NCBI RefSeq assembly: GCF_023953935.1
Contig: NZ_JAMLIW010000001.1
Span: forward strand, 310,001-374,000
Direction of reading: 5' to 3'
DNA: 64,000 bases
Source of the DNA: Thermomonas sp.
GTDB lineage: Bacteria; Pseudomonadota; Gammaproteobacteria; Xanthomonadales; Xanthomonadaceae
Shown: positions 1 through 64,000 of the stretch, one piece after another
Layout of the letters: every line of letters starts with the position of its first letter
Position numbering within the stretch: position 1 is the first letter of the stretch
Translations under genes and position numbers: made by a program
Notes under the pieces: generated by a model
Told to the model about the DNA's origin: nothing
The model's input: the letters and a program-made list of their open reading frames with translations, nothing else
Database searches by the model: none

Positions 1-1
1 C

Positions 2-1570
2 CAGTTCGGCTCGGGCCTGCGCCGGCGCGGAACGATCGACTACGGCACCGGCATCGGCGACCGCGCGGGATTCCGCGTCAACGCCGTGTACGAGGATTCG
101 GACAGCTTCCGCGACGATGCGACCCTGAAGCGCTACGGCATCAACCCGACCTTCAACGTCGACTTCGGCAGCGCCACATCGCTGCTGCTGTCCTACGAGC
201 GCTTCCACGACAAGCGCACCGCCGACCGCGGCGTTCCCTCGTACCTTGGCCGCCCGGTCGCCACCGACCCTTCGACCTTCTTCGGCAATCCCGAGCTCAG
301 CTTCAGCGAAGCCGACGTCAACGCCTTCGACGCCACCCTCCAGCACGCCTTCACCGAGCAGCTCAGCCTGCGCAACCACCTGCGCTGGGCCGATTACGAC
401 AAGCTGTACCAGAACGTGTTCCCCGGAGCGGTCAGTGCAGACGGTGCCACGGTGACACTCGGGGCCTACAGCCACGCGACCCGGCGCACCAATCTTTTCA
501 ACCAGACCGATCTGGTCTTGGAAACCCAAGCCGCCGGGATGCGCCACACCCTGCTGCTGGGCAGCGAGCTTGGGTATCAGTCGAACGACAATTTCCGGAT
601 GACCGGCTACTTCGCTCCGGGCACCAACGTGGTTCCGGTGGCTGCACCCAACGTCGATGCCGCTGTCGATTTCCGCCAGAGCGCCAGCGACGCCGACAAC
701 CACACCACCGCCAGAATCACCGCCGTCTACCTGCAGGACCAGATCGAGTTTTCACCACACTGGCAGGCCATCATCGGCCTGCGCTATGACGATTTCCGGG
801 TCGACCTGCGCAACAATCGCAACGGCCAGGTCTTCCGCAGCGCCGACCACATGCTCTCCCCGCGCGCCGGGCTGATCTTCAAGCCCAATGCCGACGTCTC
901 GATCTACGCCAGCTACAGTCGCGCCTTCCAGCCGCGCTCCGGCGACCAGTTGGCCTCGCTGACGGCCAGCAACGCCGCGTTGCGCCCCGAGAGTTTCAGC
1001 AACCGCGAGATCGGCGCCAAATGGGATATCCGCCGCGACCTGCAGGCCAGCATCGCGGTGTACCGCCTGGACCGCGGCAACGTGGCGATCGTGGATCCGA
1101 ACGACGCGACCCGCATGCTTCTGGTCGATGGCCAGAACACCCGCGGCGTCGAACTCGGCCTGGCCGGGCGCATCACCGACGCCTGGCAGGTCATGGGGGG
1201 CTATGCCTGGCAGACCGGCGAAATCACCACCACCCAATCGGCGACGATCCTCAAGGGCAACCGGTTGGCGCAGCTGCCCCGTCACTCCGCTTCACTGTGG
1301 AACCGCTACGACTTCACGCCGCGCTTCGGCGCCGGCCTGGGCATCGTTTACCGCGGTGCGCTGTACGCCAACGTCGACAATCGGGTCACTTTGCCCGCCT
1401 TCACCCGCATCGATGCAGCCCTTTACTGGAGCATCACCCAGGACATGGAAGTCCAGCTCAACGTCGAGAATCTCGGCAACGTGCGCTACTTCTCCAGTGC
1501 CCACAGCAACAACAACATCAGCCCCGGCGCCCCGCGCAGTGCGTGGGTGTCGATCAATTACAGGTATTGA
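2..1570 (+). CDS. TonB-dependent siderophore receptor, 5' end outside the window
   Basis: The frame is open from the first bases of the window, so only the C-terminal 522 or so residues of an outer-membrane beta-barrel receptor are visible; the signal peptide, TonB box and plug are missing. The barrel shows alternating aromatic and polar strands, an extracellular-loop motif ADRGVPS like that of Fiu/FhuE-type ferric-siderophore receptors, a YASYSRAFQPRSG segment and the NVENLGNVRY stretch found near the end of these receptors. It ends in an aromatic residue (NYRY), as OMP assembly requires. The role would be energy-dependent uptake of a ferric siderophore; the substrate cannot be told. A perfect hairpin follows the stop codon directly. 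Confidence 0.85.
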   Translation, partial: QFGSGLRRRGTIDYGTGIGDRAGFRVNAVYEDSDSFRDDATLKRYGINPTFNVDFGSATSLLLSYERFHDKRTADRGVPSYLGRPVATDPSTFFGNPELSFSEADVNAFDATLQHAFTEQLSLRNHLRWADYDKLYQNVFPGAVSADGATVTLGAYSHATRRTNLFNQTDLVLETQAAGMRHTLLLGSELGYQSNDNFRMTGYFAPGTNVVPVAAPNVDAAVDFRQSASDADNHTTARITAVYLQDQIEFSPHWQAIIGLRYDDFRVDLRNNRNGQVFRSADHMLSPRAGLIFKPNADVSIYASYSRAFQPRSGDQLASLTASNAALRPESFSNREIGAKWDIRRDLQASIAVYRLDRGNVAIVDPNDATRMLLVDGQNTRGVELGLAGRITDAWQVMGGYAWQTGEITTTQSATILKGNRLAQLPRHSASLWNRYDFTPRFGAGLGIVYRGALYANVDNRVTLPAFTRIDAALYWSITQDMEVQLNVENLGNVRYFSSAHSNNNISPGAPRSAWVSINYRY

Positions 1571-1597
1571 GGCAATGCTGACTTGAGCAGCATTGCC
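1571..1597 (+). terminator. Hairpin directly after the receptor stop codon
   Basis: GGCAATGCTG at 1571-1580 and CAGCATTGCC at 1588-1597 form a perfect 10-bp stem with a 7-nt loop, starting at the base after the TGA. No T-run follows, so it may be a weak terminator or a 3'-end-protecting hairpin rather than a classic intrinsic terminator. Confidence 0.5.
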
Positions 1598-1714
1598 TTG
1601 AATACCCGGCGTTGCGGCGAGGGCATCGAGGCAAACATCGAAAACAGGTGCGGCACGTCCCTGTGCCGCCGCGGCGTCGGTTCCTTCGTCGCCGCGTTGA
1701 CCCTGGGCTCGCAC

Positions 1715-2407
1715 TCAGGCGCACGCGCCGGCGCGATCCCCTCGATGGTTTCGTCCCTCCTGGATGTGCATCACCAGCGCTTCGCCGCTGGCCTCCAGCG
1801 CAAACCGACCGCGTTCAGCGTCGTTAGCGCACAGGATCGCGGTATCGCCCGGCTCGATCGCGCCCAGCCCGGAATCGTCGGCAAACCGTCCTTGCCCGGT
1901 GAGCAGGTGCACCGCCCAGGTTTCGCCCGGCGCGGCAAACAGCACCATGGTCCCGGCCAGCGGCCGCCGCCACAGGCAGGCATCGACCTGGCCGCGCTTC
2001 CACATCAGGTTGAAATCCCGACTCGGCCCGTCGATCGGCTCGCCGACCAGCCGACGCTCGCCTGGAAACCGCAGCTCGCCGTAAGGCGGCAACAGCTCGC
2101 TGACTTGGCCATCCTCGAAGTGCAGCCGCAGGCCGTTGCCCGACAGCAGCACCAGCTCGCGCTCCACGCCCGGATAGGGCGAAAACGGCGCGGCGACTTC
2201 GACCTCGGCGATCGACAGCCGCCAGCGCCAGTCACCGGCGGCCGGCTCGCAGAGGATTTCCGAAGTCCTGCCGGCGCCGTTTTTCCACGGCATCCTGCGA
2301 TAGTCCCCGGAGCGGAGGATCCGCGATGCCGGGCGCGCAGAAGACCCCTGCTCCGCCATGGCCCGCATATCCTCCATCCTCGGCTTGACGGCCGCCGGCG
2401 CGTTCAT
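1715..2407 (-). CDS. hutD: HutD/Ves family protein
   Basis: The 230-residue product carries the HutD/Ves signature MPWKNGAGRTSEI at residues 39-51 and the two-cupin-like pattern of this family, including the FNLMWKRG segment in the middle. In other bacteria HutD sits in histidine-utilisation operons and has been proposed to limit their expression; Ves is linked to cold response in E. coli. No other hut gene lies nearby, so the function here is open. The start overlaps the stop of the comEA-like gene by ATGA at 2404-2407, suggesting translational coupling. About 25 residues precede the usual family start, so internal methionines at residues 11, 14 or 17 are alternatives. Confidence 0.8.
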   Translation of the reverse strand: MNAPAAVKPRMEDMRAMAEQGSSARPASRILRSGDYRRMPWKNGAGRTSEILCEPAAGDWRWRLSIAEVEVAAPFSPYPGVERELVLLSGNGLRLHFEDGQVSELLPPYGELRFPGERRLVGEPIDGPSRDFNLMWKRGQVDACLWRRPLAGTMVLFAAPGETWAVHLLTGQGRFADDSGLGAIEPGDTAILCANDAERGRFALEASGEALVMHIQEGRNHRGDRAGACA

Positions 2408-2745
2408 CGCCGCGCCACCGACTGCGGCGTACGCACGGGGGCAGTGCGACCCGCAGGCTGCACGGCCGGGCGCGCCGTGCCGATCACGATCCGGTCACGG
2501 TTGCGCTCGACGGTCTTCAGGCCGACGCCCTTGACCATGGCGAGCTGTTCGGGGCTGCGGAACGCGCCGTTGGCGCGGCGGTAATCGACGATGGCCTGCG
2601 CCTTGGCCGGCCCGATATTGACCAGCACGCGATCCAGGGTGGCGGCATCGGCGGTGTTGATGTTGACCGTCTCGCCGGCGATCGCGCTGCCGAACAGGGC
2701 GAACAGCAGGACGATCGAAGACAGCAGGGTGGACAGGGTTTTCAT
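2404..2745 (-). CDS. ComEA-like secreted helix-hairpin-helix DNA-binding protein
   Basis: This is a 113-residue protein with a cleavable signal peptide (hydrophobic core at residues 5-20, AIAGE cleavage site) followed by a double helix-hairpin-helix module: VNINTADAATL, then VLVNIGPAKAQAIVDYR and MVKGVGLKTVERN. This is the short ComEA type found in many Gram-negatives, a periplasmic DNA-binding protein that helps pull transforming DNA through the outer membrane. An AAGGAG Shine-Dalgarno lies 7 bases before the ATG. The basic, low-complexity tail (residues 90-113) is unusual. The gene is upstream of hutD with a 4-base overlap. No other competence genes are visible nearby. Confidence 0.85.
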   Translation of the reverse strand: MKTLSTLLSSIVLLFALFGSAIAGETVNINTADAATLDRVLVNIGPAKAQAIVDYRRANGAFRSPEQLAMVKGVGLKTVERNRDRIVIGTARPAVQPAGRTAPVRTPQSVARR

Positions 2746-2851
2746 GGCGTTGCTCCTTGCGGTGGGTGGCTACCGATTCGCGTCTTGCGGCCGGTGCGTG
2801 CAGATTGCCCATCGCGATGGAAGCAGGGTATCGGGAAGCTTCCCAAAGGGA

Positions 2852-2892
2852 ATCAGACTTTCCCCCCGACAATGGGTAGGAAAAGTCTGATG
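2852..2892. promoter_or_regulatory. Palindromic regulatory-site candidate between comEA-like and M20 genes
   Basis: ATCAGACTTTCC at 2852-2863 is matched in inverted orientation by GGAAAAGTCTGAT at 2879-2891 (one extra A). The right half extends to GGGTAGGAAAAGTCTGAT, which recurs with two changes at 51208-51226 in front of the response-regulator gene. It lies about 107 bp upstream of the comEA-like start and 78 bp upstream of the M20 start, so it could serve either gene. The binding protein is unknown. Confidence 0.4.
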
Positions 2893-2968
2893 TGCCCTTG
2901 CTCGGCCAGGAACGCGGCCACGGCGCCGCGCTACAATGGCCAATTGAAGCAATGTCTGAAGGGACGCC

Positions 2969-4417
2969 ATGCACAACAGCCGATTCGACGCCGTCCAAGC
3001 CCGTGACTTCATCGCGGCGAAGTGGGACCAGGAAATCGTCCCGACCCTGGTCGACTACATCCGCATCCCGAACAAGTCACCGATGTTCGACATCGATTGG
3101 GGGGCCAATGGCCACATGCAGCGCGCGGTGGCCCTGTTCGAAGGCTGGGCGCGCGCCCAACCCATCGCGGGCATGCAGCTTGAAGTCGTCCAGCTGGCGG
3201 GGCGCACGCCGCTGATCTGCATCGAAATTCCGGCGTTCGGCGGCGGCAGCGGCGATGACTGCGTGTTGCTCTACGGCCACCTCGACAAGCAGCCGGAGAT
3301 GACAGGCTGGGATGAAGGCAAGGGCCCGTGGACGCCGGTCATGGAAGGCGATCGCCTGTACGGGCGCGGCGGTGCCGACGATGGCTACGCGATCTTCGGC
3401 GCGCTGACCGCGATCATGGCGCTGCAAGCCCAGGGCACGCCGCACGCGCGCTGCGTGGTGCTGATCGAAGCCTGCGAAGAGTCCGGCAGCTACGACCTGC
3501 CGGCCTACGTCGATCACCTGTCCGCCCGCATCGGCAAGACTTCGCTGGTGGTCTGCCTGGATTCGGGCTGCGGCAATTACGAGCAGCTGTGGTGCACGAC
3601 CTCGCTGCGCGGCATGGCCGGCGGCAACCTCACCGTCGAAGTGCTGTCGGAAGGCGTGCATTCCGGCGATGCCTCCGGGATCGTCCCGTCCAGTTTCCGG
3701 ATCCTGCGCGAGCTGCTCGCCCGCATCGAGGACGCCGGCAGCGGCAAGATCCTGATCGACGCCATGCACGTCGAAATTCCCGCCGATCGCCACGCGCAGG
3801 CCAAGCGCATGGCTGAAGCGCTGGGTGACGAGGTGTTCAGCAAATTCCCGTTTTTGCCCGGCATGACCCCGATGGGTACGGACCGCACCGAACTCGTGCT
3901 CAACCGCACCTGGCGGCCGGCGCTGTCGATCACCGGCGCCGACGGCCTGCCGCCGCTGGCCTCGGCCGGCAACGTGCTGCGCCCTTCGACTTCGCTCAAG
4001 CTCAGTCTGCGGCTGCCGCCGACGCTGGACGGCAAGCGCGGCGGCGAGTTGCTGCAGGAGGCCCTGCTGAAGGATGCGCCCTACGGTGCGCGCATCAGCC
4101 TGCATCTGGAAAAGGCCAGCACCGGCTGGAACGCTCCGACCATGGCGCCCTGGCTGGAAAATGCGATCGAGCAGTCGAGTCAGGATTTCTTCGGCAAGCC
4201 GGCGATGTACATGGGCGAAGGCGGCACGATTCCGTTCATGGGCATGCTCGGCGAGAAGTACCCGGAGGCGCAGTTCATGATCACCGGCGTACTCGGCCCG
4301 CATTCCAATGCCCACGGCCCGAACGAGTTCCTGCACATCCCGATGGGCAAGGCCGTGACGGGCTGCGTGGCGCGGGTGGTGGCGGAGCACGCGCAGCGGG
4401 GAGTGGCAGGGGGCTGA
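2969..4417 (+). CDS. M20 family metallo-dipeptidase
   Basis: The 482-residue product is an M20A/M20F-type zinc peptidase. The usual ligands are visible: H104 in LLYGHLDKQ, D137 in GRGGADDGYA, the catalytic glutamate and its neighbour in EACEESGS (about 170), D in VVCLDSG (about 199) and H in the GPHSNAHGPNEF segment near the C-terminus. The lid domain lies at about residues 205-380. It probably hydrolyses dipeptides in the cytoplasm; there is no signal peptide. A purine-rich GAAGGGA lies 5 bases upstream of the ATG. It stands alone, between the comEA-like gene (divergent) and the helicase. Confidence 0.85.
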   Translation: MHNSRFDAVQARDFIAAKWDQEIVPTLVDYIRIPNKSPMFDIDWGANGHMQRAVALFEGWARAQPIAGMQLEVVQLAGRTPLICIEIPAFGGGSGDDCVLLYGHLDKQPEMTGWDEGKGPWTPVMEGDRLYGRGGADDGYAIFGALTAIMALQAQGTPHARCVVLIEACEESGSYDLPAYVDHLSARIGKTSLVVCLDSGCGNYEQLWCTTSLRGMAGGNLTVEVLSEGVHSGDASGIVPSSFRILRELLARIEDAGSGKILIDAMHVEIPADRHAQAKRMAEALGDEVFSKFPFLPGMTPMGTDRTELVLNRTWRPALSITGADGLPPLASAGNVLRPSTSLKLSLRLPPTLDGKRGGELLQEALLKDAPYGARISLHLEKASTGWNAPTMAPWLENAIEQSSQDFFGKPAMYMGEGGTIPFMGMLGEKYPEAQFMITGVLGPHSNAHGPNEFLHIPMGKAVTGCVARVVAEHAQRGVAGG

Positions 4418-4460
4418 GGTCACAGCCTGGCCTAGCATCGCCCGAATTTCATGGTCGATT

Positions 4461-4562
4461 GAAGCAGGTTCGGGTGCCCTAGGACGCGAATGTCCTCCGG
4501 CGCCGGCCCGTGGCCGACGCCTCCCCCCTTGATTTTGCGTCCTAGGACACCCGAACCTGCTT
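4461..4562 (-). repeat. Two-storey hairpin element, copy 1 (motif on minus strand)
   Basis: An outer stem of 26 bp (4462-4487 with 4537-4562) has a single non-Watson-Crick position, C4477/A4547, which is a G-U wobble on the minus strand. Inside it, a second stem pairs 4499-4508 with 4512-4521 around a 3-nt loop. Read on the minus strand, the unpaired core is AAAATCAAGGGGGGA before the inner hairpin and GGAGGACATTC after it. The outer stem contains CCTAGG. The element lies in the gene-free tract 4418-4903 with copy 2 in opposite orientation 40 bp away. Confidence 0.75.
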
Positions 4563-4602
4563 TCCTGATTGCAAGTCACACATCGGTCACGACAAGCCGA
4601 CG

Positions 4603-4700
4603 GCCGTGACCCGTGGATCTTCGGGGCAAAATCAAGGAGGAGGCATTCGTCGAAGACGGATGCCGGGGGACATTTGCCCCGAAGATCCGCGGGTCGCGGC
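4603..4700 (+). repeat. Two-storey hairpin element, copy 2 (motif on plus strand)
   Basis: A 28-bp outer stem pairs 4603-4630 with 4673-4700; its only non-Watson-Crick positions, T4607-G4696 and T4614-G4689, are wobble pairs on the plus strand. An inner 10-bp stem pairs 4642-4651 with 4655-4664, loop GAA, again with one T-G pair. The core on either side of the inner hairpin is ATCAAGGAGGA and GGGGGACAT. The arms share no sequence with copy 1, yet the core is nearly identical. The remainder of 4418-4903 holds no gene; a CATCCGCGTCAAAAAGC segment near 4798 resembles one at 33205-33220. Confidence 0.75.
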
Positions 4701-4903
4701 AGGCTCGAAGATCCAGCAGGCGGAATTTCAATTCGTCGAGACCCACCAAGGCACCTGAAGATGGGTGCCGGTATTGCGGTTCCAGTTTCTGTGTATCCAT
4801 CCGCGTCAAAAAGCACTTTCCTGACCGCGGGTCACGAACCGCCCATCGCAACCCGCGTAGAATGAACCCCCGTTTGACTTCGGCGACAACGCCCGCAGGC
4901 CTC

Positions 4904-6739
<1,836 letters not shown>

Positions 6740-6916
6740 CCTTGGGTTTTCCGGCCCCGGTCAAACCGGACAGCCGCGGGCGAAACCTGTCCCGCTTGAT
6801 ACTGCGTGAGGCAGTTCCAGGCGCGACGAACCGGCCATTTTCCGCGGATGACCGGCCGCTCCGGCCAGCCAATCCTTCCGCGTTGACCGGCGTCGAAAAC
6901 TTTCAATCCAGCCTGT

Positions 6917-7069
6917 TCAAAACGGCCATGGCCAGTCCATCAGCGGCGCCAGAAACCAGTAGGCCCCCACCAGCGCCACGCCCCAGAACGCCAGCTTGAG
7001 CAGCGCGTCCACCACCTTGATCGCAAGCCAGACGCCGACCACCAGCAGGATGATCGCGGCCAGGCTCAC
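6917..7069 (-). CDS. Small membrane protein
   Basis: This 50-residue ORF with a GTG start at 7069 is almost entirely hydrophobic: two closely spaced membrane segments (about residues 2-19 and 22-41) and a tryptophan/proline-rich end (MDWPWPF). Short proteins of this build are common in Xanthomonadaceae, but no function is known to me. It sits downstream of the wecA-like gene on the same strand, 91 bp from its stop codon, and converges on the helicase. A longer reading from 7114 would add 15 polar residues. Confidence 0.5.
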   Translation of the reverse strand: MSLAAIILLVVGVWLAIKVVDALLKLAFWGVALVGAYWFLAPLMDWPWPF

Positions 7070-7160
7070 GCGGTCGCTGCCATCGGATTGAACCGGAACG
7101 CCTCTCCGCAACACCGTCGTTTGCGCACTGGGCGCGATCGCACCATCGCCACCGGCAATC

Positions 7161-8303
7161 TCACGCGGAGCGATCCGGATGTTCGTGCACCGGCGTCGCC
7201 TGCTGCGGCACGTCGATCACGGCCGTACTGTCCACCGGGCGGGCACGCCGCAGCCGGGCAAACAATGCCACTGCTCGCTCCCGCTTGCAGGTCAACGCGT
7301 ACCAGCCCACGCACAGCAGGACGAACAGCACGAGCAGCACCGGATGGGGAACGTCCATCCGCATTGCCTGCCCCACCAGCAGTCCGCACAGCAGACTGAA
7401 CCAGGTCAAGTGCAAGGCGGCGCGGGTCGGCCCGAAGCCGGCGTCCTGGAGGATGTGGTGGATGTGGGTGCGATCGGCAAAGAAAGGCGAACGCCCTTGC
7501 CGCATCCGCCGCACGCTGACCACCAGACAGTCCATCACCGGAATCGGCAGCAGCCACAGCGCCAGCACCGGATTCACCGGATGCCCCGGGTTCTGGGTCA
7601 AGCGGAAACTGACCCAGGCGATGACCAGGCCCAGCAGGGCGCTGCCGGCGTTGCCGAGGAAAGCGCTGGCACGCGGCCGCCACGGCAGGCGCAGGTTCCA
7701 GACCAGGAATCCGGCCAGGCCACCGGCCAGCACCGAGACACGCATGGCCAACTCGCCGTTGCCGGCGTACAGCGATGCCGCCATCAGCATCACCAGCGCC
7801 GCCAAGCCCAGCAGGCCAGCCTGCCCGTCGGCACCGTCGATCATGTTCATCGCATTGATGATGCCCACCGTGGCGAACACCGTGAACGGCACCGACAGCC
7901 AGCCCAGCGAGAATGTCGACAGGCCGAACACCGGGCCGATCTGCTCCACCCGCACTTCGCCCCAGTAGATGATGATCAGCGCCGCAGTGATCTGCGCCAG
8001 GATGCGCCAGTACCAGCGCACATCGTGGATATCGTCCCACAGCCCCACCGCGACCAGCAGCAGCGCCGCCACGCTGAACGCCTGCAGGCCGTCGCTGACG
8101 TTCTGGAACAGGGAAAAGGCGATCAGGCAGCCGATGAAGATGGCGATGCCACCGGTGACGGGCGTCGGCGCGGCGTGGTCCTTGCGCCCCTGCGGATGGT
8201 CCAGCAGGTCCAGCCGGTGGGCCACTGGCCGCAGCAGGCACATCGCTCCCGCCGTGAGCAGGAAGGCCAGAACCGCCGCCGTCGGGTCAAATCTTGCCAG
8301 CAC
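7161..8303 (-). CDS. wecA: Polyprenyl-phosphate N-acetylhexosamine-1-phosphate transferase, WecA-like
   Basis: This 380-residue polytopic membrane protein belongs to glycosyltransferase family 4 (MraY/WecA). Family marks are LDHPQGRKDHAAPTPVTGG near the N-terminus, GLWDDIHDVRW, the NAMNMIDGADGQAG Mg-binding loop, AFLGNAGSALLG, and HIHHILQDAG, the His motif that distinguishes WecA from MraY. About ten hydrophobic segments are present, then a cytoplasmic tail of about 40 residues. It would transfer GlcNAc-1-P (or a related sugar phosphate) from UDP-sugar to undecaprenyl phosphate and so start an O-antigen or capsule chain. It begins with GTG at 8303 (GTG CTG GCA). No other polysaccharide genes lie beside it. 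Confidence 0.8.
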   Translation of the reverse strand: MLARFDPTAAVLAFLLTAGAMCLLRPVAHRLDLLDHPQGRKDHAAPTPVTGGIAIFIGCLIAFSLFQNVSDGLQAFSVAALLLVAVGLWDDIHDVRWYWRILAQITAALIIIYWGEVRVEQIGPVFGLSTFSLGWLSVPFTVFATVGIINAMNMIDGADGQAGLLGLAALVMLMAASLYAGNGELAMRVSVLAGGLAGFLVWNLRLPWRPRASAFLGNAGSALLGLVIAWVSFRLTQNPGHPVNPVLALWLLPIPVMDCLVVSVRRMRQGRSPFFADRTHIHHILQDAGFGPTRAALHLTWFSLLCGLLVGQAMRMDVPHPVLLVLFVLLCVGWYALTCKRERAVALFARLRRARPVDSTAVIDVPQQATPVHEHPDRSA

Positions 8304-8385
8304 GCAACGTCCCCGTTACCACAACGCTCTCCAACTACCTGGCAAGTTTAATCCAGCCGGGCGCGACCGATCAGGAATTGTGCCC

Positions 8386-9774
8386 TCACGCCGCATCGAA
8401 CACCTTGCCCGGATTCATGATCCCGTTCGGGTCGAACGCGGCCTTGATCCCGCGCATTGCCGCGATTTCCACCGCACTGCGGGTGCACCACAGGTAGGGC
8501 TTCTTGACCAGGCCGATGCCGTGCTCGGCGGAAATGCTGCCGCCGTGGCGTTGCAGACTGTCGGCCAGCAGCCGGGTGACACGCTCGCAGTCGGCCACGA
8601 ATGCCTCCAGCGCCAACGCGTCCGGCTTGAGGATGTTGATGTGCAGGTTGCCGTCGCCGATATGGCCGAACCAGACCACTTCGAACTGCGGATATTCGTG
8701 CCCCAGCAGCGCCTGCGTTTCGGCGAGGAAGGCCGGCATCGCCGAGAGCCGCACCGAGATGTCGTTCTTGTAGGGTAGGTACTTCGCAAGGCTTTCGGTG
8801 ATGCCCTCGCGCAGCCGCCACAGCTGCGCCGCCTGCGCGTCGCTGGCGCTGAGCACGCCATCGCTGGCCAGCCCGTCGCTGAGGCATTGTTCGAACGCCG
8901 CCAGTGCCGCCGCTTCGCTGGCCGGGTCGCTGGCGAACTCGGTGACGACATAGAACGGATGTTGCTGCGCGAACGGGACCTGCGCGCCGTGCGCCAGCAC
9001 GTGCTTGAGCGCCACCTCGGTGAAGAACTCGAACGCCTGCAACGCAAGGCGCGCCTGAAACACCGCAAAGACCTGCATCAATGCCTCGAAGGATGGCAGC
9101 GCCAGCAGCATCACCTTGGTCGGCGGCGGCGGCTCGGTCAACCACAGACTGGCCTCGACGATGATGCCCAGCGTACCTTCCGATGCGATCGCCAGATGCC
9201 GCAGGTCGTAGCCGCTGGAATCCTTGACCAGCCCCCGGCCCAGGTCCAGCAACGCGCCGCTGCCGGTCACCAGTTTCAGCCCGGCGATCCATTGCCGGGT
9301 GTTGCCGTAGCGCAGCACGCGGATGCCGCCGGCGTTGGTGGCGATGTTGCCGCCGATGCTGCACGACCCGCGCGCGGCAAAATCCACCGGGTATTGCAGA
9401 CCGTGCTGTTGCGCCGCCTCATGGACACGCTGCAAGGGCACGCCGGCCTGCACGGTCAGGCAACGATCGATCGGGTCGAAATCCAGCACCCGGTTCATCC
9501 GCGCGGTGCTCACCACCAGCTCGCCGTGCGCGGCCACGGCCCCGCCCGACAGTCCGGTGCGGCCACCGGACGGCACGACCGCCACCCCCGCCGCATTGGC
9601 CCAGCGCACGATCGCCTGGACCTCGTCCACGCTGCCCGGCAGCGCGATCGCCAGCGGCGCCGGCGTCCAGCGCCGGGTCCAGTCGCGGCCGTAGTGCTCC
9701 CGATCGGCCGCATCGGTCAGCAGCCGCAACCCGGGCAGTTCGGCCTGCAGCGACAGGAGGCGGTGATCGGTCAT
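8386..9774 (-). CDS. FAD-linked oxidase, probable D-2-hydroxyglutarate dehydrogenase
   Basis: The 462-residue protein has an N-terminal PCMH-type FAD-binding domain (VVPSGGRTGLSGGAV, SIGGNIATNAGG, SEGTLGIIVEASLWL) and a C-terminal FAD-oxidase domain with the metal/substrate motif FGHIGDGNLHIN and SAEHGIGLVKK. This is the GlcD/D-LDH/D2HGDH family. Divergent placement next to serA favours D-2-hydroxyglutarate dehydrogenase, because SerA reduces 2-oxoglutarate to D-2-hydroxyglutarate as a side reaction and the dehydrogenase regenerates it; this coupling is established in Pseudomonas. Specificity here is inferred from context. The start at 9774 removes a 51-residue unlikely extension. Confidence 0.8.
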   Translation of the reverse strand: MTDHRLLSLQAELPGLRLLTDAADREHYGRDWTRRWTPAPLAIALPGSVDEVQAIVRWANAAGVAVVPSGGRTGLSGGAVAAHGELVVSTARMNRVLDFDPIDRCLTVQAGVPLQRVHEAAQQHGLQYPVDFAARGSCSIGGNIATNAGGIRVLRYGNTRQWIAGLKLVTGSGALLDLGRGLVKDSSGYDLRHLAIASEGTLGIIVEASLWLTEPPPPTKVMLLALPSFEALMQVFAVFQARLALQAFEFFTEVALKHVLAHGAQVPFAQQHPFYVVTEFASDPASEAAALAAFEQCLSDGLASDGVLSASDAQAAQLWRLREGITESLAKYLPYKNDISVRLSAMPAFLAETQALLGHEYPQFEVVWFGHIGDGNLHINILKPDALALEAFVADCERVTRLLADSLQRHGGSISAEHGIGLVKKPYLWCTRSAVEIAAMRGIKAAFDPNGIMNPGKVFDAA

Positions 9775-9894
9775 GGCGGCGGCTCGGAAACGAAAGGCGA
9801 CGGCCCGGCCATCGAAGCGGACTTCACGACCTCGGCGGCATGGGCCGGATGCAAAATAGCATGACGCAGCGCAACAAAACGCCGCGGTTCTGGC

Positions 9895-9900
9895 TATAGT
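9895..9900 (+). promoter_or_regulatory. Candidate -10 box of serA
   Basis: TATAGT lies 22 bases before the first possible serA ATG, giving a leader of about 15 nt. No good -35 hexamer is seen at the right distance. Confidence 0.35.
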
Positions 9901-9921
9901 CGCCCTTCCAATCCTCCGCGG

Positions 9922-11175
9922 ATGCACCCCGGCATGTCCCCTCCGAAGACCTCATTCCCGAAACAGGACATCCGCGTGCTGCTGCTGGAAGGCGTCAGCC
10001 AGACCGCAGTGGACAGCTTCCGCGCCGCCGGCTACAGCCAGATCGAATATCACGCCAAGGCGCTGCCGGAAGACGAGCTGAAGGCCCGGATCGCCGAAGC
10101 GCACATCGTCGGGCTGCGCTCGCGCACCCAGCTGACCGCCGAGGTGCTGGCCCAGGCTAAACGTCTGATCGCGATCGGCTGTTTCTGCATCGGCACCAAC
10201 CAAGTCGACTTGGACGCCGCCCAACTGGCCGGCATCCCGGTGTTCAACGCGCCCTATTCCAACACCCGCTCGGTGGCGGAACTGGTGGTGGCCCAGGCCG
10301 TCATGCTGGCACGCGGCATTCCGCAGAAAAACGCGCAGTGCCACCGCGGCGGCTGGAGCAAGTCGGCCACCGGCAGCCACGAGGTGCGCGGCAAGACCCT
10401 GGGCATCATCGGCTACGGCCACATCGGCACCCAGGTCGGCGTGCTGGCCGAGGCGCTGGGCATGCGGGTGCTGTTCCACGACATCGAAACCAAGCTGGCG
10501 CTGGGCAACGCGCAGCCGGCCGCCGGCCTCGACGACCTGCTGGCGCGCGCCGACATCGTCACTCTGCACGTGCCGCAGACTGCGGCAACCCAGTGGATGA
10601 TCGGCGCGGCGCAAATCGCGAAGATGCCGCCGGGCGCACATCTGATCAACGCCGCTCGCGGGACCGTGGTGGTGATCGAGGCGCTGGAGGCGGCGCTGCG
10701 CTCGGGCCATCTGGCCGGCGCGGCGGTGGACGTGTTCCCGGTCGAGCCCAAGGCCAATGACGATGAATTCCAGTCGCCGCTGCGCGGCCTCGACAACGTG
10801 ATCCTGACCCCGCACGTCGGTGGCAGCACGCTGGAGGCGCAGGACAATATCGGGGTGGAGGTTGCCGCCAAGCTGGTGCGCTACAGCGACAACGGCAGCA
10901 CCCTGTCGGCAGTCAATTTCCCCGAGGTGACCCTGCCCGAACACCCCGGCAGCCTGCGCCTGCTGCACATCCACCGCAACGTGCCGGGCGTGCTCTCGCG
11001 GATCAACGAGGTGTTCAGCCAGGCCGCGCTCAATATCGATGGCCAGTACCTGCGCACCGACCCCAAGGTTGGCTACGTGGTGATCGATGTTGCTGCCGAC
11101 GAGGCGCGGGCCAGCGCGCTCAAGGATGCGCTGGCGGCGATCCCAGGCACACTGCGGACGCGGGTGCTGTATTGA
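9922..11175 (+). CDS. serA: D-3-phosphoglycerate dehydrogenase
   Basis: The 417-residue product aligns over its whole length with E. coli SerA: AIGCFCIGTNQVDLDAA, NAPYSNTRSVAELV, the NAD-binding GIIGYGHIGTQ, NAARGTVV, GAAVDVFPVEP, TPHVGGSTLEAQ with the catalytic histidine, and a C-terminal ACT domain (LLHIHRNVPGVLSRIN) for serine feedback. It catalyses the first step of serine synthesis from 3-phosphoglycerate in the cytoplasm. ATG 9922 and ATG 9934 are both possible; neither has a strong Shine-Dalgarno. The divergent neighbour is the D-2-hydroxyglutarate dehydrogenase-like gene. Heptamer repeats begin six bases after the stop codon. Confidence 0.95.
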   Translation: MHPGMSPPKTSFPKQDIRVLLLEGVSQTAVDSFRAAGYSQIEYHAKALPEDELKARIAEAHIVGLRSRTQLTAEVLAQAKRLIAIGCFCIGTNQVDLDAAQLAGIPVFNAPYSNTRSVAELVVAQAVMLARGIPQKNAQCHRGGWSKSATGSHEVRGKTLGIIGYGHIGTQVGVLAEALGMRVLFHDIETKLALGNAQPAAGLDDLLARADIVTLHVPQTAATQWMIGAAQIAKMPPGAHLINAARGTVVVIEALEAALRSGHLAGAAVDVFPVEPKANDDEFQSPLRGLDNVILTPHVGGSTLEAQDNIGVEVAAKLVRYSDNGSTLSAVNFPEVTLPEHPGSLRLLHIHRNVPGVLSRINEVFSQAALNIDGQYLRTDPKVGYVVIDVAADEARASALKDALAAIPGTLRTRVLY

Positions 11176-11180
11176 TGAGA

Positions 11181-11309
11181 CGTGATTGGTGATTGGTGAT
11201 TCGTGATTGGGAAAAGCACATTGCCTCTTTCAAATCACCAATCACGAATCACCAATCACTAATCACTAATCACCAATCACGAATCACCAATCACCAATCA
11301 CCAATCACC
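11181..11309. repeat. Heptamer repeat with inverted arms between serA and the Nudix gene
   Basis: Eleven tandem heptamers AATCACN (N = C, G or T) run from 11233 to 11309, and four heptamers of the complementary type (YGTGATT, from 11181 to 11208) lie ahead of them in inverted orientation, separated by about 24 bases. The two blocks can fold into a long hairpin that could end transcription from both convergent genes. The array covers the last codons of the Nudix gene, so gain or loss of units would alter its C-terminus. Confidence 0.8.
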
Positions 11310-11855
11310 CATCCACTTGCGCGCCATCCGCCGCACCGAGGCATCTGCGGCGGGGTCAGCTGCCAGATCGACGACGCTGCGCCACGCGAGGTCCAGTGAC
11401 TCCTCGCTGACGGTGAACGCCTCGTCATCACCCGCCCGCACCACATAGCGCACGTCGTAGTGCCAGTGCGCCGGCACGCCCTTGTGTTCGGGGATCCAGT
11501 GACGGTCGAGGTCAAAGATGCCGGGCTCGACGCACAGGCCGGACAGCCCGGACTCCTCCCCGGCTTCGCGCAGCGCCGCCGCGGCCAGGTCGCGTTCGCC
11601 GTCGGCATGTCCACCCAACTGCAGCCACAGCCCCAGCTTGCGGTGGTGGGTCAGCAGGACGCGGGCACCGTCGCGGCTGACCAGCCAGCAGGAGGCGGTG
11701 AAATGGCCTGCGAGGCGCTCGCGCCGGAACGGGTTGTCGGGATCGGCCAGCAGTTCGAGAAACAGATCAACCGTGTCCGACTCGGCCGGCCAGCGCCGCG
11801 CGTAGCCGAAGAGCCCCTCCCGCAGCCGCCGATCTTCCGCGATCCCGCCCGCCAT
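11298..11855 (-). CDS. Nudix hydrolase
   Basis: This is a 185-residue protein with a Nudix box at about residues 82-104 (GHADGERD then LREAGEESGL), preceded by LTHHRKLGLWLQLGGH. An N-terminal stretch of about 50 residues carries no recognisable domain. The substrate, a nucleoside diphosphate derivative by family rule, cannot be predicted. The ATG at 11855 follows a purine-rich segment. The gene converges on serA, and its last codons (WMGDW) lie in the heptamer array at 11233-11309, so the C-terminus may vary between strains. Confidence 0.8.
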   Translation of the reverse strand: MAGGIAEDRRLREGLFGYARRWPAESDTVDLFLELLADPDNPFRRERLAGHFTASCWLVSRDGARVLLTHHRKLGLWLQLGGHADGERDLAAAALREAGEESGLSGLCVEPGIFDLDRHWIPEHKGVPAHWHYDVRYVVRAGDDEAFTVSEESLDLAWRSVVDLAADPAADASVRRMARKWMGDW

Positions 11856-12002
11856 TCTTCCATCCTGGCAACATGAATGCGCCGAATTATGCGCGTGCGG
11901 GACCTGCGGCGCTTGTGCAAGCCCCGTGCAGCGTATAAGGTCGGCCGATTGCGCCTGCATCCCGCAGTCGCGCCACGCAATGGACTTGAAGGGGAGCCCC
12001 CG

Positions 12003-13586
12003 ATGCTGTTTCAGCGCGTCAAACCGCTCGACAAGATTCTCGAGACCGCGGAAAAACATGCCCTGACGCGCCAGCTCGGCGCCCTCCAACTCACCCTGCT
12101 CGGGATCGGCGCCATCATCGGCACCGGCATCTTCGTGCTGACCGCGGCCGCTGCGCAAAAGGCCGGCCCGGGCATGATGTGGAGCTTCGTGATCGCCGGT
12201 GCGGTGTGCGCGGTGGCGGCACTGTGCTACGCGGAAATCGCCTCGATGGTGCCGGTGTCCGGTTCGGCCTACACCTACACCTATGCGGTGATGGGCGAGC
12301 TGCTGGCGTGGACGGTCGGCTGGGCACTGATCCTCGAATACGCGGTGGCGGCCTCGGCGGTGTCGGTCGGCTGGTCGGGCTACTTCATGGGGCTGGTGAA
12401 GAGCGCCACCGGGTTCGAGTTGCCGACCGCGCTGGCGGCGGGTCCGGCGTGGTCGTTCACCGGCGGCATCGGCGTGGATTTCACTCACGGCGTGTTCAAC
12501 CTGCCGGCCGTGATCATCGCCCTTGCCGTCACCGGACTGCTGATGATCGGCACCACCGAAAGCGCGCGCGTCAACGCGGTGCTGGTGACGATCAAGATCA
12601 TCGCGCTGACCGCATTCATTGCACTCACCGTGCCGGTGATCGACGGCGCCCACTTCGAGCCGTTCGCCCCGAATGGCTGGTTCGGCAACGGCAACGGATC
12701 CGGACTGGGCATCGTTGGCGCCGCCGCCTCGATCTTCTTCGCCTACGTGGGCTTCGACGCCGTGTCGACCGCCGCCGAAGAAACCAAGAACCCGCAGCGC
12801 AACATCCCGATCGGCCTGCTCGCCAGCCTCGGCGTGTGCACCGTGTTCTACCTGCTGGTTTCGGCCGGTGCGATCGGCGCGATCGGCGCGCAGCCTACCG
12901 CGCTTGGCGTGCAGCCGGGTTCGCCGGAATTCATGGCCCAGTGCCAGGCACTGGCGACTGCAGGCACCCAGCCGTTGGTGTGTTCCAACGAGGCACTGGC
13001 GCACGTGCTGCGCATGATCAATTACGACCGCGTCGGCGACATGGTGGGCCTTGCCGCCAACCTCGCGCTGCCGTCGGTGATCCTGATGATGTTGTACGGC
13101 CAGACCCGAATCTTCTTCGTCATGGCCCGCGACGGCCTGCTCCCGGAAAAGCTGGCCGACGTGCATCCGAAGTGGAAGACCCCGCACAAGGTGACCCTGA
13201 TCACCGGCATCTTCGTGGCGATTGCCGCCGCCCTGTTCCCGGTCGGGCAGCTGGCCGACATCTCCAACTCCGGCACCCTGTTCGCGTTCTTCATGGTGGC
13301 GCTGGCGGTGCTGATGCTGCGCATCAAGGACCCGAACCGCGCGCGTCCGTTCCGCACGCCGATGGTGTGGGTGGTGGCCCCGCTGGCCGTGATCGGCACC
13401 GTGTTCCTGTTCTTCAACCTGCCGTTCGAAGCCAAGATGGTGCTGCCGGTCTGGGGCGCGATCGGGCTGGTGGTCTACTTCCTCTACGGCTACCGCAAGA
13501 GCGACCTGGCCCGCGGCATCACCGGGCCGGAAGGCGGTCCGAGAATGAAGGATCCGCCGAGTTTCCACGAAGGGCCGCACGCCTGA
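12003..13586 (+). CDS. APC-family amino-acid permease (cationic amino-acid transporter group)
   Basis: The 527-residue protein shows twelve to fourteen membrane spans of the APC superfamily, with the family's first-span motif GIGAIIGTGIFVLT and EETKNPQRNIP in the middle, typical of the YfnA/CAT group that moves cationic or neutral amino acids. A Cys-containing loop of about 45 residues near position 310 (QCQALATAGTQPLVC) is a lineage-specific insertion common in related bacteria. The AAGGGGAG Shine-Dalgarno sits 5 bases before ATG 12003, which rules out the longer reading from 11877. A clear terminator follows at 13617. The exact substrate is unknown. Confidence 0.85.
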   Translation: MLFQRVKPLDKILETAEKHALTRQLGALQLTLLGIGAIIGTGIFVLTAAAAQKAGPGMMWSFVIAGAVCAVAALCYAEIASMVPVSGSAYTYTYAVMGELLAWTVGWALILEYAVAASAVSVGWSGYFMGLVKSATGFELPTALAAGPAWSFTGGIGVDFTHGVFNLPAVIIALAVTGLLMIGTTESARVNAVLVTIKIIALTAFIALTVPVIDGAHFEPFAPNGWFGNGNGSGLGIVGAAASIFFAYVGFDAVSTAAEETKNPQRNIPIGLLASLGVCTVFYLLVSAGAIGAIGAQPTALGVQPGSPEFMAQCQALATAGTQPLVCSNEALAHVLRMINYDRVGDMVGLAANLALPSVILMMLYGQTRIFFVMARDGLLPEKLADVHPKWKTPHKVTLITGIFVAIAAALFPVGQLADISNSGTLFAFFMVALAVLMLRIKDPNRARPFRTPMVWVVAPLAVIGTVFLFFNLPFEAKMVLPVWGAIGLVVYFLYGYRKSDLARGITGPEGGPRMKDPPSFHEGPHA

Positions 13587-13616
13587 TTCCACCTTCGTGC
13601 CGCAGGCAATCACGAG

Positions 13617-13644
13617 AACCCGGCTGCGGCCGGGTTTTCGTTTC
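13617..13644 (+). terminator. Rho-independent terminator after the permease
   Basis: AACCCGGC (13617-13624) pairs with GCCGGGTT (13629-13636) across a TGCG tetraloop, followed by TTCGTTT. It separates the permease from the methionine-salvage genes. Confidence 0.75.
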
Positions 13645-13697
13645 CGGGGTTGGCGCAGCGCAGGTATCCTTGGCGTTTCACCCCCAACGGCCCTTCC

Positions 13698-14357
13698 ATG
13701 CACGACCACGAACGCGCGGCGCGGCAATCGTTGATCGACCACTGCCGCGCCATGAATACCAGCGGGCTGTCGCTGAACAAGTCCGGCAATGCCAGCCTGC
13801 GCTGGGCGAGCGGCCTGCTGATCACGCCCACCGGACGCGCCTACGACCGCCTGCAACCGGAAGACATCGTCTTTCTTGAAGCCGATGGCGGCTGTCCGCC
13901 CGGGCAGCTGCTGCCCTCCAGTGAATGGCGTTTCCACTGCGACATCCTGCAGGCGTTCCCGGACACCAATGCCGTGGTGCATGTGCACTCGACCCATGCC
14001 ACTGCACTGGCCTGCCTTGGCGAAGGCATCCCGGCCTTCCATTACATGGTGGCGGTCGCCGGCGGCGACCACATCCCCTGCGCGGCCTACGCCACCTTCG
14101 GCACCACCGAACTCTCGCACAATGTTCTGGCCGCGCTGGGCGACGGCGTGCGCGCCTGCCTGATGGCCAACCACGGCCAGGTCGCCACCGGCAAGACCCT
14201 GGCGGAGGCCTACACGCTGGCCGAGGAAGTCGAAAACCTGGCGCGCCAATACCTGCTGGCGCGCACCTTGGGGGCAACACGCAACCTGTCCGCGGATGAA
14301 ATGCGGGTAGTGCTGGAGAAATTCAAAACCTATGGCCAGCAGCGCAGTGATCATTGA
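13698..14357 (+). CDS. Class II aldolase, L-fuculose-1-phosphate aldolase-like
   Basis: The 219-residue product resembles E. coli FucA along its whole length, and the zinc and catalytic residues are all present with a three-residue offset: E76 in PSSEWRFH, H95 and H97 in VVHVHSTH, and H in ANHGQ (about 158). LITPTGRAYDRL and the C-terminal LEKFKTYG are also shared. FucA-type enzymes split fuculose-1-P, ribulose-1-P and 5-deoxyribulose-1-P into DHAP and an aldehyde. The position directly before mtnB suggests a role in salvage of methylthio- or 5-deoxy-pentose phosphates rather than fucose breakdown, for which no genes are seen. That role is an inference. Confidence 0.8.
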   Translation: MHDHERAARQSLIDHCRAMNTSGLSLNKSGNASLRWASGLLITPTGRAYDRLQPEDIVFLEADGGCPPGQLLPSSEWRFHCDILQAFPDTNAVVHVHSTHATALACLGEGIPAFHYMVAVAGGDHIPCAAYATFGTTELSHNVLAALGDGVRACLMANHGQVATGKTLAEAYTLAEEVENLARQYLLARTLGATRNLSADEMRVVLEKFKTYGQQRSDH

Positions 14358-14438
14358 GGCCTGCGGCACGGCAACGGCGCATGAAGGCCGAACCAAGTGG
14401 CATGTGGCAAGCGGGCGGCAGCCGCTAAACTTCGCGGC

Positions 14439-15074
14439 ATGACCACCACCGCCTTCGACCACAACCTGTACGCCGGCTGCGCGGCGCAGATCATTTCCCA
14501 CACCCGTGAACTGGCCGCGAAGGGCTGGACACCGGCCACCGCGGGCAACTTCTCGATCCGCATGGACGCCAACCACGCCGCGATCACGATTTCCGGGAAG
14601 GACAAAGGGCGCCTGACCGAAGCCGATATCATGGTGGTGGACATGACCAACAACGCGGTCGCCACCCACCATCGCCCGTCGGCCGAGGCCGCCTTGCACA
14701 CCCACTTGTACCGGCGCTTCCCCGAGGTCGGCGCGGTGCTGCACACCCATTCACCGACCCAAACCATTGCCGGGCTGCTGCACGAAGCCGAGGGCCGGGT
14801 GCGCCTGCGCGGCTATGAGCTGTTCAAGGCCCTGCGTGGGCACACCACCCACGAAACCACCCTGGATCTGCCGGTGGTGCCCAATTCGCAGGACATGGAC
14901 ACCCTGACCGCCAGCGTCGATGCCGCGCTGTCCGCGCCGAACAGCTGGGGCTACCTGATTGCCGGGCATGGCCTGTATGCCTGGGGTCACGGCATCAGCG
15001 AGGCACGCCGCCATCTGGACGCGTTCGAATTTCTGCTCGGCTGCGAGCTGGAAATGCGGCGCCTGCGTGCCTGA
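14439..15074 (+). CDS. mtnB: Methylthioribulose-1-phosphate dehydratase
   Basis: The 211-residue product is the MtnB branch of the class II aldolase/adducin family: [50 protein letters not shown] with the zinc histidines, and [13 protein letters not shown]. It dehydrates 5-methylthioribulose-1-phosphate to 2,3-diketo-5-methylthiopentyl-1-phosphate in the methionine salvage pathway. It is followed 14 bp later by mtnD and then mtnC, which catalyse the next two steps, so the three genes probably form one transcript with the aldolase gene 81 bp upstream. Confidence 0.9.
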
Positions 15075-15088
15075 CCGGAGACGCCGCC

Positions 15089-15631
15089 ATGAGCCGTTTG
15101 CGCATTTTCCACGACAACGCACCGCACACTCCCCTGCGGGTGCTGCACGAGCACGCCGCCATCAGCGCCGAGCTGGACGCGATCGGCGTGGAATTCAAGC
15201 AATGGCGGCCGGTGCACCCGGTCGTGCCCGGCGACCCCGCCGACGCCATCCTGGCGGCCTACCGAAGCGACATCGATCGCCTCGTGGCCGCCCGTGGCTT
15301 CAAGAGCGTGGACGTGGTCAGCATCGCGCCGGACAACCCCGACAAGGCGACGCTGCGCGCCAAGTTTCTCGATGAACACGCGCACAAGGAAGACGAAGTG
15401 CGCTTCTTCGTCGCCGGCAGCGGTCTGTTCGACCTGCACGTCGACGGCAAGGTCTACGAGGTCTTGTGCGAAATGGGCGATCTGATCTCGGTGCCCGACG
15501 GCGCCACCCACTGGTTCGACATGGGGCCGGAACCGAGTTTCGTCGCCATCCGCTTTTTCACCGAACCCGATGGCTGGGTCGGTCACTTCACCGGCAGTGA
15601 CATCGCACAAGAATTTCCGCGCTACGAATGA
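15089..15631 (+). CDS. mtnD: Acireductone dioxygenase
   Basis: This 180-residue cupin has the metal ligands of the ARD family: H97, H99 and E103 in [13 protein letters not shown] and H141 in [11 protein letters not shown]. Depending on bound Fe or Ni the enzyme turns acireductone into the methionine precursor 2-keto-4-methylthiobutyrate, or into methylthiopropionate, formate and CO. It is the last-but-one step of methionine salvage. CGGAGA lies 7 bases upstream of the start. The stop codon is followed within two bases by a palindromic dispersed repeat that fills most of the gap to mtnC. Confidence 0.95.
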
Positions 15632-15632
15632 A

Positions 15633-15667
15633 CCCGTTCGTGGTGAGCCTGTCGAACCATGAACGGG
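15633..15667. repeat. Palindromic dispersed repeat inside the mtnD-mtnC gap
   Basis: CCCGTTCGTGGT and ACCATGAACGGG form the arms around GAGCCTGTCGA. The same element occurs at 32217-32247, 32261-32293 and 32938-32970. Here it lies between two cotranscribed genes, where it would form an mRNA hairpin. Confidence 0.8.
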
Positions 15668-15687
15668 ATTCTCGCAGCTAACACGCA

Positions 15688-16383
15688 ATGATAACCACCG
15701 TCCTCACCGACATCGAAGGCACCACCAGCAGCATTTCCTTCGTCAAGGACGTGTTGTACCCGTACGCCCGCGCCGCCCTGCCCGGCTTCGTGCGTGCGCA
15801 TGGGCAGCAACCCGAGGTGCGCCGCTGGCTGGATCAGGTCGCCATCGAAATCTCTGCCAGCGCCTGCCAGGACGCGGTGATCGTCGAAACCCTGCAAGGC
15901 TGGATCGACCAGGATCGCAAGCACACGGCGCTGAAAGCATTGCAGGGTCTGGTGTGGGAAGCCGGATATCGGGATGGCGATTTCACCGCGTCGCTGTATC
16001 CGGACGTCGCACCGGCGCTGCGCGCCTGGCACGCGGCGGGACATCGACTGGCGGTGTATTCCTCCGGCTCGGTGCCGGCGCAACAGCTGCTGTTTTCGCA
16101 CACCGATGCGGGGGATTTGACGCCGCTGATCAGCGCCTATTTCGATACCGAAATCGGTGGCAAACGTGAAGCCGACAGCTACCGCAGCATCGCCGGGCAG
16201 CTGGCCGTTGCGCCCGGGGAGATCGTGTTCCTGTCGGACGTGGTGGAAGAGCTCGACTCCGCCCGCGCTGCCGGCCTGCGCACGGTGCTGCTGGATCGTC
16301 GCGAGGACTACCCGCAACCCCGCTCAGGCGAGGCCGCAAACGGACATCGGCGGGTCACGTCCTTTACCGAAATCCAGGCATAA
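15688..16383 (+). CDS. mtnC: Enolase-phosphatase E1
   Basis: The 231-residue HAD-family protein begins with the nucleophile motif TDIEGTTSS (D8 and E10), followed by [14 protein letters not shown] and [16 protein letters not shown], the second and third HAD motifs. MtnC enolises 2,3-diketo-5-methylthiopentyl-1-phosphate and then dephosphorylates it to acireductone, the substrate of mtnD next door. The gene is separated from mtnD by a palindromic repeat and has no clear Shine-Dalgarno (TCTCGCAGC upstream). Its stop lies 7 bp from the stop of the convergent phosphoesterase gene. Confidence 0.93.
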
Positions 16384-16390
16384 GGCGCTG

Positions 16391-17764
16391 CTAGAGCGGC
16401 GCTCGCGGCGACGCAGCCGCCTGCAAGCGATAGCGCGTCTGCGCGTGCACTTCACCACGCCAGCGGTCGAACGCGCGGACTTCGATCACGTGCCCGCCTT
16501 CCGCAAGATCGGTGGGCAATGCGCCGCGCCACAGGTGCGGCGACGCCTTGGCTTCGGGGGAACGATCATATCCACGCAAGACATCGGCTTCATCGTCGCG
16601 CGCGTTCTCCGCCAGCAGCGCCGGATCGGGTTGCAGGACCCTGCGCATCGGCTTCCAGGCGCCATCGTCGATCCGGTATTCGACCCTTGAATCGGCATCG
16701 CCCATGTAGACATTCGCGTACACGCCCCAGGCCGGGTAGGCGCCGTGCCGCAGCACCTTGGGTGCGTGCAGGCCGATTTGGGTGTCCTCCGGATCGCGGG
16801 CGTTGTGCCAGGCCAGCGCGTAGGCGCCGCCCATCTTCACCGTCAGCACCGCGTAGCCGTTGGGCGTGCCGTCGGCCATGGTCGCGGCGGGGATCCCGGC
16901 CGCATCCTTCACCCCCGACCAGAACGCGCCGCAGGCGGCACCGACGTTGTATTCGTGCAGCGGCTTCGGGCCGTGCCAACCATCGCGCGCCGTATGCGCG
17001 TACTGCTGCTGGATGTGGGTATGCGCGCTGAGCACCAGCACGTGCGGGAATGGCGCCAGCAGCGCATACAGCCGCGTGCGGTCTTGCGCACGGAAGCTGT
17101 CAGCGCTGTCGCGCCGGTACAGCGGGATATGCATCGCCACCACCAGCAGCTTGTCTTTCGACAGGGACGGCAGCCAGCGTTCCAGGAACGCGAACTGATC
17201 TTCGCGCAGACCGCCGATGTAGGCCGGCTGCCGCCCGGGCTGCACGATCACGTCATCCAGCACCACGATATTGGCCAGGGCGGTTTCGCGGGCGAAGGTA
17301 TCGGGGCCGATGGCGCGGTGAAATGCGTCGAGCGACGCCTCATCGCTGACCGCATCGGCATCAACGTCGTGATTGCCCGGCGCGTACAGCCATGGCACGC
17401 CAAGCAACCCGGTCACGGTCTTGACCTGCGGGTACAGCGCCGGCGCATCATCCACCAGATCGCCCAGCACGATGCCCAGCGCCGCCGGCGTTCCAATCAA
17501 CGGTTCGACGATATCGCGGCGGTAATAATCGACATCCGCCGCCGATTTTACCTGCGGATCGCCGAACACCAGCACCTGTGCGCTGGCGCCTTGCAAAGTC
17601 GCGGGTGCCCGTCGATAGGCGATGCAGCCCGCCGCAACGCCGGATTCCGAACGCGGCAGCGGCAACGACGTTTCCACTGTCACGGGCATGCAGGCGGAAC
17701 TGGCCACCGCCGGCAGCGCCAGTGCGATGGGCAGAAACGCGAGCCACAGGAAGGAGCGGATCAT
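16391..17764 (-). CDS. Secreted calcineurin-like metallophosphoesterase
   Basis: A 457-residue protein with a signal peptide (MIRSFLWLAFLPIALALPAVASSA). The metallophosphoesterase domain shows FGDPQVKS, GIVLGDLVDD, APGNHD, VVAMHIPLY and LSAHTHIQQQ, which supply the two-metal site. Before and after this domain are short beta-rich segments like those of the CpdB-unrelated calcineurin-like exported phosphoesterases that have an N-terminal and a C-terminal accessory domain; ADSRVEYRIDDGAW in the last 100 residues fits such a beta-sandwich. The substrate is unknown. The start at 17764 is chosen for the signal peptide. It converges on mtnC and lies downstream of hisI on the same strand, but probably has its own promoter. 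Confidence 0.8.
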   Translation of the reverse strand: MIRSFLWLAFLPIALALPAVASSACMPVTVETSLPLPRSESGVAAGCIAYRRAPATLQGASAQVLVFGDPQVKSAADVDYYRRDIVEPLIGTPAALGIVLGDLVDDAPALYPQVKTVTGLLGVPWLYAPGNHDVDADAVSDEASLDAFHRAIGPDTFARETALANIVVLDDVIVQPGRQPAYIGGLREDQFAFLERWLPSLSKDKLLVVAMHIPLYRRDSADSFRAQDRTRLYALLAPFPHVLVLSAHTHIQQQYAHTARDGWHGPKPLHEYNVGAACGAFWSGVKDAAGIPAATMADGTPNGYAVLTVKMGGAYALAWHNARDPEDTQIGLHAPKVLRHGAYPAWGVYANVYMGDADSRVEYRIDDGAWKPMRRVLQPDPALLAENARDDEADVLRGYDRSPEAKASPHLWRGALPTDLAEGGHVIEVRAFDRWRGEVHAQTRYRLQAAASPRAPL

Positions 17765-17870
17765 CGGCGCATTATGACCACAGCCATGTTGAAAAGATCG
17801 GCGCTGTCTGCTGGCCAAGGAAGGCCGAGCGCGAATCATTCACGCGATGATTGACCTGTGTTCGCCAAGC

Positions 17871-18476
17871 TCAGCCGCGCCGACCGGCCAGCACGCGGCG
17901 TGCTTCCGCCAGCGACAGCCCGCGCGCGCGCAGCAGCACGGTCAGGTGATAGAGCAGATCGGCGGCCTCGCCCAGCAGTGCCGTATCGCCCTGCACCACC
18001 GCCGCCAGCGCGGTTTCCACGCCTTCTTCGCCAACCTTCTGCGCGATGCGGCGGGTGCCGGCCTCGAACAGTTGTGTGGTGTAGCTGCCCTGCGGACGCT
18101 CGCGCTCGCGCTGCGCGATCAAGACGTCGAGTTCCGCCAGGCCATCACTTGGCGCATCAGGGAAGCAGCTGGCGCGCGCAAGATGGCAGGTTGATCCGCA
18201 CGGTCGGGCTTGCACCAACAGTGCGTCATTGTCGCAATCAGTTTCGAGTGAAACCAATTCCAGAACGTGACCGGAGCGTTCGCCCTTTGTCCACAGCCGG
18301 TTTTTGCTGCGGCTGAAGAACGTCACGTGGCCGCTGACCAAGGTGGCGGCCAGCGCCTCGCGGCTCATGTAGCCCAGCATCAGCACGCGCAGGTTGTCGG
18401 CATCCTGCACGATGGTGGGCAGCATTCCGCCCTGCTTGTCCCAAGCCAGCGATTCGATGTCGAAATTTCGATTCAT
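17871..18476 (-). CDS. hisI: Bifunctional phosphoribosyl-AMP cyclohydrolase/phosphoribosyl-ATP pyrophosphatase
   Basis: The 201-residue product fuses the cyclohydrolase domain ([44 protein letters not shown] with the zinc cysteines) to a C-terminal pyrophosphatase domain ([26 protein letters not shown]). It performs steps 2 and 3 of histidine synthesis. It is the last gene of the operon; its ATG overlaps the hisF stop by ATGA at 18473-18476. Confidence 0.95.
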
Positions 18477-19243
18477 AGCCGCACCTCGATGCCGCTTGCG
18501 CGCAGCCCGCGCTTGAGTTCGGGAATGGCCAGCGCGCCGGAATGGAACACGCTGGCGGCCAGCGCGCCATCGACGTCGGCTTCGCGGAACACTTCCGCGA
18601 AATGCGCCGCCGCGCCGGCGCCGCCGGAGGCCACCAGCGGCACCGCGCACAGCGCGCGCACAGCGCGCAGTTGCGCAATGTCATAGCCTGCGCGCACGCC
18701 ATCATTGCCCATGCAGTTGAGGACGATCTCACCGGCGCCGCGCTGCTGGGCTTCCACCACCCAGTCGAGGGTGCGCTTGTTCGGCGCGCGCATCGCCTGC
18801 GGATGGCCGCTATGCGTGCGCACCCGCCACTGGCCGTCGGCCTCGCGCAACGAATCTATGCCGACCACCACGCATTGCTGGCCGAACGCTTCCGCCAGCT
18901 CGGCGATCAGCGCCGGGCGTTCCAGCGCCGGGGTATTGATCGAGATCTTGTCGGCGCCGGCATGCAGCAGCGCGCGCGCGTCCTCGACGCTGCGGATGCC
19001 GCCGGCGACGCAGAACGGGATATCGAGGACACGGGCGATCCGCTCGACCCAATCGCAGCTGGCGCTGCGCCCTTCCGGACTGGCGGTGATGTCGTAGAAC
19101 ACCAGCTCGTCGGCGCCGGCTTCGCGATAGCGCAGCGCCAGTTCGAGGCAGTCGCCCATGTCGACGTGGTCGCGAAAGCGCACGCCCTTGACCACCCGCC
19201 CGGCGCGCACGTCGAGGCAGGGAATGATCCGTCGGCTCAACAT
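18473..19243 (-). CDS. hisF: Imidazole glycerol phosphate synthase, cyclase subunit
   Basis: The 256-residue (beta/alpha)8 barrel opens with [19 protein letters not shown], including the catalytic aspartate (CLDV), and carries the second one in [26 protein letters not shown] and [12 protein letters not shown] bind the phosphates. With HisH it forms imidazole glycerol phosphate and AICAR from PRFAR. The gene overlaps hisA by 7 bases at 19237-19243. Confidence 0.95.
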
Positions 19244-19971
19244 GCCAGCACGTCCTTCAGCGACAGATGCCCGTCCAGCAGCGCTTTGCCCAGCACCACG
19301 CTCGCACATCCTGCCGCGCGTGCGCCGATCACATCTGCAATGCCTCGCACGCCGCCGCTGGCTTGCACCTGCAGGCAGGGATATTCGGCGCAGAGGTGGC
19401 GATACAGGCCCAGGTTCACGCCGGCCAGCATGCCGTCGCGGGCGATGTCCGTGCACAACAGATGCCGCAGGCCGGCCTGCGCATAGCGTGGCAACAGCAC
19501 GTCCAGGGTGTGTGTGGAGGTCTCGGTCCAGCCGTGCACCGGCAATCGCCATTGGCCATCGGCAGCCTGCCGGGTGTCGAGAGCGACGGTCAGCGCCTCG
19601 CCGCCAAACGCTTCCAGCCAATCCATCACGCGACTCGGCTCGCGCACCGCCAGCGAACCGACCACCACCCGCGTCGCACCGGCCGCCAGCAGCGCCTCGA
19701 CATCCGCGCGGCTGCGCACGCCGCCACCGGTCTGCACCTGCAGCCCGGTCTCGCGCACGATCTCGGCCAGCAGCGGCGCCAGGGTGTAGCCACCGGCCTT
19801 GGCCGCGTCCAGGTCGACCAGGTGCAGCCAGCGCGCACCGGCTTCGGCGTAGCGCCGAGCCAGCGCCAGCGGCGTATCCGGGTAGCGGGTTTCCGCCGCG
19901 TAATCGCCCTGCCGCAGGCGCACCACGCGGCCATCGCGCACGTCGATCGCGGGGTAGACGGTGGAACTCAT
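19237..19971 (-). CDS. hisA: Phosphoribosylformimino-5-aminoimidazole carboxamide ribotide isomerase
   Basis: The 244-residue barrel starts [19 protein letters not shown], with the catalytic D of AIDV, and has [22 protein letters not shown] and [12 protein letters not shown] with the second catalytic D. It performs the Amadori rearrangement of ProFAR to PRFAR. It lies 10 bp after hisH, the only non-overlapping junction inside the operon, and overlaps hisF. Confidence 0.95.
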
Positions 19972-19981
19972 GATTCCGGAC

Positions 19982-20581
19982 TCATGTCGGATTCCATTGC
20001 AGGAAATTGGACAGCAGCCTGGCGCCCACAGCGGACGAACGTTCGGGATGGAATTGTGCACCGGCAACCCTTCCGCTCTGGACCAGTGCAGCGAATGATT
20101 CTCCGTGCGTGCAACTGGCGATGCAGACTGCACTCACCGGCGCGGCGTAGCTGTGCACGAAATAGGCAGGGCTGCCTGCGGCGATCCCCGCCAGCAGCGG
20201 CGATGCAGCCACCGAGTCCAACGTGTTCCAGCCCATGTGCGGCACCCGCAGAGCGGGGCCACCAGCCAAGCGGCGCACCCGGCCGGGGAGCAGCCCGAGG
20301 CCGTCGCTATGGTCTTCGTCGGAATGCTCGTACAGCAGCTGCATGCCGAGGCAGATCCCCAGCAGCGGCACCTGCAGCGCGCGCAGCGGCGCGACCAGGC
20401 CCTGCGCGCGCAGCCGGCGCATGCCCTCGCCGGCCGCACCGACGCCCGGCAGGACCACCCGCGTCGCGCCGTGCAGCGCCTCCGCGCTGCGCACCAGCCG
20501 TACCGCTGCCCCTAGCCGCTCCAGTGCATAGTGCACCGAGCCGAGGTTGGCGCCGCCGGCGTCGATCAAGGCCACCTGCAT
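19982..20581 (-). CDS. hisH: Imidazole glycerol phosphate synthase, glutamine amidotransferase subunit
   Basis: This 199-residue class I glutamine amidotransferase has the nucleophile C in [13 protein letters not shown], and the H-x-E pair in [11 protein letters not shown] near the C-terminus. [13 protein letters not shown] and VPHMGWNTL are typical of HisH. It supplies ammonia to HisF. The ATG shares one base with the hisB stop (TGATG at 20579-20583). Confidence 0.95.
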
Positions 20582-21660
20582 CAGAGCACGCCCTTGGTCG
20601 AAGGCAGCTCCACGCCTTCGCGGCGGATCGCCTGGCGCAGCGCGCGGGCAAACGCCTTGAAGCAGGCCTCGACCTGGTGGTGGGCGTTTTCGCCTTCCAC
20701 CTTCAGATTGAGATTCAAGCCCGCCGCATCGCAGAGCGAACGGAAAAAATGCGGCACCAGCTCGGTCGGCAGGTCGCCGACTTTCTCGCGGCTGAAGTTC
20801 CCCTCGAACACGAAATACGGCCGCCCGGAAAAATCCAGCGCGGCCTGCGCCAGGCATTCGTCCATCGGCAGGCTGAAACCGTAGCGGCCGATCCCGCGCT
20901 TCTCGCCCAGCGCCTCGCGCAGCGCCTGCCCCAGCGCCAGCCCGGTGTCTTCCACGGTGTGGTGTTCGTCGACGTGGAGATCACCCTCGGCGTCGATGTC
21001 CAGCGCAAGGCCGGCGTGCTTGCCGATCTGTTCCAGCATGTGGTCGAAGAAGGCCAGTCCGGTGCGGATCTTCGGTTCGGCGATCCGGTCAAGATCGACG
21101 GACACCCGGATCCGGGTTTCCCTGGTGTTGCGCAGGACGATGGCGGTGCGCAGGGCCTGCGCCAAGGCGTGAGCAATCCCCGCCCAGTCCCAGTCGCCGC
21201 CGAACGGCTCGGTGTGCAGCTGGAAGCCGCGAATCTTCAGATTGTTTGCAAACGTGATGTCGGTGGGGCGATCCCCGACCATCGCCGAGCGCGCCCAATC
21301 GATGGTGCGATCCTGAAGGTAGGGCACCAGCATGCCGATCCCGGGCTTGCGGTTCGGGCTGTTGTCGGCCGGCAGGCTGCAATCAATCAACTCCTCGCGG
21401 AACACGATGCCCTGGCTTGCGAAGATCTCCCGCATCAGCCGATGCGGGCCGTCGAAGCTGGCCTGCGGGTAGCTCGGCGTGCCGAGACCGTCCTGGTTGG
21501 AGACGATCACGAACTGGTAGCCGGCATCGCGCAGCTTGAGCAGGGCCGGGATCACCCCGCGCACCAGGCGCAGCTTCTCGTAGGCATCGATCTGGAAATC
21601 TTCCGGCTCCTCGATCAGGGTGCCGTCGCGATCGACGAACAGGATCGGCTGCAGGCTCAT
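20581..21660 (-). CDS. hisB: Bifunctional histidinol-phosphatase/imidazoleglycerol-phosphate dehydratase
   Basis: The 359-residue product has an N-terminal HAD phosphatase ([32 protein letters not shown]) of about 165 residues and a C-terminal dehydratase ([35 protein letters not shown] with the metal-binding histidines). This fusion is the enterobacterial/xanthomonad arrangement. It carries out steps 6 and 8. Four-base overlap with hisC at 21657-21660. Confidence 0.95.
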
Positions 21661-22745
21661 GGCGAGACCTCCACCGCCGCGCCCAGCGCCGCGAACAGGC
21701 GCCCGCACTCGGCCGCGGTTCCGATGCTGATCCGCAGCGCATCGCCCAGCTGCGGCAATGCACGCATGTCACGCACCACCACGCCGGCGGCAAGCAAGGC
21801 AGCAAACACCGCATCCGCATCAAAGAATCGCGCCAGCACGAAGTTGCCCGCAGATGGATAGACGCGGCGCACCTGCGGCAACCCTTGCAGCGCATCGCGT
21901 ACCTGCTCGCGCAGGGCGCACGCATCCCGAACCTGCGCGCGGGACGCCGCCACCGCCGCCGGTTGCAGCGAACGCAGCGCCGCCTCGACCACAGGTTCAG
22001 GGATTGGATACGGCACTTGGCAGCGGCGCAGCGCCGCGATCAGCGCCGGACTGCCGAGCACGCAGCCCACCCGCGCGCCCGCCAGCGCATGCGCCTTGGA
22101 CAGGGTGCGCAGCACCGCGATGTTGTCGTGCGCAGCCAGCAGGCTGGCCGCCGACGGCGCCTCGGCATATTCGAGATAGGCCTCGTCCACGATGACCAGG
22201 CAGCGGCCGCGCAGGCGCTGCGCCAGCGCGGCCACCTCGGCCAGCGCCAGCAGCTCGCCGGACGGATTGCCGGGCGTGCACAGGAACAGCAGCGAGGCGC
22301 CCTGCGCCAGCGCGGCATCGCCCAGCGCCGCGAGGTCGGCGCACAGGCCGGCCGCACCGTCGCGCAGCGGCACTTCGACCACCTGCGCGCCGTGCAGGCG
22401 CGCGCACACCGCGTACATGCCGAACACCGGCGGCGCGAGCACCACCTTGCCCTGCCCCGGCAGGCAGAACGCGCGCAGCAGCAGGTCGATCCCTTCATCG
22501 CTGCCGCGGCCGACCAGCAGCTGCGCCGGCGCCACGCCGTACAGTTCGGCCAGACGCGCGCACAGCGCCTGCGGCTGCGGCTGCGGATAGCGCCGCAGCT
22601 GGCCACCGGCATCGCCGGCATTGGCCCAGGCCGACTCGTTGGCATTGAGCCAGACCGCGCCGGTCAGGGCTTCGCTGCGCGCGGATTTGTAGCCGGCAAA
22701 ATCCTGCAGGTCGGCGCGCAGCAGCGCGTTCACGGTCAGGCTCAT
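21657..22745 (-). CDS. hisC: Histidinol-phosphate aminotransferase
   Basis: The 362-residue class II aminotransferase shows [52 protein letters not shown], and the PLP-lysine segment [15 protein letters not shown]. It converts imidazole acetol phosphate to histidinol phosphate. The ATG overlaps the hisD stop by ATGA at 22742-22745. Confidence 0.95.
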
Positions 22746-24040
22746 GCCGCAGCCTCCAGCCGCAGTTCCACCGCCCGCGCGTGCGCGACCAGGCCTTCGG
22801 CGCGCGCCAGGGTGGCCGCGCAAGGCCCGACCCGGGCGATCCCGGCGCGGCTGGCGTCCTGCACGGTGATCGCTTTCTGGAAGCTCGCCACCGACAGCCC
22901 GCTCCAGGCCCGCGCCGCGCCGCCGGTCGGCAGCACGTGATTGCTGCCGCTGCAGTAATCCCCCAATGCTTCCGGGGTGTAGTCGCCAAGGAAGATGCTG
23001 CCGGCATTGTCGACCTGCTCCACCCAATTCTCGGCATCGTGCAGGGCAAGAATCAGGTGCTCGGGCGCGTACCGATTGCTGATGGCGATCGCCTGCGCGA
23101 TGTCGGCCGTTCGGATCAGGCGTGAACTGGCCAGCGCCTGGCGGGCAATATCGGCCCGCGGCAGCTGCGGCAACTGCTGCGCGATCTGTTCGGCCACCGC
23201 GTCCAGCAGCGCATCGCTATCGCTCAGCAGCAGCACCTGCGAATCCGGCCCATGCTCGGCCTGCGACAGCAGGTCGGCGGCGACGAACGTCGGATTGGCG
23301 CCGGCGTCGGCGATCACCAACACTTCCGAAGGCCCTGCCGGCATGTCGATCGCCGGCCCGCCCGGACGCTGCGCGGCCTGCCGCTTGGCCTCGTCCACCC
23401 AGCCATTGCCGGGGCCGAACAGCTTGTCGCAGCGCGGGATGCGCGCGCTGCCCAGCGCCATCGCCGCGATCGCCTGCGCCCCGCCCAGCTTGAACACGCG
23501 CACGCCCGGCGCCTGCTGCGCCGCCAGCAGCACCGCCGGATCGGCACTGCCATCCTTGCGCGGCGGCGTGCACAGGATGATCTCGGCACAGCCGGCCAGG
23601 CGCGCCGGGATCGTCAGCATCAGGGCGGTCGATGGCAGCGGCGCGCTGCCGGCCGGCACGTACAGCCCGACCCGCCGGATCGGCCGCAGCACCCGCTCGC
23701 AGCGCAGCCCCGGCGCGGTTTCCAGCGCGTAGCCTGCGGCCATGCCGGCGCGGTGGAAGGCTTCGATCCGGCCGGCGGCCTCCGCAATCGCGGCCTGCAC
23801 CGGTGCCGCCACCCGCGTTGCCGCCGCGTCGAATTCCGCGGCTTCCACCTCGAACGCCGACAGTGCGACGCCATCGAAGCGCAGGGTGAAATCGTGCAAG
23901 GCGCGATCACCGCGTGCTTGGACATCGGCGAACACGGCCTGCACGCCGCTGCGCACCGCCTCCGACACCGCCTGCACCGGGCGCTGCAATATGTCCTCGC
24001 GCTCGCGCGCATCGAGCCGGTTCCAGTCGAAGCACTTCAT
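22742..24040 (-). CDS. hisD: Histidinol dehydrogenase
   Basis: The 432-residue product has the HisD landmarks [58 protein letters not shown] and QAEHGPDSQ, which hold the zinc ligands and the active-site glutamate/histidine. It oxidises histidinol to histidine in two NAD-dependent steps. Four-base overlaps join it to hisG upstream (24037-24040) and hisC downstream. Confidence 0.95.
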
Positions 24041-24951
24041 GCCAGCATCCGCTCCACCGGCACCACCATCAGCCCGTGCGCGCCGGCGCGTTTCAGATCT
24101 TCCAGCCGCTGCCAGGTCATCGCGCCGTGGCAGAGCGCCTGCAATGCCAGCGTTTCAGTGCCGTCCACGACACACATGGTCGGTGGCTCGGCATCGGGCA
24201 ACAGCGGCAGCACGTGCGGCAACGCGTCACGCGCGGCCTGGAACAACAGCAGCTTGCTGTCGCGGATCCGCAACACCCCGGCCATCCGCCGCAGCAGCAA
24301 TTCGGCCAGCTCGGCACGCACATCGTCAAACGGCTGCGTCGGCCCGACCAGCACTGCTTCACTGTGCAGGATGACCTGGACCGGCTTGAGCTGGTTGGCG
24401 GCCAGGGTGGCACCGCTGGAGACCAGGTCGCAGATGGCATCGGCCTGCCCCAAGCGCGGCGCGATCTCCACCGATCCGTTCAGGACCACGACGTCCGCGG
24501 CGATCTGCTGTTCATGCAGCCAGGCTCGGAGTTGGTTCGGATACGTGGTGGCAATCCGCTTGCCGGCCAGCTGCGCCGCGCCCCGCCAGTCCCAGCCCTC
24601 GGGCACGGCGATGGACAACTTGCAGCCGCCGAACCCGAGGCTGCGCCATTCCCGGAATGGCACGGAAGCACCGACTCCAGCCCGTTCACCGGCGTGTTCC
24701 AGCAGCACATTGCGCCCGACCACGCCGAGATCGCAGACACCGTCAGCAATCAGCCCGGGAATATCGTCATCACGCACCAACAACAGGTCCACCGGCAACG
24801 ATTCGCCATAGCAAAACAGCCGATCCCGGCTTTCACGCCAGCTCAGGCCGGAAGACGACAGCAAGGCACGCGCCGGTTCGCTCAGGCGGCCGGACTTCTG
24901 GATGGCGATGCGCAGGCGATCGCGCACCGCCGCATTTGCGGCAGTGTTCAT
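24037..24951 (-). CDS. hisG: ATP phosphoribosyltransferase, long form
   Basis: At 304 residues this is the long HisG with its own C-terminal regulatory domain, so no HisZ partner is needed. [11 protein letters not shown], the [10 protein letters not shown] segment, [12 protein letters not shown] and [17 protein letters not shown] (PRPP loop) are recognisable. It catalyses the committed step of histidine synthesis and is the usual target of feedback inhibition by histidine. It starts 9 bp after the TrpR-like gene's stop, the first enzyme gene in the operon. Confidence 0.95.
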
Positions 24952-24960
24952 GCAGAACGC

Positions 24961-25284
24961 TCAATGGGAGTTTCTGGAAAGTCCGAGCCGCTTGGCGGCG
25001 GCCCGATAGCCGCCGGCCCCAAGCTCAAGACAGCGCGCCACGCGACCGATGGTGGTGGTGCTGACCTTGGTGTGCTCGTGGATCTCCCGATACGGAGTGC
25101 CTTTCAGCAGTTCCGGGACCACCCGCCAGCGATCGCCCATCGCCTCCAGCTCAGTGGGGGTACACAGATCCTCGAGGAATGCGCGGACCTCGGCGGCCCC
25201 CTTGAGCGTGGACAGCACGTGGGCCAGCGCGTCAATGGCGACGGCTGCATCGTACGTCGGCAATGGCTCGGGGCGTTGCTTCAT
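24961..25284 (-). CDS. TrpR-like (YerC/YecD family) regulator of the his operon
   Basis: This 107-residue protein has the TrpR/YerC fold pattern: FLEDLCTPTELEAMGDRWRVV in the first half and a helix-turn-helix in PYREIHEHTKVSTTTIGRVARCL. It is the first gene of the his transcription unit. Members of this family next to his operons in Xanthomonadales have been predicted by comparative genomics to be histidine-responsive repressors (called HisR). An operator-like palindrome stands about 100 bp upstream. Autoregulation together with the his genes is the natural reading, but is inferred. Confidence 0.85.
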   Translation of the reverse strand: MKQRPEPLPTYDAAVAIDALAHVLSTLKGAAEVRAFLEDLCTPTELEAMGDRWRVVPELLKGTPYREIHEHTKVSTTTIGRVARCLELGAGGYRAAAKRLGLSRNSH

Positions 25285-25384
25285 GACGGGTGTCGATCCT
25301 GGTCCGGGGTCCGCCTCACGCGAACATCAGTTGCTGCCAGCACTGCTGGCAGCGCAGTGCTTGCTGGAAAAACATGTTAGCTCG

Positions 25385-25412
25385 TTATCATGCTATCACG
25401 CTATTGTGATAA
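25385..25412 (-). promoter_or_regulatory. Operator-like palindrome upstream of the his regulator gene
   Basis: TATCAC (25394-25399) and GTGATA (25406-25411) form a perfect inverted repeat with a 6-bp spacer, and TTATCA (25385-25390)/TGATAA (25407-25412) a second, nested one. The surrounding 50 bp is AT-rich in an otherwise GC-rich region and repeats the word CGTTA three times. On the minus strand a -35-like TTGCTA precedes it. It is the only such site in the gap and lies where a repressor of the his operon should bind. Confidence 0.55.
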
Positions 25413-25429
25413 CACGTTAATACGTTAGC

Positions 25430-25626
25430 AAAACACCTTCCCCGGCGTCAACACCCACCCCGCACGCCCCTCGAACTGGCAATAGCCACGGCCCCACCCA
25501 AGCGCAGGGTGGCCGGATCAGACCGGGTCCGGCGGCCTGCTCAGCGATTCACACACCGCAAGACCGCACGGACACGGACGCCGCAAGCAACCGATCCTGC
25601 CATCGCGCGATTCGAAGAATCCAGGC
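25430..25626. other. Remainder of the 25285-25626 gap, no gene seen
   Basis: The gap between the his regulator and the dipeptidase gene is 342 bp. Apart from the AT-rich operator region and a small GCTGCCAGCACTGCTGGCAGC palindrome-like stretch near 25333-25353, it contains no ORF with coding character, RNA gene or repeat that I can recognise. Confidence 0.4.
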
Positions 25627-26370
25627 TCAAGGGCCGGTGATGGGCACGTCATAGTACGCGCGCGGCGACGGTTCGCGCTCCAGTCGGTAGTGCCACCATT
25701 CTTCGGGCAAGTTGATGAAACCATGCGCCTGCATCGCGTTTCGCAGCAGGTCGCGATTGGCGCGCTGTTCCGCGCTGACTTCAGGGGAATCCGTATGCGC
25801 GCGCAGGCCGAAAAAATCGAACCCTGTCCCCATATCGAGGGGCTGACAGTCGGTCATGCTGTCAACGCACCGCAACAACGTGAGATCCACGGTCGCGCCG
25901 CGGCTGTGGCCGGAGACCGGCGCGATGTACACCCCGCGCAGCTGCGACTTGTCCAGATCCGGATAGAACTCCGCCTTCCCGCGCAGGTCCCGCGGATCAT
26001 CCATCCAGCGCACGAACTGCGCGACCGCGCGCGCCGGGCGATAGCAATCAAAGATCCGCAAGCGCAGATGGCGCGAACGCAGCGCCGCTTCGACCCGCGC
26101 AAGTGCATCTGCGGCCTCGGGCTTGAGCCAGCAGCGCGGGGCGTCATAGCCATCGATCGGAATGCCGATGAAGTTGTGGCGACCGGCATAGCGGATCTCC
26201 AGATCAATGTCCGGGATGCGTGACCGGAGATCGACCAAACCCGCCTCCTGCATGGTCGTGGCCGACGCCAGAACCGGGGCGTCGCTCACCCGCATCGCGC
26301 CGGTGCAGGCACTGGCACCGACGCCCGAACACACCAGAAAACACAGCCAAGAGACAGCCCGTTTGATCAT
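25627..26370 (-). CDS. ddpX: D-Ala-D-Ala dipeptidase (VanX/DdpX type), probable lipoprotein
   Basis: The 247-residue product is a peptidase of family M15D. The zinc and catalytic set has VanX spacing: H155 and D162 in SGHSRGATVDLTL, E224 and H227 in EEWWHY, and R111 in FDCYRPARA. The N-terminus is a signal sequence with a lipobox-like GASAC at residue 22, so the enzyme probably faces the periplasm. VanX-type enzymes split D-Ala-D-Ala; here, without vanA or vanH nearby, a role in turnover of murein peptides is likelier than resistance. Two more peptidoglycan genes follow upstream on the same strand. Confidence 0.85.
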   Translation of the reverse strand: MIKRAVSWLCFLVCSGVGASACTGAMRVSDAPVLASATTMQEAGLVDLRSRIPDIDLEIRYAGRHNFIGIPIDGYDAPRCWLKPEAADALARVEAALRSRHLRLRIFDCYRPARAVAQFVRWMDDPRDLRGKAEFYPDLDKSQLRGVYIAPVSGHSRGATVDLTLLRCVDSMTDCQPLDMGTGFDFFGLRAHTDSPEVSAEQRANRDLLRNAMQAHGFINLPEEWWHYRLEREPSPRAYYDVPITGP

Positions 26371-26601
26371 GTTCGCTTCCTCAGGTCAGCTGCGGCATGG
26401 GTGACCGGCACCGCGGTTGCTTGAACAATCCCGGCTTGTTTGCGGCCGCCGTCCGAACCGATCATGACCACGCCCTACCCGTCTTCCGCGCTCCACAATA
26501 CCGGCTTGGAGATCAACACGTGACGCGGGTACGGGCGGGTGTCGGGAATCCTCATCGGGTTGCAGGCTCCTTGATTTCGATCTTAGCGCCACCCGATCAG
26601 A

Positions 26602-28017
26602 TCAGTGTCGCACGCGAACGATGCTGGTCATGCGATCCACGAGGGGCGCACCGTCGTTGAACAGCAACGGCAGCAGCGGCGTGACGGAGACCGCGTTCAG
26701 TTTGATGTCCGCAAGCGTCCCGTCCGCACGCCGGTAGCGCATGCCCGCCACGTCATGGATGACATAAGGTTGACCGTGCAGATGGCCGATCACCAGCATC
26801 ACGTGTCCGGGGATGAAAACCAGATCGCCCACCTGCAGGGCCTGCACGGCGGCAAGCCGTGCGGCATGCCCGTCACCGGGGCCAAACGAGCGATGTACAA
26901 GTCCGGGACTGGCCGCCTGTCGACTGGTATTGCGCGGCAGCAACACGCCCAGGCTTCCATACACTTCCGAGACGAACCCCGAGCAATCGCGACCGTCAAA
27001 ATCATGTCCCCAGCCATAGCGCTCGCCGAGGAACTTGAACGCCTGCCGGATCAGATTGGCGCGGGTATAGGGCAGATAGCCGTCGGCGGTGTCCGCATTC
27101 TTCCGGATCAGCGCAGGCTGGAAAACCAGTTCGCCGTCCGGCCCGCGGGCCGGCAACGTCACAGGCCAGGCCGCGTAGGCTGTCTGCCCGTTCACTGGCT
27201 GGTCCGGCGCAAGCCCGGCGGCCAGCGGCAGGCGCGTGGTCATGTCGAATTCAAGGCGCGAGACCTGCGGCGCCTCCGGCGTGTACACCGACTCCACGCG
27301 CGCGCCGGTGACGATTCGGAATGGCGTTCGGGTCGCGTAGCCGAGCACGGCGGCACGCGCGCCCAGCGCCACGAAATCGCGCTGCACCCACGCCGCATAG
27401 CGCGGGCTGAGCACGAACAGCCAGCGCCCATCGGCAGATTCATGGACGACCGCCACCGGGGTCCCGGGGAATTCCGCGGTTTCCTGGAACCGGTCAATAT
27501 CCACGTCTCCAGGTGCGGCAAAAGCGCGCAGCTCGGTGGGGAAGGTGCGCAGCGGCGCGCGCCGGACGATCAGGCCGAAGCGCGGCGTCACCCGCTCCGG
27601 CACCCGATCCAGCGCCAGGGATTGGCGCCAGCCCGCAGCCATCGCCTCCGGATAACGTTGCCCTTCTTCATCGAACAAGGGATCGCCTGGCAGCCTGGAA
27701 ACGCCGCCGATCCAGCCCAACACCGCTTGCCGCGACAGCGTGTCGGGCAACGCAGCCAGATCATGCAACGAAGGCTCCAGCCGCAGCAGCCGCGCATTGG
27801 CCGCCTGGATGTCGGCAGGCGTCAGCACCACCGCATCCGGCTGCTCCAGCCGAGATATCCAGAACTCCGGCACCAGTTGCGCGTCCTCCACCCCCAGCAC
27901 GCCCGAGGCCGGCAGCAGCAGCGGCTCCGCCGGCTGCTGCGCAGCCCGAACCAGCGAAGGCATCCCGGCAAGCAGGACCAGAATCAGCAAGCTGCGTGAC
28001 AACCGGGACACCGGCAT
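26602..28017 (-). CDS. NlpC/P60 family murein peptidase with SH3-like region
   Basis: This 471-residue exported protein (signal peptide residues 1-25) has an unassigned N-terminal half, an SH3b-like region (about 145-290, VRRAPLRTFP and WVQRDFVAL), and a C-terminal NlpC/P60 papain-like domain. The catalytic residues are C345 in FDGRDCSGF, H405 in FIPGHVML and H421 in YVIHD. Architecture matches YkfC-type gamma-D-glutamyl-L-diamino acid endopeptidases that trim released murein peptides. A GGAGG Shine-Dalgarno lies 8 bases before ATG 28017. It lies downstream of a DUF819 membrane protein with a 21-bp gap, and upstream of the VanX-type gene by 231 bp with nothing recognisable in it. Confidence 0.85.
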   Translation of the reverse strand: MPVSRLSRSLLILVLLAGMPSLVRAAQQPAEPLLLPASGVLGVEDAQLVPEFWISRLEQPDAVVLTPADIQAANARLLRLEPSLHDLAALPDTLSRQAVLGWIGGVSRLPGDPLFDEEGQRYPEAMAAGWRQSLALDRVPERVTPRFGLIVRRAPLRTFPTELRAFAAPGDVDIDRFQETAEFPGTPVAVVHESADGRWLFVLSPRYAAWVQRDFVALGARAAVLGYATRTPFRIVTGARVESVYTPEAPQVSRLEFDMTTRLPLAAGLAPDQPVNGQTAYAAWPVTLPARGPDGELVFQPALIRKNADTADGYLPYTRANLIRQAFKFLGERYGWGHDFDGRDCSGFVSEVYGSLGVLLPRNTSRQAASPGLVHRSFGPGDGHAARLAAVQALQVGDLVFIPGHVMLVIGHLHGQPYVIHDVAGMRYRRADGTLADIKLNAVSVTPLLPLLFNDGAPLVDRMTSIVRVRH

Positions 28018-28038
28018 GGGGTTCGCCTCCAATTCGCC

Positions 28039-29196
28039 TCACGGCCCCGGCAGCGCCAATGCCGACATGATCGTCGCCATCAGCAGGCCGAAACCCGTTC
28101 CGAGAATGTAGCCCAGCAATGCCAGCAGGATACCCACCGGCACCAGCGGTTTGGCATAGCTTGCCGCCAGCACCGGCGTCGCGGCCACGCCGCCGACGTG
28201 CGCCAACGATGCAATCCCGCACAGATACAGGTCGAAGTGGAAGACCTTGGCAAGGATCACCAGCACCAGCGCATGGATCGCCAGAATGCAGACGCCCGCG
28301 AGGAGATACAGCGGCGCCGAGGCAATGCCCTTGAAGTTGCTTTGCGAAGCCAGCACCGCCACCACCACGATCAGCAGCGCCGACGACAGCTGGCTGGCAC
28401 CTGGAAAGCGTGCCAATGGCGTATGCGCCACCACCAGACCGAAGCCGGTGGCCAGCAGGATCGCCCAGGTGGTCGCACTGATGACGCCGCTTGCCGGCAG
28501 CCAGTCGGCCAGTTGCCGCGACAGCAGCGCGGCCGCCAGCGCGAAACCCAGCCACAGCAGCACGGCGTCCCAATGCAGCGGCACGCTCGCACGAGCCTCG
28601 ATATGCGGCACGTCGCCGGAGTTCATCGCGCCGGTCCAGCGGTTGAACGCCGGTGCCAGTCGCGCGATCGAGAACAGCACCACCACCCAGGCCGAATAGC
28701 ACAGCGCGTCGGTGAGCAGCGACATCCCCAGCAGCGCGTCGGACATGCCGATCGCTTCCTTCACCGCGATCTGGTTGGCGGTGCCGCCCACCCAGCTGCC
28801 CGACAGCGCCGCCAGCGGCTGCCAGGCCTTCCCCGCCAGCCACGGGCGGAACAGCAGGAACACCGCAAGAAAGGCCACGAACAGGCTGAAGGTGGTGGAC
28901 ACGAACACCCCCAGCACGCGCGGGCCGAGCCGGTAGATCGCGCGCAAATCACAATTGACCATCAGCAGGAACAGCAGCGCCGGCACCCCGCGCGACACCA
29001 GCACGCCCTGGGCCTGCTTGATCTCCGGGCTGATCACCCACAGCCCGGCCACCGCCAGCGCGGTGATCGACAGATACACCAGCACGATGGGCGGCAGCAC
29101 CGTGAACAACTTCCAGCCGGTGCGGCGCTCCAACGCCGGAAACGCGCCGGCGATCAGCAGCATCAATGCCAGATAGGGCCAGAGCGTGCTGATCAC
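28039..29196 (-). CDS. DUF819 family membrane protein
   Basis: A 385-residue protein with about ten to twelve membrane segments and the DUF819 features GSWVGGTANQIAVKEAIG and LAHVGGVAATPVLAASY, plus FLLMVNCDLRAI early on. DUF819 (YjcL-like) proteins are predicted transporters; in several bacteria they sit beside YkfC-like and dipeptide-epimerase genes, which suggests murein-peptide handling. The GTG start at 29196 gives an N-terminus like that of relatives; ORF extensions up to ATG 29324 cannot be excluded. It precedes the NlpC/P60 gene by 21 bp and is probably cotranscribed with it. Confidence 0.75.
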   Translation of the reverse strand: MISTLWPYLALMLLIAGAFPALERRTGWKLFTVLPPIVLVYLSITALAVAGLWVISPEIKQAQGVLVSRGVPALLFLLMVNCDLRAIYRLGPRVLGVFVSTTFSLFVAFLAVFLLFRPWLAGKAWQPLAALSGSWVGGTANQIAVKEAIGMSDALLGMSLLTDALCYSAWVVVLFSIARLAPAFNRWTGAMNSGDVPHIEARASVPLHWDAVLLWLGFALAAALLSRQLADWLPASGVISATTWAILLATGFGLVVAHTPLARFPGASQLSSALLIVVVAVLASQSNFKGIASAPLYLLAGVCILAIHALVLVILAKVFHFDLYLCGIASLAHVGGVAATPVLAASYAKPLVPVGILLALLGYILGTGFGLLMATIMSALALPGP

Positions 29197-29464
29197 GAAG
29201 CCGGTCGATCCTCGAATGGCGCAGACGGTGGACGCTGAAAGACTGCCTGACAAAACGGGCGGCAGCTTGTGGCCATTCTCCACTATCCGGAACGCGAACC
29301 GGCCAGATTCTTTCGGTGGTGACATGGCGGCCCGATGTCCAAAGGGGCACGCAGGCCCGGAATCCCGGACAATCCGCGACAGGCGCCCGCAACAGGGCCG
29401 CCTGCAGCCCCGCGCCGCACCCCGCTCCATCGCCCCCGCCTCCACGTTCCCGACGCCACCCACG

Positions 29465-30019
29465 ATGTCCATCGCCCTGACCGACTTCGCCCGCACCCGA
29501 TTGTTCCCGCGCGACGGCCGCTGCACCGCGATCCAGGACTGCACCCCGGATGCGTTCATCGAACGCCTCAACTCCGCGCCGCCGCTGCGCGTGCTCGATG
29601 GCTACGCGCCCTTCTGCAAGCTCCACGTCCACGCCAACTGGACCACGACCCGCTGCTCGATGATCGCGATCACCGAGGCCAATCGTCACCTGCTGCGCAG
29701 CGCCTACGAGGCGCGCAGCCGCGAGGAATTGCCGGTGCTGGTGCGCTGGTTCGAAGGCATCGAACCGCCGGTGGCCCAGTACCTGATCCCGATCCTGTAC
29801 GACCGCGCCCAGCTGGCCAGGGAAGGCACCGCCATCGATGCCGACTGGGGCGTGGTCGGCTGCCTGTACACGCTGGAACCCGAGGAAATCCCGATGGTGC
29901 CGATCACCCAACTGCGCAATGCGCTGGGCGTGGCCGAAGGCGGCTCCGGAGTGGCCATCGACCGCGCCGCTTACCTGCGCAGCGTGGCATTCTGGGAACG
30001 TCACGCAAACTGGCGTTGA
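29465..30019 (+). CDS. DUF3228 family protein
   Basis: The 184-residue soluble protein matches what I know of the DUF3228 family: a central conserved YAPFCKLHVHANWT, EANRHLLRSAYEARS, LPVLVRWFEGIEPP and YLIPILYDR. No catalytic motif is evident and no function is known to me. It is transcribed divergently from the DUF819 gene and is followed by the L,D-transpeptidase-like gene, 35-83 bp away depending on that gene's start. Confidence 0.7.
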   Translation: MSIALTDFARTRLFPRDGRCTAIQDCTPDAFIERLNSAPPLRVLDGYAPFCKLHVHANWTTTRCSMIAITEANRHLLRSAYEARSREELPVLVRWFEGIEPPVAQYLIPILYDRAQLAREGTAIDADWGVVGCLYTLEPEEIPMVPITQLRNALGVAEGGSGVAIDRAAYLRSVAFWERHANWR

Positions 30020-30102
30020 GCCCACCGAATTTGAATTGGAGTCATCTCCCACCCATGCCCACGCAGCACACGCACCAACGCCTCACGAATCGACCCACCG
30101 CG

Positions 30103-30900
30103 ATGGCGCACACCACTGCTCGCCTCGCGCTGAGCCTGTTCGCCAGCCTGCTGCTGGCCGCCTGCGCCCACCAGCCGCCCGACGCCAGCCACGATGCCCG
30201 TGCATGGTCCGATGCCGGCCAACTGGTGCTGGTGACCTCCGCCGACTGGAATGCCACCGCCGCCGAACTGCGCCGCTTCGAACGCGTCGATGGCCGCTGG
30301 GTGCAGGTCGGTGAGACCGCGCCAGTCGTGCTTGGTCGCAGCGGCAGCGGCTGGGGCATTGGCTTGAATCCGCCACGCAGCGACGGCCCGAACAAGCGCG
30401 AAGGCGACGGCCGCGCGCCCGCCGGCGTGTTCACCATCGGCACCGCCTTCGGCTACTCCGAGCGCGCCACCACCGGATTGCACTATCAGGCCATGACCGG
30501 CAACGACTGGTGCATTGATGTGCCCGCTTCGGCCTACTACAACCGCATCGTCGATCGCAGCGTGATCAAGGCGCCACTGCTGGATCAAAGCAGCGAACCG
30601 ATGCGCCGCGACATTCATGTTGACGGCGACCAGCGCTACCGCGAAGGCTTCGTGATCGAACACAACCTCGACGGCCAGCAGCGCCAGGGCGGCAGTTGCA
30701 TCTTCGCCCATCTCTGGAAAGACCCGCAGACCACCACCGCCGGCTGCACCGCGATGGCGCCGGCGAGCATGGACGCGCTGCTGGCCTGGCTCGACAAGCG
30801 CAAGCATCCGGTCTTCGTGCTGCTGCCCACCCCGCAATACCTCGCCCTGAAGGCCGACTGGCACCTGCCTGAGATCACCGCCGCGGAGGCGACTCGATGA
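30103..30900 (+). CDS. L,D-transpeptidase-like lipoprotein
   Basis: This 265-residue protein begins with a lipoprotein signal (SLFASLLLAAC, Cys21). The catalytic-domain marks of the YkuD-like superfamily are GDGRAPAGVFTIG, H203 in CIFAHLW and the nucleophile C215 in TTAGCTAM. It lacks the exact SHGC-R box of classical Ldt enzymes (GCTAM instead), as in the divergent exported YkuD-like family. It is expected to act on peptidoglycan from the inner face of the outer membrane or the periplasm. ATG 30055, with a GGAG 13 bases upstream, would add 16 residues. Its stop overlaps the symporter start (ATGA, 30897-30900). Confidence 0.75.
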   Translation: MAHTTARLALSLFASLLLAACAHQPPDASHDARAWSDAGQLVLVTSADWNATAAELRRFERVDGRWVQVGETAPVVLGRSGSGWGIGLNPPRSDGPNKREGDGRAPAGVFTIGTAFGYSERATTGLHYQAMTGNDWCIDVPASAYYNRIVDRSVIKAPLLDQSSEPMRRDIHVDGDQRYREGFVIEHNLDGQQRQGGSCIFAHLWKDPQTTTAGCTAMAPASMDALLAWLDKRKHPVFVLLPTPQYLALKADWHLPEITAAEATR

Positions 30901-32126
30901 ACCAGACCGTGCGCGTTCTCGCCGGCCTCATCGCCGGTCTGGTGATCGGCATCCTGCTGGCATGGCGGACGCCCGAGACCGCCCTGCAGACGGCCACCAT
31001 CGTCGAGCCCTTCGGCAAACTCTGGCTCAATGCCTTGCAGATGACCGTGGTGCCCTTGGTGTTCTCGCTGGTGGTGGTGGGCATCAACCAGGCCAGTGAC
31101 GCTGCGCATTCCGGGCGCATCGCCAAGCAGGCGATCATGACCTTCGTGCTCCTGCTTACCGCCGCCGCCGCAATGACCGCCGTGCTTGCGCCGCTGGCGT
31201 TGTCGCTGCTGCAACCCTCGCACGCCGTCGCCGTCGCGCTGCAAGCGCATGGCGAGGCCTCGCCGGCGGCAAGCGGCGGCTGGGCCGCGGCCTTGACCGC
31301 GATCGTCCCCAGCAACGCGCTGGCCGCCGCAGTTGCCAATGCGATGTTGCCGCTGGTCACCTTCGCCTTGTTCTTCGGCTTCGCCCTGACCCGGATCGAA
31401 GCGACGGGCCGCACCCAGGTCGTCGGCTTCTTCAAGGCCGTCAGCGACGCGATGATCGTGATCGTGCACTGGGTCCTGCTGGCCGCGCCGGTGGGCATCT
31501 TCGCCTTGGTGCTGGCCCTGACCGCCCGCGCCGGGCTGGACGTGTTGCAGGCGCTGGGCATCTACATCCTGCTGGAATGCGCGCTGTACGCGCTGGCCAC
31601 GATATTGCTGATCGCCACCGCACTCACCTTCGGGCACCGCAAGCTTGGCGAATTCATGACGGCGCTGGTGCCGGTGCAGGCGGTGGCCGCCAGCACGCAA
31701 TCCTCGCTTGCCACCCTGCCGGCGATGCTGGACAGCGCGCAGAACCGGCTGGCGATCCCCGCCCGCATCTCCGGACTGGTACTGCCGATGGCGGTGTCGC
31801 TGTTCCGCATCACCTCGCCCATTCAATACATCGCCACCGCCTGCTTCATTGCCTGGGCACTGGGCGCGGCCCTAACGCCCGCGCAGCTCGCCACCGGTGT
31901 GGCGCTGAGCGTGCTGGTCAGCATGGGCTCGGTGGGCCTGCCCGGCCAGGCGATCTTCCTCGCCACCAACCTGCCGGTCACCTCCGCACTCGGCCTGCCG
32001 ATCGCCCCGCTACCGGTCTTGATGGCAGTCGATGCGATCCCGGACGTACTGGCCACCGTCGGCAACGTCACCGGCGACATGACCGCGACGGCGGTGGTGG
32101 CAGCGCGGAATCCAGCGCAGGAGTAA
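30897..32126 (+). CDS. Dicarboxylate/amino acid:cation symporter (DAACS, SLC1-like)
   Basis: The 409-residue membrane protein shows the SLC1 pattern: WLNALQMTVVPLVFSLVVVGI, the serine-rich hairpin near AASTQSSLATLP (HP1), LPMAVSLFRITSPIQY, and the MGSVGLPGQAIFLATNLP and DAIPDVLATVGNVTGD segments that hold the substrate and Na/H coupling residues. Glutamate, aspartate or C4-dicarboxylates are the usual substrates. Translational coupling to the L,D-transpeptidase-like gene suggests that here it could recover an amino acid released from murein peptides, such as glutamate; this is inference. Confidence 0.85.
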   Translation: MNQTVRVLAGLIAGLVIGILLAWRTPETALQTATIVEPFGKLWLNALQMTVVPLVFSLVVVGINQASDAAHSGRIAKQAIMTFVLLLTAAAAMTAVLAPLALSLLQPSHAVAVALQAHGEASPAASGGWAAALTAIVPSNALAAAVANAMLPLVTFALFFGFALTRIEATGRTQVVGFFKAVSDAMIVIVHWVLLAAPVGIFALVLALTARAGLDVLQALGIYILLECALYALATILLIATALTFGHRKLGEFMTALVPVQAVAASTQSSLATLPAMLDSAQNRLAIPARISGLVLPMAVSLFRITSPIQYIATACFIAWALGAALTPAQLATGVALSVLVSMGSVGLPGQAIFLATNLPVTSALGLPIAPLPVLMAVDAIPDVLATVGNVTGDMTATAVVAARNPAQE

Positions 32127-32216
32127 GCACGTCATCGCTGCATATCCCGTACTTGGGCCTGAACATATCCCCTTCTCGAGTCTGCCCATCTTCCGTTCGT
32201 GGGCCCGCACATAGTG

Positions 32217-32247
32217 CGTTCATGGTGAGCCTGTCGAACCATGAACG
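32217..32247. repeat. Palindromic dispersed repeat
   Basis: CGTTCATGGT (32217-32226) and ACCATGAACG (32238-32247) are perfect arms around GAGCCTGTCGA. It is the first of two direct copies downstream of the symporter. Positions 32127-32454 otherwise hold no gene. Confidence 0.85.
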
Positions 32248-32260
32248 GATCGCACATCCC

Positions 32261-32293
32261 CCGTTCGTGGTGAGCTTGTCGAACCATGAACGG
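32261..32293. repeat. Palindromic dispersed repeat
   Basis: CCGTTCGTGGT and ACCATGAACGG flank GAGCTTGTCGA. It stands in direct orientation 44 bp after the previous copy (start to start). The G in the left arm faces a T, a wobble pair. Confidence 0.85.
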
Positions 32294-32454
32294 ATCTCGA
32301 CAAACATCGCATCACCACCATCGCGTGTCGTGGTGTTGCAGTTGAACGATAGCGGGAACTGAGAACGGAAAACCGCCCGAAACGGGGTTGTCCGGGGTGG
32401 CTGCGTCCGTCGCAGCAAGGCCCGAACCCGCGCCAACACTGGCGCTCCGGGCAA

Positions 32455-32488
32455 GAAAAAACCCCAACCGGGAACGGTTGGGGTTTTG
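32455..32488 (-). terminator. Rho-independent terminator of ssrA
   Basis: On the minus strand AACCCCAACCG and CGGTTGGGGT form a stem of 10 bp or more with a 4-nt loop, followed by a run of six T. It lies just after the CCA end of the tmRNA gene. Confidence 0.9.
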
Positions 32489-32492
32489 ATAT

Positions 32493-32846
32493 TGGTGGAG
32501 GTGGGGGGAATTGAACCCCCGTCCGAAGATGCTCCATGCCAGGCACTACATGCTTAGCTCGGTGTTTGGTCTCGGATGGCGGCAACACACCGTGCGAGGC
32601 ACGCCGTCATCCACACCCGCTGAGTTTCGGAGCCGGTTGGCGGGTCGCCGCCGGAACCTATCCCGTGATAATGACCCTACATCCACGAGCACAGGCACAA
32701 GTGGGTTCGGGGCTAGGCCTTAGGCGGCCAGAGCGTAGTTGTCGTCGTTGGCAACTATGAGTTTTGCAGCTGGATTAGCGAGGAAAGCTACCCCCTCGGC
32801 ATGCGCCGTGCGATTTCGCAACCCCCGTCGAAGCCAGTGCACCCCC
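32493..32846 (-). ncRNA. ssrA: Transfer-messenger RNA
   Basis: The 354-nt gene starts GGGGGTGCACTGGCTTCGAC and ends with GGTTCAATTCC and an encoded ACCA; GGGGGTG pairs with CACCTCC to give the 7-bp tRNA-like acceptor stem with one G-U. GCATGCCGAGG, the pseudoknot lead-in, and the tag ORF ANDDNYALAA followed by TAA are in place. Length and layout match the one-piece gammaproteobacterial tmRNA (363 nt in E. coli). It rescues stalled ribosomes with SmpB, which is not in the window. Promoter and terminator are both visible. Confidence 0.97.
32720..32752 (-). other. tmRNA proteolysis-tag reading frame
   Basis: Resume codon GCC at 32750-32752 begins the tag ANDDNYALAA, ended by TAA at 32720-32722. 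It differs from the E. coli tag by one residue (D for E at position 4). The upstream ATAGTTG before the resume codon is the conserved setting. Confidence 0.93.
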
Positions 32847-32873
32847 GGGAATGTCGATGTCGCCGACGGGGCA

Positions 32874-32901
32874 AGTATAGGGGCTGCGGCCGGTTTCACA
32901 A
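32874..32901 (-). promoter_or_regulatory. Promoter of ssrA
   Basis: On the minus strand, -35 TTGTGA (32896-32901) and -10 TATACT (32874-32879) are 16 bp apart. Transcription would start about 20 nt before the mature 5' end, leaving a leader for RNase P to remove. Confidence 0.65.
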
Positions 32902-32937
32902 GCATTGCGACGGAAGGCGCGGATCCACAGCAACACC

Positions 32938-32970
32938 CCGTTCATGGTTCGACAAGCTCACCACGAACGG
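32938..32970. repeat. Palindromic dispersed repeat, inverted orientation
   Basis: CCGTTCATGGT/ACCACGAACGG around TCGACAAGCTC, the reverse complement of the copy at 32261-32293. Its right arm runs directly into the first unit of the 23-bp tandem array. Confidence 0.85.
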
Positions 32971-33094
32971 GACGACCCGGCTTGCTCGAACGGGGCGACT
33001 CTGTTTGCTCGAACGGGGCGGCCCGGCTTGCTTGAATGGGGCGGCTCGGCCTGCTCGAATGGGACGACCCGGCCTGCTCGAACGGGATGGCTCG
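32965..33094. repeat. 23-bp tandem repeat array, five units and a partial
   Basis: Units begin at 32965, 32988, 33011, 33034 and 33057 with a diverged partial one at 33080. The consensus is GAAYGGGRCGRCYCGG followed by CYTGCTC. The first unit's GAACGGG is the arm of the adjoining palindromic repeat, so the array may have grown from it. There are no spacers, so it is not a CRISPR. The rest of the gap 32847-33238 holds the ssrA promoter and a segment of ACGCGGAT-type words (33118-33220) without a gene. Confidence 0.85.
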
Positions 33095-33238
33095 ACGGGG
33101 TGGCGGGGCTTCTTGTTGACGCGGATCTCCGCGAAGAACGCGGATGTCGCGGCTTGGTTCAACAGCATTTCGACCTGTCCCGCCCTATCCGCGCTTCATC
33201 GGCGTTGATCCGCGTCCAAAAGCCCTTATAGCCTCCCA

Positions 33239-33910
33239 TCACGACCGCAGCGGCAGCAGGCGGATTTCGACCCGGCGATTCATCGCGCGCCCGGATTCGG
33301 TGGCGTTGTCGGCGATCGGGTAGCGCTTGCCCATGCCGATGATTTCAAAACGCTGGGGCTGCACGCCCTGTGCGGTCAGGTAGCTGGCCACCGCTTGCGC
33401 GCGTTGCTCGGAAATGCGCTGGTTCACTTCGTCTGAACCAATGCTGTCGGTATGGCCGCTGACTTCGACGATGGTCTGGTTGTATTCGCGCAAGGTGCCG
33501 GCGATGGTGTTGAGCGAGGGATAGAACTGCGGCTTGATGTCGGTGCGGTTGAAGTCGAAGGTGACGCCGTCGGGCAGGTTCAGCAGGATGACGTCGCCGT
33601 CACGGCGAACGTCCACGCCAGTGCCGGCGGTTTCGCGGCGCAGTTCGGCTTCCTGGCGATCCTGGTAATTGCCGATCGCCGCGCCCGCGAGCGCACCGAT
33701 GCCGGCGCCGACCATGGCGTGCTGGCGGCGCTCGACCGCGCTGTCGCCGCTGAGCAGGCCGGCGGCGGTGCCAATCGCCGCGCCGATCAGCGCGCCGCGG
33801 CGGGTGCGCTGATTGGTCTCGTTGCCCTGATCGTCGTAGGTCGCACAACCCGCCAGAAAGGCGGTGAGGCAGGCACCGAGGGCGATGCATTTGAGCGGCG
33901 TGGTGTTCAT
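33239..33910 (-). CDS. OmpA-family lipoprotein with glycine-zipper domain
   Basis: The 223-residue protein has a lipoprotein signal (LTAFLAGC, Cys22), a glycine-zipper region (GALIGAAIGTAAGLL and GAGIGALAGAAIGN, about residues 39-80) and a C-terminal OmpA domain (about 100-220) with VEVSGHTDSIGSDEVN and ISEQRAQAVASYL for binding diaminopimelate in peptidoglycan. This is the YiaD-like arrangement; it ties the outer membrane to the cell wall. GGAG sits 7 bases before the ATG at 33910. It stands as a single gene. Confidence 0.85.
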   Translation of the reverse strand: MNTTPLKCIALGACLTAFLAGCATYDDQGNETNQRTRRGALIGAAIGTAAGLLSGDSAVERRQHAMVGAGIGALAGAAIGNYQDRQEAELRRETAGTGVDVRRDGDVILLNLPDGVTFDFNRTDIKPQFYPSLNTIAGTLREYNQTIVEVSGHTDSIGSDEVNQRISEQRAQAVASYLTAQGVQPQRFEIIGMGKRYPIADNATESGRAMNRRVEIRLLPLRS

Positions 33911-34018
33911 GCGGGCTCCAGTATCAGGTCAGGACACAGGGGCCAGCCTAGACGGGCGCACGTGGCTGGAGGATGAACACGGGCCCGGTTTTCGCGATGC
34001 AGCGCGGCCCGAACCAGT

Positions 34019-35518
34019 TCAGGCGCCGGTCGCTTGCATCAATCCGAGCGCCGCGTCGGCGTCGAGCTGGCGATCCCACGGGCCCATCATCGCCAGATAC
34101 AGCAGCTTGTCGAACTCCTCGACGAACCGGCGCGCGACCGCGTCCGGATCCGGAATCAATTTGGCGTCGCTGATCAGGCCGAAGTGGACCTGGCCGCGAT
34201 AGCTCAGGATCGACAGGCCCAGCCCGATCGAACCGGTCTGCGGCACCCAGAACATGATCTCGCGCAGGGTGCTGCCGGCCATGTACAGCGGCTGCTGCGG
34301 GCCGGGGACATTGGTCGCCACCGCGCTGGCCTTGCGGCTGAACAATTCCAGCGCCAGTTCCTGGAGCGGCTGCGGGGCGACCCCGAGCGCGGCCAGCAAT
34401 CCGTAGGCGACGATGGCCTGGCGCGAGTGTTTCAAGTTGCACATGCACTCGGCAACGCGCTCGAGGCGGCGCAGCGGGTTGTCCTCGCCAACCGGCAGGT
34501 CGAGGAACACCAGGCCGAAGTGGTTGCCCAGCTTCTTCGCGTGCTCCAGCGGCCGCAGGTTGACCGGCACGGTGGCGCGCAGGGTCAGGCCGTCGGGGTC
34601 GTCGCCGCGCTCGATCATGTAGCTGCGCAGGGCGCCGGCCGCCGCCGCCATCAGCACGTCGTTGACGGTGCAGTCGCAGGCGCGGCCGACCGCCTTGACC
34701 TCTTCCAGCGGGATGGGTGCTGCCCAGGCCACCCGCTTGCTCACGCCCAGGCGACCGCGCAGCAGCGACGGCGGATCATCGGACAGCGACAGTGCGTGCA
34801 CCAGTTCCAGCGCGATGTCGGAACCTTCCTTGGCCAGCAGGGTGGCCAGCGAAGGGTCCTGCATCATCGCCATGCCCTGCTCCAGCGCCTTGCCGCCGAG
34901 CTTCATGTAGCGTTCCATCGCGCCGACCCGGCGCGCCACCGGCGCGGCCTGTTCCTTCAGCCAGCTCTTGTCGAGGCGGGAAGCGGTGGAGGCCTCGCGG
35001 CTGGTGTCGGTGAGCGACAGCAGCACCTGCACCAGCGCGATGCCGTCGGCGTAGCAGTGGTGGATGCGTGCGACCACCGCCGACCCGCCCTGGTAGCGTT
35101 CGATCAGGTGGAACTGCCACAGCGGCTTGGTGGGGTCCAGCGGGCTGGAAGCGAGCTGGCTGACGAAGCGTTCCAGCGCGCGCTTTTCCGACGCCTTGCC
35201 GGGCTTGCCGGGCAGGCCGGACAGGCGCACGTGCCAGTCGAGGTCGAAATTGCCGTCTTCCACCCACTGCGCGCCGGCGGTGCCTTCGACCGGTTTCTGC
35301 CGGAACCGCGCATAGGCGAGGAAACGCCGTTCGATCACCTTTTTCAGCTGGGCCAGCGCCATCGGCTCGGCGAACATCAGCACGCCGGTGATCATCATCG
35401 GATTGGTCGGCCGTTCCATCCGCAGCCAGGCGGTGTCCACCTTCGACATCGGCTCGCGGCGCGGGCGTTGCGGGGTGGCGGCGGCGCTGCGGCGCGCGCG
35501 CGGTCGTGCTGTGGCCAT
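34019..35518 (-). CDS. Wax ester synthase/diacylglycerol acyltransferase-type enzyme
   Basis: The 499-residue product has the WS/DGAT catalytic motif HHCYADG (H153, H154, D158), PLWQFHLIERY, NDVLMAAAAGALR, TVPVNLRP, NHFGLVFLDLPVGE and ATNVPGPQQPLYM. Such enzymes esterify acyl-CoA with fatty alcohols or diacylglycerol at the membrane and make storage lipids; related ones make other acyl esters, so the product is open. A clear AGGAGA Shine-Dalgarno 6 bases upstream sets the start at 35518; the extra Arg/Ala-rich 23 residues before MSKVDTAW are therefore probably translated. Confidence 0.85.
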   Translation of the reverse strand: MATARPRARRSAAATPQRPRREPMSKVDTAWLRMERPTNPMMITGVLMFAEPMALAQLKKVIERRFLAYARFRQKPVEGTAGAQWVEDGNFDLDWHVRLSGLPGKPGKASEKRALERFVSQLASSPLDPTKPLWQFHLIERYQGGSAVVARIHHCYADGIALVQVLLSLTDTSREASTASRLDKSWLKEQAAPVARRVGAMERYMKLGGKALEQGMAMMQDPSLATLLAKEGSDIALELVHALSLSDDPPSLLRGRLGVSKRVAWAAPIPLEEVKAVGRACDCTVNDVLMAAAAGALRSYMIERGDDPDGLTLRATVPVNLRPLEHAKKLGNHFGLVFLDLPVGEDNPLRRLERVAECMCNLKHSRQAIVAYGLLAALGVAPQPLQELALELFSRKASAVATNVPGPQQPLYMAGSTLREIMFWVPQTGSIGLGLSILSYRGQVHFGLISDAKLIPDPDAVARRFVEEFDKLLYLAMMGPWDRQLDADAALGLMQATGA

Positions 35519-35627
35519 GCCGACTCTCCTGAGACTAGCCGCGAGTGAAGCACCGGGGCGGCGCAAGGTCAACGCGGGCGGCAATGATTCCGGCGTCAGC
35601 CTCGAATCGAGCCGGCAGGCGCCGGCA

Positions 35628-36755
35628 TCACCCGCCCCGATACTCGCGCGGGATGCGCTCGTTGAGCCGGGTCAGGATTTCGTAACCGATGGTGTCGGCC
35701 TGCAAGGCCAGATCTTCCACCCGGATCGCCGCGTCGCCCTGCTGGCCGATCAGCACCACGTCATCGCCGTTGTACGCGGTGCCGTCGGGGCCAAGGTCGA
35801 CCATGAACTGATCCATGCACACGCGGCCGACGATCGGCAGCCGCCGACCGCGAATCAGCACCTGGCCGCGGTTGGACAGCGCGCGCGGGTAGCCGTCGCC
35901 ATAGCCCAGCGGGATGGTGACGATGCGGGTATCGGCCGGCGGCGCCCAGGTGGCGCCGTAGCTGACCGGGCGACCGGCATGGACCACCTTGAAGTACACC
36001 ACCTGCGAGAGCAGCTCCAGCGCCGGGCGGACCTCGATCGTGGGCCGCGCCTGCGGATCGGGCAGCACGCCGTACAGGAGGATGCCGGGACGCACCATGT
36101 CCAGCCAGCTGTCGGGGAAGTGCAGGATGCCGCCGGAATTGGCCAGGTGGCGGATCGGCATCGGCGCGCCCAGCCGGGTGAAGTGGGCGCAGGCGGCGTG
36201 GAAGCGTTCCAGCTGCAGCGCGGTCATCGCCGAGCCCGGGTCATCGGCGCAGGCCAGGTGCGAGTACACGCCCTTGAGCGTGCACCAGCGCGAGGCCACC
36301 GCTGCCTCGATGAACGGCGCACAGGTTTCGCTGTGCACGCCGATGCGCTCCATCCCGGTATCGATCTTCAGGTGCACCACGGCCTTGCGGCCCAGCGCCT
36401 GCGCGGCGGCTTCCACCTTGCGCAGCTTGTCGATCGAGGACACGGTGAGTTCCAGGTCGTGTTCGATCAGCTGGCCGGCCTGGCGGCCGAGGATGCCGCC
36501 CAGCACGAGGATGGGCACCGTGATGCCGGCGCGGCGCAGGGCGATGCCCTCCTCGACGAAGGCCACGCCGAATTGCCCGGCCCCCTGCGCCTGCAGATGG
36601 CGCGCCACCGGGATCAGGCCGTGGCCGTAGGCATTGGCCTTGAGGATGGCCATCACCGGCACGCCGACGCGGCCGCGGATCGCGCGCAGGTTGCCGGCCA
36701 GCGCGTCGAGATCGACCACGCTCCGCGTGGGGCGCTGGCTGACAAGATCGCTCAT
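35628..36755 (-). CDS. alr: Alanine racemase
   Basis: The 375-residue fold-type III PLP enzyme shows the cofactor lysine K39 in AILKANAYGHG, the second catalytic base Y in PVSYGATW (about 268), HLKIDTGMERIG, IRHLANSGG and GRVCMDQFMVDLG. It makes D-alanine for peptidoglycan. Like in many gammaproteobacteria it lies downstream of dnaB, 68 bp away on the same strand. Confidence 0.95.
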   Translation of the reverse strand: MSDLVSQRPTRSVVDLDALAGNLRAIRGRVGVPVMAILKANAYGHGLIPVARHLQAQGAGQFGVAFVEEGIALRRAGITVPILVLGGILGRQAGQLIEHDLELTVSSIDKLRKVEAAAQALGRKAVVHLKIDTGMERIGVHSETCAPFIEAAVASRWCTLKGVYSHLACADDPGSAMTALQLERFHAACAHFTRLGAPMPIRHLANSGGILHFPDSWLDMVRPGILLYGVLPDPQARPTIEVRPALELLSQVVYFKVVHAGRPVSYGATWAPPADTRIVTIPLGYGDGYPRALSNRGQVLIRGRRLPIVGRVCMDQFMVDLGPDGTAYNGDDVVLIGQQGDAAIRVEDLALQADTIGYEILTRLNERIPREYRGG

Positions 36756-36823
36756 GGCCGACTATTCGACCACGCGCGCGGTCGCGGCGCCAGCGCAGCG
36801 GACCGCCGGCCGGCAGCGCGCCA

Positions 36824-38242
36824 TCATTCGCCCTCGAAGCTGCCGCTGCCGTCGTGGGCGAGGTTGTCGAAGCGGGTGTACTCGCCGAAGAACTTGAGCT
36901 TGAAGCTGTCGGTGGGCCCGTTGCGCTGCTTGCCGATGATGATCTCGGCCAGGCCTTTGTCGGGCGAGTTTTCCTTGTGGTAATACTCGTCGCGGTAGAT
37001 GAACACGATCATGTCGGCGTCCTGCTCGATCGCGCCGGATTCGCGCAGGTCGGCCATCACCGGGCGCTTGTCGGTGCGCGATTCCAGCGAGCGGTTGAGC
37101 TGCGACAGCGCCAGCACCGGCACCTTGAGCTCCTTGGCCAGCGCCTTGAGCGAACGGCTGATCGCGGAAATCTCGGTGGCGCGGTTCTCGCTGTTGCCGG
37201 GCACCTGCATCAGCTGCAGGTAGTCGATCACGATCAGGCCGAGGTCGTGCTCGCGCCGGAGCCGCCGCGCCTTGGCGCGCAGCACGTCGGGCGAGAGCGC
37301 CGGGGTGTCGTCGATGAAGATCCTGGCCCCCCTGAGCAGGGAAATCGCGCCATGCACCCGGCTCCAATCCTCGTCTTCCAGATCGCCCACCCGCAGCCGG
37401 GTCGCGTTGACCCGGCCCAGCGACGAAATCAGGCGCAGGGCCAGCTGCGAAGACGACATTTCCATCGAGAACACCGCCACCGCCTTCTTCGACTTGAGCG
37501 CGCCGTATTCGGCGATGTTCAGCGCGAAGGTGGTCTTGCCCATCGCCGGGCGCGCCGCCAGCACGATCAAGTCGGTGGGCTGCAGCCCGGCGGTCATCCG
37601 GTCGAACTCGGCATAGCCGGTCGGCAGGCCGGTGATGCCGCCGCCGCTGTCAGCGCGCTGCTGCAGGACTTCGAACGCCTCGCTCAGCGCCTTGTTGACC
37701 GGCACGAAATCCTGGCGCCCGTGGGCGTGGCTTTCGGCGATGGCGAACACCTCCTGCTCGGCCTTGGCCAGCAGTTCAACCGAATCGCGGCCTTCGGGCT
37801 GGAAGCCGTCATTGACAATCGTGGTGCCGACCTCGATCAGGCGCCGCTGGACCGCCTTGTCGCGGACGGTCTCGGCATAGGCCTGGATGTTCGCGGCGCC
37901 GGGGATGTTGGCGGCCAGCTCGAACAGGTAGCTGGCATCCAGCCCGTCGCCCAGCAGGCCCCGCGCATCCAGCCACTCGCGCACGGTAAGCATGTCGCAG
38001 GGCTGGCTTTTCTCGGTCAGTTCGCGAATCGCGCGGTAGATCAGGCGGTGGTCGCGGCGGTAGAAATCCTCATCGACCAGCCGGTCGGCGACCCGGTCGA
38101 ACGCACCTGCATCCAGCAGCAGGCCGCCCAGCACCGCCTGCTCGGATTCGATCGACTGTGGCGGCACCCGCAGCATTTCGACCCGCGCATCGCTGCGCGA
38201 ACTGAAGCTGGGGTCACGACGTGCGCCTGAACCTGCGGTCAT
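36824..38242 (-). CDS. dnaB: Replicative DNA helicase
   Basis: The 472-residue product has the N-terminal DnaB domain (PPQSIESEQAVLGGLLLD) and the RecA-like motor: Walker A ARPAMGKTTFALN, FSMEMSSSQLALR, DTPALSP, IVIDYLQLMQ (Walker B), ALSQLNRSLE and SGAIEQDADMI. It unwinds DNA ahead of the replisome. An AGGAGA lies 12 bases upstream of ATG 38242. No intein interrupts it. It follows rplI on the same strand after a 255-bp gap. Confidence 0.95.
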   Translation of the reverse strand: MTAGSGARRDPSFSSRSDARVEMLRVPPQSIESEQAVLGGLLLDAGAFDRVADRLVDEDFYRRDHRLIYRAIRELTEKSQPCDMLTVREWLDARGLLGDGLDASYLFELAANIPGAANIQAYAETVRDKAVQRRLIEVGTTIVNDGFQPEGRDSVELLAKAEQEVFAIAESHAHGRQDFVPVNKALSEAFEVLQQRADSGGGITGLPTGYAEFDRMTAGLQPTDLIVLAARPAMGKTTFALNIAEYGALKSKKAVAVFSMEMSSSQLALRLISSLGRVNATRLRVGDLEDEDWSRVHGAISLLRGARIFIDDTPALSPDVLRAKARRLRREHDLGLIVIDYLQLMQVPGNSENRATEISAISRSLKALAKELKVPVLALSQLNRSLESRTDKRPVMADLRESGAIEQDADMIVFIYRDEYYHKENSPDKGLAEIIIGKQRNGPTDSFKLKFFGEYTRFDNLAHDGSGSFEGE

Positions 38243-38453
38243 GGGGAATTTCCGTCTCCTGGAACACCAGCGCGCCGGATTGGCGCGCCGATCGGCGTCG
38301 AAGTCCTGCATCGTAGGCGGGGATGGCCCGGGGGTGTTGCAGACAAGTCATGGGACATCCTGTGGACAACCCGTCTCACGGGCTGCGACAGGCTTCAGGC
38401 TGACGCATGCCGGGGGCGAATGGACGCTTGTCGGCGACGCCAAAACGCGAACA

Positions 38454-38469
38454 GGCGCCCGAAGGCGCC
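38454..38469 (-). terminator. Possible terminator after rplI
   Basis: GGCGCC at 38454-38459 and 38464-38469 form a 6-bp stem with a 4-nt TTCG loop on the minus strand. The T-tract downstream is short and broken (TGTTCGCGTTTT), so efficiency is doubtful. Confidence 0.4.
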
Positions 38470-38497
38470 CGTCGCGGGGTCGGGCCGGTGGCGAGAC

Positions 38498-38953
38498 TCA
38501 GTTCGCTTCCGGCACCACCACCACCTTGACGGCGGTCTGCACGTCGGCGTGCAGGTGCAGCTGCACTTCGAACTCGCCGACGTGGCGCAGCGGGCCTTCG
38601 CCCATCGTCACCTCGGACTTGTGCACGTCGACGCCGTACAGCTTTTCCAGCGCCTCGGCGATTTCGCGCGGGCCGACCGAGCCGTACAGCTTGCCTTCGG
38701 TCGAAGCGTTGGCAGCGACCGTCACGCTGGCACCTTCCAGCTTGGCCAGGCGCGCATTGGCGGAATCAAGGGTCGCCTGCGCCTTGGCCTCGTACTCGGC
38801 GCGGCGTTGCTCGAACTCGGCGAGGTTGGCGGCCGTGGCCGGCACCGCCTTGCCCTGCGGCACGAGGTAGTTGCGGCCGTAGCCGGGCTTGACGGTGACC
38901 TTGTCGCCCAGACCACCGAGGTTGGTGACTTTCTGCAGGAGGATCAGTTGCAT
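38498..38953 (-). CDS. rplI: 50S ribosomal protein L9
   Basis: This 151-residue product is a full-length L9: [35 protein letters not shown], the long central helix (about 45-75) and the C-terminal domain with [13 protein letters not shown]. It is the third gene of the rpsF-rpsR-rplI group, 200 bp after rpsR. Confidence 0.97.
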
Positions 38954-39153
38954 GGTGTTGCTCCGTTATTCGTTAGCGACGCTTGGCGTCGCAACGGTGG
39001 CTGTCCGAATGGACGGGGTTTCGAACGTGCTGACGAACGGCTTGCGAAGGCGTGGCAAGGAGCGGGAGGGAGCGCGCACCGCAGTTGACATGGGTCAATG
39101 AGGATGCGCGCGACCGACCGGCGACACCGCCACGTCGAGCAGGCGACGCAATC

Positions 39154-39384
39154 TCAGACGTTGTGGTTGTCGGTGTACGGCAACAGCGCCAGAAAACGCG
39201 CGCGCTTGACCGCGGTCTGCAGCTGGCGCTGGTAGCGCGACTTGGTCCCGGTGATGCGGCTGGGCACGATCTTGCCGGTCTCGGTGATGTATTGGCGCAG
39301 GGTGTTGAGATCCTTGTAATCGATCTCGGTGACGCCCTCGGCGGTGAACCGGCAATACTTGCGGCGGCGGAAGAATTTGGACAT
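39154..39384 (-). CDS. rpsR: 30S ribosomal protein S18
   Basis: The 76-residue product carries the S18 core [44 protein letters not shown] and [12 protein letters not shown] strong GAGGAG lies 7 bases upstream. It starts 11 bp after the rpsF stop. Confidence 0.97.
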
Positions 39385-39395
39385 GGTCAGGCTCC

Positions 39396-39821
39396 TCAGG
39401 CGGCTTCGGCGGTGTCGTCGGCACGATCGGAGTCAGAATCCGACGCACCCTCTTCGTCGCGATGGCGACGCTCGCTGCGCTCGCCGCGCTCGCCCTTCTC
39501 GTCCTTGTTCTTCATGATCGCGGACTGCTCGCTGACGGCATCGTCACGGCGCATCACCAGATGGCGCAGGATCGCGTCGTTGAAGCGGAAGCCTTCGACC
39601 AGCTCGTCCAGTGCGGCCTGGCTGGCTTCGATGTTGAGCAGCACGTAATGGGCCTTGACCAGATTCTGGATCGGGTAGGCCAACTGGCGGCGGCCCCAGT
39701 CCTCGAGGCGGTGGATCTTGCCTTCGGCGGCCTCGATCGAACTCTTGTAGCGCTCGATCATGGCCGGAACCTGCTCGCTCCGGTCCGGATGGACCAGAAA
39801 CACGATTTCGTAATGACGCAT
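39396..39821 (-). CDS. rpsF: 30S ribosomal protein S6
   Basis: The 141-residue product begins [19 protein letters not shown] and contains [16 protein letters not shown] and HYVLLNIEA, the S6 marks. The last 40 residues are a charged Asp/Glu/Arg/Ser tail, longer than in E. coli and without glutamate-ligation-type EE ending. It is the first gene of the ribosomal group; the promoter should lie in 39822-40093, opposite the asnS promoter. Confidence 0.96.
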
Positions 39822-40093
39822 GGTGGTGTCCTTGTGGATGGTGGCAAGCACTCGCCTGCCGGTCAGCCCTCGGCCACCCACCCCTTCCGCATCAATCTCA
39901 GCTCGGGGCCCGGCGCGTTCGGGCAAGGTCTCCCGCGTGCGGGAGCCGCCTATTATGGGAAATCAAGGCCTTGCATGCAAGTTTTGCGCCGCAGGCACCG
40001 TCCACGAGGTACGGTCGCGGGCGACGTCCTGCTCGCCGCCATGTGCACTCCGGTAAACTGCCTGACCCGATTGCGTGAAACGAGTTTGCAGCG

Positions 40094-41494
40094 ATGACGA
40101 CGATTTCCGTGGCCCAGGCGTTGGCCGGGCACGTGCCGGAAGGTGGCCAGGTGTCCGTGCGTGGCTGGGTGCGGACCCGCCGCGACTCCAAGGCGGGCCT
40201 GTCCTTCGTCAACGTCAGCGATGGCTCCTGCTTCGCGCCGATCCAGGTGGTCGCGCCGGACAGCCTGTCCAACTACGAATCCGAGGTGAAGCACCTGACC
40301 AGCGGCTGCGCGGTGATGTGCACCGGCACGCTGGTGAAGTCGCAGGGCCAGGGCCAGAGCTTCGAGGTGCAGGCATCGAACATCGAGGTCGTCGGCTGGG
40401 TCGAGGACCCGCTGACCTATCCGATGCAGCCCAAGCAGCATTCGCTGGAGTACCTGCGCGAGTTCGCCCACCTGCGCCCGCGCACCAACCTGTTCGGCGC
40501 GGTGACCCGCATCCGCCATTGCCTCGCGCAGGCGGTGCACCGCTTCTATCACGAGCGCGGGTTCTACTGGATCTCCACGCCGATCATCACCACCTCCGAT
40601 GCCGAAGGCGCCGGCCAGATGTTCCGCGTGTCCACCCTGGACATGGCCAACCTGCCGCGCGACGGCAAGGGCAAGGTGGATTTCAGCCGCGACTTCTTCG
40701 GCAAGGAAACCTTTCTTACCGTGTCCGGCCAGCTCAACGTCGAGGCGTTCTGCCTGAGCCTGAGCAAGGTCTACACCTTCGGCCCGACCTTCCGCGCCGA
40801 GAATTCCAACACCTCGCGCCATCTGGCCGAGTTCTGGATGATCGAACCGGAAATCGCCTTCGCCGACCTCAACGATGATGCCAACCTTGCCGAGGAGTTT
40901 CTCAAGTACCTGTTCAAGGCGGTGCTGGACGAGCGTGGCGACGACATGGCCTTCATTGCGGAACGCGTGCAGAAGGACGCGATCACCCGGCTGGAAGGCT
41001 TCCTCAACGCGCCGTTCGAGCGCATCGACTACACCGATGCGGTGGCGCTGCTGCAGAAGTCCGGCAAGCAGTTCGACTTCCCGGTGGAATGGGGCCTGGA
41101 CCTGCAGACCGAACACGAGCGCTGGCTGACCGAGGAACACGTCGGCCGACCGGTGGTGGTGATGAATTATCCCGAGCAGATCAAGGCCTTCTACATGCGC
41201 CTGAACGACGACGGCCGGACCGTTGCGGCGATGGACGTGCTGGCGCCGGGCATCGGTGAAATCATCGGCGGCAGCCAGCGCGAAGAACGCCTCGACGTGC
41301 TCGATGCGCGGATGGCGCAATTCGGCCTCGACCCTGCCCACTACGGCTGGTACCGCGATTTCCGCCGCTACGGCACGGTGCCGCACGCCGGTTTCGGCCT
41401 AGGCTTCGAGCGGCTGGTGGTGTATGTGTGCGGGCTGGCCAATATCCGCGACGCGATCGCCTATCCGCGCGCGCCGGGCAGCGCCGAATTCTGA
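40094..41494 (+). CDS. asnS: Asparaginyl-tRNA synthetase
   Basis: The 466-residue class IIb synthetase has an OB-fold anticodon domain ([20 protein letters not shown]) and the catalytic core with motif 2 [21 protein letters not shown] and motif 3 [29 protein letters not shown] is specific to AsnRS. SAEF at the C-terminus is usual for the bacterial enzyme. It is divergent from rpsF with a 272-bp gap in which TAAACT at 40054-40059 may be a -10 box. Confidence 0.96.
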
Positions 41495-41507
41495 TCGCCG
41501 CGCCGCC

Positions 41508-41825
41508 ATGGACGCCGACGTCATCCTGTTCCTCGCCCTGCTCGCCTTCGCGATCTCGATCGCCGGCGGAACGGCATTCGTGATCTTCTGGCCGCTGACC
41601 CTGGTGCATATCCGCGACCGCCACCCGCAAATCAAGACCCAGCTCGGGCCCGGCGCGTTCCTGCGCCCGGCGGCGTTGCTGTGGCTGCTGCGCGGTGGTT
41701 ATCGCGCCACCCCCGACAGCAATCTGTCTGCGCTGGCCACCCCGGCGCGGATTTCGGTCCTCGTCATCCTGGCCGGGCTGGCGCTGGGGGGCGTGCTCTG
41801 GGTCATCGGCAAGGCGCTGGGATAA
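41508..41825 (+). CDS. Small membrane protein downstream of asnS
   Basis: This is a 105-residue protein with two hydrophobic segments (about residues 5-30 and 80-102) separated by a basic, probably cytoplasmic loop (HIRDRHPQIKTQLGPG). I do not recognise a family with a known function. It starts 13 bp after asnS and is likely cotranscribed. Confidence 0.65.
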   Translation: MDADVILFLALLAFAISIAGGTAFVIFWPLTLVHIRDRHPQIKTQLGPGAFLRPAALLWLLRGGYRATPDSNLSALATPARISVLVILAGLALGGVLWVIGKALG

Positions 41826-41919
41826 GCGGCGCCGGCGATTGATCGCCCGTCCAGCCGCCCATTGTCCGGTGCACGCGAACGCCCCGCGCAACGCACTGGC
41901 CGCTGCCCCAGCGTGATCC

Positions 41920-43842
41920 TCAACCCCCGGCCGGAGCCGGACTGGGCGCTGCCGGCGCGGTGGCCGCAGGGGCGGGATTGGGCGGCGTACTCGCCGGCGT
42001 CGCCGCTGCCGGCGCTGCGGGCCTGGGCGCTGGCGTGGTCGCGGCGGGCGCGGATTGCGGGCGCACTGCGGGCGCCGGTGGCGGGCGCACGCTGCCGTTG
42101 TCTTCCTGCAATTCCGGCTTGAAGGGGATGACCGGCGCCGGGCGCCCGGTGGCGGGTTGCTCGTTGACGTCGGGGTTGAACGGCAGGCAGCCGCCGCCGA
42201 GCTGCAGCATCGAGATCACGCACTTCAGGCGCAGGCGGGTGCCGGGAATCGGGATCGACATTTCCTTGATCCCGCGCCGCACCCACTCTTGCAGCAGGTT
42301 GCCTTCCGGGATCCAGTACCGATCGAAGCGGGTACCGCGGTATTCGAGGCCACGGCGCTTGAGCCAGGTGCCGGAACGGTCCAGGTCCACATCGGAATTG
42401 GCCGACCACTGATCCGGCAGGCGGACGCGGCCGTCGTCATTGAACAGGTCGCCCGCGCCGCGACCGTCCCCGGTGCCGCTGCCGCGATCACCCTGCCCGC
42501 CGCGGCCCGCATTGCCGTCGCCGCGCCCTGTGCCTGGCGCATTGCGATTGGAAGCGCCCCAATCGTCGCTGCGGGCCGCGCCCGGCCAGCCGCCGGCCGC
42601 CGCGCGCGCGCCCGGGCCGGCCCCGGCCCCGGTAGCAGAAGCACCACGGCCGCCTTGGGTTCCCGGCGCCGCGCCGTGGCCACTGCCGGCCTGGGCCTGA
42701 CCGCTGCCCCCTGCGGTGCTGGCATTGCCACCGGCACCGCGGGCCGCGGAATTCCCCAGCGCGGCGGCGCCACTGCCGCTGGCGGTGCTGCTGCCACCCG
42801 GCCCGGTGCCGGACGGAATGCCGCGAATTTCCCCGGTCAAGGCCGGTACCCGCAGCTGCGCCTGCCCGCTGGCGGATGCAGGCAGCGCGCGCTCGCGAGC
42901 AAGCTGCGTGGACGGCGGCGCGAGCACTTCGATCTCGCGCACGGTTTCGCGCAATTGCTGCGGCCGCAGCTGCGGCTGCGTCTGTCGCACCTCCAACTGG
43001 CGGATCGGTTGGGCTTGCAGGGTGGTGATCGCCTCGACCTTCGCCTGCAGCTGCACCTCGCGCGGCGTCTGCTGCGGCATCGGCACGCTCAGCTCGCGCG
43101 GCGGCGGCAGCCGGAACGTTTCGGGCTGGGGTTTGGGTACCTCGCTCACCTGCAGCGGCTGGGCCGGGACGACTTCCAGCGTCGGCGCCACTTCCACCCG
43201 TTGCGGCGCCTGCGAAGCGGCCACCGCCGGCGGCGTCGGTACCGGCACCGTGTTCAATTCCGGGCGTGCGCTGGCCGCCGCCGCGGCCGCCGCCGGCGCC
43301 GCCTGGTTGGCCGTCGGTTTGCCGGACGCCGCGGCAGAGGCCGCCGCGGGCGCCGCCTGGGCCCCCTCGGTGGCCAGCGCGCCGCCGCCTTCCTGGACGT
43401 TGCCGCGACCGATGAATTCCACCTGCACCGCATCGCTGCCGCCGCCAGCCTCCTCCTCGGGTTCGGCGATCGCGAACAACTGCGAGTACATCAGCCACAG
43501 CAGCAGGGCCGCCAGGATCAGGTGCAGCACGATGTCGGCGGTGGTCGCGCCAATCCGCAGCGTGCGCTCGTCGCGCGGATCCTCGGGCCGGCTGAGCCGC
43601 AGCAGTTGGAAGAACGGGCGGACCTTGCCGCGCAGGCTCTTGGGTTGCTCCAGCGGCCGCGCGTCCAGCGCCGTCACCCAATCGCGCGAATCCGGCCGCT
43701 TCGGTGCGCCTTCGACCGGACGCATGGCATCCAGCCAGCTCTGCCAGCCGGACGGATAACCGACGCCTTCCTCGGGCGACTTGCCGGTCTTGAGCAGCCG
43801 CCTCTGGTTGAGCGCGGCGATGAGATCGGCGGCTGTCGTCAC
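41920..43842 (-). CDS. Transmembrane repetitive protein, low-complexity periplasmic protein
   Basis: The 640-residue protein has a cytoplasmic N-terminal region of about 100 residues, a single membrane span (about 104-124, IVLHLILAALLLWLMYS), then a long Ala/Gln/Pro/Gly-rich periplasmic part: Pro/Gln-rich stretches (200-320), a Gly/Ala/Ser-rich stretch (340-460), a compact block with three cysteines-free strands and RLKCVISMLQLGGGCLPF (530-570), and a Pro/Ala tail. Proteins of this build are annotated as transmembrane repetitive proteins in Xanthomonas; the function is unknown. The layout recalls TonB/TolA. A GTG at 43842 is the start; nfuA ends 15 bp upstream, so they are likely cotranscribed. 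Confidence 0.7.
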   Translation of the reverse strand: MTTAADLIAALNQRRLLKTGKSPEEGVGYPSGWQSWLDAMRPVEGAPKRPDSRDWVTALDARPLEQPKSLRGKVRPFFQLLRLSRPEDPRDERTLRIGATTADIVLHLILAALLLWLMYSQLFAIAEPEEEAGGGSDAVQVEFIGRGNVQEGGGALATEGAQAAPAAASAAASGKPTANQAAPAAAAAAASARPELNTVPVPTPPAVAASQAPQRVEVAPTLEVVPAQPLQVSEVPKPQPETFRLPPPRELSVPMPQQTPREVQLQAKVEAITTLQAQPIRQLEVRQTQPQLRPQQLRETVREIEVLAPPSTQLARERALPASASGQAQLRVPALTGEIRGIPSGTGPGGSSTASGSGAAALGNSAARGAGGNASTAGGSGQAQAGSGHGAAPGTQGGRGASATGAGAGPGARAAAGGWPGAARSDDWGASNRNAPGTGRGDGNAGRGGQGDRGSGTGDGRGAGDLFNDDGRVRLPDQWSANSDVDLDRSGTWLKRRGLEYRGTRFDRYWIPEGNLLQEWVRRGIKEMSIPIPGTRLRLKCVISMLQLGGGCLPFNPDVNEQPATGRPAPVIPFKPELQEDNGSVRPPPAPAVRPQSAPAATTPAPRPAAPAAATPASTPPNPAPAATAPAAPSPAPAGG

Positions 43843-43857
43843 GCGTGCGAGCTTCCG

Positions 43858-44487
43858 TCAGGCCTGGCTGTAGGGTGAGGCGCCTGCGGGAGCCGATTTG
43901 CTCCCGCGAGAGGCATACGGGTTGGCCCCGCTGTCGTGATCCGTCACGTCCATGACTCGGGTGACGCCCGGAACCTTCATCAACAGGGTTTTCTCGACAC
44001 CTTGCTTGAGGGTGATGTCGACCATGCTGCAACCGTGGCAGCCACCGCCGAAATTGAGCCGGACCACGCCGTCGGCATCGACCCCGGCCAGATTGACGTT
44101 GCCCTTGTGCATCGCCAGCTGCGGGTTGATCTCGTTGTCGATGATCCACTGCACGCGCTCGGCCAGCGGCGCGTCCGCGCCCGGCACCACGCCCTTGATC
44201 CGCGGCGCACGGATCTGCAGCTGACCGCCGGTCGGATTGGTTTCGTAATCGATCTGCGCACCTTCCAGCCAGGGCACGCTGGGGGCATCGAGCCAGAGGC
44301 TGAAGCCGGCGCAATCGACCACCCACTCGTCGCCGTTGAGCTCGTCAGGCTCGGCGAACTCCAGCCGCACATCGGCGCGCTGGGTGCCGGGATTGAGCGC
44401 AGACAGCCGCACGCCGAGCCCGGGGATTGCCTCGCGCTCGATCAGTTTGCGGAAATGCGACTGTGCGGCATCGGAAATCTGGATCAA
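43858..44487 (-). CDS. nfuA: Fe-S biogenesis protein NfuA
   Basis: The 209-residue product has the degenerate A-type domain ([11 protein letters not shown] to about residue 95) and the C-terminal NifU-like domain with C150-x-x-C153 in [11 protein letters not shown], which together carry and deliver a 4Fe-4S cluster. E. coli NfuA has 191 residues; the extra Ser/Pro-rich tail is the difference. A TTG at 44487 preceded by GGAGG is chosen as start because it gives the family N-terminus (MIQISD); no suitable ATG exists there. Confidence 0.92.
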
Positions 44488-44623
44488 CCACAACCTCCAT
44501 TCGGGCGATATTGCCCCAGACGCGCGCACCGCGCCAGCGGCACCGCACCTTCGAGGACTATTCTAGCGGCAGCCCGGTCGCCCAGTGCGACCCAGGCAGA
44601 CCGAACATCGCCAGGAGCCCCCA

Positions 44624-44962
44624 ATGACCGATCATCTCCCGCTTGACCAGGCCCACTGCATTCCGCGCCGTGGCCATGAACATCGCCTGAGCGAAGCGCA
44701 AGTGCGCGAATTGCAGGCACAGGTGGACGCCTGGGAGCTGACCGAAGACGGCCGCGCGCTGAGCAAGACCTTCCGCTTCCCCGACTACTACCACACGATT
44801 TCATTCGTGAATGCGCTGGCGCACGTGGCCAACCGCGAAGACCACCACCCCGACCTGTCGGTGCACTACGACCGCTGCGTGGTGCGCTGGTCCACCCACG
44901 ACTGCGGAGGGCTGTCGGAAAACGACTTCATCTGCGCCGCCAAGGCCGACCGGCTGGCCTGA
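44624..44962 (+). CDS. phhB: 4a-hydroxytetrahydrobiopterin dehydratase
   Basis: The 112-residue product carries the pterin-4a-carbinolamine dehydratase signature REDHHPDLSVHYDRC with H74 and H75, and H92-D93 in STHDCGG. It regenerates the pterin cofactor of phenylalanine hydroxylase, which is not in the window. CAGGAG lies 6 bases before the ATG. The stop is 3 bp from the stop of the convergent SRPBCC gene. Confidence 0.93.
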   Translation: MTDHLPLDQAHCIPRRGHEHRLSEAQVRELQAQVDAWELTEDGRALSKTFRFPDYYHTISFVNALAHVANREDHHPDLSVHYDRCVVRWSTHDCGGLSENDFICAAKADRLA

Positions 44963-44965
44963 GCA

Positions 44966-45463
44966 CTATCCCACCTGCTCGCCGTAGACCTTGCGTGCCT
45001 GCACGAACAGATCAAACGGGAACTTGATCGGCACGCCCTCCAGCGCCGCCGCCAGCATTTCCAGATGCCCCTCGAAGCCGGCGCAGGCCTTGGCAGGGTC
45101 CTCGCCTTCGGGCAGGCGCACGCGCAGGCTCAGGCGACTGCCCCCTCCCTGCGGCTGCACCTCCCAGCGCAGCGGTCGCTGCGGCTGGCCCGGGCTGCTC
45201 CACGAATATTCCAGCAGCCGCTGCGGCGCAAACGCCGTGACCCGACTATCGATGACCGTACCGCTGTCGGCAAAGTCGATCCGCACCGCGCCGCCTTCGC
45301 GCTGCTCGATGCTGCCTGGCGCCAGCCACTGGGCCAGCGAAGCCGGTTCGGTCAACATCGCCCACACCGCCGCCGCCGGATGCGCCAGCTCGCGTTCGAG
45401 GTGGCCCTCGAAGCCGGAATCGGATCGGGTGATGCGGCCGGGTGTCCATCCATCGTCGGTCAT
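44966..45463 (-). CDS. SRPBCC/AHSA1-like protein
   Basis: The 165-residue protein has the START-like SRPBCC pattern of the Aha1 C-terminal family: ERELAHPAAAVWAMLTEPASLAQWL, IDFADSGTVIDSRVTAF, LLEYSW and a closing helix (GFEGHLEMLAAALEG). It probably binds a hydrophobic ligand; none can be named. AGGAAA lies 4 bases upstream of the ATG. Confidence 0.75.
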   Translation of the reverse strand: MTDDGWTPGRITRSDSGFEGHLERELAHPAAAVWAMLTEPASLAQWLAPGSIEQREGGAVRIDFADSGTVIDSRVTAFAPQRLLEYSWSSPGQPQRPLRWEVQPQGGGSRLSLRVRLPEGEDPAKACAGFEGHLEMLAAALEGVPIKFPFDLFVQARKVYGEQVG

Positions 45464-45555
45464 GGGTTTTCCTGTCTCATTGGCAACACCGGCAGTGTGT
45501 CACTGGCACGCCGTGGGCGCATTGACGGTGATCAGTTGTTCATGAGCCAAGGCTG

Positions 45556-45658
45556 AAGCCGGGCTGCCGCCGCCACTTCCGCTCATGTCCCCCGATGGCG
45601 GCTTGCTGCCGCCATCTCCTCCTTAGACTTCGCTTCAGCGGCGGCGGCAGCCCGGCTT
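45556..45658 (-). repeat. Two-storey hairpin element, copy 3 (motif on minus strand)
   Basis: A perfect 19-bp outer stem pairs 45556-45574 with 45640-45658 and a perfect 9-bp inner stem pairs 45594-45602 with 45608-45616 around a 5-nt loop. On the minus strand the inner hairpin is preceded by CTAAGGAGGA and followed by GGGGGACATGAGC, the same core as copies 1 and 2, while both stems are different in sequence. The element fills the middle of the 310-bp gap 45464-45773, which holds no convincing gene. Confidence 0.75.
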
Positions 45659-45773
45659 TGTGGTTCCGCAGCAACACGGCGCGCGCCGGATCACGAGCCG
45701 CCCACGTCTGCATCACTTCCCGACAGGATCGCAAGGCCACCCGGCGAGTCGAGAACAATCGCCATCGAACAAC

Positions 45774-46733
45774 TCACAAATCGTTCAATACGGAAACCAG
45801 GTCGGCTGCTAGCGGTGCATTGAGCAGGTAGGGCGTGCGGCCGGCGTCGAGCGCGAATTCCATCGAGGAAGCGTGCAGGAACAACCGCCGCAGTCCGGCT
45901 TTTTCGCGCAAACGATGGTTGGCCTCGGGATCCCCGTATTTGTCATCGCCGGCCACCGGGTGGCCGATGTGCTGGGCATGGACGCGAATCTGGTGGGTGC
46001 GGCCGGTAGCGATGCGGACCTCGCAATAACTCTGCCCGCCGCGCCGCTCCAGCACCCGGAATTCGCTGAGCGACGGCTTGCCGGCAGGACTGACCTGGAC
46101 GTGACGCTCGCCGCCCTGGCGCAGGCCGACGTGCAGCGGCGCCTCCACCCGCATCAGCCCATCCGGCATCCGCCCGAGCAACAGCGCCAGATAGCGCTTG
46201 TGAACGCCGGCGCCGTGGTCCTCGCGCAGCAGGGCTTGCAGTTCGGTCATTGCCGCGCGCTTCTTGGCGAGAATCAGCAGGCCGGAGGTGTCGCGGTCCA
46301 GCCGGTGCACCAATTCCAGCGAGTCGCGCGGACGCAGCGCGCGCAGGGCCTCGATGGCGCCGAAGGCAATCCCGCTGCCGCCGTGACTGGCCACGCCCGA
46401 GGGTTTGTCGATGGCGAGCAGGCGCGCATCCTCGAACACGATCGCGGCCTCCAACGCCGCCAGCAGACCTTTCGGCGGTGAACGTCCGCTATCTTGCAGC
46501 GATTCGACGCGAACAGGCGGTATTCTGACTTCATCGTCCACTTCCAGCTTGCGTTCCGCCTTGGCCCGCCCTCCATTCACCCGGACCTGGCCGCTGCGCA
46601 CCAGCTTGTAGATCAGTCCACGCGGCACCCCCTTGAGCTGGCCCATCAGGAAATTGTCCAGACGCTGGCCAGCGCGGTCGGCGGGCACGCGCACGGTGCG
46701 TACGGACGGGTTTTGCGGGACGGGCTGTGTCAT
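45774..46733 (-). CDS. rluC: 23S rRNA pseudouridine synthase RluC
   Basis: The 319-residue product has an N-terminal S4 domain (QRLDNFLMGQLKGVPRGLIYKL is its core, residues 23-44 in part) and the RluA-family catalytic domain with D146 in HRLDRDTSG (143-151), GVASHGGSG, ATGRTHQIRVH and HPVAGDDKYG. RluC modifies U955, U2504 and U2580 in E. coli numbering. As in E. coli it is divergent from rne. ATG 46733 is the family start. Confidence 0.92.
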   Translation of the reverse strand: MTQPVPQNPSVRTVRVPADRAGQRLDNFLMGQLKGVPRGLIYKLVRSGQVRVNGGRAKAERKLEVDDEVRIPPVRVESLQDSGRSPPKGLLAALEAAIVFEDARLLAIDKPSGVASHGGSGIAFGAIEALRALRPRDSLELVHRLDRDTSGLLILAKKRAAMTELQALLREDHGAGVHKRYLALLLGRMPDGLMRVEAPLHVGLRQGGERHVQVSPAGKPSLSEFRVLERRGGQSYCEVRIATGRTHQIRVHAQHIGHPVAGDDKYGDPEANHRLREKAGLRRLFLHASSMEFALDAGRTPYLLNAPLAADLVSVLNDL

Positions 46734-47177
46734 CGGGAACTGATCTGGTACACTCGGGGGGCGATGCAAGGGTTTGATTTCGCGGGAAGTGATGGGCGCT
46801 GCATGCGCTTTCCGGCCAAAAGCCGGCCTGCCTGATGATCCCCGCCGCAGTGCCGTTGCCACCACCCTCGGGGTGGACATGTTAACGACTGCGCGGCAAG
46901 CCCGGCCATCACCGGCCTGAAGGTCGTGACGACAACGCTGAACAACGCCCCGTGCGACGCGCCCTGCCGATGGCCGGGCGGCGGTCGCCGGCCCCGCAAC
47001 ATCACAACAAGGATAAAGCGCTCCCGCGGTCCGCCGTGGTGTGGAAGCGCTGGAAAACTGGAAAGTCGCAAGGTCCGCGCCAAGCGCGGCCGCGGCTCAT
47101 GCGGTATCCAGCAGGCGAAAACGCCCGCGGCGTTCCGCTTCCCGCCCACCGGGCGAGGAGCGCCAAGGAACGCAACA
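46734..47177 (+). promoter_or_regulatory. Long rne leader and rluC-rne divergent promoter region
   Basis: An extended -10-like TGGTACACT ends at 46754; a transcript from there would have a leader of about 415 nt before the rne ATG. E. coli rne also has a long leader (361 nt) through which RNase E cuts and controls its own mRNA. The tract is GC-rich with several possible short hairpins, among them AAGCGCT copies at 46968-47055; no small ORF with a good start was found. Confidence 0.5.
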
Positions 47178-50100
47178 ATGAAGCGAATGCTCATCAACGC
47201 CACGCAGGCGGAAGAACTGCGGGTGGCCATCGTCGATGGCCAGAGTCTGTACGACATCGACATCGAACAACCGTCGAAAGACAACAAGAAGTCGAATATC
47301 TACAAGGGCCGCATCACCCGGCTCGAACCGTCGCTGGAAGCCGCCTTCGTCGAATACGGCGCGGAACGGCATGGCTTCCTGCCGCTGAAGGAAATTTCCC
47401 GCGACTACTTCCAGGCCGGAGTCGATCCGCACAAGGCCAGCCTCAAGGAACTCCTGCGCGAAGGCCAGGAAGTCGTGGTGCAGGTGGACAAGGAAGAGCG
47501 CGGCAACAAGGGCGCGGCGCTGACCACGTTCATCTCGCTGGCCGGCCGCTACATGGTGCTGATGCCGAACTCGCCCACCGCCGGCGGCGTCTCGCGCCGG
47601 ATCGAGGGCGACGACCGCGCCGAGCTGAAGAAGGCGATGGACGCGCTGTCCATCCCCGACGACATGGGCGTGATCATCCGCACCGCCGGCGTCGGCCGCG
47701 ATGCCGAAGAGTTGCAGTGGGACCTCGACTACCTGCTGTCGATCTGGCGCGCAATTGCTGAAGCCGCCCTATCCAAGCCCTCGCCCTTCCTGATCTACCA
47801 GGAATCGCGCCTGATCGTGCGCGCCCTGCGCGACTACATGCGTTCGGACATCGGTGAAATCCTGGTCGATACGCCGGAGATGTACGCCGAGGCGCTGGAA
47901 TTCGTCGAACAGGTGATGCCGCACAACAAGCGCAAGCTCAAGCACTACACCGACGACACCCCGCTGTTCAACCGCTTCCAGATCGAATCGCAGATCGAAT
48001 CGGCCTATGAGCGCACCGTGCGGTTGCCGTCCGGTGGCGCGCTGGTGATCGACCAGACCGAAGCGCTGACCGCGATCGACGTGAATTCGGCGCGTGCCAC
48101 CAAGGGCGGCGACATCGAGGAAACCGCACTCAACACCAACCTCGAAGCCGCCGAAGAAGTGGCCCGCCAGCTGCGCCTGCGCGACCTGGGCGGGCTGGTG
48201 GTGATCGACTTCATCGACATGTCGTCGAGCAAGCACCAGCGGGATGTCGAAAACAAGCTGCAGCATGCGCTCAAATACGACCGGGCGCGGGTGCAGATCG
48301 GTCGCATCAGCCGCTTCGGCCTGCTGGAAATGAGCCGCCAGCGCCTGCGCAACAGCCTCGGCGAAGCCAGCCAGGTGGTGTGCCCGCGCTGCGAAGGCCA
48401 GGGCCGGATGCGCAGCATCGAATCGCTGTCGCTGTCGATCATCCGCGTCGCCGAAGAGCACGCGATGAAGGACAACACCGGCCAGGTGCTGGTGCAGGCG
48501 CCGGTGGACATCGCCAATTTCCTGCTCAACGAAAAACGCGACGCGCTGCGCGAGATCGAGCGGCGTCACGACGCCCCGATCGTGATCGTCGCCGACGAAC
48601 AGCTGCAGACGCCGCATTACGAAGTGACGCGCATTCGCAGCAATGAAATGGGCGAGGAAACCGGCCGACCCAGCTACCAGCGCGGCACGCCGCGCAAGCT
48701 CAATACCATCGCGCTGACCAAGGGCCAACTCAACATCCCGGCGCCGGTCGTCACCCGGGTCAAGCCGGCCAACCCCGCTCCGCTGCGCGATCCCAAGCCG
48801 GCACCGCTGGAAGTGGAACCGCACGGCGTGACCGTGCAAGCCGTGCCGCACGCGCAGCCCGCACAGGCACAACCGATCCCGGCCAACGGCGGCTTCTTCG
48901 GCTGGCTGCGCGGTCTGTTCGGCACGCCGTCGGAACCACCGGTCAGCGCCGAGGCCCCGGCAAGTCTGGACAAGCTGCCGCAACGTGAAGAGCGCGGCGG
49001 GCGCAGCGACCAGCGTTCACGCCGCGAGGGTCGCGGTGAAGCTGGCCGACAACAGCAGAAGCAGGCCAGGCCGCAGTCCCAGCAAAAGTCGCAGGGCGGC
49101 CGCCAGGACAACAAGCAGGCCGAACGCCAGGAACGGCAGCACGCGCCCAAGCCGGAACGCGTCGAAGCCACGGCCAAGGTCGAAAAAACCGAACACCGAA
49201 ACAACAAGCCGGCGCGCCAGAATCGGCCCGGTCGCCAGGACCGTGCGGAGCCCGCGACGGCGCTTCCGGCAACGGTTGCCGCGCCTGCCAGCGCGGAAAC
49301 GCCGCCGGTACCGGCACCGCAACCGCCATCTCCGGTCGCACCGGTCACGGGTCAACAGGATGACACCGCCGTCGCAGTCATTGCACAGACCGACGCCCCG
49401 ACCGCCGTGGACGAGGCTGGCGATGGCAACGGCAAGCGCCGGCGCGGACGCCGCGGCGGACGCCGCCGTCGGCGGGGTGGTGATGGCGCGGGTGCCGCCC
49501 AGATTGACGTCGGCGAGCACGACGAGGCCTTGGACGTGCTTGGTCTGGACGTGAGCCAGCCCGAATTCGAGTTCAGCGATCTGGCCGCCACTGCGCCCGC
49601 GGAAGCCGACGCAACGGCATCCGCCGCTGCCCCCATTCCCGAATCGGCGCCGGCAGCTGCGGAGCCGCCGGTGAAGGCAAATGCGGCCCAGGCGAACCCG
49701 GCAGCGAGCGAGGACAGCAAGGCCGAATCGCATCCAGACCAAGCGGCGGTGCAGGCGGTCGAAGTCGAGGCGACCCCGGTCGCCGTGCAGCCGTCATCGC
49801 CGCCGACGGATACCTCTGCAGATGCAGGTGCGCAGGCCGATCCCGTCGCGGTGACGGCCCCGGTGATGGAGCCGACCCCGGCAGAAACGCCGGCCGTAGC
49901 CGTCCAGCCGACACCCGCCTCCTCGACGCCTGCAGCACCGAAGGTGCCGGCCACCAACGACACGGCCAGCGCGCTGTCGCTGGCTGCGAGCGCGAACCCG
50001 TTCGCGGTCAGCCAGAACCCGCTCCTGCAGCCCATCGCCGGCCCCGCCATGGTCGATCTGGCCGCCGCCCGGCTGCGCGCCGAGCGGCTGCGGGTCCTGT

Positions 50101-50219
50101 TCGAGGCAGCGCGCCAGCAGCCGGCTGCAGGTCCGGCGGCACCCGCGGCAAGCCCGACGGTCACCCCCGCGCCCTCGGTCGGCAATCCGCCGGATCCCGC
50201 GCCTCCGCACGTGCCCTGA
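47178..50219 (+). CDS. rne: Ribonuclease E
   Basis: The 1013-residue product begins [21 protein letters not shown] like all RNase E/G. The S1 domain (about 36-120, [21 protein letters not shown]), the DNase I-like catalytic part with [14 protein letters not shown] and VVIDFIDM (the two Mg-binding aspartates) and the zinc-link [10 protein letters not shown] (about 405) are complete. After residue 530 the protein is disordered: a membrane-binding amphipathic segment [11 protein letters not shown] (about 573), Arg/Gln-rich RNA-binding stretches ([14 protein letters not shown] near 760), then an Ala/Pro/Thr-rich tail that ends in a conserved-looking helical microdomain ([20 protein letters not shown]). 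It is the scaffold of the degradosome. ATG 47178 follows AAGGAA. Confidence 0.95.
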
Positions 50220-50250
50220 GGCGCCGGTTTTCCGGCACAGGGTCGCTGCA

Positions 50251-50305
50251 CGGCCAAGTCGGCTTCACCAGAAGCCGCTTGGCCGCTTGGCCGCTTGGCC
50301 GATTG
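50251..50305. repeat. Hairpin and 8-bp tandem repeat after rne
   Basis: CGGCCAAGTCGGCTTC (50251-50266) pairs with GAAGCCGCTTGGCCG (50271-50285) with one bulged T, giving a 15-bp stem with a 4-nt loop. Its right arm is the first of three GCCGCTTG units (50274-50297) and one GCCGATTG unit (50298-50305). It probably ends or protects the rne transcript, though no T-run follows. Confidence 0.6.
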
Positions 50306-50469
50306 GCCTCACGGAGACTTCCGGAGACCGTTGCCGCCAGTGCACGATTCCGGCGCGGGGATGTGCCCTGCGCCGGATCGGGCACCGCAGGCCTGAACCG
50401 CGGGATGCCATCCTTGGCGCGGGCCGGATGTTGGCGGCAATCATCGCAGCGCCCGCGGCGGACGAAGGC

Positions 50470-51123
50470 TCAGTGCATCTGCTGCGCCGGGTCGACCAAC
50501 CCGTACTGACTGACCAGCCGCGCCAGCGCGATGGCATCGCGGACGCCGAGTTTGTCGTACAGATGGGTCTTGTGGGTGTTGACGGTTTTGGCACTCAGGC
50601 TCAGGCGCTTGGCGATGGCTTCCTGACGCAGGCCCTGATTGAGCATCAGCGCGATTTCCAGCTCGCGCGGGGTCAGGTTGTCGAACGGTGAGCCGGTGTC
50701 TCCTTGCAGTTGGGACAGCGCCAGCCCCTGCGCGATCGCGCTGGAAAGATAGCGTTTGCCGCGCGCCACGTCGCGCACCGCGCGCAGCAGCTCGGCGGCA
50801 TCGCAGCCCTTGCCGACATAGCCGCTGGCGCCGGCTTCCAGCAATCGGCGCGGCATCGGCCCGTCCTCCAGCACCGAAATCGCGATGACCCTGGAACCGT
50901 GATCACCGCGCACGATGCGCTCGGTCAGCTCCAGCCCGCTCAGCCCGGGCAGGTGCAGGTCGCACAGGACGACGTCGGGCTTGAGCCGGCGAACTTCCGG
51001 CAGCGCCGCTTCCGCGCTGTCGGCCTCGCCCACGACTTCGATGTCGTGCTCCGCCGCAAGAATCATCCGAAAGCCGGTCCGCACCAGCGCATGATCATCC
51101 ACCACGAAAACCCGGATCGGCAT
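50470..51123 (-). CDS. GacA/UvrY-like response regulator
   Basis: The 217-residue protein has an N-terminal receiver (VFVVDDHALVRTGF, phosphoacceptor D55 in VLCDLHLPG, and GYVGKG with the conserved lysine) and a C-terminal LuxR-type helix-turn-helix (LTPRELEIALMLNQG, AKRLSLSAKTVNTHKTHLYDKL). The linker YLSSAIAQGLALSQLQ and SPFDNLTPRE is close to GacA. It lies 123 bp downstream of the transporter-fused hybrid kinase gene on the same strand, so the kinase is the likely partner. In other gammaproteobacteria such pairs (CrbS/CrbR) control acetate and carbon use; the target genes here are unknown. The ATG at 51123 is the family start. Confidence 0.85.
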   Translation of the reverse strand: MPIRVFVVDDHALVRTGFRMILAAEHDIEVVGEADSAEAALPEVRRLKPDVVLCDLHLPGLSGLELTERIVRGDHGSRVIAISVLEDGPMPRRLLEAGASGYVGKGCDAAELLRAVRDVARGKRYLSSAIAQGLALSQLQGDTGSPFDNLTPRELEIALMLNQGLRQEAIAKRLSLSAKTVNTHKTHLYDKLGVRDAIALARLVSQYGLVDPAQQMH

Positions 51124-51207
51124 CGCCTTCCCCCTTCCCGATTCAACGCCATGGCGACAAGGTAGCGCGCCCGGCGCAGCCGGCCAAGCAGACAAATGCG
51201 CGACGAC

Positions 51208-51226
51208 GGGTAGGAAAACTCCGATC
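51208..51226. promoter_or_regulatory. Motif in front of the response-regulator gene
   Basis: GGGTAGGAAAACTCCGATC differs at three of 19 positions from 2874-2892 in the comEA-like/M20 intergenic region. It lies 85 bp upstream of the response-regulator ATG, in the 123-bp gap behind the kinase gene. It may be an operator for autoregulation; this is inference. Confidence 0.35.
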
Positions 51227-51246
51227 CAGTGCGGACGGCCTTCACC

Positions 51247-54200
51247 TCAATCCGGCGGAATCACGCTGCGCTGCGCTGCCAGCATCCGATCCAGCATCGA
51301 CTTCAACGCCAGCGGCCGCAGCGGTTTGAGCAGCAGCGGCAATCCGGCCTCCTGGGCGGCGACGCGCACGGCGCCGGTCTGGTCGGCGCTGAGGATCAGG
51401 CAAGGGGCAGACGCGAATTCACCGACCAGCCGCGCGTGCAGGGCCACGCCGTTGTCACCGGCGTCGAGGTGGTAATCGAAAACCCACAGGTCAAAACCGG
51501 CCTCGGTCAAGGCGGCGCGGGCGGTCCGGCCATCGAGCACGGCCAATGGCGCGCAGCCCCAGCCGCGCAGCACCGCCGCCAACGCCGCGCCGGCCTCGGG
51601 TTCGTTGTCGACGATCAGCACCCGCAGGTCGCCCAGTCCGCGCGCGGGAAGGCGTGGCTGCGGGCCACCTGCCACTCTTGGAATCGTGATCGAAAATCGG
51701 CTTCCGCGACCAACCTGGCTGGTCAACCCAACCTCCGACCCAAGCAGGTGGGCGATCCGGCGGGAAATCGCCAGGCCCAGGCCCAATCCTTGCCCGCGAC
51801 CTTCGTCACCGCGGCGGAATTCCTCGAAGATCAATTCGCGCTGCGCGGGGGCAATTCCCGGGCCGGTGTCGTGGACCTCGACACGCAGCACGTCGTGCTG
51901 TCGACGCACGCCGATCAGCAGGCTGCCGCTGGCGGTGTAGCGCACCGCGTTGGCGAGGAAGTTCTGCAGCACCCGCCGCAGCAGCTGCGGATCGCTGCGC
52001 ACCCAGGCGCGGGTCGGCACGAAGCGCAGGCGCAGGCCGCGTTCGCGCGCCAGCACCCGGAACTGCGCCGCCAGCGGATCGAGCACTTCGGCCAGCGGAA
52101 AGTCGCGCGGTTCCGGCACCAGCCCACCCGCTTCCAGCCGCGACATGTCGAGCAAGGTGCCGAGCAGGTCGGTGGTCGAATCCAGCGCGCCGCCGATCTG
52201 CCGTGCCAGCGCCCGCTGCGGCTCGCCGGCGTGCTGCTGCAGGGCATCGACCAGCAGGTGCGCGGCGTGCAGCGGTTGCAGCAGGTCATGCCCGATCGCA
52301 GCCAGAAAGCGACTCTTGGCATCGTTGGCATGCTCGGCTTCGCGCTTGGCCGATTCCAGCAAGGCGGTGCGCTCACCGACGCGCTGCTCGAGGGTTTCGT
52401 TGCTGCGTTTGAGGTCGAACTCGGCCTGCCGGAACGCTGTCACATCGGTGAAGGTGGCAACGAAGCCGCCACCCGGCATCGGATTGCCCCGGATTTCGAC
52501 GATGCTGCCATCGCGGAACACGCGCTCGGCCAGGTGCGGGGTGCCGGCGCGCATGTGCGCCAATCGTCGCTCCAAGGCCGAGGCATCCTGCGCAGGGTCG
52601 ATCCCGGCCACCTCGCGCAGCGCCCAGCGCGAGGCTTCGGCGATCGGCATGCCGACCCGGAGCATGCCGGGCGGATAGCCCAGCAATTCTTCATAGCGAC
52701 GGTTCCACGCCACCAGATGCAGCTCGGCATCGACCACGCTGATGCCTTGGCTCATGTTCTCCAGCGCCGCTTCCAGCAAGCGCTGGTTGAAGCGCAGATC
52801 CTGCGAGGCCTCGCCGACGATCGCGGCCACCGTCTCCAGATCCGCACCGGGCGCATCGCGACGCGCGGCGTCCAGCAGCAGCCGCGCCGAGGCGCTGCCC
52901 AGCACCGCTGCCAGCTCGTGTTCCAGCCGCGCTTCGATCCGTGGCGCCACCGGCCCGAGCTCGGGGGCATCGCGCAGCAGGGCTTCGACGCGTTCGGCCG
53001 GCAGGAAGCGCCGCCCGGCGCTGCGCAGCGCCCCCAGATCGGCCCCGCGCGGCGGCTCGCGCCGCGGCCGCTCCCGCAGCGCCGACAGCAGCAGCGTCGT
53101 AGTGGTGCCGACAAACAGGCTGACGCCGATCGCGCGCCCCACCCGGCTCCAACCGGTCAGCCCGAACAGCGCATCCGGCGCCAGCCAGGCCTGGCCGAAT
53201 GGCCCGTGTTGCAGCCAGCCCGGATCGACGCCGGCACTGGACACCAGCAGCGGCACCAGCATCACCCACAGCCAGGCCAGAAAGCCGGCCAGGATTCCCG
53301 CGCTCGCCGCCAGCGCCGGCGTCTGCGGTCGCCACACCGCAAATCCCAGCGCCGGGATCAGCGTCGCCAACGCGGAGAACGAGACCGTTCCGATGTCGGC
53401 CAGGGCCTCGCTACCGCTGACCAGACGCGCATACGCCCAGCCCAGCAGCATGATGGCGACGATGCCGCTGCGCCGCAGCAGCAGCAGACTACTGCGATGG
53501 TCGTCATCACCGCGTCCACCGGCCCAGGCACTGCGCAGCAGTCCCGGCGCGAACCAGTGGTTGCCGATCATCAGGCTCAGAGTGAGCGTGGCCACGATCA
53601 CCATGCCGGTGGCCGCGCTCAGGCCGCCGAGGAAGACCAGCAGGGCCATGCCGGAGTTGCCCTGTGACAGCGGCAAGGCCAACGAAAACATGTCCGACGG
53701 CACCCGATCTCCCAGCAGAGCCGCGCCGGCGTGGGCCGCCGGCAAGGTCGGCAACGCGATCAGCAGCAGGTACAGCGGAAACTGCCAGCGCGCGGTGCGC
53801 ACATCGTGCTCGTCTCGACATTCCACCACCGCGACGTGGAACTGGTGCGGCATCACGAACATCGCCATCGCGCCGAGGATCACCAGCGGCACGAAGCCGC
53901 CGGCACCTTGCGCGCCCTGCGCCACCGGCGCGCTTGTCAGTTCCGGAAGATCGCGCAAGCCCAGCCACAGGAAACCGCCCAGCGCCAGCATCGCGGCGAG
54001 CTTGAACAGCGAATCAAACGCCAGTGCCAGCACCAGGCCGCGATTGTGCTCGGCGGCGCTGACCCGGCGGGTGCCGAACAGGATCGCGAACGCCGCCATC
54101 GCCAGCGCCACGTACAGCGCGCCATCGCGCCACGGCGGCACGACCGTCGTTGCCCCGGCGTCAAAGCCGACCGTCGTCGCGGTCAGGCTCAAGGTGATCG

Positions 54201-54606
54201 CCTGCAATTGCAGGGCGATGTAGGGAATCAAGCCGAGCACCGCCACCAGGGTGACGATGGCGGCCAGCCACGCGTCCTTGCCCAAGCGGGTGGCGATCAG
54301 GTCGGCGATGGACGTCGCATTGCTTTCCCGCGCCAGCCGGACCAGCCGCACCATGAATGCCAGCGCCAAGGTGTAGAACAGGATCGCGCCGATGAAAGTC
54401 GGCGGCAGTGGCCAGCCGTAGCGTGCGGCCTGGGTGACGGTACCGTAGAAGGTCCACGAGGTACAGTGGACCGCCAGCGACAGCGCGTAAACATGTCGCC
54501 ACTGGCGCGCAAACACGCCGGCATGGCGTTCGGCGTACAGCGCGGTGCCGAACAGCAGCGCCATCCACGCCAGCGCGGCCGCGACCACGACCGGAAGACT
54601 CAGCAT
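51247..54606 (-). CDS. Hybrid histidine kinase fused to a sodium/solute symporter domain
   Basis: The 1119-residue protein starts with about thirteen membrane spans of the SLC5/PutP-like sodium:solute symporter family (residues 1-480; CTSWTFYGTVTQAARYG, MFVMPHQFHVAVVECRD). A PAS domain follows at about 635-755 (AALENMSQGISVVDAELHLVAWNRRYEEL in part), then a coiled linker, a HisKA domain with the phospho-histidine in GHDLLQPLHAAH (about 793), an ATPase with LQNFLANAVRY, DTGPGIA and GLGLGLAISRRI, and a C-terminal receiver (LIVDNEPEAG, acceptor D in VFDYHLDAG, about 1035). This is the CrbS/CbrA-like class, in which the transporter part probably senses or imports a carbon source. The response regulator follows directly. 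Confidence 0.88.
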   Translation of the reverse strand: MLSLPVVVAAALAWMALLFGTALYAERHAGVFARQWRHVYALSLAVHCTSWTFYGTVTQAARYGWPLPPTFIGAILFYTLALAFMVRLVRLARESNATSIADLIATRLGKDAWLAAIVTLVAVLGLIPYIALQLQAITLSLTATTVGFDAGATTVVPPWRDGALYVALAMAAFAILFGTRRVSAAEHNRGLVLALAFDSLFKLAAMLALGGFLWLGLRDLPELTSAPVAQGAQGAGGFVPLVILGAMAMFVMPHQFHVAVVECRDEHDVRTARWQFPLYLLLIALPTLPAAHAGAALLGDRVPSDMFSLALPLSQGNSGMALLVFLGGLSAATGMVIVATLTLSLMIGNHWFAPGLLRSAWAGGRGDDDHRSSLLLLRRSGIVAIMLLGWAYARLVSGSEALADIGTVSFSALATLIPALGFAVWRPQTPALAASAGILAGFLAWLWVMLVPLLVSSAGVDPGWLQHGPFGQAWLAPDALFGLTGWSRVGRAIGVSLFVGTTTTLLLSALRERPRREPPRGADLGALRSAGRRFLPAERVEALLRDAPELGPVAPRIEARLEHELAAVLGSASARLLLDAARRDAPGADLETVAAIVGEASQDLRFNQRLLEAALENMSQGISVVDAELHLVAWNRRYEELLGYPPGMLRVGMPIAEASRWALREVAGIDPAQDASALERRLAHMRAGTPHLAERVFRDGSIVEIRGNPMPGGGFVATFTDVTAFRQAEFDLKRSNETLEQRVGERTALLESAKREAEHANDAKSRFLAAIGHDLLQPLHAAHLLVDALQQHAGEPQRALARQIGGALDSTTDLLGTLLDMSRLEAGGLVPEPRDFPLAEVLDPLAAQFRVLARERGLRLRFVPTRAWVRSDPQLLRRVLQNFLANAVRYTASGSLLIGVRRQHDVLRVEVHDTGPGIAPAQRELIFEEFRRGDEGRGQGLGLGLAISRRIAHLLGSEVGLTSQVGRGSRFSITIPRVAGGPQPRLPARGLGDLRVLIVDNEPEAGAALAAVLRGWGCAPLAVLDGRTARAALTEAGFDLWVFDYHLDAGDNGVALHARLVGEFASAPCLILSADQTGAVRVAAQEAGLPLLLKPLRPLALKSMLDRMLAAQRSVIPPD

Positions 54607-54707
54607 CGCGCCGCCTTCATTGCTTCGTCGTGGTGTGCGTCAGTGCCGGGCATTGCCGGCGAGGATAACCCGGCGCGATTTCCGGCGCGCTGCGCAAAAA
54701 CAACAGG

Positions 54708-55850
54708 GCCGCCTGCCTGCGTGATCGGTCCGAGCGGGCCAAGGCCATTGCGGATGGCCTGCTGTTGCTGCCGTTGCGCCGATGCCGAGCAGGAAGCGCA
54801 GCGCGGCGGGTTTGCGCTCAGTACTCCGATCGGCTTCAGGCAGGCGGCCGGCGCTGACGCCAGAAAATATCGACGCTCGTGGATGTCATTGCGGATGTCC
54901 TGTGGCCCGCGGCCGCGAATCTGCCATCGACCGCGAGGCGAACACTCTCGCGGGGCGCGGGTGGTCCGGTCGGGTTTGCCGTACTTCCGGCTTCGATTCG
55001 CGGCCGCAGGGCATAGCCTGCGAACCACCCGCACCCGCGTCAGTTTCAAATCTTCACGTCCGTTCTTCACCGCAAATCGACACGCAAACAATTTCGGCTG
55101 TCCCAGAAACTCGCCGCGCGCCAATTCATGAGGCCGCCTGCCTGCGCGATCAGGCAGGCGGCCGGCGCGAAAATATCGACCCTCCTGAATGTCCGAACGG
55201 ATGTCCTGTGCCGTTGCCATCGACCGCGAGCCGAACACTCTCGCAAGGTGTGGGTGGTCCGGTCGAGTTTGCCGCTCAATACTCCGCGTCCGGCTTCGAT
55301 TCGCGGCCGCAGGCCATCCATGGCCTGCTCAAACCCGACCAGACCACCCACACCTTGCGGGTTTTTCGCATTCCATGGATTGACATCGTCGTATCCGGGC
55401 TTCCCGCCAATCCAATTCACAAAGCACCTTTCACTGGCGCGGAAAAACCCGCCACGCGCACGAAGATCTTGAGGCCGCCTGCCTGCGCGATCGATTCGAG
55501 CGGGCCAGGGATGGCCCGCGGCCGCGAATCGAAGCCGGATGCGCAGCTTGAGCGGCGAAGCGAGCGCGCAGGCAGGCGGCCGGCACTGACGCCAGAAAAT
55601 ATCGACCCTCGTGGATGTCGGATACGGATGTCCTGTGCCGTTGCCGCCGTTGCCATCGACCGCGAGCCGAACACTCTCGCGGGGCGCGGGTAGTTCGGTC
55701 GGGTTTGCCGCTCAATACTCCGCGTCCGGCTTCGATTCGCGGCCGCAGACCATCCATGGCCTGCTCAAACCCGACCGGACCACCCACACCCTGTGGGCTT
55801 TTCGCAAGTCACAGTTTCAAATCGCCACGTCCGTTCTTCACCCCTCTCCC
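54708..55850. repeat. Three long imperfect direct repeats with hairpins, gene-free tract
   Basis: Three related units (about 54708-55128, 55130-55470, 55471-55850) each open with GCCGCCTGCCTGCGYGATC and contain GAAAATATCGACSCT, GGATGTCCTGTG, CGAACACTCTCGC, GTCCGGTCGRGTTTG and CTTCGATTCGCGGCCGCAG. In unit 2 a 30-bp stem (55242-55271 with 55330-55359) has two mismatches, both G-U wobbles on the minus strand, and encloses GCAGGCCAT/ATGGCCTGC. ORFs running through the units differ in frame and lack family resemblance. The whole 1.27-kb gap (54607-55876) between the kinase and receptor genes has no gene I can support. Confidence 0.8.
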
Positions 55851-55876
55851 GCCAGAGAGGGGCTTTCGCTGCGCGA

Positions 55877-58216
55877 TCAGAAGTTGTAGCGCAGCGAGAC
55901 GTACCAATTGCGCGGCCAGCCAAAATACGCCGTCTGGATGTTGCCGACGCTGGAGAACTCCTGGCCTTCGGTCATGTAGGTCTTGTCGGTCAGGTTGCGA
56001 ACCCCGGCGCGCACCTGCCAGGCTCCCTGCGGCGAATCCCACACCCCGTACAGACCGACCAGGGTGTATGCCGGCTGGCGCAGGTTCGCCCGGTTGTCCA
56101 CCGACAGCCAGGTTTCCGTGCGATAGGACACGTCGCCACCGATGCTGATCATCCCGCCGTTGCTCAGGTCGAACGCGTGCTGCAAAGCAACCCGACCCGT
56201 GAAATCCGGCGAGAACGGCACGTGGTCGTGGATGTGCGGATCGTAGTCGGGCCGACTCGGATCCAGGCGCAGGTCGTTGAACTCCTTGTAGCGCGCGTTC
56301 ATCCAGCTCAGCTGGCCGCTCAGGGTGGTGGACTTGCCGAGCAGCGCGCTGCCTTCGAACTCGAAGCCGTCGATCGTCATCCGCGCCGCGTTGAGCACCG
56401 GGAAGGCGAAATTCGGCACGCCGCCGCTCTGCACGATTTCCGACACCCGGGCCTGGAAGTCGCGGTAGTTGCTGTGGAAGGCCGTGAAATTGCCCATCAG
56501 GCGATGGTCGGCCGATTGCAGCTTCAGGCCGACTTCGTAGGTCCACACGAATTCGGGGTTGAAGATCGGGTTGTCCGATTCCGCCTGCGAGTTCGCGCGG
56601 CCGTTGAAACCGCCGGACTTGAAGCCACGGTTGGCGGAGAAATAGGCCATGGCCTGTTCGCTGAACTTGTATTTCAGGCTGAACGAAGGCGTGACGGCGC
56701 TCCAGCTGTGGCGGATGCCGGGGATCACCGCCTGCGGATCGGCGCTGAAGGCGCCCAGCGGCGGCCCGAAGAAGGCGCTGGTGGTGCGGAAGTAGGACTT
56801 GCGGTCGCGCGACCAGCGCACGCCGGCCGCCAGCGACCAGTGATCGTTGATGCTCCAGTCGACGTTGGCGAACAGCGCGGTGCTGGTGGTGCGCAGGTTG
56901 TCGTCGATCGTGCGCAGGAAATCGAACGGCGTGCCGAAGAAGCGCAGGAAGTCATCCGCATACGCTTCCTGATGCGAAGGCAGACGCTCGTTCAGATAGT
57001 AGGCGCCGATGATCGCCTTGACCGAATCGCTGTGGTACTGCAATTGCAGCTCCTGGCTCCACTGGCGCTGGTGGAAACCGACGAACACGTCGCCCAATTC
57101 GAACACCGAGGCATCGATGTCGATGTAGGACGCGGTATCGAGCTTGCGCCAGGCGGTGATGCTCTTGAGCAGCCAGGCGTCGTTGATGTTCCAGTTCATG
57201 ATCAGCGACACGCCCTTGTGGGTCATGTCCTGGCCCTTGTCGGGGCCGAACGAGGTGCGCGCGCGGTAGTCCCACTCGCCCGTGGGCGCAAATTGCAGCA
57301 CATATGGCCCCAACCCGGGAACCATGTCCACCGCGATCAGCGGCGCGGTCGGACGGCCCAGGGTCAGCGCGGCGTCCTGATCGGTGTAGTCGAAGCTGAA
57401 GGTCGCATTGAACGAATCGCTGGGTTCGAACGCCAGCTTGAAGCGGAGCGCGCGGGTATCGTCATCGTTGTAGTGGCGCCCGCTGACGGCATCGCGCACG
57501 TAGCCGTTGTTGGTGATCCAGGCGGCGGCGATGCTGCCGGCCACGGTGTCGCTGAATCGGCCGCCATAGTAGAAGCGGCCCTCGGCGCGGCCGTAGTTGC
57601 CGAGCGTGGCCTCGATGCTGCCGCCCTCGTAGTCGAACGGGTCCTTGGTGGTCAGCTTGATCGCGCCGCCGGTCGAGTTCTTGCCGTACAGCGTGCCCTG
57701 CGGGCCACGCAGCACTTCGATCTGGGCCACGTCGAACAGCGAGAACAGGGCGCCGTTGATGCGCGAGTAGTAGACGTCATCGACGTACATGCCCACGCCC
57801 GGATCGAAGGTCTGCAGCGCGTCCGGCTGGCCGATGCCGCGGATGAACACGTTGATGCTGTTGGCCGAGCCGCGGCCCTGCACGATGTTCATGTTCGGCA
57901 CCGAGCTTTGCAGGCCATCGACGTTGTTGGCCTGCATGTCGCGCAGCTGGGTTTCACCGAAGGCGGTCACCGCCACCGGCACTTCCTGGATCGGTTCGGC
58001 GCGGCGACGGGCCGTGACGGTCACGGTTTCCAACTGGGTCGGCGAAGTGGGCGCCGTGATGCGCGGCTTGGCTTCCTGATCCTGGGCTTGTGCCTGCGCC
58101 TGGTCTTGCGCCGCAGCTGGCGCCGCGCCCGTCTCGGCGGCCAGGGCCGGGGCGCCGATCAACACGGTGGCGACCAATGCGCCCTGGATCGCCATGCTCA
58201 ACTGCTTGCGTTTCAT
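55877..58216 (-). CDS. TonB-dependent receptor
   Basis: The 779-residue outer-membrane receptor has a signal peptide (residues 1-27, GAPALAAE), an Ala/Gln-rich spacer, a TonB box (ETVTVTA, about 65), a plug domain (VPVAVTAFGETQLRDM to about 190, with VLRGPQGTLYGKNSTGGAI) and a 22-strand barrel ending NWYVSLRYNF. The plug and barrel features are those of the large Xanthomonad/Sphingomonad TonB-receptor group used for plant or aromatic substrates as well as iron. GGAGGGG lies 4 bases before ATG 58216, which settles the start. It is divergent from the GntP-type permease, which may import what the receptor brings in; inferred only from position. Confidence 0.9.
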   Translation of the reverse strand: MKRKQLSMAIQGALVATVLIGAPALAAETGAAPAAAQDQAQAQAQDQEAKPRITAPTSPTQLETVTVTARRRAEPIQEVPVAVTAFGETQLRDMQANNVDGLQSSVPNMNIVQGRGSANSINVFIRGIGQPDALQTFDPGVGMYVDDVYYSRINGALFSLFDVAQIEVLRGPQGTLYGKNSTGGAIKLTTKDPFDYEGGSIEATLGNYGRAEGRFYYGGRFSDTVAGSIAAAWITNNGYVRDAVSGRHYNDDDTRALRFKLAFEPSDSFNATFSFDYTDQDAALTLGRPTAPLIAVDMVPGLGPYVLQFAPTGEWDYRARTSFGPDKGQDMTHKGVSLIMNWNINDAWLLKSITAWRKLDTASYIDIDASVFELGDVFVGFHQRQWSQELQLQYHSDSVKAIIGAYYLNERLPSHQEAYADDFLRFFGTPFDFLRTIDDNLRTTSTALFANVDWSINDHWSLAAGVRWSRDRKSYFRTTSAFFGPPLGAFSADPQAVIPGIRHSWSAVTPSFSLKYKFSEQAMAYFSANRGFKSGGFNGRANSQAESDNPIFNPEFVWTYEVGLKLQSADHRLMGNFTAFHSNYRDFQARVSEIVQSGGVPNFAFPVLNAARMTIDGFEFEGSALLGKSTTLSGQLSWMNARYKEFNDLRLDPSRPDYDPHIHDHVPFSPDFTGRVALQHAFDLSNGGMISIGGDVSYRTETWLSVDNRANLRQPAYTLVGLYGVWDSPQGAWQVRAGVRNLTDKTYMTEGQEFSSVGNIQTAYFGWPRNWYVSLRYNF

Positions 58217-58374
58217 CTGCCCCTCCTGCGGGTGCATGTGACGGGCCACGCCATTGCGGCCGATGGCGATACGTTAAGGAACCGTTGCCGCCGGCGGCAT
58301 TGGACGTTCGGGCAATGGGAGCCAGACCACATTCACAACCACACTGGGCGCCGGATTCCTGAGCGGGACAGACG

Positions 58375-59778
58375 ATGGCGTTCCTGATCGTGTTGGCGGC
58401 GCTGTGTTTCTTGATGCTGATGGCCTACCGCGGCCACAGCGTGATCCTGTTCGCGCCCGTCGCCGCCTTGGGCGCGGTGCTGCTGACCGATCCGGCCCTG
58501 GTCGCACCGATGTTCACCGGCCTGTTCATGGACAAGATGGTCGGCTTCCTGAAACTGTATTTTCCGGTGTTCCTGCTCGGCGCGCTGTTCGGCAAGGTGA
58601 TCGAAACCTCCGGGTTTTCCAAGGCCATCGTCGCCTCGACCATCAAGGTCGTCGGCGCGCAGCGCGCAATCCTGTCGATCGTGCTGGTGTGCGCCCTGCT
58701 GACCTACGGCGGGGTGTCGCTGTTCGTGGTGGTGTTTGCGGTATACCCGTTCGCGGCCGAGCTGTTCCGTCAGGGCAACATCCCCAAGCGCCTGATCCCG
58801 GGCACGATTGCTCTTGGCGCGTTCACCTTCACCATGGACGCACTGCCAGGCACCCCGCAGATCCAGAACATCATCCCCACCACCTTCTTCGGCACCAATA
58901 CCTGGGCCGCGCCGTGGCTGGGCACGCTCGGCGGCGTGTTCATCCTGGTCGTCGGCCTGGCCTACCTGAACTGGCGCCGACGCATCGCCGCACGCAACGG
59001 CGAGGGCTACGGCGATCCGGCCACGCTCATCAACGAGCCGGAACCATTCACCGCGGCCAAGCTGGCCAATCCGGTGATCGCGATCCTGCCGCTGCTGGTG
59101 GTCGGCATCGTCAACAAGCTGTTGACGTTGTGGATCCCGCAGCACTACGGCGACAGCGCCAGCTTCATTCCGGCAGTGATCGGCAACCCCGCGCCAGTGG
59201 TGCAGGAAATCTCGAAAGTGACCGCGATCTGGGCGGTGGAAGGCGCACTGCTGCTGGGCATCCTGTGCGTCTTGCTGTTCGCGTGGAGGCCGGTCAAGGC
59301 AAGCTTTGCCGAAGGCAGCAAGTCGGCCATTTCCGGCGCCCTGCTTGCAGGGATGAATACCGCCTCCGAGTACGGCTTCGGCGCGGTGATCGCGGCCCTG
59401 CCCGGCTTCCTCGTGGTCGCCCACGCGTTGGGTTCGATCCCCAATCCGCTGGTCAATGAAGCCGTCACCGTGTCCGCGCTGGCCGGCATCACCGGCAGCG
59501 CATCGGGCGGCATGAGCATCGCCCTGGCGGCGATGGCCGATACCTTCATCGCCAATGCCAACGCCGCCGGCATCCCGATGGAGGTCCTGCACCGCGTCGC
59601 CGCGATGGCCTCCGGCGGCATGGACACCCTGCCCCACAACGGTGCGGTGATCACCCTGCTGGCGGTAACAGGGCTGAGCCATCGCCAGGCCTACAAGGAC
59701 ATTTTCGCGGTGACGATCATCAAGACCCTGGCGGTGTTCGTGGTGATCGGGATCTACTACGCCACCGGCTGGGTTTGA
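58375..59778 (+). CDS. GntP-family permease
   Basis: The 467-residue membrane protein has about twelve to fourteen spans and GntP-family features: SVILFAPVAALGAVL, LTYGGVSLFVVVFAVYPFAAELFR, FTMDALPGTPQIQNIIPTTFFGT and SGGMDTLPHNGAVITLL. Members move gluconate or, in the HbdH-linked branch, D-beta-hydroxybutyrate; the DALPGTPQIQN segment fits the latter group, but this is a guess. It is transcribed away from the TonB receptor gene with a 158-bp gap and probably shares control with it. Confidence 0.8.
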   Translation: MAFLIVLAALCFLMLMAYRGHSVILFAPVAALGAVLLTDPALVAPMFTGLFMDKMVGFLKLYFPVFLLGALFGKVIETSGFSKAIVASTIKVVGAQRAILSIVLVCALLTYGGVSLFVVVFAVYPFAAELFRQGNIPKRLIPGTIALGAFTFTMDALPGTPQIQNIIPTTFFGTNTWAAPWLGTLGGVFILVVGLAYLNWRRRIAARNGEGYGDPATLINEPEPFTAAKLANPVIAILPLLVVGIVNKLLTLWIPQHYGDSASFIPAVIGNPAPVVQEISKVTAIWAVEGALLLGILCVLLFAWRPVKASFAEGSKSAISGALLAGMNTASEYGFGAVIAALPGFLVVAHALGSIPNPLVNEAVTVSALAGITGSASGGMSIALAAMADTFIANANAAGIPMEVLHRVAAMASGGMDTLPHNGAVITLLAVTGLSHRQAYKDIFAVTIIKTLAVFVVIGIYYATGWV

Positions 59779-59828
59779 ACCCGGTCGGATCGCTTGTCTG
59801 GACGGCTGGCTGCACGCATCATCGCGGC

Positions 59829-61127
59829 ATGAGCGACCCTGAAAATCCACACGCCCTCTCCCATCGCACCACGCCTACCTGGGAAGTCGAACTGCTGATT
59901 TCCGGCGTGGCGGTGTTTGCGATGCTGCAATTGCCCAGCCTGCTGGATGACGCGATGTTCGCGCTCGAGCCGCGTCTGGACGTCGACTGGCGACAGATGC
60001 TGATTCTCGGCTACCTCTACGGCAAGAGCGCGGCATTGATCCTTGCCACGACCTTCGTGCTGCACCTGCTGCTGCGCGCGCGCTGGATCGCGCTTGTGGG
60101 CATGCATTCGGTCCACCCGCAGGGCATCCTGCTCGACAAGCTCCGCCTGGGACCGATCCAGAAGGCGCTGGAACGCGAGCGCGACATGCCGATGCCGGCA
60201 CGCATCGAGCGCGCGGACAATCTGGCGACGACGGTATTCGCGATCGGCGTCATGCTGGCAACGATGCTGCTTGTCACCGCCGCCGGTGCCACGGCGCTGT
60301 ATGCGCTGGGCGTACTGATCGCGACCCTCAGCGGCGGCTGGATCGATGCCTCACTTGCAATGCTGGCGATCTTTGCATTGATCACCTTGCCTTTCATCGC
60401 CCTGGTGCAACTGGATCGGCGCAAAGCCGCGCATTGGCTGCCCGGAAGCTGGCGATATCGGGCCGTCTCCGCCGGCTTTCGCGGCTATGCCCGCATCGGC
60501 TTCAGCCATGGCAGCAATCCGGAGATGACACTGCTTTCCACCAACCGCGGCGGAAGTCGCAAGGCCATCCTGCTGACGACGAGCGTGATGTTCGTGGCAA
60601 TGGCCAGCGCTGGAATTTCTCTGGCTTTGCAGAAGCATCCGGACTGGCTTGGCAGCTATGCCTGGTTCCCGAAGTCGACCACGCGACAACTCGATTCCGC
60701 CCATTACGACGATCAGCGCAACCCGGCACGCGACTCGGCGACACCCTATGTGCAGTCGGCCGTGATCGTCGGGCCGTACCTGAAACTTGTCATTCCCTAT
60801 CGCCCGCTGCGGGACGACGCCGCGATGCGTTCGACCTGCCCGTCCACCGACGCAGGCCGAACGGGAGACGCCTTGGCCAGCGCGCGCCTTGCCTGCCTGC
60901 AGGCGCTGCACGGGGTCGTTCTGGACGGCAAACCACTGGCCAGCCTGCGCTACGAGATCGCCAGCGACCCGCGTACCGACCGCCCCGCGCTGCTGGCAAT
61001 GATCGACGTACGCAGCCTGCCGCCGGGCCGCCACGAGCTGCGCATCGCCCACCCGCCGCGCAGCGACCAGACCCCGGGCGATGACAATCCTGACCCGGGT
61101 TTCGACGTGATCCCGTTCTGGCGCTGA
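59829..61127 (+). CDS. Membrane protein of unknown function
   Basis: This 432-residue protein has a short cytoplasmic start, five or six membrane spans in the first 270 residues (about 22-42, 65-85, 140-160, 165-205, 250-272) and a soluble C-terminal part of about 160 residues, probably periplasmic, with a Cys pair (STCPSTDAG and ARLACLQAL) that could form a disulphide. The end (LPPGRHELRIAHPPRSD) reads like a small beta-domain. I do not recognise the family. It starts 50 bp after the permease gene and may be cotranscribed with it. Confidence 0.7.
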   Translation: MSDPENPHALSHRTTPTWEVELLISGVAVFAMLQLPSLLDDAMFALEPRLDVDWRQMLILGYLYGKSAALILATTFVLHLLLRARWIALVGMHSVHPQGILLDKLRLGPIQKALERERDMPMPARIERADNLATTVFAIGVMLATMLLVTAAGATALYALGVLIATLSGGWIDASLAMLAIFALITLPFIALVQLDRRKAAHWLPGSWRYRAVSAGFRGYARIGFSHGSNPEMTLLSTNRGGSRKAILLTTSVMFVAMASAGISLALQKHPDWLGSYAWFPKSTTRQLDSAHYDDQRNPARDSATPYVQSAVIVGPYLKLVIPYRPLRDDAAMRSTCPSTDAGRTGDALASARLACLQALHGVVLDGKPLASLRYEIASDPRTDRPALLAMIDVRSLPPGRHELRIAHPPRSDQTPGDDNPDPGFDVIPFWR

Positions 61128-61158
61128 TCGACAAGCCGAGCCGCCGTAAAATCCGCAC

Positions 61159-62250
61159 GTGAGTGGGCCTTTGCAGCGCAAGATCATCCACGTCGACATG
61201 GACGCGTTCTATGCGTCGGTGGAGCAGCGCGATGCGCCGGAATTGCGCGGCCAGCCGGTGGTTGTGGCCTGGCGCGGCGCGCGCTCGGTGGTGTGCGCGG
61301 CCAGCTATGAAGCACGAACGTTCGGCGTGCGTTCGGCGATGCCGGCGTTGCGCGCGGAACGGCTGTGCCCGCAGGCCATCTTTGTGCCACCGGACTTCAG
61401 CCGCTACAAGGCCGCTTCGCGTCAGATACACGCCATCTTTGCGCGCCATACCGACCTGATCGAACCGCTGTCGCTGGACGAGGCCTACCTCGACGTCACG
61501 CTACCCAAGCGCGATCTGGGCAGCGCCACCGCCATCGCCCGTGATGTCCGCGCGGCCATCTACGCGGAAACCCGGCTCACCGCCTCGGCCGGCATCGCGC
61601 CCAACAAGTTCCTCGCCAAGATCGCCAGCGACTGGAACAAACCGAACGGCCAGTTCGTGGTGAAACCGGTGATGGTCGATGCCTTCCTCGCGCCGTTGCC
61701 GGTGGCCAAACTGCCGGGCGTGGGCAAGGTGATGCAGGGCAAGCTCGCCGAGCTGGGCATCACCACCTGCTCCGACCTGCGGCGCTGGCCGGTTGAAGCA
61801 ATGGAAGCCCGGTTCGGGCGCTGGGGCCGACGGCTGCACGAACTGTCGTTCGGCATCGACGAGCGTCCGGTCGAGCCCGAACGACCGACCCTGCAAATCT
61901 CCAGCGAAGACACCTTCGCCACCGATCTGCATCTCGACGCGCTGGAGCCGCACATCCGCCGCATGGCCGCCAGCACCTGGACCGCCTATGGACGCGAATG
62001 GCAGCACCGCCCGGGCCGGCTGGCGCGCACCGTGGTGCTCAAACTCAAGACCGCCGATTTCCACATCCTCACCCGCAGCCTGACCGGCCCCGAGCCGCCC
62101 GCCAGCGAGGCAGCACTGGCTGACACCGCTTGCGCCCTGCGCGAACGCGTCGAACTTCCGGCCGCGACCCGCTATCGTCTGGTCGGCGTCGGGCTGTCGG
62201 GTTTCGTCGAACCCGACGACAGCCCGCTGCAGGATGACCTGTTCGGATGA
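61159..62250 (+). CDS. dinB: DNA polymerase IV
   Basis: The 363-residue Y-family polymerase has the catalytic aspartates in IHVDMDAFYASVE (D13, D15) and SLDEAYLDV, GIAPNKFLAKIASDWNKP, the helix-hairpin-helix KLPGVGKVMQGKLAELGI and a little-finger domain. The C-terminal QDDLFG is a beta-clamp-binding motif of QxxLF type. It carries out translesion and mutagenic synthesis. It begins with GTG at 61159. No LexA box (CTGT-N8-ACAG) is seen upstream, although the gene is SOS-controlled in E. coli. Confidence 0.93.
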   Translation: MSGPLQRKIIHVDMDAFYASVEQRDAPELRGQPVVVAWRGARSVVCAASYEARTFGVRSAMPALRAERLCPQAIFVPPDFSRYKAASRQIHAIFARHTDLIEPLSLDEAYLDVTLPKRDLGSATAIARDVRAAIYAETRLTASAGIAPNKFLAKIASDWNKPNGQFVVKPVMVDAFLAPLPVAKLPGVGKVMQGKLAELGITTCSDLRRWPVEAMEARFGRWGRRLHELSFGIDERPVEPERPTLQISSEDTFATDLHLDALEPHIRRMAASTWTAYGREWQHRPGRLARTVVLKLKTADFHILTRSLTGPEPPASEAALADTACALRERVELPAATRYRLVGVGLSGFVEPDDSPLQDDLFG

Positions 62251-62317
62251 AGTCCCGGGCCGGTCCCGACTCCGGCCGCTTATGTCGGTTTCATCCGTCG
62301 CCTGCCACACTGCTTGC

Positions 62318-62503
62318 ATGAGCGTGGTTGTCGCCCTCGATCTTCTGGATCCAAAGCCCTTGCCGCCCGAGCGCCCGCTGGCCTCGGACTGCTGCGACAG
62401 CGGCTGCGATCGCTGCGTGCAGGACGTCTACGCCGACGAGCTGGCCGATTACGAAGCGGCGCTGAAAGCCTGGCGGGCGCGGCATCCCGAGTCCGTGGAT
62501 TGA
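62318..62503 (+). CDS. Oxidoreductase-like domain small protein
   Basis: The 61-residue protein contains the cysteine motif DCCDSGCDRCVQDVYADEL followed by ADYEAALKAW, which is the oxidoreductase-like (OXLD1-type) domain. Four cysteines are conserved and may hold a metal or cluster. Function is unknown. It starts 67 bp after dinB. Confidence 0.75.
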   Translation: MSVVVALDLLDPKPLPPERPLASDCCDSGCDRCVQDVYADELADYEAALKAWRARHPESVD

Positions 62504-62539
62504 GAGGTCATCTCCCCGCTGGCAGCGACTGACAAGCTG

Positions 62540-63223
62540 TCAGTGCGCATAGCGCCAGCAGCGCGCCGGCTCAAGCCGGGCGCCGTGGATTTCCAGCCGC
62601 ACCGGCACGCCCAGCGCCAGCGCCAGCGCGCCGCCGTGGAACGCCCAGCTGCGGGCTTCGGCACCGCCTTCATCGCATGGTTCGGGCTGAATCGTGCGCG
62701 CCTGACGCGGCCGCAGGCCCTCGCCGCTGCGCTTCACCCACGCTTCCTTCAGCGCCCAGATGGCGTAAAACCCGGCTTCGCGTTCGGGCCCCTCCAGCGC
62801 GCGCAATTCCCGCGCCTGCGCCGCGGAAAACGCCATCCGCGTCAGCGCCGCAAGGTCGCGCCCGCGCTTGGGCAGTTCCACGTCCACGCCCACCGCCACC
62901 TCGCCCAGCGCCAGCGCCAACCAGTCGCCGCTGTGGGCGATCGACAGCGACAGCGGCACCGGCGCGGCGTCCAGGTGCAGCGCGGGGCGGCCGTCGGCGA
63001 ATGCGTCCAGCGTCACCCGCTTGGGCGGCACGCGCAGCCAGTGCGCGGCCAGCCGCCGCGCCATCCAGTGCCCGGCAACGAACTCGGCGCGACGCGCCCC
63101 GGCGCGCATCTTCGCCAGACGCGCCCGCTCGCCTTCGGTCAGCCAGCCCAATCCGTTCTTGTGCGCGGCGGCCGCGGCGGTGCCCAGGGCCGCGATCTGC
63201 AGCAGGACCTTGGGCTGCGCCAT
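62540..63223 (-). CDS. 4'-phosphopantetheinyl transferase superfamily protein
   Basis: The 227-residue Sfp-type enzyme has the Mg-binding D114 and E116 in VGVDVEL, E160 and K164 in FYAIWALKEAWVKR, and LSLSIAHSGDWLALAL before them. It attaches phosphopantetheine from CoA to an acyl- or peptidyl-carrier protein; no polyketide or NRPS genes are in the window to name the client. ATG 63223 is 10 bp after the clpA stop, so the two are probably cotranscribed. Confidence 0.85.
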   Translation of the reverse strand: MAQPKVLLQIAALGTAAAAAHKNGLGWLTEGERARLAKMRAGARRAEFVAGHWMARRLAAHWLRVPPKRVTLDAFADGRPALHLDAAPVPLSLSIAHSGDWLALALGEVAVGVDVELPKRGRDLAALTRMAFSAAQARELRALEGPEREAGFYAIWALKEAWVKRSGEGLRPRQARTIQPEPCDEGGAEARSWAFHGGALALALGVPVRLEIHGARLEPARCWRYAH

Positions 63224-63233
63224 CGGCTTGGCC

Positions 63234-64000
<767 letters not shown>

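Follow-up and report, generated by a model that had tools for sequence, protein, structure and literature searches.

The closest described counterparts of the element reported here are REPINs and BIMEs, which go together with RAYT and which the accessible parts of their descriptions define as palindromes of 20-40 bp with a GT(A/G)G or CGTC tag (PMC2817692, PMC3733652). As far as these sources go, our element resembles them in being a short palindromic intergenic repeat with many copies, inverted pairs and a strand-specific fold, and differs from them in the absence of a tag, in its two storeys of ~100 nt, in stems that are free to change and in three carriers without a Y1 transposase (PMC2817692, PMC3733652). 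The units that carry it in Luteimonas terricola and in a further genome (G152) are also akin to MITEs: they measure ~400 bp, have terminal inverted repeats, mostly target T/A tracts, possess no evident coding capacity, are flanked by direct repeats of 8 bp in two or more cases and have multiplied recently. Unlike MITEs, their interior is a covarying pair of hairpins with a nearly invariant core, which is also found without terminal repeats and occurs across two proteobacterial classes. The intrastrand triplex repeat TM_ECO, with the pattern CCCTCNCCC-GGGNGAGGG-GGGNGAGGG, is likewise a G-rich repeated motif tied to rearrangement; judged by eye against the available text, this pattern is dissimilar to our core, whose loop has no C-rich partner strand, and an intrastrand triplex was rejected on that comparison (PMC4666352). 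Finally, covarying stems around a conserved core are shared with the candidate structured RNA families of Rfam 15, from which the element is set apart by the lack of a gathering-score match for the window pair and for 15 loci of other genera.

In this mobile bacterial repeat, selection has clearly acted on the fold while leaving the sequence largely free, and the hundreds of natural variants allow the RNA and the single-stranded DNA reading of a mobile palindrome to be tested against each other. The family raises the question of what moves such a repeat where a Y1 transposase is not found. Direct experimental handles are offered by the outward-facing pair, by the coupling of loop bases and by the inversions in place described below.

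Results

Three copies of a two-storey hairpin in the window

An earlier sequence-only reading of the window (the whole 64-kb stretch of DNA analysed here) had described three copies of a two-storey hairpin. Fold z-scores and a covariance model confirmed all three, at 4462-4562 (minus strand), 4603-4700 (plus) and 45556-45658 (minus). The element, an intergenic repeat of ~100 letters, runs from the outside inwards through an outer stem, a 5' loop strand, an inner hairpin and a 3' loop strand to the second outer arm. Copy 1 has its outer arms at 4534-4562 and 4462-4490, the 5' side of its internal loop (ATC-AAGGGGGGA) at 4522-4533, its inner hairpin at 4499-4521 and the 3' side of the loop (GGAGGACA) at 4491-4498, all on the minus strand. 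The arms of copy 2 (4603-4630 and 4673-4700, plus strand) enclose ATCAAGGAGGA at 4631-4641, the inner hairpin at 4642-4664 and GGGGGACA at 4665-4672. Copy 3, which stands alone, follows the same plan on the minus strand, with arms at 45629-45658 and 45556-45585, GTCT-AAGGAGGA at 45617-45628, the inner hairpin at 45594-45616 and GGGGGACA at 45586-45593. Loop strands were placed by sequence and model match, inner hairpins by fold and model match.

Folding energies of the motif strand were -75.8, -79.6 and -78.0 kcal/mol for copies 1, 2 and 3 (z -9.6, -10.7 and -8.1; 200 shuffles per copy, none of which folded as well). The covariance model, for which 20 copies of the own genome were used, recovered all three at E <=6e-15, matching 4468-4556 (90.8 bits; copy 1 was completed by stem extension), 4608-4695 (97.5 bits) and 45563-45651 (72.9 bits). 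Two extra rows in the window were copy 1 read weakly on the opposite strand (E 4e-5) and a row of chance level at 18966 (E 0.48).

Copies 1 and 2 face outward across a spacer at 4563-4602, flanked by genes for an M20 peptidase and a DEAD-box helicase. Copy 3 has a pseudouridine synthase gene on one side and an AHSA1-type gene on the other. Inspection of 4300-5000 revealed no promoter- or terminator-like site beside the pair, and neither of its hairpins is followed 3' by the T-run of an intrinsic terminator.

A dispersed family with a conserved purine-rich core

The same reading had proposed building a covariance model and searching the genome and its relatives; this returned 25 matches in the own genome and further copies in relatives. 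The core pattern itself gave 19 own-genome matches, as opposed to 0 for a reversed-pattern control, and copy 1 falls outside these 19 because of the one extra G in its core, AAGGGGGGA. Within the genus Thermomonas, 24 of 25 genomes hold at least one copy. Family-wide, strict filters that lose weak matches left 46 of 247 genomes and 7 of 54 genera. A pattern scan of a species collection hit at least 119 stretches, with a model match in 105 among those listed; the 14 listed stretches without one (for instance in Lachnospiraceae) are taken as chance. Among the matches listed, carriers include Luteimonas, Lysobacter, Stenotrophomonas and Pseudoxanthomonas in the Xanthomonadaceae, and Rhodoferax, Hydrogenophaga, Ramlibacter, Rubrivivax and Sulfurisoma in the Burkholderiales/Rhodocyclales. 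When 24 carrier genomes were re-searched with the model, all gave matches (2 to 105 each), among them 'Ca. Nitricoxidireducens bremensis' (G099) with 105, L. terricola (G107) with 88 and G105 with 25. Model matches were found in 2 of 14 viral-contig loci, and a blastn search for plasmid or phage carriers returned none. Two copies (L266, L285) sit on JAHREJ contigs labelled Bacillus subtilis SK7B5, probably mislabelled or contaminated assemblies.

The earlier reading did not know the element from any named family, and the searches agree with this: neither the window pair nor 15 loci from other genera reached a gathering score in Rfam 15, three weak rows (E 0.1-0.6) being unrelated, and the REP definitions do not fit as far as the accessible parts of their sources go (PMC2817692, PMC3733652). 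No description was found among the papers listed in a search of the open-licence PMC literature by sequence letters and topic, a scope that leaves subscription papers and preprints outside.

Across 159 distinct copies from 27 genomes, the outer stem measures ~28-32 bp (28-32 bp in 102 copies), longer than the 19-28 bp first given. This set omits 6 of 77 and 3 of 92 rows (opposite-strand readings and one weak row), 1 identical row and the contig-end matches G011:C84 and G011:C55. The inner stem has ~10 bp, most commonly capped by a three-base loop, and some copies contain G-A mismatches beside the core or, some six pairs away from it, a small additional internal loop.

The 5' loop strand mostly reads A/G-T-C/A-AAGGNGGA (RTM-AAGGNGGA) and the 3' strand GGRGGACA, with GGA conserved on both. 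Core conservation in the full row set is inflated, many loci having been retrieved through the core pattern itself; in the 88 rows without an exact match to that pattern, the eight GG positions are still conserved at 0.91-1.00. Variants of the first motif, in 324 rows, were AAGGGGGA (53), AAGGCGGA (8) and AAGGTGGA (2). The middle bases of the two strands combined as A+G in 248 rows, G+A in 52, A+A in 13, C+G in 8 and G+G in a single row, where 42 were expected for the latter; in three separate sets, G+G was seen 1, 0 and 0 times against expectations of 13.4, 9.5 and 18.4. The identities of the two middle bases depend on each other, and the two probably touch. The initial interpretation of the core as a Shine-Dalgarno sequence is not supported, given these variants and a middle base that is coupled across the loop.

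DNA hairpins favour C(GNA)G loops. Among 294 distinct inner hairpins, this type accounted for 67 of 127 three-base loops, while four-base loops included 0 UNCG and 5 GNRA out of 39, the remainder having other loop sizes.

One subfamily (L006, L010, L012, L017 and L084) has as its left neighbour a different hairpin with arms GTCGCGGGTTGCCCGCTGGGG... and another inner sequence, cut off in L012; it is perhaps a second type of core.

Covarying stems and a strand polarity reveal a single-stranded fold

In a plain MAFFT alignment of 20 own-genome copies, 94.3% of cells were paired and 28 of 33 pairs showed two-sided changes. The number of cells changed on both sides, 172, compares with 52.5 from shuffles; 0 of 500 shuffles scored as high on all five measures, and slid controls were 33-42% paired. 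RNAalifold returned the same two helices, with two-sided changes in 28 of its 30 pairs. This covariation, together with that found in place at the metG-rnfB site (below), upholds the original suggestion of a dispersed family whose structure is kept while its letters change; the further statement that the stem sequences are unrelated goes too far, since stems form subfamilies.

It had also been claimed that every non-Watson-Crick pair is G-U on the motif strand. As an absolute this fails, with one A-C pair at the foot of the outer stem of copy 1 and, at the foot of that of copy 3, five non-standard pairs that are neither G-U nor A-C (of G-A type where readable). As a polarity it stands: the outer 23 pairs of the 159 copies comprise 3103 Watson-Crick, 211 G-U, 59 A-C and 284 other cells (G-U vs A-C, p 3e-21), although some copies were retrieved by a model that rewards pairing and the per-copy counts are not independent events. 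Of the other cells, 195 of 284 fall at six of the eight core-adjacent positions, where mismatches of G-A type occur often. Outside the 23 pairs, the stem extension adds 988 Watson-Crick, 100 G-U, 12 A-C and 32 other cells. The ratio of G-U to A-C was 331/45 in the 247 rows with an exact core pattern and 122/32 in the remaining 88, a 335-row set that keeps about ten opposite-strand rows, which works against polarity. Rows from genomes and viral contigs (167) gave 248/21, and the inner stem 103/39.

In outward pairs, whose two members are on opposite strands, the left members scored 43/17 and the right ones 53/8. Single copies, in groups of which some are small, scored 94/30 between convergent genes, 46/6 in sense, 14/4 in antisense (12 copies) and 25/2 between divergent genes. 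As the sign is the same across strands and gene contexts, neither replication strand nor the direction of host transcription is its cause. The motif strand must therefore fold as RNA or as single-stranded DNA, which is what the polarity of the window copies had been taken to point to and now extends to every group counted. Given this preference for G-U over A-C, a function of the folded single-stranded form is well supported. Tolerance of G-U and sense retention in place fit RNA; the types of inner loop fit DNA at least as well.

Outward-facing pairs lie in a terminal-repeat unit in two genomes

Many copies occur in pairs. A neighbour within 450 bp was detected for 62 of the 159 copies and not for 97; in 49 of the 62 the order was minus-then-plus, that is, outward-facing. 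Of the neighbour pairs picked, a set that leaves out L256 (cut by the end of its locus), 61 of 63 point outward, their members usually lying ~40-110 bp apart. The earlier reading had not recognised outward pairing as a rule, nor the mobile unit that carries the pair or the in-place inversions.

In L. terricola, both pair members are near-identical at many sites, and the likeness extends past the pair to ends of the form GGTTCWTCTCCSAACT...GGGG and their inverse. Both ends were found in 9 of 20 units, spanning 398-414 bp, and not in the other 11; T/A tracts flank eight of the nine on both sides, L371 having no tract on its right. In G152, another genome of the family, ends of GGTTCTTCTCCCAAGTGAGGGG-type were present on one or both sides in 14 of 14 loci and on both in 7, at 306-435 bp. 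Direct repeats of 8 bp flank L362 (TTTTTCTT) and L420 (AAAAGAAA). For L. terricola and G152, a recently multiplied non-autonomous mobile element is thus well supported.

Beside other copies, ends of the Luteimonas type are scarce: both occur in Luteimonas padinae and one in Lysobacter antarcticus and a few others, a pattern scan of 103 genome-contig loci found one or both in 6 (both in L273), and only 1 of 131 genus copies has such an end within 420 bp. Mobility is inferred outside the two genomes, in the genus, because of this last count, from dispersal. A general search for extra terminal repeats around 74 pairs stayed mostly at chance level, in a scan whose positive control was itself only modest; L331 and L325 scored high, the former in terminator-like sequence and the latter without explanation.

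In 'Ca. Nitricoxidireducens bremensis', 19 ordinary pairs are near-identical within other flanks. By eye, many of these units (L388-L406) seem to sit between a stop codon and a sequence resembling a ribosome-binding site plus start, as though the following gene took its start signal from the unit.

The widest two of the 63 neighbour pairs (L263:3043-4561 and L283:6663-7477) hold toxin-antitoxin-type genes between their hairpins: CopG_antitoxin in one, TumE and an HVO_A0114-type regulator in the other. These may reflect chance or cassette capture. An autonomous version with its own gene between the hairpins was considered and rejected, since no transposase was recognised within the two.

We consider it rather probable that the family as a whole consists of MITE- or REPIN-like elements that are intergenic, mobile and non-autonomous and whose core works in the folded single-stranded form. 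Its characteristic unit would be two outward-facing two-storey hairpins, single copies presumably being pairs that have lost one member. Each hairpin would act once its motif strand has become single-stranded and has folded: the outer stem and inner hairpin would fix the shape of the purine-rich loop (AAGGNGGA / GGRGGACA), most likely so that a protein provided in trans can recognise it. In L. terricola and G152 the pair would travel within the ~400-bp unit and land in T/A tracts, presumably moved by a DDE-type transposase. Old copies would persist near gene 3' ends, with the fold kept over much of the genus at one site, and folding would serve propagation more than any host gene.

A bolder proposal, which we put forward tentatively and would not expect to hold in full, is that the element represents a new class of structured nucleic acid. 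GGNGG would here oppose GGRGG, maybe in a two-layer G-quadruplex-like or purine-paired junction, and some machine would read the single-stranded form of an element that is mobile in two proteobacterial classes, is flipped by its arms and is put to host use, for example at metG-rnfB.

Retention near gene ends and a possible role in mRNA

None of the 159 copies lies wholly within a gene called by a crude caller; 70 sit between convergent and 18 between divergent genes, and single copies in tandem regions are sense in 26 and antisense in 12 cases. One site was followed across the genus by comparison of flanks. Between metG and an rnfB-like gene (read as rnfB by eye), 14 of 25 genomes carry a copy, a count that excludes L029 (outside the orthologue list), and 13 of the 14 copies are sense. 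At this site 90.9% of cells pair, 21 pairs and 55 cells are changed on both sides, and 0 of 500 shuffles scored as high. Over 21 stem positions off the core, the orthologues differ on both sides 663 times against 351 expected for independent sides, and one-sided changes comprise 157 G-U, 15 A-C and 78 other, all of these being pairwise and not independent counts. Such compensatory changes between orthologues imply that the fold has been maintained in place. This long retention fits a host function equally well, and the copy at metG-rnfB is possibly a regulatory RNA that has been domesticated.

Generalised to the whole family, these observations lead to a different explanation, in which the element is a cis-acting RNA of mRNA 3' ends and intercistronic regions (a stabiliser, a processing site or an insulator) and mobility is only its mode of spread. 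With an outward pair, each of two convergent genes would then carry the same element in sense at the distal end of its transcript, in line with the excess of convergent over divergent locations and of sense over antisense singles. We regard this as possible but doubtful. G-U exceeds A-C in antisense (14/4) and divergent (25/2) copies too, and no terminator-like site accompanies the window pair. A fuzzy core scan of the two window sites found an element upstream of the helicase gene in only 3 of 25 genomes, and one downstream of the pseudouridine-synthase gene likewise in only 3 of 25; the second count includes L190, an incomplete locus, and the other neighbour gene is not common to all. Furthermore, orientation is reversed in place at three sites: relative to the genes, G000 and G019 have copy 1 the other way round, as do G000 and G011/G019 for copy 3 and G020 for the metG copy.

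Searches for a mover

Candidate movers were sought with two profiles, Y1_Tnp (PF01797) and DDE_Tnp_ISL3 (PF01610). A REP or REPIN moved by RAYT, a Y1 transposase, on single-stranded DNA would account for small, palindromic, intergenic repeats in inverted pairs with a strand polarity, and for C(GNA)G, the type favoured by DNA hairpins, in 67 of 127 three-base inner loops. We nevertheless think it very improbable. The GT(A/G)G head is absent, AAGGNGGA preceding the inner hairpin in nearly all aligned rows. Y1_Tnp was present in four of seven genomes and absent in the other three, G107, G099 and G105, which include the two with most copies and where this explanation is contradicted unless the assemblies miss the gene. 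Seven of the 25 genus genomes likewise gave no Y1 match, and all seven carry the element; nine Y1 loci of ~3 kb each, the own genome's included (L053:996-1694), contained no match to the element model. Membership in the RAYT/REP group was thus rejected on tag, transposase and flanks. Repeats of 20 nt of the type AATTGTCCCTGACACC(A/G)TTT, a separate small repeat, flank the only Y1-transposase-like gene of the own genome (L053:988-1824).

ISL3 elements are characterised by GGTTC-like ends and by A+T-rich duplications of 8 bp, features that suggested ISL3 for the Luteimonas unit. It was rejected as the mover there, PF01610 being absent in G107; it was also absent in G000 and occurred once each in G099, G119 and G120. 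No reading frame of the lone-end locus L381 was recognised as a transposase.

Inversions in place and copying between arms

Because the arms are inverted repeats, we propose that copies flip between them; arm-to-arm recombination or template switching is the simplest account of the in-place inversions. Some other orientation differences may instead reflect loss of different pair members, as one site with both members in G014 retains one or the other in six other genomes. In G021 (L155; L104:1452-1530), half of copy 1 has apparently been replaced by the complement of the other half, yielding a palindrome that is possibly a snapshot of template-switch copying.

While this half-copied palindrome and the inversions suggest that arm-to-arm copying probably happens, we give little credence to the idea that long inverted repeats are kept perfect by replication template switching between arms, with no selection at all: the process is strand-blind and would equalise G-U and A-C, which stand at 331 to 45 in the plain-pattern rows, and it leaves the conserved loop and its coupled middle bases without explanation. 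That the element is a small RNA transcribed from a promoter of its own, for instance a sponge for a CsrA/RsmA-type protein with a liking for GGA motifs, is scarcely credible, for despite the GGA on both loop strands and the many copies per genome, own-genome copies share little beyond their hairpins (one subfamily excepted), the window pair has no promoter-like site next to it, and the first motif has a middle base that changes along with the opposite strand, unlike what such a binding site would predict. The mobile element that acts as a folded single strand remains the explanation we prefer.

Apart from the hairpins, the window contains a tmRNA gene at 32493-32846 on the minus strand, with the tag ANDDNYALAA (Rfam RF00023; ARAGORN).
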